DNA from: Apteryx mantelli
Lineage: Eukaryota > Chordata > Aves > Apterygiformes > Apterygidae
Assembly (NCBI RefSeq): GCF_036417845.1
Contig: NC_089990.1
Location: 3,546,001 to 3,610,000, forward strand
Direction of reading: 5' to 3'
Length of the DNA stretch: 64,000 bases
Shown piece after piece: positions 1 through 64,000 of this stretch (the stretch's first letter is position 1; each line of letters starts with the position of its first letter). The position numbers and the translations under genes were made by a program. The notes beneath the pieces were generated by a model. The model searched no databases. It was given only the letters and a program-made list of their open reading frames with translations, and was not told the DNA's origin.

Positions 1-3000
1 CTTTTTGTTCTTTAAAGGCTGTCAACATGTTTGTGCTATGCCTTTCCATCCCCCTCCCTATTTACTGGGCTTTGCACACAAAGGAGCAGGGAAACGATCA
101 CAGAGGAGCTGCTGAAGATTCACTTAGACACACAACAGAGGTGCCCTAAGGAAACTGCTTAGCGATCCGTGTGCAATGAGCCCTGATGGGAATGTTACAG
201 GCCTAGGAAGTCTAAAGAGAGGGCTGGGAGAAAAGCTGCGGAGAGCAGCCTCTTCCTGGAGAGATCACACTCAAGACTTGCAGCAGTGCGGACACTGGAG
301 GAAAGCAAGCCGCACTGCATGAGGATACAGCCTACATATAAAAAAAATATAGCCAAGAAACTTAATCCTGTGTATTCACTGTATGAAGGGAAGAGCCCAA
401 ATGATTTAGGCAGAGAGTAAAATTTTCAAAAGTATCTGCTGTGACTTGCATCTAAACATAGTACCTGGGACGCAGGGCTCAGGAACCCAGCCGCATTACA
501 GCGACTTAACAGCACAGCACCTAACCCGCACCAGAACAGTCCATTTTGTGGCACTTTTCTGATGGGTACCAGAGCCTGGCTGAGGCACGTTAACTCATTC
601 AAGCCGCAAGAACGGGATCATGTGTCTGAACTACAGATTTCTAAATGCTGCCAAGGCTAAAAATGTGTAAAGTACCTGCAGCTTTTTTTTTTTGAAGACT
701 GACTACTTGAACCTATATGCTTTTACAAGACTGTAGTCAGTCTGACAGTTGAATTTAGACACCAAAGTAATTAAGGTATTTTTAAAAATATTACCCTCCT
801 CTATGGAGACTTTCTCCTCCTACAAGACAGGAAACTGCAAAGCAGAGAATGAAGCAGTATCACAAGACATGCACCTTACTGAAGTCACCAAGATATTTAT
901 GTACTTCAGCACCTGCCTCACCAACTGTAAATACTTGAAATTACTGGGGCAGGTCTAACAGCTGAATACAGATCTCAGGAATCCTGTGCCTAACACCACG
1001 TCACTATATGCTTTTCTCATCTTTTTTAGATGATATTTTATTTTTTATTTATCATCATGTTTTAGTCAAGAGCAAAATTTGGCAAAAATCAAGCCAGCAT
1101 CAGATCAGAACCACTACTTTTTTTCCCTGAAAAGCAGAGCTCTAATGAGGGACAGTCATTGCTGCAACAGAAATCATCTTTCCTAGAAGAAAATATCTTA
1201 AGACTTTGCTCTTTCAAGGTATACATCTTCCAGAGCAAGGTCATTACTAATACTTGTTGTTTGTCGCCCAGACTAGATGTCTCCTCTAATGGAAGAGCAG
1301 ATAAAGCTCCCTCACACTTTCTCGCAAAGCCACACTGCTACAGATAAAAGGAGCCCACTGCATATTATTAACAACATATTATCAGAACATCTACCACCAC
1401 AGCCAGAGAGCAGAGTTTCACTGCGCTAAGGATTCGGTAGAGAAAACGAACTCTTTAGCCAGGTCAGGTTCCTCACTTTCCCTTATTCTTTTCTTCTGTG
1501 TGCAAAAATTTGCGATAAAACATTTTGTCAGGGCGGCCAGGAGGTGACTGGCCACCCCAAGGCTTTAACTCAAAGACAAAGGAAGCCGAGGGAGGAGACA
1601 GTAGTACGAGAGTTTAAACCTTATCGATAAAGGCTACTGAAGTGAATTTTCCTTTGGTTCAAGTTAAACATTATTAGAAGAGTGCAGAAGCACATATATT
1701 GGCAGTTGTGAGAGCGGCAGTACAAGCCTCAGAGGTTCAATTTTCTGAGTGGCTACAGCTGTACCACCTTCTAAATCCTTGGGTCCTGATTTATTCATGG
1801 CATTAGGAATGCAAAATGCAAGCAGAGGGAAGTAGGCCAACAAGAGAATAGAAAGCAGGGACACAGAGGAACCAGTTTCTTCATTCCAGCTGAAAACAGG
1901 TTGAAATTGTTAACTCTTTCAGAGCAAGCTGTCTCTGAAAGGGCAACACTGCCTGATGAACAAAGGGGCACAAATGATTCTCTCCCCACAAAATAAAATC
2001 TTGATCAGCAGAAACACAAAGCAGACAGGGCTTCAGAAAAAGAATTCAACTTAATTCTAGCCTGAGGCGTTTGCAGTTTCAGATGTGTTAAGTTCAGGTT
2101 AACGTGTCTGCAGTGGAGGGGTTAATGGCTTTGGTTCTGTGAACTGTGGACCAGATGTTCAGCTGGTGCAACTCAACACAGCTCCTTTAGAAATCAGTGG
2201 AGCTACGCCAGTTTACCCCAGACACGGCTCTGGGCCTGTACTTTGAAATCTTATCTAACACCTACTCAGAGATTGTCCTAAAGGGAAAGGCCTCACTGTC
2301 TGGAATCATCTAAACAGACTACTAGAAGAGCTGCAGAATGCAGTTCAGAGCTAAAACGGCTGCTGCTCTGGCCTGCCTGTGATACTGTGAATCCCCTAAA
2401 TTGAAAGCACACAAGTCTCCTGGGAAGGGAGAACATGCAGCTATTGGAGCCAGTCACCAGCATTTACTCATGGGAACAGGCAGGACACAAAACGGCATTC
2501 CCCGAGATCAGCAGAACCTAGAAATTGGGACACGGAAATAGCATCCCCTAGAAAGAAAAAACACTTGCAAGAGGAGCCTCAACTGACAAGAAAGCAAGCA
2601 CCTTCCTTCTAGACAAAACCTATCAGAGCTATGGGAGGAGAAAAAAAGTAATGAGTGAAGTTCAAGAACAGTTTAAATGTTAAATGTTTCCAGGCACATT
2701 TAAAAATGTTTTTTGTTTAAAGAGTGAAATATGTCACAAATAATTATCACAGGGAGAGGCTACAGGCGTGACCTAAACTTAAACATTCTGGGCTGCTGCG
2801 TGCAGCATTGTTTCTACCAAATTGTACCCCAAGACAGTTGTTTCTGATGCACTTTAATGGTGAATACATGGAGCAGACACCAGACAAAGAGCAGGAAAGG
2901 GCACTGTAGGCATATCAGTAATTTATTTTGTCACTTACCAGAAAATGGATGGGGCTAGACAGTCTCCATTTCAGTCCTCAGAGCAGATGCTATGGTCAGC

Positions 3001-3147
3001 CTCATCTTTGAGCACATGCTGGTAACAGAAAATGGTCTACAAAATTTACCATGGTGGTTAGATGGTAAAGAGAGAGCTAAGAGAAGAGATACAGCAGCAC
3101 ACTTGTCCCTTAAAAGCTCATTCTTCCATTCAAGTGAAATGTTAATA

Positions 3148-3218
3148 GAAAAAAAAAAAGGCAGACATATTAAAGAAAAAAAGGGAAAGGGAAAACAAGG
3201 AAAAAAAAGGAAAAAAAT
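3148..3218. repeat. polypurine A/G-rich tract
   Basis: This is a run of about 70 bases made almost only of A and G on the plus strand, broken near 3160-3172. It is simple low-complexity sequence. The open frames across it, lysine-rich on plus and phenylalanine-rich on minus, are by-products of the composition. Confidence 0.7.
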
Positions 3219-4835
3219 GTCCAGATGAGAAAGACGACAACCACCAAGGTATACAAAGAGGCTGAAAGCCATCTCAAATGCCTATTTACACTTGGTACAT
3301 CATCACTGCATGTGAAGGATTTTAAACAGCCATCCCTACCAACAAACCTACCATTAAAAGAAAGTTACCTGCCCTGTTACTTAGTTCTGTACCTCTAAGG
3401 ATCCAACCCATGCACTTGAATGATAAAATTGTACATGATTTGGTCAACAACTTCCATAACATGGGATACAACAGAAGACTGGTGACACAGCAATAACTCT
3501 CTTCCATAACGTGATCCTGTGGTTTCAGAACCAAACACCTACACACCGAGCTCAAGGAAAAACTGAGCTCAAAGACCTTGGGAACCATTAAGTATATGAA
3601 GTTCAGCATTTGCTATAATCTTTCTGCTACAGGCCTCTATATAGATGCACATACATCACACTCGTAAGGACCTAGACCTTTCCTAACTGAAAGGAAGCCT
3701 CTGGCAGACATGCCAGTCTGACAGGAAGGTTGCAGAGCTCTGTCTGCTCCTTCCACAAATTCCAAAGAGCACCCAGGTAATGAAGTCTTTCTTCCTGGTT
3801 AGAGCTAAATGCTCCTTTGAGATGTTCTGTTTACATGAGCTTCCCAACTGAATGAATGTACTATATGAAGACAGCTTCAGTGGCTGTAAACTTGGGTTGA
3901 TGTCTTTACCTTAGATTTTCCGGGGGCTGACAACTCTTCCAATCCCTACCCCTATACAGAATCCCAGCGTAGCAATACAGAAGTACAAGTCTTCAGATAA
4001 GTTTGGTCAACATTTGAAGATAATGTACTTAAGGAATGTAGTACGCAAACTTTCCAGCACAAGCACTAGCATTTCTCAGATCTTTCTGAAAAGAGGACTG
4101 TTTCATAGAGAAATGATAAAAGCAATTACATAATGCTAGCTCTCCTCATTGAGTCCTTAGTTGAAACAGGAACATAAAAAGGAGTCTAACAACTAACAGG
4201 TGACACTATGATAGGGATTGCTGGCCAGTGGTGTTGGGGAAAGGGATGCTGGGGTAGTCCCAAACTATCAAGCACTGAGCTAGTCCAAAACAGCAGTACC
4301 AGCCTTTAAAAGAGATAATTGGTGATGTTAGGGGCCACACCTCGAATCATATCCAGTTGGAGGAATCTGTAAGCAGTAAAGTTGCCTCTGCCATGAGGAA
4401 GTATAATCTGGATTTTTGAAAATCTGTTTCTCTCAACAGAAATTAGCAAGCAGCTTCTACATTAGCCGGAATAACACAGCCAGATGTGAACGAAGAGTAT
4501 TTTCTTCTAAGCAAATCTCCCTGTAGGAATTGCAGAGAAGGGTGGAAGATGGCTACCACACTGAGTACAAGAGAAAGAGAGGAAATGGGAACAAGCACCT
4601 TCAAGGGAGGTTGAGTGCCTGAAATCTGGAAGATAGGGAAAGGTTCAGCATCAAAATCAAAGAAGATCCTATTCACCAGGAGTTAACTTCTCAGAAGAAC
4701 AAAAAATTATCTCGTCAAAGTTATTTTCAAAGTCTTCAGTGAAAGATTTTCTTATTCTCTGGAAAGACAGATATGATTCCTAAAAGCCATGTAGGATCTA
4801 TGAAGAATAACGTACCTAACAGTCATAGCTATTGT

Positions 4836-4880
4836 TAAATATATACATATAAATATATATATATGCACATGTATATATTT
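4836..4880. repeat. AT-rich (TA/ACAT) microsatellite
   Basis: This is alternating TA with interspersed ACAT/ATGC steps, an ordinary simple-sequence repeat downstream of CENPI. Confidence 0.7.
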
Positions 4881-6041
4881 ATCAGATCATGTGTTTGAGC
4901 TGAAAAAAGTGTGATAATCTACAAAATCTGGAGCCAGTATGATTTTAAGAGCATGAAGAAACGATCAAGATCTTTCACATCCTTAGTGGCTCTGGAGCCA
5001 CTGTCAGGAACTGAAATAATTCCTTTACTTGATCAAAGTACAAATTCACAATGCAAAATTTAGTATTCTCTGCCCGTCTGAGTGGTAATGACCTCATTTT
5101 ACAGCAGTGAAATAAAGTTCATCCAAATTCCGGAGACCTGAGTTCATCTTCTCCTGACTTCTACTAAGTGCTAAAAGGAAATCACAGGAAAAGATACATT
5201 TTGTAGTAGAATCCCTTCAAAATGGCAAACTGGAAACATTTTACAGAATATAAATTATACATATGTACACATATAATACACAACATGTACAGAGCTAAAA
5301 ACACAAAAATGAAAACTACATTTGAACTTATCAAAAGAAAATGGTGACCTGCTGGCAACACTGTTCAGGTGCTCAAAGCATCAATAAACCATCAGCTGAG
5401 CACCAACTATTCCAGATGCATTACAAGAACATTACAAGCAACGTTAGCAAAAAGTATCTTTTGGAAGCTTCATACTGAAACAAGTGTTTAAGAGGGTCAG
5501 TCTGGCCAGCCTGTCACAGATGCTCTGACCCAGTATATACATCAGGCAACAGGGGATTCAGGAAGCTTGTAGTCCTCCGATCCAGTATATACCCAGTATC
5601 CCTGAAAGGCTGATTAAATTGTTCCACTACCTACTGTTGAGAGGAGCAAAGCAGGTCAGATAGCAGACATTACTTCTAAATGAAGCAGCACTGCTCGTTG
5701 CACTTTTGAGATGGAAAATGTTTGTTCCTCGAGCAAAGCAGCTATTCCATTATAAGAAAAATGATGATGAAAAATGTGGACGTTACACAGCATGTGAACT
5801 CAGTAGCTTCAGACCAAAGAGGTTCAGCAGGGACAGAGGGGTTCAGGGTTAGTGAACCAAGCCAGCCTAAGCATTCCTTCTGTGTCTTCACTTTTCTAAA
5901 ATAAGTGTCAGCATCAAAATGCAAACAAGTGTAACTGCTCTACGTATTTCCTTCCTCCAAGGAAGAAGGAATTAGTGACACAGTCCATTATATTCTGCTT
6001 TCCTGTTTCAGGTGGTCAAAAGGCTCCAGTGAGTCCCAGGG

Positions 6042-9000
6042 TCACACTTGCACATTCCCTTCTTTACTTTGAGAGGCCCGAGAAACACGATTGATGCTGC
6101 TTTCAATAAAGAGTTTCAGGCCTTTTAAGCCTTGTGCATACAGATATTGCAGATACCAGTTCCACTTCCTTCCCTATAGAAACAGAAAGAGTAGTTAGAT
6201 GTGCAGGACATAGCTTTGTCCCTTTTTTGAGTCCATCTGAAAGTGTCTGCAAATATCACCTGCCACAGTTCAACATCCATCCTACTCCATAAATATCCAC
6301 CGGTACACAGAGGTCACATCCTTTTCCCCGATGCCCAAACTTTTCACTCATATATTACATGTTCTTGGCTTGAACATGGAAAAGTCATGATCTTTTTTAA
6401 TACTGAAGATGCATATAAATCCCAGTCCTAAGAGGGCAAAGACTACTGAATCAATGGGGAAGAAGTCAAGGACCAAATGAACATGGATATTGAAGTCCTC
6501 CTTCCATCACCAACGGTGATCCCTCCAGATCTGGTTTGAGGTACACTGTGACGCAGGACGGAAAACTGCCACTGTACCTACTTACTCAGTGGAGGACCCC
6601 TGTTTAAAGCTATAACAAAGCGACATTAAACTATGCTTAAATATTATTTAAGTTCATTATTAATAATTGAAATTCTGCTTTAGTTGCACCAAAAATAGAA
6701 CTTTTTCCAGAATCTGCACAGAAGATAAACAGCCTTCTTGTCCTGTACTGACTCTTGGACAGAATATATAAAAATCTCAGATCACTAACCACAGATTGCT
6801 AGACACATAACTTAAATTTTCCGATGACGATGTACTTGTGTTTGGCCATGTTGGGGGCTGGAACCCATGCCTACAGCCAGAATTTTTGTCTTTCAAAATT
6901 TCTACAGAGCATTTCTGAAGTCAGTGAATATTATCATCTCATCCTCTTCTGACTAAGTAGTTGCTGAAAATAGCCTGTTTTCATTTCACAAAAAAAGAAA
7001 CCTTACCTTAATTAAACTGAAGTTGAAGGTGTTATCATCTGGCCAGGCCTTAAGGAGAGGGAATAAAAACAGTGTCAAGTCAGATAAAAAGTATGTCCAG
7101 AATTGCTTGGTCCCCTTCTGTATCATGAATTCCAGGTGTGCAAGGAAGTCCAAGGATTTTTAATCATGCTTAAGAACAGACTTCCAGCATTTTACTTAAA
7201 CCAGTCCACAAGAGCAAGACAACATGGAGACCATCTTGCCCCCTGCTGCAGCATTTCTGGATAGCAACTCAGAACATTTATAGATATCTTTAACCACTGT
7301 GTCTCTACGGTGTACAAGCCACTACTTCAAAACATTAGATAGACAATTCCCAACAGCGAGACAGATAAAGAGGAGAAAACCTACTGACATTTAGTTTATC
7401 GCTTCTGCTCTCAGTGTGCTGCAGAGCAGTGCCCTCTGGTGCTCAGCACTGAAGTGTTTAAGAAAAGATGGCCCTGCAGCTTAATATTTTTCCCTATCTT
7501 AAGATCTGTCTGTGGTAGCTACTAAGCAAAACCTCTTTCTTGATCCTAAAGTAGGAAGAACGCAAGAATTCTCCACCAGCAGTTTTCTACTTACAGAAGC
7601 TACAAGGAGAAATTAGGAAGCCTCAGAACAGAAGGGGAACTAGACAAAAAAAATATGAAAGGCTAATCCTGATGTAATAGCAGAAAGAGCAAGGAAAAGA
7701 ATTTAATTCTACCATTTTTAAAATCTATTTAACAAAAATAAAACAGCTTCTTCTTGCTAAGACAAAGCTTGGGTTTAGGTCAGCAGTAACAGACGAATTA
7801 CCTGGATTCACAGCACTGAGCATACAAACCAACTCAAATTTGTGACATATTCCTAAACAGGATTACATCTGCTTCAACTTTTTGACCTCAGGTTTCCTCA
7901 ATTCGTCCCAGTGAGCCCAGGAGCCCACACCAACACATGCCTTAAGTCTGCCAGTGTTCCTCACAACAAAAAGATAGTTTGTACACCCCTTGGACATACT
8001 ATAAAACCTGATTTTGAGAGCAGCACGCACCTCTCAGCACAGTAACAGCTGTGGCAAGCTGCTCCCTTCACTATTCAGTAGCTGCACTGAATGCACGGTG
8101 GCACTTGGAATTCCAGATTAGTAGCAGAACTCAAATACATCAGGCAATACAAAGCAGCACCACATTATCTTACTTTGCTTATATACTTGAAATAGGTACT
8201 TTTATATCTTTTTACTGAGCCATTCTCAGAAGCTACTGCAAGAGCCAGGAAGCAGTGCTAAAAGTTCTACCGTGGACATTTGCACATACCATAACTCCGT
8301 AGTTCTTGATTTTCAGGAGTTTAAAAGTTTACATCGCACTCCATATTTTGTAGGGCAGGATGCACTATCGGGAAGCTTGTACTGGATTAGTCTATTTTTT
8401 CATTATTTATCTATTTTAGTTCCATCCTCAAAATGACCATAAGCACAAATTCACATCCTAGAACTGTTACATTCATACTTTCACACCATGCAAACAAAAA
8501 TCTATTCAAACTATGCCACTGCTCTGACATTCACACAGAATGCCATACCAGCTTTTGAAAGCTCTGTTGACTCTAAAAATGCCAATTACTCAGCCTGTGT
8601 ACCAAGACACTTCCCTAGAGAAACTGCTAAGACAGAACATCTGGCGCTGCCAAAGGGCTGAGCATTGGCCTACATCATTACCTGCTGCAGGAAGAGGAGA
8701 GCGTAACCCATCATGGCTGGGTGGTAGACAATGTTAAAGCTGGTTTTGAATTCCTGCACTCTGGTTTTCTTCAGCACTTCATCATCCAGACGAACACCTT
8801 GAGGGTGAATATCCTTCTGGAACGCACTGGATGTCCACAGACACCCCACCATGGCTATTATATACTGGTTGTACTCTTGGTAGGTCTGACTACTGAACTG
8901 GAATTGCAGTATTTTCTGAGGAACGAGAAAATAAATCAGTAAGCCACATCCTCAAAGCAGTTGCATATTCCCTCTAGTCCTTAAAAAGAATGCTGTTAGA

Positions 9001-12000
9001 ACACCTCCTTTCTATTCATCCCAACTCCTTACTGAGGTCCATTCTAGCACATAGCCGGATTCGTCCACAATACCTTTTTAATCAGCTCATTTTCTTTTGC
9101 AGCTACCAAGTTGGTCCGGTACCTGAGAAAACAAAAGAGAACATTAGATGCCTGTAAATTTTAATATAGATTAGTGTTGAAAAAAGATGGAGGAATGCTT
9201 ATGCAGAGAATTAAGAAATTTTTTCCTCCAAAGAGGCCACCAAATTCTCCACTATGGGTAAAAAATATATATACACACACACAGGCAGGAGAAAGGTGCT
9301 TTATCACTTGGCATAGACCCAGTCTCTCCTGCGGGAGTAGGAAGACACCTGATCAGAGAGAGTCATCTCTTGGATGAGCAATATGTGACTGGTCTGCATG
9401 GGACAAAGTCACCTTCATAAAGGCTATATGCAAGAAGTGACATAGAGCCTTGAAAGCAGCAGAAACACGCAGTGTGTCTTTAAGAGGGGAGACTTCCATT
9501 CACCAGGTAGAGGAATGGAAGCCACTGGAAGTAATGCAACTTGACAGTTGTTCTATATAATAAGCGCTAGCTCTTATTTCCCAGAGACCATCCTGTCATG
9601 TTAATTACCCTGCAGTCTCCTTAGAGGAAAAGGCACATGGAGAGCCCTACACCAGCTGTCAGCAATTGGCTACTCTTAGATGCAACCACTGGAACTAACT
9701 AGGCCAACAACAGCAGCCCTCTTCATGGACCCTGCAGAGAGCTGAACAGTGCCATCTTCAGACCTGCAGGCAGCACGAGACAGCCCCAAATTCCCACAGG
9801 GCTTGGAGATGGCAGAAGTGCTTAGCACATTACAGAATTCAGAAGAAAAGCCTAAGTCTAGTGATCAGAGCACAGGAGTGAGAAGTTTTATGGTTAGCTA
9901 CTAACGACTCCAGCTCTTTGTTGCTGTCTGACTTAAGTTCTCTTAAAACAATATGGAAACTTCTTCCTTCACATGTCAAAGATATGGATATAATACAAGG
10001 AGAGAGGTCAGAATCCTCCTATATCCAGATTGAAAAAAAAGAGTAGGAACTACAGCTGTAAAAGACTATCATGAGAGCTGGGTACAGCCGGAACATTTCA
10101 CCTTTGCCTTGCATAGTGAGAAAAAGCAGATTTAGGATTCTGATTTTACACCAAAGTAATGTTATTTCCAAAAGATCAAAAGAGGAGTCCCTCCAGCCCA
10201 CATCCTTTGTAGTACCTGTACATAATGTAGCAGAGCTGATTCAAGCTGACAGAATCCATGCTGAGCAGTGCTGGGTAGAAAACTCCAGCAGGAGGCATTA
10301 TCAGCAAAGGCAGATTGTACCTCAGATAGATGTCACACACCTGCAGGAATGAAGCAAATCTAGGCAGATTGTTACCGCCATTAACAAACCCTCAAACCTC
10401 TACCAAACAAAAGAGAGCACGACACCACTTTTCTGCCAGCTCCATCAACTTCACCTTGGAGGGACGGCCAGGGTGAAGCAATTCCATTTGTTTCCTTCTC
10501 AAAAGGAGACAAATTCAGCGGTACATGTCTCAGTGTCTGCTTTAACCATTTAAGTACACCTTATGTTCAGACATGGTTATTTGCTGGGTTAAATCTACCC
10601 AGATCCCTGTAAAAAAGCAGCAGCCACTTTTTTTTTCCCTGATATTTTATATCATTTTTATACATGAGGCTTGGATTCCACTTGACCAGAGCTGTCTCCT
10701 AGCCTAAGTTTGTCGATACCAGCAAGTCAAACAGACCATATAACTCTTCCCTATGGGAAAGTAAATTCTTCTGTTTGACCTTGCTGGAATTGCATGACCA
10801 CACAATAAAGCCTTACTCTAAGAAAAGATGATATGGCCATAGAACAGAGGTTTTTGATTAGACTCATGTTTAGAATTTAAGGCTGAGTTACAAGGAACAA
10901 AGGCATTTTATAATTTGTGCAGGTTCAACAAGATCTTCAGCTATAACGACAGTCTTGAAGTATGGATAAAGAATTGAAGCAATATTGCTGAGACTTAACA
11001 CATTATTATCCACCAATTTAGCTACAGTAACTGTTCCCAAGTCCAGACTACTCCACTTCTCTTCTGAAAGGTATTTTAAACTAATGCATCTTACTTAGAA
11101 ACGTGGTGGGCTAAGAATATGAATACCTAGTTACTGCAGCTCAGATCAGACAATTAAGCTGTGACAGCCCATCATCTAGAAGTTGGATACTTTTTATAGT
11201 ATGTTAAGTTGGGCACCACAATTGTTTTAGGACTCCCCCTCTCTGCCCCAGCTCATAACAGATTCTTCACCAAAAACATAGCTTGAGACCTACACCTTTC
11301 CTCTTGCCCTCAGTACACTTACACTAGCTAAGGTATAGGCAGATATTTTTATGTAATTGAGTTACTGATACTTTCAGAAAACTAGACTCTTTAGGTAATG
11401 TCTCAACTGCATGAGTTTAGAAATCTCTAGAGAATTAAAAATTCTGAATATGTAAGCAAAGAAGCAAGGACAAATTCAAATCTTAATGGCTAAGTAATAT
11501 ATCTTAGTGGCTAAGTTCACTTCCTTTAAAAACATTAAAACCAACCCACGTGAACTTAGTTGTCTGCTAGAGCACCAATAATCATATACTGAAGCCTGCT
11601 TGATTCTCTGTATATTCCCACAAAACGAGCATTTATTTTAAACACACTATCTTCTGCAAATGCTGTGACCACTTGTTATGCGCAATTTTGTTACAGATGT
11701 TTTAGCTACAAGCAGATGTCAGCACCTGATAAACTTTTATTGTTTTGTTAACTCTGCAATTTTATCCAAACTGTAAGCAAGAACAGCATGGCTGGAGTTC
11801 ACGTGGCAGTAAGCACGCACCCACAGAGGAACTGGGGAAGCTAGAGAGCAGGCTTAAGCCTCTATGAAGCTGCTTAGTTTGTCTACAGAATAAACTGGAG
11901 AAGACACTTCATTTTTTAAGGGAACATTTAAGGAGCAAATCAAGATATGTGGTTGGAAATTGAAATGAACATTGTTCTCTTCTATAAATTAGCATTAAAA

Positions 12001-15000
12001 AAAGACTTCAGCTGTTCACATTACGCCAGGTTTTTACTTCCTCTTCTGCAATACACCTCTGACTTAAGCGCAACCACTCTCTGGCAGCAATATTTAGTTC
12101 TACCTATTGATGCAGCAGCAGCAGCGATCCCCTGCAGATCTACCAGGTATTTGGAAAGTTCTGGCATTTAATCAGAATTGAAATTCTATAAACTCAGGAA
12201 CACAGTTTCATGCTCTAGCTTAAAAAAATGGAAACAGCCCTCAGGGAAATGGAATTTTGAATGCCAAAATAAATGGGATACATACAGTCTCATAGAAATC
12301 CAGAATGAAGTACAGCAAGAAAGTAGCATTGCTTTCCAAGCGCAGTGCAACAGTAGAGATCCATCCAACAAAGTGGATCAGTTCAGCCACCACGTTCACT
12401 AATCCGGAAAGAGTGGTATTCCTGTGGCAGTAGCAGGACATGCACGTTAGTACATGTACCTCTCCACAAACAGTACAAAATAGAAGCAGTAAAAAGGAAA
12501 CTGAAGGTCATCCTTCTGTCCCACCGCCCCCCACACCATTCAGCAACATTTTTTTCTCAAATATATCCAGTGACATATTGTTATCCACATTATTTTAAAT
12601 GTGGCCCAGCTGTCAATGTTACGGGGATCCTGACTTCTGGACATTTCGGTTTTCAGTTCCAATTGAAGAATACTTTTAAAGAAAGAGTAAAGAACAGGAT
12701 TGACAAGGTAGCTTACAACAAAGCAGAAGTATTACAGCATTACAGACCTTCTAGCCAGTCTTTATACTGGATAATAGAGCTAGAATATGTACCCATACAT
12801 ACATATGACATATGTATGTATGTATAAAAATACATTTGTGAACAACGCACAAAACACAGGATTGCATTTATTTCAGATAAGCTTACAAAGAATAGCCTTG
12901 AGAATCAGACTCTGAATCCAGCTGAATCACATGCCAATTTAACCAGTTCTGCAACAGCTCTTTCAGGCTCTCAAGAACACTGCACTGCAAGAGGCAAAAA
13001 GAAAACATGTTGATGACAATTTACATAAGTGAATAACACTAAACAGAAACATGCCCTCAGGAAAGTTACACATAGCTTCTCAGGGCCACAAAGAGAAGTG
13101 AGCTAATTGCAATGCCCCCTTGAACTGAATGTATGTGTTACTTAAATTTTCCTGGAGAACATGAGTTTCAAATACTAAGTTCAAATTATAATAAAACAAA
13201 GCAACTTTTGTCTTGCATACTATCAGAGAGTTATTTTTATTTCCAATGCCCTAGTTTAATTCCAGTCAAAAAAGAAAATATCTTAAAGGCACTCATGTTC
13301 CCAAAGCTGTTACATCCCAAGTATATATTTAACCCTTACTTAGGCACAGACTTCCTCAAAAAAAGTCCACTGTACAATCCCTTGTACTGTTACACCTTAT
13401 ACAAGTGGAGATAGCTATACCACCTAGAAGTAAATAGCCAGTGTGCTTACTTAAATTACCTTAAAATAAAGGGACGATGTGAAAAAGAGCTGTGCCAGGG
13501 GATCATAGAGATGTGACTTCATTTCTGAAATAAATGAGAGATAAGTATGAAATCTGTGCACAGATTCTAACCCCCAAGACCAGACACTGTCCAGCCTCAT
13601 CCAAAGCATCTGTATCACGTACCAGAGAAGCTGCTGAGGGGGATCCAAGTCACGAGTCTGAGGATTTGTGATCGGCAGCAGAAGCCATCCCAGAGAGGAA
13701 GGCTCTTATACAGGAACTCTTCACAGGAAGAAAATCCCTCCTACAGAGAGGAGGAATATTCAAGAATTCATCTCATATGCCTGAACCTTGCCATATTCAC
13801 TGACACAGTTCACCCTGGAGGAGAAAGAGGCTTACATCTCCTTCCTGCCACGCAATTCATCCAGACACTAGCTAATGAAGTGCATTTTCTCAAATCATCA
13901 TTCCTGCAGTAACCAGGCCTATCTCAAGAATGTGGACTCACTACAGGAATACATATTTTTTATTACTTTTTTGGTGACTTGAGACACTGTCATCTCTCAG
14001 AGATGCTACAGGAAACAGATAAGTCCCAAACACACTTCAAGGGAAGACTTCATGAAACCCTTGGCTTCCACAAAATAGGCACTTACCTGCAAGAAACACT
14101 CTGTCTTGTAGATGGTTTCCAGGAAGTCTTTGAATTCTTCTTCATATTGGTTACTATCAACCACACACCAAGAGCATTCTAAACAGGAAAGAATACTGTA
14201 TCTGAGCATGAGTACAGCAAGAATAAGTACAATCAGAAGCAAAATCCAAATCACTCTTCAGGATTTGTTTTACTGCTATATAAATATCCCTGTAAATCTG
14301 CATAGTTAAGTACCATTATTGCAAGATGAAAAGTGTCAGACATCCTTTAATTCGCTACATGCAAGGTAATGCAAAGTTTCTACCTTCCTGAAGAGTCTGG
14401 CCCATCCAATAGTACAGTCTCAGGTAAATAGATTCATCTTTGATGCAATTCATGTAGTGAAGCAACAAGGGGTTCGTTAGCACTGAACCCATCTGGGAAG
14501 GAAACTGCAAGAGAAATCAAGACCACTAGTTATTCAGTGTTTCCTTCTGCAAATTGCTAGTAAAGCTCATGCTCTCACAGCTGTCCAGTCGCTTTGCCAG
14601 TGGACACACAGGGTCTCTAACCAGCAACAAGACCATCTCCAGCACTCCTTCATCACCGGACTAGCTGCTCTGTCAGAACTAGGTAACACATGCACTACTT
14701 GCATATAAAGAGGGCACAGAGATGTCCACTGATCTCTCTCCAACATTCAGTCAGCTTGCTGAGACCTTTCTGACACTCACCTCTAGATGATGGATATTTT
14801 GTAGGAGCTGGGAAAAGGTCTGCAGCTGCTCCACTGGAAAAGATTCACTGGTACTGTATAAATCAACATGGTTCTTTTCCTTGTCCCCTGCTAAACTATT
14901 TGTGTTGGCACTGCTTGCAGGTATAACCAACTGGGTATTCCATTTCTGTAAAGAAAAAACACAAACGAACAGCAATGACTCAGTTTCCAATGCAATCAAG

Positions 15001-18000
15001 TACACATTGCATGCACTTGTGACCACTGTTCCCACAAACACCCTTACTGTTTTGCCAAAAAGGCATCTAAGCTATCATTATAACAGGAATGCTACATTTC
15101 CATATAGCTATCCCACCTTTCCCTGTGCTGAAATAAAGCCTGACTTGCATTATTGGACAGAATTCAGCCTGAAAAGAGCTGCTTGGCACCTCCTAGATTC
15201 CCATAACCTACTCTCTTCCGTGACTGATGTTGAGCTGTGCCTAGAAACAGTGGCTGGGAGACTGGAGAATTTTCCTGGTTTCTTCGCCTTATAGTGTTGA
15301 TTGCCGCTTTCCATGGGCCCTCTGAATTCTTGAAGTAAGTCTGAAAACATAAATCAGATATCTATGTAGGAGGCTGAACTAAAAAAAAAAGTGACAGAAA
15401 GATCAGTTTCTATTCTGATATGTCACTGCAGAGATGTATATACACTCAACTGTCTGTGCTTGACAGACCAAGAGGGTAGGTTTCGACAGCACAAAACTAT
15501 ATTCATTTCTCAGTTTTATTACCTTTTAAATATTGATCAGAAGAAATATAAAAATGTGGTTGTTGAAACGATCTCCCCTTTTTCAGAAGTCAGAGGTCTC
15601 CAACACTTCTGATTTATAATCCTCTTTAAGATTATTTTTCCATTCATAGAATAAATCTCAAGTATGCATTAAAATAAAACCTGACCAAGGTTGGTTTGGG
15701 CTCAGGTATGGAAACTTTTAATAGTGTGTGTTAATTGAAATAGTTGAAAATGAATTTGGTTTTTAGTTGTTAGTTCTGCTTCACTTCTGTGCATGGCAAA
15801 AAATGTAAATTCTCCAACAGATGAATGTACAGCATGATGCAAACTATAAATTCATAGAGTTATAACACAGACTGAAATACATTTTCTTTTATGGAAGCAC
15901 CACAACTTGCCTACATATAGATTCAGTAAAAGATCTCTGCTTTTTATAACAAACTTAAATCTGTCCCACTGAATTGTTTCAGAAACTAAGAAACTTTGTT
16001 GCAGAATTTAGGTCTTATCTACTGCTATTTTCTTTGTTACGTATTCAGTTTCTACTACATATATTCTGCTTGGACCGAATGACTAAGCACACACATACGT
16101 ATTAGCCTCTGTAAAAATTAAGGCGCAATTAAGCCACAGACCCTGACAAATCCACTGACCACGTTTTTCCTACTGTTCTCTTTCCTATGAAGAGGACTTC
16201 TCAAGTGGGAAGCTACTGCTTACTGACTTCTGTTGTCATTTGTACTGGAGAAAGTCAGCAGTTTAGACAAGGCCTTGCACAAATAAAACCATTCTTTTCC
16301 TGCGGAACATTAACATTATATGAGACAAGTCTAAACCAGCAAGCATACCAAAAGGAGGATAAAAGTAATCCTAATAAGGATAAAGATATACGCCATTCTA
16401 TTCCAAATCATCTCAGTGTATTGAGGCGAAAACAAAAATGCAAGGCAAAGAATCCTCACCTAAAACTGATTTCACTCAGTGGAAAGAGGAAATAGAGTTA
16501 ATCTTCACCACTGAATCATGCTATAGCTTAAATAGAAAGCTCAGCACAAATAATGTCATTGTTCCAAATACAGTAAATCTCATTCCTTACCTTCATCTTC
16601 CCAGGAAGGGTTATGGAGACCAGCTCAGGACAGAAGAGCTTGTAAAGCGATAGCAGAGCCTGCAGATGAGGCTGCATTCCCTGTCAAGTAACAGAACAAG
16701 AGTAAAAGTGTGCGGTATGTTTTTAATATAGCAACTCAATATTGTATTCAAGAAGCAAAAAATCCCTAGGATTACTAAAAGCTTTCTAAAGCTACTTGTC
16801 ACAAAGTAAGCAGAGATGAACAACTGAAAATGAAATGAACAGAAACTTTGTTAATGAAATACCATAGGAAGGAGATTGGAAAAGGAACTTTCTGTCATCA
16901 TAACTCTAATATGAAAGGAATTAAACAGTCAGAACTATGAGAAATACAGTTCTATCTGTACTGCCTAAACGTTCCAGAAAAGCATTACTCAAAGCTAGCT
17001 ATATAATATTACCTATACTTCTCTATCAACGTAGCATTATTTAGTATTACAGTGATTTTATGTTTTTCTTACAGAAAAGGGAGTAAGATCCTATATGATC
17101 TTTTATTTCTCAGCCACAGGTTTGATACTGCTTGAAAAAGGAAGGGGAATAGAAAATTAAAGAAGGAAATAAGTGAAAAGAAACTGCTTTTAAGTTTACA
17201 TATCCTACCATATCTAGCCATAAAACATATAGCTTAGTACAGGTCATCGCATGTGCTCATAAGGAACATAGGAGAATTAAGGATGCACATGCAGACAGAC
17301 AAACTTTTGATGCTACAAAGATTAGAACCTGCGCTTCCAAGTCTAACACCATCCTGAGACGTCCTATAAGGACATTTGTATCAAAAACTGCAAGCTTAAC
17401 TACAGTTCAAACTCTACAGGATTTGAAATAAACTCACCATTTTTGCTTGGAGGTCTAGCAGTCTCCTAATACGAAAAGGCTTGACTGGAAAAACAGTTAA
17501 GAGCATTATGGATAAAAACACTATACCAGACATGTAGGTAAAAATGAGATCTCTCTTTTATTATAGGAAGTCATGGCAAAGCAAGCAGAATCAGCCAGTC
17601 TTATTTCTGGACAAATAGATGGGTTTCTGATTCAGAAACTATTACACAAATCAGACTGAACTACCAGGCATGCTTCCTTGCCTTAAAAGCAACAAATTGC
17701 CTAGCCATTGTATTAGCTCCGTTGGAAGAAAAGTCAGGGCAAGCAAACAAAACAGCAAATAAAATGGCCTTCCACCTCATACAGCTGGGTACACTCACCA
17801 CTTTCTTTCCTGGTCAGCAGGTAGAGCAGGTGACAGACATAGGGGCACTGCAAAGAAAAGGCAGCAATTAACTATCCCGCTGATGAAGACTGCTACCCTC
17901 ATAGCTAAAGCGATACGCCACACTCGTACACTCAAAGTGACACTCGCCCCATGCAGGCTTCACAAGCTGATACCGTTGCATTCAGTTGGCTGCCTCAAGT

Positions 18001-21000
18001 TCTCCCTGCCTCCCCGCCGGGGCAGAGCATAGCTTACAACCCTTAGGAAGCAGCACGTTTTTACAAGATCTCATGTCATCTGGATGCCAGATCACACATT
18101 GCAAAGTGGTATTAAAATGGATGGCACATGTCAATTTTATTTAGAACCATTACCTTCATTTTGAGCGGTCCCTATAGTAATAAAGCTATACAATGAGGCT
18201 GGGGCTTGTTTTTTTGGAACAAGGGATAGATATTTCAGGAATAAGCAGTAAAAGGACAAAGGCATCCTTGAATCAAAATAATTTATTAGAGCTTGTAACT
18301 TCAGTTTAGGCTGTAAGGGTCTTAAATTAGTTTCACACCAGTTCTGCTCAACTTTCCAATTGGCCCATTATGTCTGAAAATGATATCTTAAATAATTAGA
18401 ATTTAAATTCTAAGAATCTAGTTTTCCAAAAAGATTATAACCAAAATTAACCTGTACCCATTAGAAACATTACAGGAAATATAATCCAGTACTTTGAGGA
18501 ACTTGAAAAGTCTTAACCACATGAAAAACCTAAATTGAAAGATATTAACAATTTCCTATCTGTCTAAAACAACTACCAAGATCATCTGAATCTGAACTGA
18601 ACCTAAACACTTCAATTTTACAGCATCTGGATTTTTACACAGTCGCCATATAGCAGAAATCTCCTGACTGCTTGTTCCCATTTAAACTACATTTAAATCA
18701 ATTAAATAAAACAGCATTTAGTTTCTCATCGTTAAATAAACATTGCTTCAAAAGGCTTTTTTTCTTTCTGCCCAACGTATGCAAGTCAATTCCTTCCCAG
18801 GAGCAGAAGACTTCACCTGCTGATGTCTGACATCAAAGGCAATTCCAGAGCCTGCAGTGTCACAGTGACCCTTGGGAATTCAGACAGAATATACTGTCAC
18901 TCTGTTCTTGTTACAGAATATCAGTTCTTGGAAATATATTTAAACATCCTGACTATAGTATTCAAACTAAAACAATCCTATGCTACTTCCCTGCTTCCGA
19001 ATCTAAGTTACCCAGCAATCTCAGAAACCTGAAAGCAAAAGGGAAAATAAATTCTAGCCTTATAAAAATGATCTCTAACCCACTGCTACCCCTGCCTAGT
19101 TCTAGCCTTAATATGCACACTACCAATTAGCATTTAGGCTTATTTTGTCAATCCATATATTCTTCAGCACTCCTTACCATCTTCTCGTCTTGCAGGAAGG
19201 AAAAGAAGAAACCATAGAGGGCATGAAGTTGCTCCTTGTGATCAATGAAGTCAAACACTGTTATCAGCCATCTTACAAAAAGCAGCTGCAGAAGAAAAAG
19301 AGCCATCCCACAGTAAGTGAGGGACAGGAGCAAGACACACCAGCCCATATAAGGAAGATCATCGTTAAAGTTAACACACCATTCTCAAGGACAAGACAGC
19401 TGCAGATGTGCAGTCTGTAGTAATTCTGCTATGGAAGAAAGCCTGCCAAGAACACCAACTACTTCCACTCAGAACTCTAAGTGTGGCTCAGTTTGCACTG
19501 CTGTTCCAGTAACAGCATCCCTGTCAGTCTTTCTACATGACTGCAATGTCTATAAGAACTTTTTACATGAAAGCCTTAGCATTTCTGCTTCCTAAAAATA
19601 ATCTGTCCACACCACCCCACTGCAGAAGCAACTACTACTGCAAACATTTATGAAGTTACCTGGATGCTGCCTGAGCATTTGCTGACACAGAGCCAAGATA
19701 CAGATGAAACCACAGAAGTTTCTGGTATTACTGAGGCTGGAATTAGGCTCTTCAGTAACCGAGTATTTACTGCATCAGCTGGAAAACAAACAATTTTAAA
19801 TGGGACACTGCTCATGTTCTTTGATGCGCTTTTGCAGGTTAAGTCAAAGTCCTTGCTGGATGAGATTATTCAGAGCTTTAATGCTTACAGTAATGATGCA
19901 TAAGAATCCACCAGGGACTCATCTCTCTCTCAAAAATCATGGGAAATTTTTCTTTCCAGGTTGAGCAAAGAAAATTATTTCAATACTAGAAAACTAGATT
20001 ATCAGTCTTTAGACTCCTAGCAAGTCACCCAAAAGTAACACAAATTTGTGGTAATATTAAGTGAGCAGTTCTTCAGTAAAACTTAAGAAAAATAGGACAG
20101 AACACCTACAGTAGTATATTTCACTATACTGCCCAAGTTGCTGGTAAATGTAAGATAATTTGGCTTCTAATTCAACATAATAGATGAAGTACCAAAAGCA
20201 TAGCTGAAAATACTGTGGAAGGTAATGGAGAAATCGGATGATCTAAATTTACATTTTGTAGAATTTACATGACTTTTTAAGCCTCAAAGAGTTTAAATCT
20301 AGTCTAATAAAATGTCTGAGGAGTATAAACATAAAGCAACTAGGTGTTATTCAAGCCAAGGCTGAAATAAAGAGTCAGAAAGCATAAGAGAGAAGAGCAC
20401 AGTATGTTTTATAAAAAGTTTTATTCTGATTTCTAAGCTAGCATGGTATGGATTAACGCCCCCCTCCATTATCTTTAGATGTTAAAAGAGTATATGATTG
20501 TCAGTTTAACATCAGCAATTTAGTGTTTCGGAGATGAGCAATAATTTTAACTCAAGAAAAGTAATAAACTAATTACATAATGGGGAAAGAATCCTGCGTG
20601 CTCCTCTTTGATTGGAGGGAAGGAAAAGTTGTTTTTTTTTTTTAATTGAATAGTTCATTAATTTAGACATATAAATGGTGGCCATCATTTCTAAAAAAGC
20701 AGCATCGAGTCTGCACTGACACTGCTGAACTGACTGTCAGTATGACTTACTGTTTAATTTTAGCACTTTCATTTATACAACCATGCCAGTTTGTTCAGTT
20801 ATTTAGCTTCTGGGAAGAAGAAACCTACGCAAACAGTTACGACAAGGAAAAAATACAATGGCTGCTAAGAACTGACTCTGAGCCTTTAAGAGACCTGCAA
20901 TTAAGAACAAAGGAAATAACAAGCTTCTTAAAAAATATGTATAACAAACCATAACCTAATATTAATCTGGGTGTCATTCACCTGTACCAAGAGCTAAGGT

Positions 21001-21813
21001 TATTTTTGGCATGGACTCAGAATTTACATTGCAGAATGCTAGAAATACTAATTTTACATTGAAGTGCCTTACAACACAGTCACCATGAGCACATTTTCTC
21101 AAAGCAGGTCTGATTAGAGGGAAGGGATACATGTTCCCAGAGGGCATGCAAGCAGTATATAAACATTTTACCAAGTTTGCCACTGAGTGCCACATTCAGC
21201 AATACATCAAACGCTTCAGGGGGTAATCCTTTTTGCAGGGCAATGCTTTCCACTGTAGCCAAGTGTTTCTGCAGAACTTCGTTCTTTTTCAGTGAAACCC
21301 GATCTTGAACTAAAAAATAAAAATAAAAAAAAACCCACAAGGATAAAACAATTTCTGAACTGCTGAATGGTAACTGAACTACCTGAAACTTCCCTGAAGG
21401 TCCCTATACATATTTCTCTTTGTTGAGTCCTTTACATAGTAACAGAAAGGGGAAAACATTCTGAGACATTAAAGGATGTTTACAAATCTTAGAAACTGGG
21501 AGATGAAATATGACAGGCGAATATAGTTGAGGGGAGTTTTGTTTGTTTGTGCTTTAAGAAATCAGTGATGCTCTTTTCAGTCCTAGATATCTAATCTTAA
21601 AAGTGCTCTCTTACCTTTCTCAAAGTAGCTCACAGCTTGCTCAAGGGAGTCTTGCTTGCTTTCATTCACCTGACTGTTACGAGATTGACGATTCTGAAGA
21701 CTTTTTTCAGGGTCAGTTCTCCCTCCTTTTCGCCATGCGGAGAGATCAGTTTGATTACTGTGGCGAACTTGCAGAGGCTGCTTTGAATTCTTAGAACTCT
21801 GCCTTCGTTGCAT
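6042..21813 (-). CDS. CENPI: centromere protein I (CENP-I), complete, 20 coding exons
   Basis: CENP-I is the Mis6-family subunit of the CENP-H/I/K/M complex of the constitutive centromere-associated network, an inner-kinetochore scaffold. Coding exons in transcript order: 21615-21813, 21172-21309, 19660-19778, 19178-19285, 17799-17847, 17438-17484, 16591-16680, 15212-15340, 14781-14945, 14384-14504, 14087-14178, 13623-13740, 13460-13524, 12887-12984, 12286-12421, 10216-10340, 9074-9122, 8682-8915, 7007-7048, 6042-6173. Every junction has GT/AG and the phases agree, giving 751 aa (human about 756). Recognised blocks include FDFIDHKEQ, CPYVCHLLYLLT, QLQTFSQLLQNIH, DPLAQLFFTSSLYFK and a C-terminal WYLQYLYAQGLKGLKLFI. 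The start at 21813 (MQRRQ) lies 16 bases inside exon 2, just after a good acceptor. An in-frame ATG at 21849 lies beyond that acceptor and is probably intronic. Introns hold no other recognised gene. Assignment rests on remembered human protein and is secure. Confidence 0.95.
12794..12822. repeat. 29-bp near-perfect palindrome of ATAC/GTAT units
   Basis: Two 14-base arms built from CATA/TATG steps are exact reverse complements around a single central A. It lies in the CENPI intron between the coding exons at 12887-12984 and 12286-12421. It is probably a short microsatellite whose units happen to be self-complementary. Confidence 0.7.
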
Positions 21814-21829
21814 CTTTTCAGATTCCCAG

Positions 21830-23508
21830 CTGAGACCAGAGAATTTCACTCATTTGTCATATGGTTTCCAATCCTTCATCACAAAGGGGGAAGAAAATAG
21901 ATGAACCCCCAGCAGCTGGAGAACATCAGAGAGCCAGTTGCCTGCAAGAAAGTTTTTTTTCCTGAAAAACAGATCCCAGATGGATCCTCCATAAGGTAAT
22001 AGAGTAACTTCATGAGGAACAATTTAACGCAGCCTGACCCCAAAAGATCAGACAACATACTCAGAAGATGCACAAACAACATGTTGTATCAAATCTCAAT
22101 TCTTTCTTGCATTAGAGTGGAGAAAAGAAATCACAAGTAAAGATTAATCCAAACAGACTCCTTTCAACTTGAAAATTTTCTGATATAAAATTTTATATAG
22201 TATTTTAATCCAAAATTAAGATAACCAGAAAGTTAGCAAAACACAATCAGCAATTTTTTTTTCTTAGTTTACTTCCTTGCACTGTTTATACCAATGTAAT
22301 CAGTCAACAGGTTGCGATATCCCAAAAGGCAGTGCACAGATTTTAGAGGATCATAACACCACTTTTCTTCCTATTTTATGGAATTTTAAATAGAAGCATG
22401 TTTTCAGCCTTGACAAGGAAATAACTTTTTGTATACGTATCACCTGAACAGTTTTACACAGAACTTGACATAACAGTTCTGATGTACATAAACTGGCCCA
22501 TTTACAGTATTGCCAAGCAAAAAATCTTTTTAAACAAAATCTTTTACTTTCAATACTTTTAGGAAGCACTGTATTGCTTCACTTTTTCAAGCTTTTTCTT
22601 CAGAATGACCTCCCTAAAAAGAAGTTAGTATTCTCAAACAATCTTTCAACCCAGCAGCTAGGATTTCAAAGAAAAGATGAAGTTTTGGTAAACTTCCAGG
22701 TGAATCACAAAAGCTATCAGTACAGCAAACCTGCCTAGCTCTGGCTGAAGTGCAATCACAAAAAAACAGCATCTTCTGCCCAATACGCTACAGATGCCAA
22801 CCTTCCCCCACAGGACATGAAATTTTGCTACAAATTCCTGGATTTTGTAGAGTATGCACGCACGTCCCTGCATTGCTGGAAGCTATCTTTTCCATAAGGA
22901 AAGGCGATGAATTTGAGCTCATACTCCCTTCTCAGCTCTCACTAGCTCAAGATGTCAGAATCACCCCTATTTTCCTACGGCTTTATTACTCACGGACCTC
23001 CCTATCCAGCATATCCGGACCAAAAATCTCTGACCAGCTCTGCCGAGATCTCCCCCGAAGCCCCGGGACAGCCGGTTGGACATACCCAAGGCATTCGCGT
23101 TTACAAGCAAAACCTGTTAAGAGGAAGGCGCTGGCTCAGCCCTGAACAGCAATACCGCAACAGGAGGACTCGCACCGAGCTGCTTTGCGCGGTGGCGACT
23201 GAGAAGCGGTAACTGAGAGGCTTCAAAACAACGACGGCTCGGACAGTCCGTTACTGCGGCCACGGCGACACGACGTGGACTGAAACACGTCGGTGCCAGC
23301 GCAGAAAACCCCGAACGCTCTGCGCTCCTATCCTCTGAGGGGAAGCGGGGACGGCGGGCCCCGGGCCCGGCCCCCCCGGCCCCAAGGCCCCGCAGCGGCG
23401 GCTGAGGCCGCGGGGGAGACGTTGCCCCCTTCGCGAGTGACTCCCCGGCCCCTGCGCCCCGCACCGGGCCGTTGCTATGGTTACAGGCCCCCCCGCCGCC
23501 GCCGTTAC
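21830..23508 (-). other. CENPI intron 1
   Basis: The interval runs from the inferred donor of noncoding exon 1 (exon edge 23509; intron begins GTAACGG on the minus strand) to the acceptor before the start codon. I recognise no gene inside. The right part from about 23.2 kb is CpG-rich promoter-proximal DNA. Confidence 0.65.
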
Positions 23509-23730
23509 CTGCTGCCCGGGTCTCCTCAACCGCCCCGCAGTTCAAACTTGCGCGCCACGCCCCGCGCATGCGCGCCGCCCATGGGCACACCGCCCCTCCT
23601 CCGCGCGCATGCGCAGCACGACAAGCGCCGGGAGGGGTGAAGCAGCGGCTCCCTCCACCCCCCTGTCTCCCGCCGGCGACAGCGCTCGCTGTGCGCATGC
23701 GCCCTGCCGGGGCGGCGCGTGCGCACTGGG
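23509..23730 (-). promoter_or_regulatory. CENPI: CENPI promoter and noncoding exon 1, with NRF1 and CDE/CHR motifs
   Basis: A CpG-rich block sits at the 5' side of CENPI. The exon 1 donor is read as GGGCAGCAG/GTAACG with the exon edge at 23509. Just upstream on the minus strand lies TTTGAA (plus 23541-23546), preceded by GGCGCG (plus 23551-23556) exactly four bases away. That is the layout of a cell-cycle CDE/CHR element bound by DREAM/MuvB. Three perfect GCGCATGCGC palindromes, the NRF1 site core, lie at 23564-23573, 23605-23614 and 23693-23702. The motifs are seen directly; binding is inferred. The transcription start is not determined, so the boundaries are approximate. Confidence 0.7.
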
Positions 23731-26256
23731 GCGCTCGCCCGCCGCTCTGCCGGGGGGGGGGGAGGGGAGGTGTGTGGGGAGGGGGAGGCTGCCCGCGCGC
23801 TGCTGGGAGCTTTGCGCGTTTTGGGGCGTAAAAAGTTGAAAATGGCCGAGCTCGGCGGTGCTTCCAGCCCCCTCCTGCGAGAGGAGAGGTGCTCCTGACG
23901 TGCCGGCCCCGCGGCACGGCTGGAGTTTGAACGGAGCGGAGAGGATGAAACGGGCTTGGAGAGAAGAGGGAGAGAGAAAAGCGAAAGAAAAAAAAAAAAA
24001 AGAAGGGAAAGTTAGCATAATGTGGTGTTGCGAAAGGACTAAATTAGTTCCTGGCGCCTTATCACCTCTAGCAAGCAGAGATGACTGGTAGCTTCCAAAA
24101 ATAGCTTGCTAATGCAGGGGGGCAATGATGGAGGTCAATCCAATATAGATAAATACAGAGCTCTTGTTACTGGGCTCCAGGAGGCGTCGTGTCTTCTATA
24201 ATAACCAGTAGCTGCTGCTGCGGATCAGGCATTTCACACTCTTGAAGTGATTTTTTTCAGAATTCACTTACAGTCCAGAGTTCTTCCAGGTTGCATGTAG
24301 TTAAGGCGTTTGCAGGAATAAGCTTTGCTGTGCTGAATGTTTCACATTTATTTTATTACTGCGGCATCCGTACAGGTTTTAGTGAAGAGTGTTACAAGAG
24401 ACAAACACAAGCATTTCGTTCCAAAAGTTTACCGAGTTAGAGATAAGGTGCACTTGAGAGTGGTAGCTGGCCAAAAGGTTGCAGCAATGCGCTTGTGAGT
24501 ACTTTGTGTAGGAATGTAACCCTTGATGGGTTTTTGAGTTGGTGATTTTTTTTTTATTTGTTTTGGAGTTAAGAAGTGACTATTAACTTCAGTGTAGTCT
24601 TTCAGGAAACATAGGAAATCGTATATGGATTTGGGGTGACCTTGAGGTAGTCTGTAAAGACAAGAGATTGTCTAATGAAGGTGACTTCTTGTAGTTTCTG
24701 CTGTCCGGGGTGCACATTTGACAGGAGAGAGTCAATGTTTGGGGCTCTAAGAGGAGGATTTTGCAGCATATTTGGGCATCTGTTTAAGTAGCAGCCTTGC
24801 GTAAGAGGAAAACTGGAGGATCAGAACTGGATATACTGCATGTGAACATCTGTCAATTTTATAGAAATATAATATCAACATTTTATGGGGGGTTATGTCT
24901 TTTTTCACTGACACATTGTACTGAAGCAGAAATTTATGAGAGACATTTCATGAAGGTGTTCAGATGTCTCTCTTACAAGCCTGTAGTTAATGCAATTCAG
25001 TAATGTTCAGATGGTTTCCATCCTTCATTATCTTGTCTATCTCCATGGATTTCCCCTAACATGGTTCTGCCTGTTTTAGATGCAGTTTTGAGCCCATGAA
25101 AACTATTTTCAGATGCATCTCTCAAAAAATTTGCTACTGTGGAGACATGTTCCTCCAAATTTCAAAAAGTTTATTTTCATGAATAATTAGGAAAATAAGG
25201 AAAAACTGAAAACAGACAAACATCGAGAAAACAAACAGAACTTAAAACACACTTCTCATGACACTCCATAAGATTTCAGATACAACACACAGGGATTCAG
25301 GCTCTTGTGACAGGACTTCCCCCAGCTCACTCAAGCTGTATGTGGGATGCACGATGAGGTACCTGGGCAGGTTCAGACCCTTATCTATTAGCAGTAACCC
25401 ACAATTCTATGAAGTTGCAGTAGTGAAAAGGGGGATTTTTTTTGCCCCCCCTCTAAGGAAATAGGGAGCATGATGCTTTTTTTTCCAGCAGCAGGCACAC
25501 ATTTTGGAACTTTGGGGCTTATTACTGGGTCAAAACAATTCTTTGGGCAGTTCTACCCGTCCCCTCACCAGGGATCCTCACTGTCTGCTGAGAGGGGTGA
25601 AGGGATACCAGTGGCTCATGTGAAGCAGGGAAAAACAGTTACTCTCGCCAGGGCATCGCCCCAGTTTTAGAACCTCTGCAAAGCGTGGAAATCCAGGAAG
25701 AGGCAAATAGTGGCACCACCCATTTTCCCTGGAGAACCAGTCCACGCGCAGGACTGCTCACAGAGGCAGCGGACGCTAAAGATGCCTCTCTCAAACACAA
25801 ATACTACTATTTACGCTCAGTAGGGTCCTATCCCCCTGACTGTGTAAAAGAAAACGTGTACATTTGCGGATCAGATAGCTCTATGAGGTGGGCTGCACAA
25901 GCCAGCGCAGGGACGCGTGCCCTAGACACTCTGGTTATGTTCTACACAGCAGTTGCTGCCAAGATTGCAATGTAGCAGAGGTGTATTCAAGCTAGGTTTA
26001 AACCGCCTAGCTCAGGGACTAATTGCCCCCCTCCAGCAGCACTGAGTTAGTAGGGGCTAAGTGCCCACGTATTTGCCCATGCTCTCAGACTGGTTCTGCA
26101 GCTCCTATCGAGGCCAGTGCTCCTCCAGCCAGGCTGCTAACAGCCTCCAAGCTATCTAGTTTAAAGCCAGCTTGTATTTTTCTACCTTACAAGGCAGCAG
26201 CAAAAGCACAACTACAGTGTAGACGTCCCCTGTGTCTCTCAGACCCCAAGTGCAAC
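23731..26256. other. intergenic, CENPI 5' flank to TMEM35A 3' end
   Basis: The first 250 bases are still CpG-rich and include a YY1-like AAAATGGCC on the plus strand near 23840. Beyond about 24.1 kb the sequence is ordinary. I recognise no exon. Short plus-strand frames near 25.3-26.3 kb have no recognisable similarity. Confidence 0.55.
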
Positions 26257-26262
26257 TTTATT
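26257..26262 (-). terminator. TMEM35A: TMEM35A poly(A) signal AATAAA
   Basis: AATAAA on the minus strand lies about 100 bases past the TMEM35A stop codon. It is the nearest canonical hexamer downstream, so a short 3' UTR is likely, although longer alternative ends are possible. Confidence 0.6.
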
Positions 26263-26363
26263 TAGACAGCCAAAAAAATATAAATAGGTAAATAAAAAAC
26301 AAATTTTCTGGGTGCTTTAGGAGAGAGCTGCCTCATGGGTCCGTATTCCTCAAACGCACTCAA

Positions 26364-29300
26364 CTAGGATACCTTCATCTTGCCTTTCTCAGGAGCTGCC
26401 TCGTGGACAAGTGGCTGCTCGTCCCCATTCACTGACAGGATCCTCTTTTCCGGCGGCTGCTCCTCAGGCTGGCGGGCAATCAGCAGGCGGCAAGTAAGCA
26501 GGATCCCAAAGACTAGGGCATGGGCATAACGCTTGAGTGGATCCCCCACTAGCTGGTGGAAAAAGAGCACAGCCAGCACGAGGAGGAGGAGGAGAAAGTT
26601 GGCCACGTCCTTGGGGCGACCAGGCACCAGAGTCATGACAATGCCACATGCCACTTCCAGGGCACCGATGCTCTTGCGGAGGAGGATAGAGCTGACTCCC
26701 ATCTTCTTCAGCATGGGAAGGGCCCGCACGTAGCTTTTGTAGGCTCGTTTCTGGAATCAAACAGTAATAGTGTAGAGCACCGTAATGTGAGCAAGTACGT
26801 AGCAAGGGTACCTTCTCCTGAAGTCTGAAGTTACCATCGCTAAAATTAACAATGCAGGACCAGGTTATTGAAAAATACCTCTCTCCAAAAGTAGCGTGCC
26901 CTTTGTAATTAAATAATGCACCTAGTCCCTGCAAAGCCAAAGGACGAAGCAAAAACAGAAGTCCCTTTCCACCTCAAAGCAGCCTAGAATATCCCACTAC
27001 AATCTTAGCATGGGACTGTACATCAAAGTTGAGATTCACCAAGCCTACTCCTCCTCCTCTTACACAGCTTTACAATCTTTTCTTTCCTCTGATAAAAACA
27101 AGCTGACTTTTGCCATCCTCGCTGTCTGGTTTCTGCTGGATTTAGAAGCAGTATAGTTACAAGACAACCTCCTTAAACAGACACCTCGCTCTTACAGGGA
27201 AAAACAACCTCTCTCCCTACATACATTCAAGTTGTTGCATTTGAACGTTAAGTACTGGAGACTTTTTTTTCTTCAGCCAAGTATTTGCTTTTCTTTCTTA
27301 TTTTTTAATGATGCTCCTAATTACTTGCAATGTCTGATATTATTTCCATTCACACTTGAATATACTATTCCTGCAGATATTCCTGCCATTGTGTTCTCTG
27401 CTGCCTAATCAGGAAGAGAGAAATGGAAGCCCTAATCTCAGGTGCACGGCTGTGCAGATCTCACGTGCTAATCAGAGTGTAGATCTGCCTCAGATGTAAT
27501 TGTGGAAACAGGCACTATGGGCACACAAAACTTCCCCACTTCTCTGTAAATTTTGCTGCTTCCTTCTTAGAGAAGCAGATGAAATACTTCACATGCAGTT
27601 AAAAAAAAAATACGCAGCATTCTTGTTACTAAATAACTAAAGATCCCAGGACACTTCTACTCCAAGTGTATGTATTTTAAGAATGCACTTTAAACCTCCA
27701 GTGAGCAAAACCTCTCCTCAAAGCACCAGTTTTTTAACCTGTTGTGAAAAATACAGCTTTATAATGAAACTTATTAGTACCATGCCCTAAAGCACTCTGC
27801 TGTTTTCAATGTTTTAATACACCAACTAATGTGTGTTTTTATTACTGAATGAAATCAACTGCAAGTTTGGTGTTGTAAGTAGGTAAGAGAGGTTCTGTGT
27901 TTTCTTGGGGCAAGAGGTCACGGTTATCGATTAGCAAGATCAGGTTCTCGCTCGCAGTCTCCATTACATTACAGACCACCCCAGTGCGCAGCACAGCAAA
28001 AAGCACAAAAGCCTAAGGAGCCATGAACATGTTACAATACAGGGTATTAAGTATGATGTTGCTGTCTAATATCTGAACACCTCTGCTTTCTCTTTTGTAA
28101 AAATGGGGATAATTCCTACCTGTAGGCCTGATTCTTTTTGGAAAACTAGGAAGGGACCCTCAGAGAAGCAAAGTATCATAGAGAGCAAGGATTTTGCAAT
28201 GCTTCTCAAGTTTCAGTGCTTTTTTCCTTAATTTTTATGCAGCAGCAGCCTAAGAGCTTTATTTTCTGGACATTTTGTCTTCATCTCTTGCTACCCAGTC
28301 ATCTGTTGGTGATTCCTCTTGCTGAGCTCTCTAGGCTGGGGTGCAGGCGAGACGCTGCAATTCAGATGTTATTTGAGAGCTCAGGAGAAGCAGCTGGGCA
28401 GGTGCACAGACAGGAGAGAGCAGAATGTGCTGGAAACTTCCATCGCTGTTTCTTAGGGGCCCCAAAATAATACCAAAACCTTTCAGCCATTGCAATAAAC
28501 GTAACAAAAATGGGGTAAGGAGGGAGCAGGGGAGCAAGCAAATGCAGACAAGGAAGCGAAATGCAGAGGACGGTCCTTCAGCCTGCCTGCAGCTCGCAGC
28601 AGGTAAAGCTCTGCAGCTGGTTTGGCCCTGGGCAGAGAGGAACGAAAACTTGCCAACCGGCTGAAAAATGCACAGAGCGACTTCTCTTTCCTCTTCTCAC
28701 CCCTTTCGCATTTGCAAGGGGAGGAGAGGCTGCAATCTCAGGCTGAAGGGAATAATAATAATAGTGCAACTATTAATAATATCTTCTTCCTCTAGCTAAG
28801 AATCTCAAAGCATTTCATGGTCACAAGTTAATCCCCACACAAGTCCAGTGAGGTAGGGACAGTCTTTGTCATTTTCCTTGCTTTAAAGCACAGATAATTT
28901 TGAGAATGATCATGTGGCTTCCAAAGCAGGCAGGTATCTCCTTTTCCTCCTCCTCTTCTTTTCCAGGGAGTAGGTATCCGCCCTGCCAGGATTGACTGTA
29001 CCTCCCTGCTACGCCCTCCCTCAGATTTTGCTTTACGGAGACCTTCATTTCCCCATGTTTTTGCAGGCATCGGTGTGCCTTCATAGCCCATCCTGCTCGC
29101 CTCCCTCCCTCCTCCCTACCCTGTCCTTATCCACGGGAGGTTTCTCTGTAAATAGGCTCAAACAGAGCCCAAGCCAAGGTTGCCGGGGTATTCTCCGCGC
29201 TGCGTATTATTTGTTTCCCCCTGGGTCCTCCAGATAAAGAGGCGGAGAGGCTTTGGAGAGCCCTCTTCCCTCTCCTTCCCGGCGCTTGGGGCTCCGTCTC

Positions 29301-29516
29301 CGTATCCCCCTGCAGACCTTGCTCCTGCTGCAGGGTTGAGGGGAGAGCGCCCTGCCAGGAGCACGTCTCCCGCACCGCCACCACCGCCGTACTCACCATC
29401 TCGTTGTAGGCATCTCTGCTGAGCCGAGGGGTCAATTTGATGGTCCCCATAAAGACAAAGAAGAGCCCCAGGGCCACCGAGAGGGCGACGATGGTGATGG
29501 TCCTGGGAGATGCCAT
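26364..29516 (-). CDS. TMEM35A: TMEM35A / NACHO, nicotinic receptor assembly chaperone
   Basis: NACHO is an ER membrane protein of the DoxX-like family that promotes assembly of nicotinic acetylcholine receptors, notably alpha7, in neurons. Two coding exons, 29397-29516 (40 codons) and 26364-26750 (128 codons plus stop), join in phase 0 at good GT/AG sites. They give 168 aa (human 167 from memory). Four hydrophobic segments are visible at about residues 7-27, 62-83, 89-108 and 115-131. Near-invariant family blocks such as [29 protein letters not shown] and [16 protein letters not shown] are present. The tail is charged and ends KMKVS. The single intron is about 2.65 kb, with no gene seen in it. 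CENPI lies downstream and TRMT2B upstream, both on the same strand. Confidence 0.96.
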
Positions 29517-31581
29517 CGATCCGCCGGGAAGCGGTCCTAGCAAGGCCTCGCTGTGGCTGGCCGCCCGGGCAGGAGGTAGTCCGTCACCATTGAAGGAGAC
29601 GAGGAATAAGGCTGCAGAAGCAGAGGATGACAGCGGGAGAGGGATTCTGCCTCCTCCGCTCAGCTGCCTCCGGGTCCTAATGCCCCGCAGCGATGCAACC
29701 GGAGCCAGGCCGTCACCGGCACCTGCTGAGTTACGGGAATGCCCACCACCGCCGCGTTTAAGCAGTTCTCCGTTTCCTCGCACGCCCCATGAATTACACA
29801 CACAAAGCCGAAGCAGAGCCAATTCGAGGGATGTGGGAAGGCAGCCAAACGCATAGCACAGTTGCTCGCTAGTGGGAAAACGAGGACATTTTAGCAGACG
29901 GCGCTGGAACAACCTACTACAGAGGAAAGGGGGTCGGAGATCTCTAGTGCACAGGCTGGTTACCAGCACACAGTGTTTTTTCAGATACTCAATAGCTAAT
30001 ACACAGGAAACCATGTATTGCTTGATATATTTGCCCCAAAAGAGTAAAACAGATGTCTTGTCCCTGTGATGGTCCTAGAACCTGATGTCCCAAAGGGGAC
30101 AGTCAAGCTACTGTGCCCCCCCACACACACACACTGCAGACAAGCTCCATCGCTTGTCCTGTATCTTTAGTCTCCAGAGATTAGGGGAACAATTTCCTGA
30201 CACTGTCTCACTTTCTGATTTAAAAAGTCATCATCTCACAGCAAGAAGCCAAGATATAATTATACAAACAGCGCTGCTGGAAAACTGCATCCCTCACTAT
30301 GAACTGCAGACAACAGGCTGTAAAAACGTGCAAAAATCTTATGCTCGTGGGATAGCACAAGAGACGAGTGAGGAATCTCCCCCCTCACCTCCCTTTCTGG
30401 TCTAGCATCCGCCTGTTGTAGCAAGTCCCAGGTGCTGAGCCCATACATTTTAAGCTTGCACAGTCTGAGAACTGACCGGTGGCAGTTGTTTTTTCCAAGA
30501 TCAGCATTTCTTAGCACTGGAGTTAAAAGTCTGCGAAAAATACCTGGAACTGTAGCCCTTAGGACAGGCAGTTGTCCCTGCATCCTTAGGTAGTTTGTTA
30601 ACCCTTTATTCACCTAAATCAGTTAGGGAATTCCTCTTTCTGAGTCAAAAGAGTCAAATTCAATGGCTTGGCTGCCTATGTGTATTCTTACTACTGTTCT
30701 GGCCTAGATGACCAGGATTAACCCAGAAGGTAACTTCAATACAACATAAGCGTCACAACTCAAAAAAATAAAAAAGAGCCCTTGAAACAACACAAAGTTC
30801 ACAAAACAGAAGGGAAAAATCTTTGCTCACTGAGACTTACCTACAGTTTGTAGCAGCTTCATCTTTTGAAGAGCTGGTGAGAACTAGCAGTAAAAATAGC
30901 AGTTCATGTAGCAGCGAGGTGTCCAGCATGGCAGGACAGATTCAAAGTAAACCAGATTTCTGAATTAGCTGTTGCAGTGCAAACTGATAAGAAAACAACT
31001 TGTTGCTGCTGACTTTCTAGGGAGGATTTCATATTTAGGTATCAACAAGCATTAGCAAAGAAAGGGGACGGGGTTGTGGAGGAAGAGAAACTGAAGTCTG
31101 TTCCCTCTTTATTTCAATTTATAGACACAACTTTCTCATTGTCCCTTTATTGCATATGACTGGCAGTGGTTCAATACTGCTAGTGAAGTTTTTTTAGGAA
31201 ATATTTTCCTGACCCCCAAAATGATCATTTTCCCCCAAGAAATGCAAAGATTTCTAGTTCCTAAAGTTCCTTCATAGAAAGTTCACTATCAACTTTAAAA
31301 ACACCTGAAATAGCCTTGAAGCAAGCAGAGAACTGATGACATAACAATATCAGAAAAAGTGGGAATTTCAGTGCTTCATATTCACATTGCTGGTGGTGAA
31401 AATCCACAATACCAGGGAGATGGTGAAGAGTTTTCCAGGCTGCTTTGACCAGCAGCCAAAGAAGAGATTCGAAGGGGAGAGGAAGGGATGAAGTGATACC
31501 AAGAATCTTTTCACCTCCAGAAATCTGAGTGTTTCCATACAGAACAGTGTAGTCAGGCAATGCAAGGTAACAGCAAAAATA
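29517..31581. other. TMEM35A 5' flank and TRMT2B 3' flank
   Basis: The TMEM35A promoter side (about 29.5-29.8 kb) is moderately GC-rich. A long minus-strand frame across 29127-30014 merely includes TMEM35A exon 1 in another frame. A short CA repeat lies at 30122-30134. I see no further gene before the TRMT2B 3' end. Confidence 0.55.
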
Positions 31582-31587
31582 TTTATT
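31582..31587 (-). terminator. TRMT2B: TRMT2B poly(A) signal AATAAA
   Basis: AATAAA on the minus strand lies about 115 bases past the TRMT2B stop at 31701, a usual distance for a short 3' UTR. Confidence 0.6.
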
Positions 31588-31700
31588 TCTATACATATTT
31601 CAAGAAAATAAATTAAGAACATAACCGCATCCATTCCAGCCTTCAAAACATTTGGAGGTTGCTTCCCCAGCTCGCAGAGCTTGTGTACCTGCCTGGCTCG

Positions 31701-34700
31701 TCAGCGGGTGAACAGCAGCACCAGCTCACAGTGAACGGTATGCGGAAACATGTCAAAAGGTATAGCCAACGCGGGGGCAAACGGCTCTCCTGCCAGCTTC
31801 TTCCTGGGGTCGGGTGGACAGCACAACCTACAGAAAGCAAAATGTTCAATACTTTAGACCAATGTTTGTACTTTAGACCAAAAGTAGAAGATTTCCCACT
31901 GCGCAGTGGTGCAATAGCACAGAGGATGCATTAAGGTTTCATCTCGTGTTTGGCTAACATCCATCAGAGTCTGCAGTTGACACTGATATAAGGTCTGGAA
32001 TCCCCTATATTGAATCCCAAACCAGCCCTGAAAACCTCAGGGAGAAGCTGAAGGGTTGGTGGCAGGTTTAAGGCTTCATTTCTCACAAGCCATCCCAGCT
32101 CAAAAGACACTTAATACCATGAGGAAATGATCCTCAGTCTGGTGGTAGGATGTCTGCAGGCAGTTTTATCATCTGCAAATGTGTCTGCCCCAGAAAAACA
32201 CGTAATTATTTGATTAACCTTAAGTAGGTGACTAATCCCATTGACTTCACTTCTTTGGATAGAGGCCCATGTTCCTGCACTGAACCTAGGGGACTCAATA
32301 TCCCACTGACCGGCTAGGCCTGGATCACACCTGCAGAATTAATCCAGTGAAATTCAGTCACAATAAAAACCTTCCTGAGCAACAGTCAGATATTTGTGTG
32401 TTTGTCCTCAGGGCACAATAAGGTCTATCACTAATGTCAGTGGAAAGGAAGGGAGCGGGGTGCTCACTCAAGGAAGTTCCTCATGGCTTCACCCTCCGGC
32501 TTGCAGGAGACGTAGAGCAGCCTTCGGATGGCCTTGCAGTTTCGGATGGCTCGCACAACCCTGTAATCTGCAAAAACAGAAAGACACCAAGCTTGGCTAG
32601 TGAGATACCATGACAGCACGTTCTCCAGAAAGAACGATTACAGATCCAGCACCACAGAACTTCGCTGAACTGACAGAAATAAAGGGAAAAGAGAATACTG
32701 CATATTTTGCCATGTCCTGTCTCAGATGCAGGGTCTTAGGAAGCCAAGGATGTGGCTCCCACTGCCAGCACCTCAGCTGATTCTGGCAGGGTGGAGCCAA
32801 GGGAGAACTTCCTCTGCTTCCCAGGAGAATAAAGGATTAGAGAAAATTTGTTAAATGAAACAGAAGCAGGTAAAACCTTCCCTATATACTTATAGGACCA
32901 CATCTGCATGCTATGTCCCATTTAGGGCTTCCCAGGACACACTGGAGCAAGTGCAGGGGAGGCCATCAAGATGCTCAGAGGGCTGGAGCACAGCATGTAC
33001 AAGGAGAGTCAGAGAGAGCTGGGGCTGCTCAGCCTGAAGAAGAGAAGGAGAAAGATGATCCATTTACTGTCTTCAGTGGCCTAATAGAAGGGTTGTAGAG
33101 AAGATGGAGCCAGACTCTTCTCGGAGGTGCACAGTGACGTGATGAGCAGCAACAGATGCGTTGCAGCAAGGGGAAATTCTAATTAGATGCATTAGGGAAA
33201 ACATTTTCAGAAAGGGGGGTGTCAAACATTGGGACGGGGCCAGGAGAGGCTTGGGGATTCCCATCCTTGGAGACATTCAAGCCTCAACTGTAGGAAGCCC
33301 TGCACAACCTAATATAACCCTGAAGTCAGCTTGGTTTGGCTGGGGGATTGCACCAGAGACCTCCAGAGGCTTTCACTCCTCAAATATCCTCTGAGTCTAT
33401 GAAAGATGGAAAAAGATTAGAGCTGTCTGCTTTAAAGAGACTGATGGGCATGGCCCGCTTTTCACCTTCTCACCAAGCAAGAACCAAAAGCAGCCCAAAC
33501 GCCTCGTTTCAGCCTTGTGAAAGGACCGACTCTCTCGGAGCGTGCCACGAGCCTGCCGAGCTCAGTGGGACAACAGCACCGCGGCCAAGCTTGCCGACCG
33601 CAGGATTTCTTAGTCCTTCTGAAACAGCTGCTTTTGGCTGCTGTCAGCGACCAGGTGAGGAACTAAGGGAGCAAAGGGCTTGACATTCTCATTCAAAATT
33701 CTCTCTTTGTAAGACTGAGAATAAATAGCATGTTCTCTTACGGAGCCCAGCCCGGGATGGGTTCACCACAGCAACAAGGGGCCGGTCGTCCTTCCACGAT
33801 GACAGGAGTTGTGGTAACACCATCTCTGCCTTCCCGCTGTGAAACTCGCAGTTTGAAATTCCTGTGAAGCAAAATGGCAAACACGTGGTGCAAGAACAGT
33901 CAGTCTCACCAGATGTGACGAGAAAGAAGGCCGACTTAGGCAAAGCAAATATCAGAGTATCTTATCAGTGGAGGATATTTCTTTGAGAAATGCATATGTT
34001 ATAGAAAGATGCTACCCACCATCAGCACCAACCATCTCATCCAACTGATTCTCCACGCTGTCCCAAACCACATATTTCCTACATGATCACCCAGCTCCAG
34101 TCTTTTACTATCACATCAATAAAACAGTGCGGGAAGGAGCACTGTTACCGCATATGAAGGCAAGGAGAGGGGGTCAGTTATAACATGAAGGACTTCGCTT
34201 TTTGGCACCACTGACTGCAGGTAGTTGTTAGGAGCCTTCCCCTGATTTTTGCTTCATATTTTTCAACAATTAGTTTGAAACTCTCTGCAACGGCGAGTCT
34301 GAACTCACCGTTGAATGTCGCGTTCCACCTGGCATCCTCCACTGCCTTCTCCACTATCTCAATACCAATAACCTCGGACACTTGGCGAGCCAGAGAGAGA
34401 CCGATCGTGCCTGGAAACGAGGGATACAAAAATACTGCAGAGTTCCAAGCTGAAGAAACAGGGATCTGGAGAGCAGGAATACCTTGGGCACAAGCCTAGT
34501 CATAGCCAGGCTCGCGCCACTCGTGCTCCACGGCCGCTGCTCACCTGTGCCACAGCAGACATCGAGGAGGACGGTGTCTCCAGCAGCCTGGCTCAGCTTC
34601 CCAACCTCCTGGTACAGCGCTTCTGCTCCACGCGTGTTTACTTGGAAAAACGCATCTGGAGAGATGCGAAACTTCAGGCCAAGCAGCTCCTCGAAGATGT

Positions 34701-37700
34701 GCGGTTCTCCGTAAAGGAGCTGGTAGGGCGACTGCTCGTGGGAACAGCGGGTCATAGTGCTTGAGGAACAAATACAACAAGCCATGAGAAGGCAGGATTT
34801 GCAAAGAATTATTGTATTCCTGTTTTTGCTCCTGGGGTGCTTGCCTGCAGGGGAGAATGGTTCTCCCCACACCTACTTTTATTTCCTGTGAACATTTCAA
34901 CAGTAAGGGATCTGTGACTTGCACAACCTAAAATTCATCAGCAGGGTCAAAGTGACTGACTATCAGGCAGGACTCCTAGGATCTATTCCCAGTTCAGCTG
35001 CTAGCTTGATTTATTGTCTTGGGAAAGCTCCTTTAGATTTTTTTCTTCAGTTTCCTAGGCTCAAAACTCCCATGAGTTAAGGCCAAAGTGTATTAAAGTG
35101 TTTCAGGTGCTTCAAGATAAAGAAAAGATGTGGCCATCTCAAAGTCGTGTTGGCAAGAAAGCCATCCAAGCATCTGTCATTCTCTTGAAGTGCTCCCTGA
35201 ATTGGTAGAACTTGAGCATGATCAGAGATGGGTGAGAAAAAGGAGAAAGCTTTGTTTTCAGTCTTCCCCTGGCGCCTCTCCTCCATACCACAGCACACTG
35301 CAAGTTTTAGAAGCGTCAACACATTTACCTCTCTTGGAAATAAAGTGAGGTCAAGCTGCATACTGCTCCAGGTCCACAAGTGAAGAACTCCTTCAGCAAT
35401 GCTTTCTGAGCAGCCAGCGCCTCCTGTCAAGAGCAAGAAAGGAAAAATTGTGTCTGGGTAATCTGCTTAGACACCTCTCCCCAGCTGTACACCCAGCCAG
35501 TAGGTCCGGTGCTCCCCTGAAAAGCTCAGCCATAGCACCGCACTGTCATAAACCCCATGCAAGGCTGAACATGGCGTGAACAGCGTAGTTTGAGCATCAT
35601 CTCTGACTGGGGTTTTATAGATCTTGGATAGGTCCTGCCATTATTTCCTGCGTGCCAGATGTCCTGCCAGCTGGGGGACCCTGATATTGGCTTATCTCAC
35701 TCAATACTAGATTTGTCCATAGGTCTATGGATACAAAACTGCCCATCAGCGGCTTTTTATGCATGTGAGGTGAAGCCTGCTTTAGCTGTGTAGCAGAAAA
35801 GTGATGCTAAATTCAGGACAGCTTTGAAATCTTCTATGCAAGATGGCTGCACACCATCCAGAAACCTCTGGTCATGCTCAGGCTTCGTGGATAAGGAGAG
35901 AGGAATAGCCTCGCTAGGACACCTGGACAAGGGTGCTCACTTCAGGCACCTCTCAGAAGCCTCAGCTCCATCCTCAGTCTCCCCCGTCTTCCCCAGAAGG
36001 ACATGGGGAGCGAGGACACACCAGCAGCAGGACCTCCAGGACCGGGCAGCCGGTGTCCTTGCTGCGGGGGTCCCGGTCCCCCACGAACTCACCTGGCCCA
36101 GCTGCTGGGGGTGGAAGGTGACGATAGCCATGGTGTGGCCGCGGCTGTTGGTGCGAACGACGAGCTCCCGCCAGTGTCCGCCGCGGTGGAAGAGGATGCA
36201 GGGCTCCAGCGGGGAGCGCCGGAGGAACTCCTCGTAGCACTGCGGGGAAGGGGGACAGCGAAGGCGCCTTAACCTACCGCCCTGGCCTTGGCGTAACTCC
36301 GTACCCCTCAGACGGGCGGCCGCCCTGCTGTTGTCGTCGGCTTCTTCTATTTCCTTGAAATACACTGAGCAAAAGCTCTGTCGGAGTTTAGCTACTGGAA
36401 AGCAAGACACTTTGATCATTTCAATTTGTGATTTTCACGCGTTGTAATAGATTTGCAGGATTTCTTTGTCACTCGATTAGCCTCATCCGCCAGGACAGCT
36501 TAGAGGTTCTCACGCTAAACTTTTAAGTTTTCAAAAATACTTGGGTGAGGACTGGAAATTTTCACAACATGCAAACGGACTTGAAAACCCCGCATAAGTG
36601 TAGCCTTCCCCCAAATAAACGTTATTGCAGCCTCCCTCTATTCCCCAGTCTAGACACAGATTTTTTTTTAAATTATTATTATTATTATTATTTTTTCACC
36701 TGGGCTACTTGTTTGTGTTTCGTGGGTATGTTCTCCACGTGGTCGGCCTTCACGCAGACAATATTTCTGGCTGGAGAGAGACAAGCAGGTATTTAACTGT
36801 TTCCTCACAGTGAGGAATAAACGATCGTAGCATCTGACATGATAAACTGTAGAAAGGTCTGCCCCAAGAATTATCCCCTTGTAAAGAGGAAAAAAAAAAA
36901 CCCTCACAAACACAAACCGCCCTGATGGCTGAATTCCCCCACTAATCCCTATGAGATTCCGGGTAACGTATTCTTCAGGACCTGCCAAAATTGCCCTGGC
37001 CAGTGACTGTTATCGCTAACTTTCAGGAAGTGGTGAGTGCTCAGACAGCTCGTTTAAACGCCTCTTTACAGCTTCCAGGGGAAGCTCAGCGCCCGTCTTT
37101 AAACTGGGCAGCAGGAGCCGAGCAAGCTGCTTTTCTGACTGGAGATCAGCGGTGTGGGCTTAAAGCACTTCCCACCGTCAGCTTAAATCCTAAGCTTCTG
37201 CAGCCAGAGGTAAAACGCATCCATGCAATTATTTTCTGCACAAACCGCCCCCACCGTCCCCGGCCAGCACAGACTTCCGGAGCACACGGAAAACCTGGGA
37301 ACACCACAGATAGAAATAACTAAGATGAATCGCAGAGGTGCTGCTACACCACTATCTTATTTACTGCTGCACTTGGCAAATTAGAAGCTGGGCTTTCTTC
37401 AACTAGTAAATGGAGGTTTTAAAACTTAGCTAATGCCCGCTGCCCCAGCCTCGGGGGCGTTTCTGTCGGCACGCCAGAGGATTCGGGCGCTTTGCAGCAG
37501 AGCCTCGGCTGCGACCCTGCATGCTGCAGCGGCTTTTGACCCAGCGCCTTGTCCTGCACCGACCTCTGCCAGTTCCCACGTACAACCCCACGGTTTTGGG
37601 GTTCCCATCCGGTCCTCGGTTCACCGAGAAGGAGGATTTGTTTCGGTAGCCATTAATGATGGGCTGAAAGAAAAAAGAAGGAAAAGTAAAGCCTTGGATT

Positions 37701-39862
37701 AAAAAAAAAAAAAAAAGTAATGAAGGAAAGCCAAAACCTCGTCTGGGTGTTCGATTAGCAACACAGGAAGACACACACAGATGTGCAAAATTCAGAAACA
37801 GAGTTTGTGCCCAAGACCCCCAAAACTTTATCTTGGGAAGGAAAAATGGCTCTCCATGATAGAACAGTGAAAGGTTTATCAGGGAGCGAGACCTGGGGGA
37901 TGTCCAGGTGGAGCCTTGCAAAAACCAGAATAGTTCAGGCAAAGCTTTCTGGAGGCTCGGCTCGGACACAGAACCAGGGCTCCTGATCAGCGGGCCTGTT
38001 TCACGCTCCTGCAAGCAAGAACAGCAGCCGTCCCGGCCGTCACTGCAACCAGTTAATCCCCACCATGAAACTCTTCAGGAGCTGAGCAACAACCCACCAG
38101 GACCTCAGAGCGAACAGCATCCCTGCGAGATACTCACTGATGGGACTATAGGACGGAGAGGACAGCAGAGTCCCCCAGGTTTCTGCACATCTACGCCTGC
38201 TTCCTCGAGACGGGATGCCAGCGTCCGCAAAGTCTTCTTCTGGCTTTCGTACTTCACCTGCGGAGGAGTCCTAAGCCAGGAACGCTCTCACAAGACAGCG
38301 GGAAGCTGTTGGCCACGCAGCTCGCGTGGCCCGCAGGAGGCAATGCTGCAGGTAGGACGTAGCCCTAGAGAAACTTGGCCTCTCTCATGGCGCTGTGCAC
38401 CGCCGCTGCTCAGAGCAACAGAGGGAGAAAACGTGGGTCCATGTCCCCAGAGCTCTGGGTCTGAGGGAGTCTCCGCATCCCGTCAGAGACCCTGAAGCCA
38501 CAGCTCAGCGGCTGTCCTGTGCTGGACAGGACCACCATGCAAGAACACGCTCCCGGGCTGTTCGTCATCGTAGAGGCCACCCACAGGTACCTCAGTACTT
38601 TCTGTCCTTCAGAATAACTGAAGGATTAAAGCAGCGGTAAAAGGGGTCTGAACAGGCTACAGGATTTAAAGGCAGAGGTTGCCGGAGGAGGGATGGAAGG
38701 GACAACGAGGCACAGAAATCCACATGAACACGTCTTACCTGCAGCTGCTCTTCGTAGGGAAGTCTCCACAGCGGAGTGGCCGCATCCGCTAACCTGGAAA
38801 GCGCAACACAGCGGTAGTGCCCAACATTACTTGCCTCCCGATACAGCCAGGTCGGCATCCGAGTGCTACAAAACGCGACCCAGCATGAAGCACCAGCTGG
38901 CTGCTTTGTGGACAAGACAGTTCTGATCTGGACTCTGGATGTCCACAAGCAGTTTTGGGGCAAACTCCCTTTCTGCAGGTGCCTCTTCACTGGAAGAGGG
39001 ACACGGGCACCACAGCCATCGGCTCTCCAGGGGACAGGCCGAGCCTTTTGCAGCAGGTTGCCCAACGATGCCTGGGCATCCGGGGGAGCCTGGGTGTCTG
39101 TCTGGCCCCCCTTGAGGGGCAGCGCCGGGAGCAGCGTCTCCCCCAGGCAGCGACCCGGGGGGTGAGATCTGACTCCGGGCTGCTGAAGCCAAGGGAACAA
39201 ACATGACTAAGCTCAGAGGGGAAAAAAGTGCAGACGCAGAAGGAGAACATATTAAGAGCTCAGGTTCCAGCTCCAAACAAGCTCGGTGGCTTCCTCCCAC
39301 CAAATCAGGGGCTTTGCCTCACCCCTGGCTGCCCCGTCTGCTCTGGGAAGGGTCTGAGCCCCCCGGCGCTTGGCCCTAGCAGGGCAAGCCACCTCTCCTG
39401 TCCCTTGACACGTCCCTCCTGCATCATCTACGCGGTCACATTCCTGGCCACTACTATATCCTTTTGCTAAGACTGTGCGAGATTAAATCCACCCCAGCGA
39501 ACTGCAGGGTTCCTGCGTTTTGGGAAGGGGAGGACGGACTGCTCACCCTCCCCGACCTGCCACCCAGACCTCCAGCAGGCGAGGGGCTCGTTCCCTTTCC
39601 CGACCCGGAGCGCTCAGTGCCCGAAAAGCACCCCAGCCTCCCGCCGCGCGTTTCCCCCCAAGCCGTACCTCTCCTCCCAGGAGGAGCCTGCCGGAGCGCA
39701 GCCCCCCCGGGCCTTCCTCTTCTCCTCCGTCCTCGTCGCGCGGCTCTTCTCCGTGGCCGTGCCGCGGTCCCGTTGCGGCGGGCTGCTCGGGGGAGCCCAG
39801 CTCGGGCTCGCCGGCCGGCGAACGCACCGGTGCATCAGCCCCAGCCCACGGCGCAGAGCCAT
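31701..39862 (-). CDS. TRMT2B: tRNA/rRNA uridine-5 methyltransferase 2B (mitochondrial), complete
   Basis: TRMT2B is an AdoMet-dependent RNA m5U methyltransferase of the TrmA/RlmD family acting on mitochondrial RNA. Coding exons in order: 39669-39862, 38739-38793, 38138-38257, 37564-37663, 36700-36770, 36093-36239, 35329-35423, 34545-34759, 34309-34410, 33742-33861, 32468-32567, 31701-31827. Phases agree throughout and give 481 aa (human about 504). Motifs seen: NGYRNKSSFSVNRGPDGNP; the AdoMet loop LLDVCCGTG at about 325-333; NPSRAGL near 400 in place of the usual DPPR (human also has Asn there, from memory); and the catalytic-cysteine motif YVSCKP with Cys about 428. The N-terminus is Arg-rich without early acidic residues, as in a mitochondrial presequence. 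An in-frame ATG 38 codons upstream, at 39976, is an alternative start. The donor of the 36700-36770 exon abuts an ATT repeat. Confidence 0.94.
32930..33404 (+). mobile_element. CR1 LINE 3'-end fragment
   Basis: The sequence follows the well-known CR1 3' region. It has a TGGAGCAAGTGCAG-type block at 32943, then AGAGGGCTGGAGCA, GAGAGAGCTGGGGCTGCTCAGCCTG, a long variable middle, TTGGAGACATTCAAG and a TCTATGA-like end. It is 5'-truncated, as most CR1 copies are, and diverged with many small differences, so it is not recent. It lies in the TRMT2B intron between the exons at 33742-33861 and 32468-32567, opposite to the gene. It carries no usable open frame. Confidence 0.85.
36661..36696. repeat. 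T-run and (ATT)n microsatellite at a splice donor
   Basis: A T-run leads into about seven ATT units followed by six T. It ends directly at the donor of the TRMT2B exon 36700-36770, so the intron begins GTGAAAAAATAATAAT on the minus strand. Confidence 0.8.
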
Positions 39863-40650
39863 CGCGGAGGGCGAAGGGGCGACAGCACAGCAGCCCCGCG
39901 GCCGGCCACCGAGGGAGCGGGACGCGCCGGCGGCACGTCGGCCACGCAGCTGGAGACACGGGGAGAAAGACAGCACGCTCGTTACCTGCTCTGCAAACTA
40001 AAGCACGGCGCTGGAAAAGAAACACCGCTGTTCTGACGCGGTGCGTGCACACTTACTGCGCTTCAAGGGGATCAAAGGTGGTTGCGGCTCAGCGTCCTGC
40101 CTCCGCTGGCGGCTGACAGCGAGGCTGTACGAGAAACGCAGGAAGCAGGCAATTAAAAATGATTATTTTCTGGGCCGCAAACCTCCCGACTCGCCCGCAG
40201 CAGCCGCTCGCAGGCCTGCCCCGCTCGCGCCCGGGCCGTGCCCCACGTCGCCGCAGCGAGGGTCGCCGTCCGGCTGCTTTCTCGCGCGGAAGCGTCCCGC
40301 CGCGCGCAGGCCGATGGCTCCCCGGCTCCGCAGGTCTCGCACCGCGAGACGTGGCGAGCAGCCGCCTCCGCTGCCTGCCCGGAGCCACGACACCCCTCCA
40401 CCGCGGGGCGCGAGCCCCCCCCCCAGATTTTTTGCCCCGAGCAAAGCCATGCAAAAGGCCAGGGTCTCCCCGCTGCAGCTCGGCCGCGGGGGGAAGCCTG
40501 CAGCGCAGTCGCGCAACGCTGGCTGCCGTGGGGGGGGTGGGGGGTGGAAAACAGGCCACCGCGGGAATTTCAGCCTTTCCGCAAACCGGGAGCCTTAAAG
40601 ACGCGGCTTGGGGGGGGATCTCCACTTGCTCGCACCCTGCGGGGCGTCAC
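39863..40650 (-). promoter_or_regulatory. TRMT2B: TRMT2B CpG-rich promoter region
   Basis: A dense CpG island extends from the first coding exon to about 40.65 kb, after which composition becomes AT-rich. The long open frames on both strands here reflect GC content. The transcription start could not be placed. Confidence 0.55.
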
Positions 40651-43501
<2,851 letters not shown>

Positions 43502-43588
43502 TCAGAGAGGCCACGCAGCCCCCCCATGGCCGCAGCCAAAGAAAGAGCCTGGAGCCTGGGAAATAAAGTGCATAAACGGTTCCTTTAC

Positions 43589-43594
43589 TTTAAT
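43589..43594 (-). terminator. F8A (left copy) poly(A) signal ATTAAA
   Basis: ATTAAA on the minus strand lies about 770 bases past the left F8A stop codon. The same hexamer is at the mirrored position in the right arm. Confidence 0.6.
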
Positions 43595-44362
43595 GCAAAG
43601 GGCGGGTCTTTCCCGCAGGCTCCCATGCAACACCACTCCCATCAGCTCGTGCACGCGCCGGCACAGCGGATGAAAGCCGGCCCTTGCTGCACACGCGCAC
43701 CCCACCGCGCTGCCGGGGCACACACTGCTGCTGGCAGGGGCTCCCGAACCGCTCTGGCCACTGCCCCCCACCCAGGGCTACCACGTGCTCCAGAGCCTCC
43801 GCTGAGACGGCTTCGCCCCTGCAACAGGAATGGCCCAAAGCCGAGCAAGGGTCAGAGAACTGGTCCCCACCAAGACTTTTGGCAACAGAAGAAAGGCCGG
43901 GACGGACACAACTGATCGGGGACCGTTGCTCAGGGATCGCTCCTGGCGTCCAAGAAAGGCACCACCAAGGCCGACTTGGCGCTCTGCATCACCGGCAGCG
44001 GAGCAGCCCAGCAGAGGGTGGCTGCAGTGCAAGAGGGTTTCAAGACAAAACGCCCCTTCAGTCACACAGGGAGAAGGATCCCATTTCAGGGAACACACGG
44101 GGAAGCCATGGGGAAGAAGTGCTGCGGTGTCCGTGCCGGGTCAGGACTAGGCCGGCCACAAAAGCCCGCAGGGAGGCTCCCAGCAGCGGCGCCTCTGGAC
44201 AGGGTCTTTGAACGGACAGGGCTCGCTGCACGCAGCGTCTTCGCGCAGCCCACAGAGTCACAGCGGCACGGAGGGAAACGCCGGTGCGGGCCCACGGCAC
44301 CCGGGACGCGCTTCCCCCGCAGCGCCGAGGCGAGGGCGGCGTCGGCGACGGCCGCGTCGTGC

Positions 44363-45378
44363 TCAGAGCCCCTGGCCCGCGGGGCTGGTCATCTCCTGCA
44401 GCACCAGGTGCAGCAGGTGGTTCTGCTCGGGGCTGAGCAGCGGCCACAGCTCGGCCTGCAGCACCTTCAGCGCCTCCAGGTCCTTCTCCTGGCAGGCCAG
44501 CACGGCCGACTGCAGCAGCAGGAAGAGCTCGGCCGGCAGGTAGCCCGCCGCCGCCACCGCCGCGCCGCCGCCGCCCGGCCCGGGCCCCGGCCCGCTCGCC
44601 GGCGCCTCCCAGCAGTACTGCTCCAGCGTCCGCGCGTGCTCGGGCAGCAGCTTGGCCGGCGGCGGCTGCAGCAGCAGCAGCAGCAGCACCCGCGACACCT
44701 CGCAGCGCGCCAGCGCGTCGCGGAAGGCGCCGCCGCCGCCGCCCGCCCGCGCCAGCGCCTGCGCCCGCGTCAGCGCCGCCAGCGCGCCCGCGTAGTCGCC
44801 GCCCAGCAGCAGGCAGGAGGCCAGCTCGCCCAGGCAGCGCAGCGCCGCCAGCGGCAGCCGCGCCGCCGCCAGCAGCTCGGCGGCCCGCTGCAGGGCCGCG
44901 GCGGCGCCCGCCGGGCGGCCCGTGTCGCGCAGCGCCGCCGCCAGCTCCAGGCAGAGCCCGGCCGCCAGCGCCGGCTGCCCCCGCTCCAGGTGCAGGCGGG
45001 CGGCGAAGGCGCCGCAGCTCTGCGCCGCCGCCACGTGCTCGCCGAAGCCGCCGCGCAGCGCCAGGCGCTGCCGCAGGTCGCGCTCCTGGCGCAGGAAGAG
45101 CCGCGCCGCCTCGGCCAGCGCCGCCGCCTCGGCGGGCCCGTGGAAGAGGCTCTGCGCGCAGCGCGCCACGGCCAGCTGGCACCAGGCCGCGTAGGGCAGG
45201 CTCTCCTGGGCGCGCAGCTCCCGCGCCAGCGCCGCGAACTGCTCCGCCGCCTCCGCCACGTTCGGCTTCCGCAGGAACCGCCGCCGCAGCTTGGCCGACA
45301 CCAGCCGGTACCGCGACAGGAAGTCCCCGTCCCCGCCGCCGCCGCCGCCGGGGCCCGGCCCGGGCGCCGCGCCGCCGC

Positions 45379-45409
<31 letters not shown>

Positions 45410-45418
45410 CGCCAGCAT
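44363..45418 (-). CDS. F8A: F8A / HAP40, 40-kDa huntingtin-associated protein (left copy)
   Basis: HAP40 binds huntingtin stably through alpha-helical TPR-like repeats and is linked to endosome dynamics via Rab5. This is a single-exon gene of 351 aa, intronless as in human (about 371 aa). After a Gly/Ala/Pro-rich N-terminus come the family blocks [27 protein letters not shown] (about 31-57), helical Ala/Leu-rich repeats, [29 protein letters not shown], and a C-terminal [24 protein letters not shown]. The start chosen is the first ATG at the head of the poly-Gly tract. It differs from the right copy by eye only in glycine-tract length (8 residues longer). Extreme GC content creates long antisense and shifted open frames, which are not genes. 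Two intact copies suggest both are expressed, but that is inference. Confidence 0.93.
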
Positions 45419-45472
45419 CGCCGCCGCCGCCGCCCGCAACGGACGCCGCGCCGCCAGCCGCCGCCGCCGCGG

Positions 45473-45658
45473 CCAATGGGCGCCGGGTGTCGGAGCACGT
45501 GGGCGGCGCGGGGGGCCAATGGGCGCCGGCTCCCGAGGCACGTGGGCGTCGCGGGAAGCCAATGGGCGCCGGGTGTCCGGGTCACGTGGCCGACGTGGCG
45601 CGGCGTGGCCAATGGGCGCCGAGTGTCCGTAGCACGTGGTCGACGTGGCGGAGCCAAT
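45473..45658 (-). promoter_or_regulatory. left F8A promoter: five CCAAT boxes interleaved with four E-boxes
   Basis: CCAATGGGCGCC-type boxes begin at 45473, 45516, 45559, 45609 and 45654. CACGTG palindromes begin at 45496, 45539, 45583 and 45633, so the two motifs alternate about every 20-26 bases. The unit is about 43-50 bases and is a tandem duplication including the GGGCGCCGG linker. From established knowledge CCAAT is bound by NF-Y and CACGTG by USF, MYC/MAX or MiT/TFE factors. Use in this genome is inferred. Confidence 0.8.
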
Positions 45659-45905
45659 GGGCGCCGGCTGCCGGGGCACGGCGGGAGGCGGCCGGATAGG
45701 GGCGGGAGGGGGCGCGGCCTCCCCTACGCCCCGCCCCAAGGGGGCGTGACCAGGCGAGTGCTGCGAGTCCTCCTCCTAGCAACGGGCCGCCGGGGGGGAC
45801 ACGGGGCTGCGCGTGGCGGCGGCGGCTGCGCTGGGCCCTGCCGGGGTCGGTCCCGGTCCCGGTCCCGGTGCTGATAACAACATAGCGAGAGGTGGGGGTG
45901 GGGGG

Positions 45906-47276
45906 CAGCAGCAGCAGCGGGGAAACGTCAGAGCGACTTTTTAGGGAGCGGTTGTGCTGAGGGGGTCTCGCTCCAGGGGGCCCTGGGGTCACACACCTGC
46001 CGCTGGGGAGGTGCACGAAGGGGCTGCGCTTTTTTTTTAAATTTAACGCACAATGGAATTTCCTTCTTCAATTCCGCTGGATCTGCCTGGGCATGAAGGT
46101 CTGTCCTGGTCACGTCCCATGCTCGGAAGAGAAGGTTTTGGCCTTCTAGAGGCTCAGCAAGGACCCGCTGATCTTATAAGCGGAGCCTCCTTTTAGATGC
46201 CCTCCTCTTCCTCACGTCACTGTATCGGCTCCAGTTTCTCCTCATTCAGTCCTGTGCAAGTGTGGGTTTAAAAACCTCAGTTTTGGGGAGGGGGTGCTTG
46301 GTAGGATGGCGGCTCCAGGCCCCAGCGCAGCCCCGTGTTCCCGGGAGACACGGCACTGGGGCGGCAATGCCGAAGCTCGGCTGCTGTCCCCTAGCGCTTC
46401 GCCAGGGTGTGTGTGTGGGGGAGGAACGTGCCACTTCGGCCTGGGGAGGAAGGAGATCGTCCACCATACTCCCCTTTTGGGAGGCGCCATCGGGAACAGC
46501 GTGAAGGGCAAACGGCCCTGAGGCTGCCGATCGCTTCGCGCCGAGCCGCTTGTCTTGACCGTAAAGGAAACAGGATATGGTACGGGGCACCGGCTTCTCA
46601 GAAGTGAGCATCAGCCCCTTCGACCCTGTGGCTTTCTCTTTCCGTCTGCTTTGCTGCCAGCCCTCCCGCCTCCGCCTCCCCCCGAGACCCGCCACGAGCA
46701 TCACGAGGCCCCGGCTCCTCTCACCGCACTTTTTCCCCCCAGCCAGGGAAACCTGCGCCGGTGCCGCGTGCCCCTCTGCTCCCGGGCGCAGCACGCGGGG
46801 CAGGTGCAGCGCTGGACTGAAGTGAGGATTTACGCTCTCTGTGCTGCTCTGACTTTTCTCTGGCAGGAAGATGTCGAGGGACGCCGCTTTATCAGGTGGA
46901 AACTTGACTGCAAGAGGTTAAGGAGTTTCCCTCAAGCTGCGCAGCGCACGCACGTACTCTGGTGTTGCAATGCTGAGGCTTCTGAACCGCACTCTGACTT
47001 TTGCTAGTGCTGATTGGAAGAGAACAGCCTTGTAACCTTTAATTGCAGCTTTCCACAGGAAGAGCTTGGCTTTCGGCATTTCCCCCCACCCCCATTAAAA
47101 GGAAACGTACCCCTCTCCCTTGCTCTCAGTGTGTTTATTAGCACCAGTGACAGAGGAGAGCGAGTCGTGTCCTCCCCTGAGTTTCAGGTCCTCCTTTGTA
47201 ACAGAGCTAAAGTGAGATTTGGGGTTACTCAGACCTTAACTGGAAAGATCAGAGGATTCAGTCTTTAACAAAACAT
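45906..47276. other. left part of the inverted-repeat spacer, no gene seen
   Basis: The sequence is unique between the left arm and the inferred 3' end of the GPCR gene. Several short plus-strand frames around 46.3-47.0 kb are unrecognised and overlap in multiple frames, as expected for GC-rich noncoding DNA. Confidence 0.5.
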
Positions 47277-47282
47277 TTTATT
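47277..47282 (-). terminator. possible GPCR poly(A) signal AATAAA
   Basis: This minus-strand AATAAA lies 1.26 kb past the receptor stop codon. I did not note a nearer canonical hexamer. The link is tentative. Confidence 0.35.
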
Positions 47283-48543
47283 CTCCCACGTATTCCTCAG
47301 GCGTTTGAATTTTACTAAAACAGTTCACAGTCTGAATGAAAATCCTCCCCAGTCCTAATTGCCCAGGCTTTGCTTGCCTGATGTGTGAATCAGTCTGTTT
47401 CTCCAAGCCTGCAGTCTGCTAAAAATGAGTGAACAGATGAGATGTGAGCATATGAAAGGGAAAAAAAAAATCCAAGCAGGGAAATATCCTATTCTTTGGG
47501 AAGAGGATGGGCAATGAAGAATAATAAAGGCCAAAAACTTCCTTATCCCTTGCAGGCTCCATTTCGAGTCAGTGCGTAATAACAGTGCTTGAGCTGGGGA
47601 CATCAAAGTCAGCATCTCATTCTTGAGGTCCACAGGACTCACACGAGCCTTAGGCGCTTCTGTGGTTCATCCCCTTTGGCCGACGGACCCCTGCCGGAGC
47701 AACGTTCCTGGCACGGCCCAAGCCCGAAACGAGTGCTGTGCAGTGGCCAGGCGAGGAAGCTGCCAGTCCCGTGTGAACACGCCAGTGAAATGGGCAAAGA
47801 AAAACCACTAACGGAAGCCCAGAGTCGCCTGTTTGAATACACAGAAAAGGGAGGCTGACACAGTGTTACAAGGACTGCAGTAAAAACATGAGAAAAAAAG
47901 TGTGCGTTGTCTTAGTTTGGGGTTGCAGGAGTTGTAACGTTTCCTCATGTGCCTGTCTTCCGAGCCCAGCAGTGCACATCTCTGAGCTCCATCATGGAGC
48001 AAAATATTCATCTGCTCCCCGGTAATGCTCTGAAAAGCTTCTCCCTCCCCTTTTCCCAATTCTTCTGCACTTCATCTTCTCCTTTTCCCATTTTGTGCTT
48101 TCTCTGGTGTGGAGGCAATGTGGCACTTAGACAAGATTCACAGCAGATTCCCATTCCTGTTCTTCCCTTCACTCCTCTTCCTCCCATCAAAGCAGCCTTT
48201 CTCTGTCCTGGGCTCTGTCCCTGCTCTTCCCTAGGCTGGGTGGAGGTCCTAGGCCAAGGTTGTTTCTCCTGTGGCACACCCAGCCTTCATTTTTCCTAGG
48301 AAATAATCTCTTCAGCTGTGTGCGTAAAGCTGGTATGGAAGAGTGAGGCCTCAGCTATTCTTTTCCTCTTCATTTACCCCCATGGGTAGCTCTAGCCCTG
48401 ACGGTGCCAGTGGAAGAAACATGAAAAGGTTCCAGTTTCTTCCTCCATCCTCCTGGCAAGTCTCATCTGGTAAATACCAGCAGTCAGAGCAAATCCTTGA
48501 TGAGAACGTCCCATGCCCGAGACCTTGGCACCCACTGGAAGGC

Positions 48544-49560
48544 CTAGGCTTCGGTCACAGATCTGCTGTAGCTCAGCCCTCCCTGGTTCCTCAGGAGAGC
48601 TCTCTTCAGCTTGCCCTGGATGGTGCAGACCACAGCCCTCCGGAAGCTGCTAGACAGGAAAAAGAAGATCACCGGGTCAAGGCAGCTGTTGAGGGCTGAG
48701 ATGCAGAGCACAAGCTCGTTAGCGAGATGGAGACCCTGCTGCCATGGCAGACTAGAAATGACCCCCACTTGCGCGAGGACGTAAGGAATACGGACAACGT
48801 GATAGGGGGTGAAGCATACGATGAAGATGATCAGGACTACGAAGGTCTTGGTGATGGCTTTCATGCTAATCCTCTTGTTCAGCTGCTGAGCATTCATTGA
48901 AGAGACTCTATGGAGCTTGGCAAATATCTTGCTGTAGAAGTAGAGGAAGAGCAGCAGCAGGATAAAGAAAGTGGCTACTGCAACCATGTTAAAGGCTGCT
49001 GCTACAGTGCTTTTGCTCCTGAAGTGGAAGCATTTATGGTCACAGGGTCCTTTTCCTTTTGTCTCAAAAAAGAAAGGTAGCATGAAAGCTGAGTGCACCA
49101 ACCAAACCACCGCAGAGGCCATGGTGCTACAGGACACAGTGTGAATCTTAAACTTTTGGAGGGGCCGGATGATCTTCAGGTAGCGGTCCAGGCTGATCAG
49201 GCTGAGAAACGTGATGCTGACGTACATGTTGAGATAGAAGAAGGCCCCGACAATGTTGCAGAAGATCTGGGGGTCACTCTTGTTTTGATAAGCTATGCGG
49301 AAGGGCAGGCAGAGGGAGAGCAACAGGTCAGACAGAGCCAGGTTCCTCATGTACACGGTGATGGAGGTCTTCCGCTGCATGCTGCATGAGAACACCCAGA
49401 GCGCGAGGGAGTTGCTGAGCAGCCCGATGACGAAGATAAGGGAGTACATCACAGGGAGCGTCACAGACAGGAACCCATCTTGGATCTGACAGTAGGAATT
49501 GCTTCGTCTGTGTTCCGTGACCTCGCTAGCAGGAAAGGGAGTGCTTAAAGAGTCCATCAT
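48544..49560 (-). CDS. class A (P2Y-like, GPR34-related) G-protein-coupled receptor
   Basis: A 338-residue seven-helix receptor encoded in one exon. Landmarks: N50 in TM1 (LLSNSLAL), D78 in TM2 (LALSDLL), a Cys101 to extracellular-loop-2 Cys (C173 or C177) disulfide pair, DRY at 125-127, CFTPYH at 249-254 in TM6 (the delta-branch/P2Y form of CWxP), and DPVIF at 295-299 in TM7. A glycosylation sequon NKS sits at 93-95. The NMYVSITFLSLISLDRYLKI, CFHFRSK and VVLIIFIVCFTPYH blocks recall GPR34 (a lysophosphatidylserine receptor) more than P2RY10 or GPR174, from memory. The ligand is therefore unknown but possibly a lysophospholipid. A splice acceptor ends at 49575, leaving 14 bases of 5' UTR in this exon, so an unseen noncoding exon lies upstream. 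Unusual: Phe replaces the TM7 Tyr at position 299. It lies alone between the F8A arms. Confidence 0.85.
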   Translation of the reverse strand: MMDSLSTPFPASEVTEHRRSNSYCQIQDGFLSVTLPVMYSLIFVIGLLSNSLALWVFSCSMQRKTSITVYMRNLALSDLLLSLCLPFRIAYQNKSDPQIFCNIVGAFFYLNMYVSITFLSLISLDRYLKIIRPLQKFKIHTVSCSTMASAVVWLVHSAFMLPFFFETKGKGPCDHKCFHFRSKSTVAAAFNMVAVATFFILLLLFLYFYSKIFAKLHRVSSMNAQQLNKRISMKAITKTFVVLIIFIVCFTPYHVVRIPYVLAQVGVISSLPWQQGLHLANELVLCISALNSCLDPVIFFFLSSSFRRAVVCTIQGKLKRALLRNQGGLSYSRSVTEA

Positions 49561-49574
49561 CTAGAGCCAAGGAT

Positions 49575-52500
49575 CTGCAAAGAGAAACGCAGAGGGTGTT
49601 AGAATTGACATTTGCACAGACTGGCTCCACACGAGCATCATTCTTTTTATGATACACCTGGGTGGTACCTGGGTGCCCCAAGTCACTACAGACACAACCT
49701 TGCAGTCCCACAAACTTTTATACAAAGGCCACCAGCATGGCTAGTATGCAGAAAACCACCCTGGGGACCTAAAAGCACTAGTCTGTACAGGTTGACACGC
49801 TGGCTTTGGGCCAGGAACTGGCACTGACTTCTCTCCCATGTGGTTCACACCTGTAGGAGAACGTCTACAAAGAATCTGTGTGTTAAGCACCGGAGAGAAA
49901 ATAGGCCCCTGTCCCTCAGCAGGCTGGTCCAGGAGGCAGGCAGCGCTGTCCCGTCCCAGCTGCGGTGACCGACTTTTCTCCTGTCTTCTTTCATGCTGTT
50001 CTGTGCTACCAGCTGTTAAGGAAGGATGTCAGACTAGACTGGTAGGAGTTGTCTGCTGCGTACTAGATAAGCACAGCCCCATCAGTAGCAAAATCTGGAG
50101 TTCCTCAGGAGGGGAAACCACCTTTTGGTTGTACCTGAGCTCTCTGGGTATAGCAAATGAATTCAGGCTCTGTGCAGGGAGAGAATTATGGATATCTTGA
50201 CCTTGTTGAGGGATGATAACCAGATCTATCAGCGCTCCGTACCATCACCTTTGAGGCTGGGAAATCAAGCCCATGCCTGGCTGTTCTTTCATTTCCACTC
50301 TGCTCTTCTCAGACACTTGGGTTCACTGGAGAAGCAGGGCCTCCTTCACCAGGCTCTTCCCTGTCCCCTGCCCGGCTTTCTCCTTTGGGCACATCCCTTC
50401 TCCCGCAGTGATCCCAGGTGCGTGCTCCTCGCGCAATGCAGGATGCAGGATCACCATCACCAGGACAAAGAGGCTCCAGCCAGACCCACCAAGGTGTTCC
50501 CCAGAAGACCAGTACCACTGGGAGGTATCTTGGGGCTAACGTCAGTGTGACTGTATGCACTAGCTGCCACCAACCCTGCTCTCCCCCTTCCCGAGCCTGT
50601 GCTGTGCCGTGGGCCCGGCTGAGCCAGCTCTAAGCTGCCCGGCTCAGTGCACAGCCAGGGCTCTCTGCAAGGCAACCGCAGGAGCCGCCGCGCAGCGCTC
50701 TGCCTGCCGTGGCAAGGCTCTTCCCGCTGCCCCAGCTGGGCGGGTGAAAGCCAGCTCCGCTGCGTTCACGTGGGGCTGGCACGGGCTGAGCACGGAGGAG
50801 GGAGCGCGTACCTCCAATACCGTGCGTGTGCACGAACGCGCCGCGCTCCGCGTGCTCGTCCGTCCACCAGCCCCTCTCCCGTGAAGTGAGAAGGGCTGCG
50901 CGCGCGCCTGTCCCTCCGAGCTCGCCTTTCCCATCTGATCCGATCCCCTCCGGCTCCAGTGGGCTGGTGCCCTCGCCGAGGCTGGCAGCTGGACCGCGCG
51001 GGAGGGTGCGTGGGCAGCGCTGGAGCCACACGGCCTGGCCGTGTCTCGCAGCTCCGAGGAGCTGTGACTCAGGGGCTGGAGGAGGGCACGGCGCAGGCAT
51101 GCGTGCGCTGTGTGCCCGGCTGTGGTTCCAGCCCTGTTCTCAGGAACTTTCCCCACAACCGCTTTTCCATCCGCGGTGCCGCAGGGCTCCGGCGCCCGCA
51201 GGGGCAGGCAGGGTCTGAGCTCTCGCTGCCACGGGGCAAGTCGCCGACGGCCCCGCTGCGGCCGTTGCTGGCACAGCCCGGTCGGGTCGCGCGGGGGGAC
51301 GCCCTGCCCCAGCGCCCACGGCTTCGGCAGCAACCTCCCCGTGAGCACAGCTCCTCCCGGGCACGCGAGTCGCGCTTCCCCTGGCCGGGGGCTGCTGGCC
51401 TGGCTCCTTCCCAGCCCCTCGCCCTTCGCTCCCTCTCCTGCTCTCTGTGATGCCGAGTGACCCGCAGCTGCAGAAACCTCCAACTTCCTTCCACCTGCTG
51501 CAGCTTCTCTAACGCCCTTCTCCCTGCGCGCACGTCCCCGGCACTGGCGGCAGGGCGCCGCTAGCCTCAGGCACACCAGGTGCTCCTGAGTCCCAGTGCT
51601 TTCAAACCACTGTGGATCAAATGCCTCAAACTCACCGCAGGATTTCTGGTTTGCTGCACAGGGGTGTTGCCAGCAGGGACCTTGTGGCCGCCCACCTGGA
51701 TCCCCGGGGCGTCAGTGTGCCACTGCCACGTACCCGCCGCGGCGCCTGCTCCCTGGGGGAGCTCAGACCTCGGCAAGGGTAGGCGCCAACCACCGGGTGT
51801 GCGTGGAGCCGCGCTCGTCATACAAGCGTACGCCGAGCGGCGTGTGTCATCCCGGCGTGTGCCGGTGCGGATGCCGTGTGAGGGGCTGCGTGGCAGCGTG
51901 ACCACTGCACGCAGCTGGGAGGCTGTGCACCGATGCACGCGCTTCGTGCGCACCTGCACGGCCGCGGCACGCCAGGAGCCAACCGGCGGACACGCTCTCC
52001 TGGCGAGTCCGGCTGTGCCCGAGCGCGGCTGTGTGCGCAGTGCCCCTGCGCGGTGGCAGATGTGCCTGCCCGTCCCTGCCTCCTTCTCCCTGCCCAGCCC
52101 CAGCCCGTGCTTTTCGCACACCTGCAGCTCCTGCGTGACTGCTAGCTGGCTGCAAGAGCCCCCCGAGCCCTCTTCCCCCCACGCTTGCACAGATGACGAA
52201 CGCTTCCCAGTGACTCATAGCGAGAAGAAAAGCCACCCGGAGTCACCTACCTCAGCACCTCTGCTCTGCTCCTTCGCCTGCCGTAATAGAGGTTCCTGCT
52301 CTTGCCGGGGCCCCTATAAGCCGGTGGCTGGTGACGACGACGTGTGTCCTCACCGGTCTCCGTGCTCCTCCCACGCGGGGCTTGTTTGTTTTTTCCCTTC
52401 CCGGCAAGGCAAGTGCACCTTGCAGGGGCACATCCTGGCGCAGGTTTGGCAGCGCTCCCAGGCACACCTGCGGTGGCGGCAGCGCGGAGAGGAGACCGGG

Positions 52501-55500
52501 AGCAGGCTTCGCACGCTGGCTGCGGGACGGCTGGAAACGCTGCGCGTGGCTTTGCCCGGGCGGCTCCTTTCGAAGGCACCGCAGGCTGCAGCACAGCTCT
52601 CCCTAGCTCGGCTCCTTCGCTCCAGAACGGCTTGGCTCCCAGCCGGAGCCGGCATCCGGGAAAGGGTCCCGCGCCGCAGCACGCCCAGCACCCGCCGCCC
52701 TCGCGAGCCGCGGGGACGCCTGGCACCCGGGGAGCGCTCAGCCCGCAGGGAGATGGGCCTGGTGGTATCCCACCAGATGCAGCCGCCCCACCGCTGCGTG
52801 CCTGGATTTACGCTGCAAGGAGGAGGGCAGTTACCCCCAGTTTTTGTCCTGTCCTGCGGAGTGGGAAGCAATGGAGAATGCAACAGAATCTCCTTGAAAT
52901 TGCAGCTTTTCCCAGAGATCCCTGGCCTGCCCCCACGCTGGCCCAACAGAGCCGGCGTCAGCCCTGCTCAAAGCGCATCCCCGGCGCCGTCTGCCCCGAG
53001 CCTGTTGGCCAAAAGCTGCCAGGGGACATGTCAAGTCAGAGGGGACACGTGGGGTGGCCCCGAGCCCTCATCCCAGACACCGAAAGGACGAAAGCCCCAA
53101 GAATGGAGCAGATTGTTCTGCGGAGAGTTTCCATGTTACCGGATTTAGCTCGCAAAGCACCGTGACGTTCGCCCACGCAGATGCAAATTGCCGCGGTGGG
53201 CAGGGGAGGAATGCAAAGGTGATGGCAGTGGAAAGGAGAAATTATTTCGTAAACCGTTCTCCTCCACTGGCCGCAGCAGCCGGATCCAGCAAACGGAGCG
53301 GTACGGACCGCTTGGCCCGAGACGGGGCAGCGCCCTCAGCGCTGCCAGCTCTGCTCCACAACCCGGGAAACGGCGGCCCCGGGAGCTGAGGTCGCTGAGC
53401 AAAGCCGGGGCAGAGCCGCGGAGGGCTCACGGTCGTGGGCACTGCCGCGGTGGGGCAGGGCACGGAGCGGGCTGGCGTCCCCTCCTGCCTCCCGGGAGCC
53501 CTTCGCGGTCTGGCGCCTCCAGAGCTCTCGGCACGAGAAAACCCTCACGCGGCCGAAGCGCCGGCTGGGGCTGCGGGTCCCGTGGGCGAGCTGGGACCCC
53601 CCGGCTGGGCTCCAGGACGCTCCGGGACGGCGCGTGCCGTCCTCCTCCCGCTGAGCCCTTGGCACCTCACCCGAGCGCCTCCCAGCCCCATCTCCCTGCC
53701 CTTCGCGCGCCCCTCGCCTCTGCCCTCTGCAGCCTGCCGGGGGGCCGCCGTCACCCGTCCCCTGTGGCTTGTGCCACCCCTCAGCCCCCTCTGCCCTTGG
53801 CGGGCGTCGCATCCCCTGCGGGACATTGGCGGCTCTTACCCTGAGCGCTCAGCTTCCCCTCCTAAGCACCAGCCGTGGCAAAGGCAGAGCAAAAAGTTAA
53901 ATAAAGCGGAGATTAGGCAGCGCAGAGAGGAGCACTCCAAGCGATTTAGCCCTTCAGGGCCAAAGCCGGGGCTTGGGCAGGGCGCTCAGCACAGAAAAGT
54001 GTGGCAGAGCTACGTTAGGGTTGGTCCACATGGGTTTCTCCCGGCACAGGAGCTTCCTGCGTGCCAGGATGGGACCCCAGAGGGTCCCGTCACCCGCGAT
54101 GGGGGTGCCTCCGCTGCTCGTGAGATGTGCACGCAGCTTGGGATGCGAACATTGAGAAATCAGAATTAAGCTGCCCTGAAAAATAAGGTATCTCTGATCT
54201 ACCCCTCCTGCCTCCCACTGTGCAGCCTCCCCTGCGAGAGGCTTTTGATCCCGTTATTTTTAGAACAGCTCAAAAGCAGGTCAAGCGACCGTTTGTGCGG
54301 GGCGCAGAGAGAACCGTACTCGTACTTATCTGTACGTTTGCCGCTTGGAGGGGACTTGCGCAGGAAGCCCGCGAGCGCTGCCGTGTCGGCGGTGCAGGCT
54401 GCCTCCCCCCCGCGAGCCCTCCCAGGCCCTGTCCCACGTCCCACGCGGGGGACGGCTTCCTTGGGGGGACGACGCCCCGGGCCCGTCCAGCGAGGGCTGG
54501 GGTGTCCCCTGCGTGGGTGCCCCCTTTCCCACTCAGCTTGCCGGGGCTGGACTGGGCTCCTCAGCACCCTGCGGCCCCGACACCGTCCCCTGGCCCGGGA
54601 CCTGCCAGGGGAGGCATCACACAGTGCTGCTCCCTGCTACCGTGAGAAAACACAGTTACGCTGGAAAGCACGGACAAGAAATGAGTAAGGGAGAGTGGTT
54701 TGTTCCAGCTCTGGAAATCCCAAAGCCTGGACAGTGGAAATCATGGGCTGCCAAACTTCGTTTCTCCGTCTGGTCCTGGTGTCTTGTGCTGCATCAGCTT
54801 CACCTCCAGATCCTGCTGAGTAATTACGTTAGAAAAGTCTAACCAGAGCCGCCAACCAGCAAGTACAGAAATAACTGCAACCTGAGACTGGCGTGGAAGT
54901 TCGAAAGTGCATTTCCACAATATCAGCTAGCTGGTGTCAGCCACTTTTAAACGTACACATAGGTATATTTATACACACACACACTCACACATGCATAAAA
55001 CACACACAAGCAGTTTTGTTCCTCGCAGTTCTTGCCCGGCCCTTCTGGAGGGACCTGGCTTTGGAAAGAGCCTAAGAAGGCGCCCGCTGGGAGGGAACTC
55101 TTGGTTGCTGTTTTCGCCTGTGGTAGCCACGAGAGCCCAAAGAGAGAAGTGAGGCAAGGTTTGCGGGGCCGGGACATCCTCTTTCAGACCAGCTGATAGA
55201 GCCGGGACCGCGGCAGCTGGGCTGCGCCTGCGAGTCCTCTTGTGGGGCTGGAACAGCAGCCGCAAGGTTTCAGCTCAGGCAAGGCCGGGACGTTGGCTTG
55301 GAGCAGGCCATAGGTTTGGTCGGCTCGAGAGAAAAAGGTGTTCAGCAGAGCAGAGGGGTCGTTGGTGGTGGGAGAAGCAACACGGTCTTTAGTCCCGAGG
55401 GACAGATATTTGCGGCCGTGATTAGAGCGAGCGCGCCGCGCAGCTTCCGCTCGCAGTCCGTCTCGCAGCACGGCGAGGCGCCGCCGGGTTTGCGGTCCCT

Positions 55501-55836
55501 GCGCCTGCTGCGAGCCGGCGCTTGCAGGAGGAGGCCGAACATTGTCGAGCCGCAGCGACATCGTTAGCTCGGGGGATTTTTTGTCGAGAGTCACAAAGCG
55601 ATGAGTTACGCTGCCCCTCACCTTGCAGTTCCCCTCGCCAGCTCTGCGGTACAATCGCGAGCTAGGAGAACAGGTCAGGGCGGGTTTTTCTTATAGCTGC
55701 AGAGTGTTTGTTACGTGAACCGAACTCGGAGCCCGGCTGTGAAGCACCTGCACGGCGCCGGGAGGCCTCGACACCCGCGCGCCCGAGGAAAGCGAGGGCT
55801 GCTCCCCGCTCGCTCCGGAGGGGGAAGCGGGCGCCC
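49575..55836. other. right part of the inverted-repeat spacer, GC-rich, no supported gene
   Basis: From about 50.4 to 54.7 kb the DNA is very GC- and CpG-rich. Long open frames occur on both strands, the longest at 51580-53148 plus (522 codons). None resembles a known protein and they overlap each other in several frames, so I treat them as noncoding. The region should hold the noncoding first exon of the receptor gene. A 55184-55654 minus frame (156 codons) is likewise unrecognised. Confidence 0.5.
54971..55008. repeat. (AC)n microsatellite
   Basis: This is an interrupted AC dinucleotide run with a TCAC and an ATGCATAAA interruption. Confidence 0.75.
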
Positions 55837-56092
55837 CCCCCCACCCCCACCTCTCGCTATGTTGTTATCAGCACCGGGACCGGGACCACAACCGGGACCG
55901 ACCCCGGCAGGGCCCAGCGCAGCCGCCGCCGCCGCCACGCGCAGCCCCGTGTCCCCCCCGGCGACCCGTTGCTAGGAGGAGGACTCGCAGCACTCGCCTG
56001 GTCACGCCCCCTTGGGGCGGGGCGTAGGGGAGGCCGCGCCCCGTCCCGCCCCTATCCGGCCGCCTCCCGCCGTGCCCCGGCAGCCGGCGCCC

Positions 56093-56278
56093 ATTGGCTC
56101 CGCCACGTCGACCACGTGCTACGGACACTCGGCGCCCATTGGCCACGCCGCGCCACGTCGGCCACGTGACCCGGACACCCGGCGCCCATTGGCCTCCCGC
56201 GACGCCCACGTGCCTCGGGAGCCGGCGCCCATTGGCCCCCCGCGACGCCCACGTGCTCCGGCACCCGGCGCCCATTGG
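56093..56278 (+). promoter_or_regulatory. right F8A promoter: five inverted CCAAT boxes interleaved with four E-boxes
   Basis: ATTGG boxes begin at 56093, 56138, 56188, 56231 and 56274. CACGTG palindromes begin at 56113, 56163, 56207 and 56250, in strict alternation. The last ATTGG lies about 50 bases before the start codon, so the array is core promoter or 5' UTR. The copy differs from the left array by only a few bases. The box at 56163 reads CCACGTGACC, close to the MiT/TFE (CLEAR) consensus; this is a motif match only. Confidence 0.8.
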
Positions 56279-56329
56279 CCGCGGCGGCGGCTGGCGGCGC
56301 GGCGTCCGTTGCGGGCGGCGGCGGCGGCG

Positions 56330-57361
56330 ATGCTGGCGGCGGCGGGCGGCGGCGGCGGCGCGGCGCCCGGGCCGGGCCCCGGCGGCGGCGGGGACGGGGA
56401 CTTCCTGTCGCGGTACCGGCTGGTGTCGGCCAAGCTGCGGCGGCGGTTCCTGCGGAAGCCGAACGTGGCGGAGGCGGCGGAGCAGTTCGCGGCGCTGGCG
56501 CGGGAGCTGCGCGCCCAGGAGAGCCTGCCCTACGCGGCCTGGTGCCAGCTGGCCGTGGCGCGCTGCGCGCAGAGCCTCTTCCACGGGCCCGCCGAGGCGG
56601 CGGCGCTGGCCGAGGCGGCGCGGCTCTTCCTGCGCCAGGAGCGCGACCTGCGGCAGCGCCTGGCGCTGCGCGGCGGCTTCGGCGAGCACGTGGCGGCGGC
56701 GCAGAGCTGCGGCGCCTTCGCCGCCCGCCTGCACCTGGAGCGGGGGCAGCCGGCGCTGGCGGCCGGGCTCTGCCTGGAGCTGGCGGCGGCGCTGCGCGAC
56801 ACGGGCCGCCCGGCGGGCGCCGCCGCGGCCCTGCAGCGGGCCGCCGAGCTGCTGGCGGCGGCGCGGCTGCCGCTGGCGGCGCTGCGCTGCCTGGGCGAGC
56901 TGGCCTCCTGCCTGCTGCTGGGCGGCGACTACGCGGGCGCGCTGGCGGCGCTGACGCGGGCGCAGGCGCTGGCGCGGGCGGGCGGCGGCGGCGGCGCCTT
57001 CCGCGACGCGCTGGCGCGCTGCGAGGTGTCGCGGGTGCTGCTGCTGCTGCTGCTGCAGCCGCCGCCGGCCAAGCTGCTGCCCGAGCACGCGCGGACGCTG
57101 GAGCAGTACTGCTGGGAGGCGCCGGCGAGCGGGCCGGGGCCCGGGCCGGGCGGCGGCGGCGCGGCGGTGGCGGCGGCGGGCTACCTGCCGGCCGAGCTCT
57201 TCCTGCTGCTGCAGTCGGCCGTGCTGGCCTGCCAGGAGAAGGACCTGGAGGCGCTGAAGGTGCTGCAGGCCGAGCTGTGGCCGCTGCTCAGCCCCGAGCA
57301 GAACCACCTGCTGCACCTGGTGCTGCAGGAGATGACCAGCCCCGCGGGCCAGGGGCTCTGA
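56330..57361 (+). CDS. F8A: F8A / HAP40, 40-kDa huntingtin-associated protein (right copy)
   Basis: Single-exon gene of 343 aa. From [10 protein letters not shown] to the terminal SPAGQGL it reads identically to the left copy. The only difference I see is a shorter Gly tract and Gly-Ala segment near the N-terminus, from GGC-repeat contraction. The function is as huntingtin's constitutive helical partner. The stop is TGA at 57359-57361, followed by about 730 bases to an ATTAAA at 58092-58097. The next gene on the same strand is DKC1, with its start codon only about 255 bases past that signal. Transcription points away from the spacer and toward DKC1. Which copy is ancestral cannot be told from the sequence alone, although adjacency to the complete DKC1 favours this one. 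Confidence 0.94.
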
Positions 57362-58091
57362 GCACGACGCGGCCGTCGCCGACGCCGCCCTCGCCTCGGC
57401 GCTGCGGGGGAAGCGCGTCCCGGGTGCCGTGGGCCCGCACCGGCGTTTCCCTCCGTGCCGCTGTGACTCTGTGGGCTGCGCGAAGACGCTGCGTGCAGCG
57501 AGCCCTGTCCGTTCAAAGACCCTGTCCAGAGGCGCCGCTGCTGGGAGCCTCCCTGCGGGCTTTTGTGGCCGGCCTAGTCCTGACCCGGCACGGACACCGC
57601 AGCACTTCTTCCCCACGGCTTCCCCGTGTGTTCCCTGAAATGGGATCCTTCTCCCTGTGTGACTGAAGGGGCGTTTTGTCTTGAAACCCTCTTGCACTGC
57701 AGCAACCCTCTGCTGGGCTGTTCCGCTGCTGGTGATGCAGAGCGCCAAGTTGGCCTCGGTGGTGCCTTTCCTGGATGCCAGGAGCGATCCCTGAGCAACG
57801 GTCCCCGATCAGTTGTGTCCGTCCCGGCCTTTCTTCTGTTGCCAAAAGTCTTGATGGGGACCAGTTCTCTGACCCTTGCTCGGCTTTGGGCTGTTCCTGT
57901 TGCAGGGGCGAAGCTGTCTCAGCGGAGGCTCCGGAGCGCACGGTAGCCCTGGGTGGGGGGCAGTGGCCAGAGTGGTTCGGGAGCCCCTGCCAGCAGCGTG
58001 TCCGGCGAGGGCCGGCTTTCATCCGCCATGCCAGCGTGGGCCGATGGGAGCAGTGTTGCGTGGGAGCCTGCGGGAAAGACCCGCCCTTTGC

Positions 58092-58097
58092 ATTAAA
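58092..58097 (+). terminator. F8A (right copy) poly(A) signal ATTAAA
   Basis: ATTAAA about 730 bases past the stop codon, mirrored by 43589-43594 in the left arm. Cleavage shortly after it would place the transcript end close to the arm boundary. Confidence 0.6.
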
Positions 58098-58159
58098 GTA
58101 AAGGAACTGTTTATGCACTTTATTTCCCAGGCTCCAGGCTCTTTCTTTGGCTGCGGCGA

Positions 58160-58352
58160 TGCGCGGCTGCCCCGGACTCGGAGACACCAGCCCGGGGGGC
58201 TGGCAGCTCCGCTCGCCACGCCCCTCTGCTGTAGCCACGCCCCTCGCTCCACCCTCTCCTCCTTGGCCCCGCCCCTCCCGCGCGGGGCATGTCGGGAAGG
58301 GGGCGGCCCTTCCGGCCTCTGCGCGGCGGTGGGGGCACCACGCGGCGCGGCC
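58160..58352 (+). promoter_or_regulatory. DKC1: DKC1 promoter
   Basis: A compact CpG-rich promoter lies between the F8A arm and the DKC1 start codon. It has two CCACGCCCCT boxes (58216-58225, 58235-58244) and CCCCGCCCCT soon after, typical of KLF/SP-factor sites. A pyrimidine-rich CCCTTCCGG near 58306 is a possible start region. No TATA box was seen. The motifs are read directly; the start site is inferred. Confidence 0.6.

Positions 58353-64000
<5,648 letters not shown>

Follow-up and report, generated by a model that had tools for sequence, protein, structure and literature searches.

Apteryx mantelli carries two intact F8A (HAP40) genes in an inverted pair whose arms have diverged unevenly, and a stray copy of a single DKC1 exon lies, likewise inverted, directly outside the left arm. 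We consider it probable that the pair arose in the kiwi lineage by inverted duplication of an F8A-DKC1 segment, part of which was then lost, and that gene conversion later acted between the arms. The uneven divergence, the apparent ancestral site of the right copy and the inverted stray exon go beyond the initial annotation.

An inverted pair of F8A genes

The features discussed below lie in the window, i.e. the whole stretch of 64,000 nucleotides that was analysed.

43211..43329, minus: stray copy of one DKC1 exon (human residues A346-K385), both its AG acceptor and its GT donor intact (tblastn of human DKC1, splice sites)
43529..45905, minus: left arm with an F8A copy, upstream region and 3' end; putative derived copy (repeat search, alignment, motifs)
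44109..45489, no strand: substitution-free left-arm core (0/1354 aligned sites); candidate gene-conversion tract, partner 56262-57615 (alignment, run test)
44363..45418, minus: intact coding sequence of the left F8A/HAP40 copy, 351 aa (ORF list, Pfam, protein comparison)
45471..45680, minus: left upstream array of a 43-bp tandem repeat (4.7 copies) that carries CCAAT and CACGTG motifs (sequence)
45906..55836, no strand: spacer, 9931 bp; a weak 73-bp match at 68% to the flanks, otherwise none
48544..49560, minus: GPR34 coding sequence, 338 aa, intact, within the spacer (ORF list, Pfam, protein matches)
55837..58157, plus: right arm with an F8A copy; putative ancestral site between GPR34 and DKC1 (repeat search, alignment, DKC1 tblastn, co-location listings)
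56071..56280, plus: right upstream array of a 43-bp tandem repeat (4.7 copies) (sequence)
56330..57361, plus: intact coding sequence of the right F8A/HAP40 copy, 343 aa (ORF list, human HAP40 match, Pfam)
58353..64000, plus: DKC1 exons 1-10, exon 10 cut at the window end, GT/AG splice sites (tblastn of human DKC1, splice sites)

The initial annotation had proposed a large inverted repeat with arms of about 2.38 and 2.32 kb, and both the repeat finder and the alignment bear this out. The F8A-bearing arms are inverted copies of each other around a spacer of about 9.9 kb: aligning 43529-45905 with the reverse complement of 55837-58157 gave 2386 columns with 35 substitutions and 7 indels (74 gap columns), and slightly wider stretches yielded a single BLASTN alignment of 2400 columns at 95.3% identity (E = 0.0). 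Between 40000 and 62000, the repeat finder returned 7 inverted pairs, led by 43727-45382/56342-57997 (98%) and followed by 45391-45829/55922-56360 (94%) and 43520-43646/58040-58166 (94%). The arms end abruptly, the inner edge lying at the G-rich tract GGTGGGGGTGGGGGG, and no clear microhomology was seen by eye at the junctions. Outside the two inverted arms, spacer and flanks are unique, with only weak matches, one of 73 bp (68%) and one of 128 bp (63%). The pair, which appears to be autosomal, is thus confirmed in the assembled sequence.

Indeed, both F8A open reading frames are complete and consist of a single exon, as had been annotated, and the plus-strand copy matches solved human HAP40 (6x9o and 6ez8, two distinct sequences) with an E value of about 2e-116. 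Matches of kiwi HAP40 to emu and ostrich reached 92 and 94%, respectively, over 93% of the query. Both copies show a weak SNAP match under the Pfam cut-off, which agrees with the HAP40-SNAP homology stated in an excerpt of PMC7725122. The left and right proteins are identical at 343/343 aligned residues and differ solely in the length of an N-terminal Gly/Ala-rich tract. HAP40 itself is not frozen, since 16 of 344 aligned residues differ between the left kiwi protein and its emu counterpart. Upstream of each gene lies a CpG-rich region with five CCAAT motifs (in reverse orientation) and four CACGTG motifs, and each arm has an ATTAAA signal 65 bp in from its outer edge, at 43594 on the minus strand in the left arm and at 58092 on the plus strand in the right one; the terms promoter and 3' UTR refer here to predicted elements. 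GC3 is 99.7%, a value reported without a comparison set.

The probable ancestral site and the stray DKC1 exon

No gene other than GPR34 was found in the spacer, and the right F8A copy apparently occupies the ancestral site between GPR34 and DKC1, as judged from gene neighbourhoods. Among the matches listed, F8A and GPR34 seem to share a contig in all 15 species with both genes and F8A and DKC1 in 8/8 species, including a 379-kb Heliornis contig, while GPR34 and DKC1 are apparently not co-located in 2 of 21 species; these counts express co-location by inference, and a shared contig is not the same as adjacency. In two fishes, the locus tags of GPR34 and DKC1 nearly adjoin. This suggests that the F8A retrogene of amniotes landed between GPR34 and DKC1.

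To the right of the pair, the joined DKC1 fragment is identical to Apteryx mantelli DKC1 at 318/318 residues. The stray exon, which we take to be exon 11 by human numbering, agrees at 40/40 residues with the kiwi DKC1 protein (P0241), which is complete at 515 aa. A tblastn search of the 64-kb window for DKC1 beyond residue 388 gave no convincing match, just low-complexity ones; together with the complete kiwi protein, this rules out that an inversion split DKC1 in two. Since an intact, inverted DKC1 exon stands beside the left arm, the left F8A copy appears to be what is left of a more extensive inverted F8A-DKC1 duplication from which DKC1 exons 1-10 were lost, but the exon could also stem from an independent event.

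Uneven divergence between the arms

The differences between the arms are distributed very unevenly. The outer 3' flank differs at 30/542 sites (5.5%), the promoter at 5/416 (1.2%) and the coding core at 0/1354, and 30 of the 35 substitutions are concentrated in one 580-bp end. The longest substitution-free run spans 1381 bp (1354 aligned sites); when the 35 substitutions were randomised over 2312 sites in 200,000 trials, the longest run never exceeded 856 (median 254). The core differs from the promoter (p = 7e-4), both being GC-rich island sequence, and at non-CpG sites (0/917 in the core) from the outer flank (12/467, p = 2e-6) and from the promoter (4/296, p = 0.0035), with a bias toward low p values in these three tests due to core edges that were placed at observed substitutions. 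The tests restricted to the coding sequence (0/1029) are unaffected by this and gave p = 8e-15 against the outer 3' flank (30/542) and p = 0.002 against the promoter (5/435).

Selection on the protein is ruled out as the cause of the identical core, since the 343 aligned codons show no substitution, not even a silent one, and the proximal 3' UTR is likewise free of differences over 257 bp (0/257). Among the 30 outer-flank differences, 18 are at CpG sites and 28 are transitions, but the non-CpG sites also exclude CpG decay alone. The homogenisation exceeds what selection or mutation bias gives. As neither can account for 30/542 versus 0/1354 versus 5/416, we infer recent gene conversion between the arms, a reading based on this heterogeneity rather than on a phylogeny. 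Strong/weak differences run about equally in both directions (15 vs 14 in the outer flank, 2 vs 2 in the promoter), which without an outgroup is uninformative on GC-biased conversion.

At a kiwi mutation rate, the flank divergence would correspond to roughly 16-35 My, and the core looks to have been homogenised within about 1-2 My. Of the two possibilities raised in the initial annotation, independent palindrome formation or an ancient structure maintained by gene conversion, the pair thus seems to combine both. However, the duplication may be younger than the outer flank suggests, because the promoter differs by just 1.2% and CpG sites account for 18 of the 30 differences in that flank.

Origin of the pair and its mammalian counterparts

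In the course of events that we favour, an inverted copy of a segment that starts at the F8A promoter and extends into DKC1 as far as exon 11 or beyond would have been placed on the other side of GPR34 in the kiwi lineage. Loss of DKC1 exons 1-10 from the duplicate would then have left an intact second F8A and the single stray exon. The arms, about 2.3 kb long and 10 kb apart, would later have exchanged sequence by conversion centred on the gene body, which would have kept the coding sequence and proximal UTR identical. The outer 3' flank would have seen little or no conversion and would have drifted to 5.5%. Two promoters would then probably yield the same HAP40 protein, i.e. a change in dosage and not a new function. 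A complex replication event with template switching (MMBIR-like), in which a single event copied the DKC1 exon and F8A as separate pieces with no later deletion, is a possible alternative of lower probability. The abrupt arm ends with the inner edge at the G-rich tract point to such an event, and the preserved order and orientation of the copied pieces suit skipping as well as deletion; the lack of clear junction microhomology speaks against it, and without relatives it is indistinguishable from duplication followed by deletion.

We regard it as unlikely that the arms are simply young and never converted, with the outer 3' flank mutating faster via CpG decay. The CpG and transition excess in that flank would agree with this, and the perfect identity of the stray exon to kiwi DKC1 likewise fits a younger duplication, but the flank exceeds the core at non-CpG sites alone, and the promoter, which shares its GC-rich island with the core, has diverged as well. 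An old inverted pair inherited from the bird ancestor and lost in chicken and zebra finch is quite improbable. Many bird entries are named 'HAP40-like', which might hint at a second copy; this suffix is ruled out as evidence, as a naming effect that probably reflects the three identical human genes. Moreover, for such an age one would expect more than the 2.6% seen at non-CpG sites of the flank unless the flank was converted too, and an excerpt of PMC7725122 reports one copy in chicken and zebra finch. Least probable of all is an assembly artefact, a haplotype or chimaera joined in inverted orientation: although a DKC1 exon stranded near F8A is odd enough to resemble a chimaera, the 35 differing sites, 30 of them clustered at one end, and the 7 indels are unlike allelic variation, flanks and spacer lack a strong mutual match, and F8A duplicates recur in mammals.

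In human, F8A copies also lie in mirror image; the recurrent inversion that they mediate by recombination is among the best known in human disease and gives rise to a common form of haemophilia. With an inverted F8A pair of separate, non-mammalian origin, one could test directly whether F8A tends to duplicate in inverted form, whether a higher HAP40 dose is advantageous and to what extent short autosomal arms become homogenised. The human int22h repeat measures 9.5 kb, is 99.9% alike between copies and lies in and near F8 on the X, with int22h-2 and int22h-3 in 50-kb arms around a 67-kb spacer (PMC3211038, in part); conversion and inversion between int22h-1, -2 and -3 (F8A1, F8A2, F8A3) are described in excerpts of PMC7725122 and PMC3211038. 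The kiwi pair involves the same gene, likewise multi-copy, with identical proteins and inverted orientation, but its 2.3-kb arms flank GPR34 beside DKC1, unlike the 9.5-kb int22h unit, which has one copy inside F8. As unit and breakpoints differ, the kiwi pair is likely to be of separate origin, as initially suggested on finding this inverted repeat in another lineage, and the human case serves as an analogy. Primate X-chromosome palindromes resemble it in their inverted arms, high identity, gene conversion and high GC, the identity being attributed to conversion in an excerpt of PMC8981503; according to the same excerpt, they are large, sex-chromosomal and more than 99% identical between arms, whereas the kiwi arms are short, identical only in the core and apparently autosomal.

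Among the titles listed for open-licence PMC papers, none reported kiwi F8A copies or an inverted F8A pair in birds. Rather speculatively, amniotes may repeatedly duplicate F8A in inverted orientation, with extra HAP40 dose or mutual repair being favoured, in which case the kiwi pair would be conserved between species, with the 10-kb spacer around GPR34 flipping back and forth in populations; if true, the human F8 inversion hotspot would have a natural parallel on an autosome. A second F8A, as in kiwi, has been gained recurrently in mammals other than human, including pig, cattle and horse (PMC7725122, in part). Among the matches listed, owl monkey, dugong and beaver each have two distinct HAP40 entries that seem to share a contig, and the two distinct entries of dog apparently lie on different contigs.

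Structure and gene content of the inverted F8A repeat

Reading the sequence alone, the initial annotation had claimed an inverted duplication of F8A, the single-exon gene for HAP40, around a spacer of about 9.9 kb. This repeat is indeed present: its pieces were recovered by a repeat finder and by global alignment, and the comparison that had been proposed as a check, 43529-45905 against the reverse complement of 55837-58157, yielded 2386 columns with 35 substitutions and 7 indels (BLASTN, arm versus arm: E = 0.0). Both F8A genes are intact as well, with one complete ORF per arm.

Features of the window (coordinates, strand, identity)
26367-29516, minus: TMEM35A, two coding exons
43211-43329, minus: stray DKC1 exon
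43529-45905, minus: left F8A arm, between the stray DKC1 exon and GPR34
48544-49560, minus: GPR34; its best solved relatives are GPR34 structures
55837-58157, plus: right F8A arm, between GPR34 and DKC1
58353 to window end, plus: DKC1 exons 1 to 10
61247-61494, plus: SNORD17, DKC1 intron (Rfam, above gathering score)
62055-62130, plus: SNORD83, DKC1 intron (Rfam, above gathering score)
62528-62662, plus: SNORA36, DKC1 intron (Rfam, above gathering score)

The three small RNAs, all inside the right-hand DKC1, were the only matches at gathering score in the Rfam scan of the window. The plus-strand F8A ORF matched HAP40 in the PDB (two distinct sequences) at 1.7e-116 and 1.9e-116, and both ORFs matched SNAP weakly (E about 8e-4, under Pfam's cut-off), consistent with the HAP40-SNAP homology stated in PMC7725122. 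The left and right proteins show no mismatch across their 343 aligned residues, their difference being confined to an N-terminal Gly/Ala-rich tract. We consider the structure, an inverted F8A pair, to be very probably real.

The closest HAP40 entries were those of emu (92%) and ostrich (94% local identity; best 120 of 373 matches), and the closest GPR34 entry listed was that of ostrich (94%); among the matches listed, neither protein had an Apteryx entry. The right-flank DKC1 fragment was 100% identical to Apteryx mantelli DKC1 over 318 residues, and the next entries listed reached at most 97% at a query cover of at least 98%, or up to 99% where the aligned part was shorter, these entries being representatives of 90% clusters, inside which emu or rhea DKC1 may sit. 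The source of the window is thus very probably a kiwi.

The GC content at third codon positions has the extreme value of 99.7% in both F8A genes (44363-45418, 56330-57361), of which GC-biased conversion may be the source.

Probable homogenisation and age of the arms

The substitutions between the arms are unevenly distributed (left-arm coordinates): 30/542 in the outer 3' flank (43529-44108), 0/1354 in the core (44109 to 45489), where only the lengths of GGC-rich tracts differ, and 5/416 on the promoter side (45490 to 45905). When 35 substitutions were placed randomly in 2312 sites, the longest run never exceeded 856 (200,000 trials). Segments fixed by annotation showed the same pattern (CDS 0/1029, proximal 3' UTR 0/257, 5' UTR 0/49, promoter 5/435). 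Slower mutation within an unmethylated island could be proposed as the cause of the core identity; however, the promoter belongs to that GC-rich island as well and yet differs (core versus promoter: p = 0.0007 at all sites, 0.0035 at non-CpG sites; CDS versus promoter: p = 0.002), and the contrast with the outer flank, which also rules this explanation out, persists at non-CpG sites alone (p = 2e-6). We interpret the core as the product of recent conversion over a tract no shorter than 1.35 kb, and gene conversion between the arms is in our judgement likely.

Ages were calculated as divergence / (2 x rate), giving about 16 My from the outer-flank non-CpG sites (2.6%) and about 35 My from all outer-flank sites (5.5%). 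The rate used, 8.0e-10 mutations per site per year for kiwi (PMC9550048), is a genome-wide one and not meant for CpG-rich DNA. Since kiwi and elephant birds split at about 50 Ma (PMC9550048), the duplication probably occurred on the kiwi stem; if the outer flank was once converted too, this age of the duplication is a minimum. For the last conversion, the approximate 95% upper bound from 0/1354 is 1.4 My, or 2 My on non-CpG sites alone.

Probable ancestral site and the stray DKC1 exon

For the gene neighbourhood, the longest contig of each gene entry was compared by hand per species, equal size being taken as the same contig; all counts refer to the 120 matches listed for each gene. F8A and GPR34 agreed in 15/15 species with both (ostrich, harpy eagle, Eudromia, cuckoo, alligator, Pelodiscus, Pogona, platypus, Elgaria, Hemicordylus, Sphaerodactylus, Sceloporus, Eublepharis, Candoia and Liasis), F8A and DKC1 in 8/8 (Heliornis, alligator, Candoia, Elgaria, Hemicordylus, Anolis sagrei, Otolemur and Enhydra), and GPR34 and DKC1 in 19/21, the exceptions being the amphibians Hymenochirus and Pleurodeles. 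In sauropsids, all three genes had equal longest-contig sizes. Because the shared contigs are only 379 kb in Heliornis and 1.36 Mb in Otolemur, F8A lies close to DKC1 in these two species. In two fishes, GPR34 and DKC1 carry almost neighbouring locus tags: Albula (AGOR_G00028830 / AGOR_G00028800) and Gymnothorax (GJAV_G00136110 / GJAV_G00136090). A retroposition origin of F8A was proposed in PMC7725122, and the single-exon amniote retrogene appears to have inserted between GPR34 and DKC1; therefore the right arm is very probably ancestral and the left arm derived from it.

The stray DKC1 exon lies 199 bp beyond the left arm. Its order and orientation with respect to F8A match those on the right, with exons 1-10 absent in between. 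It encodes residues 346-385 (human numbering), has an intact splice acceptor and donor, and matches kiwi DKC1, whose database entry is complete, at 40/40 residues. This identity alone is no proof of young age, because other vertebrates share these residues (33/120 DKC1 entries listed, kiwi included). Later DKC1 residues had no convincing match within the window. In the simplest history, one inverted duplication would have reached at least to this exon, followed by one deletion within the copied segment; the alternative history is a single step of template switching, and we lean moderately towards duplication and deletion.

At 43211-43594 (minus strand), read-through of the left F8A past ATTAAA would reach the intact acceptor and the stray exon, so that a chimaeric F8A-DKC1 transcript is possible.

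Known F8A duplications and predicted consequences

According to PMC7725122, F8A is single in zebra finch and in chicken, where it lies on chromosome 4, and present in two or three copies in several mammals; from the chicken location we infer an autosomal site in kiwi. Among the matches listed, owl monkey, dugong and beaver each had two distinct HAP40 entries with equal longest contigs within the species. In human, the F8A-bearing int22h copies are 9.5-kb and 99.9% alike, and int22h-2 and -3 lie in arms of 50 kb that flank a 67-kb spacer, which is itself thought to flip (PMC3211038). Given one copy in chicken and zebra finch and extra copies in mammals and kiwi, F8A has been duplicated repeatedly, and the kiwi pair is a further case of this known recurrence, for which the titles listed by literature searches included no publication; the stray exon and a homogenisation limited to the core are its own features.

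Upstream of F8A, each arm carries a 43-bp unit repeated in tandem about 4.7 times (45471-45680 and 56071-56280) as well as 5 CCAAT and 4 CACGTG motifs. Two intact genes that share this upstream array would provide two sources of one HAP40 protein, and, judged from sequence, the effect of the second copy is likely one of dosage. Recombination between the arms could also flip the 10-kb spacer, a prediction according to which GPR34 would be reversed; such an inversion might cost little, because no gene found would be broken.
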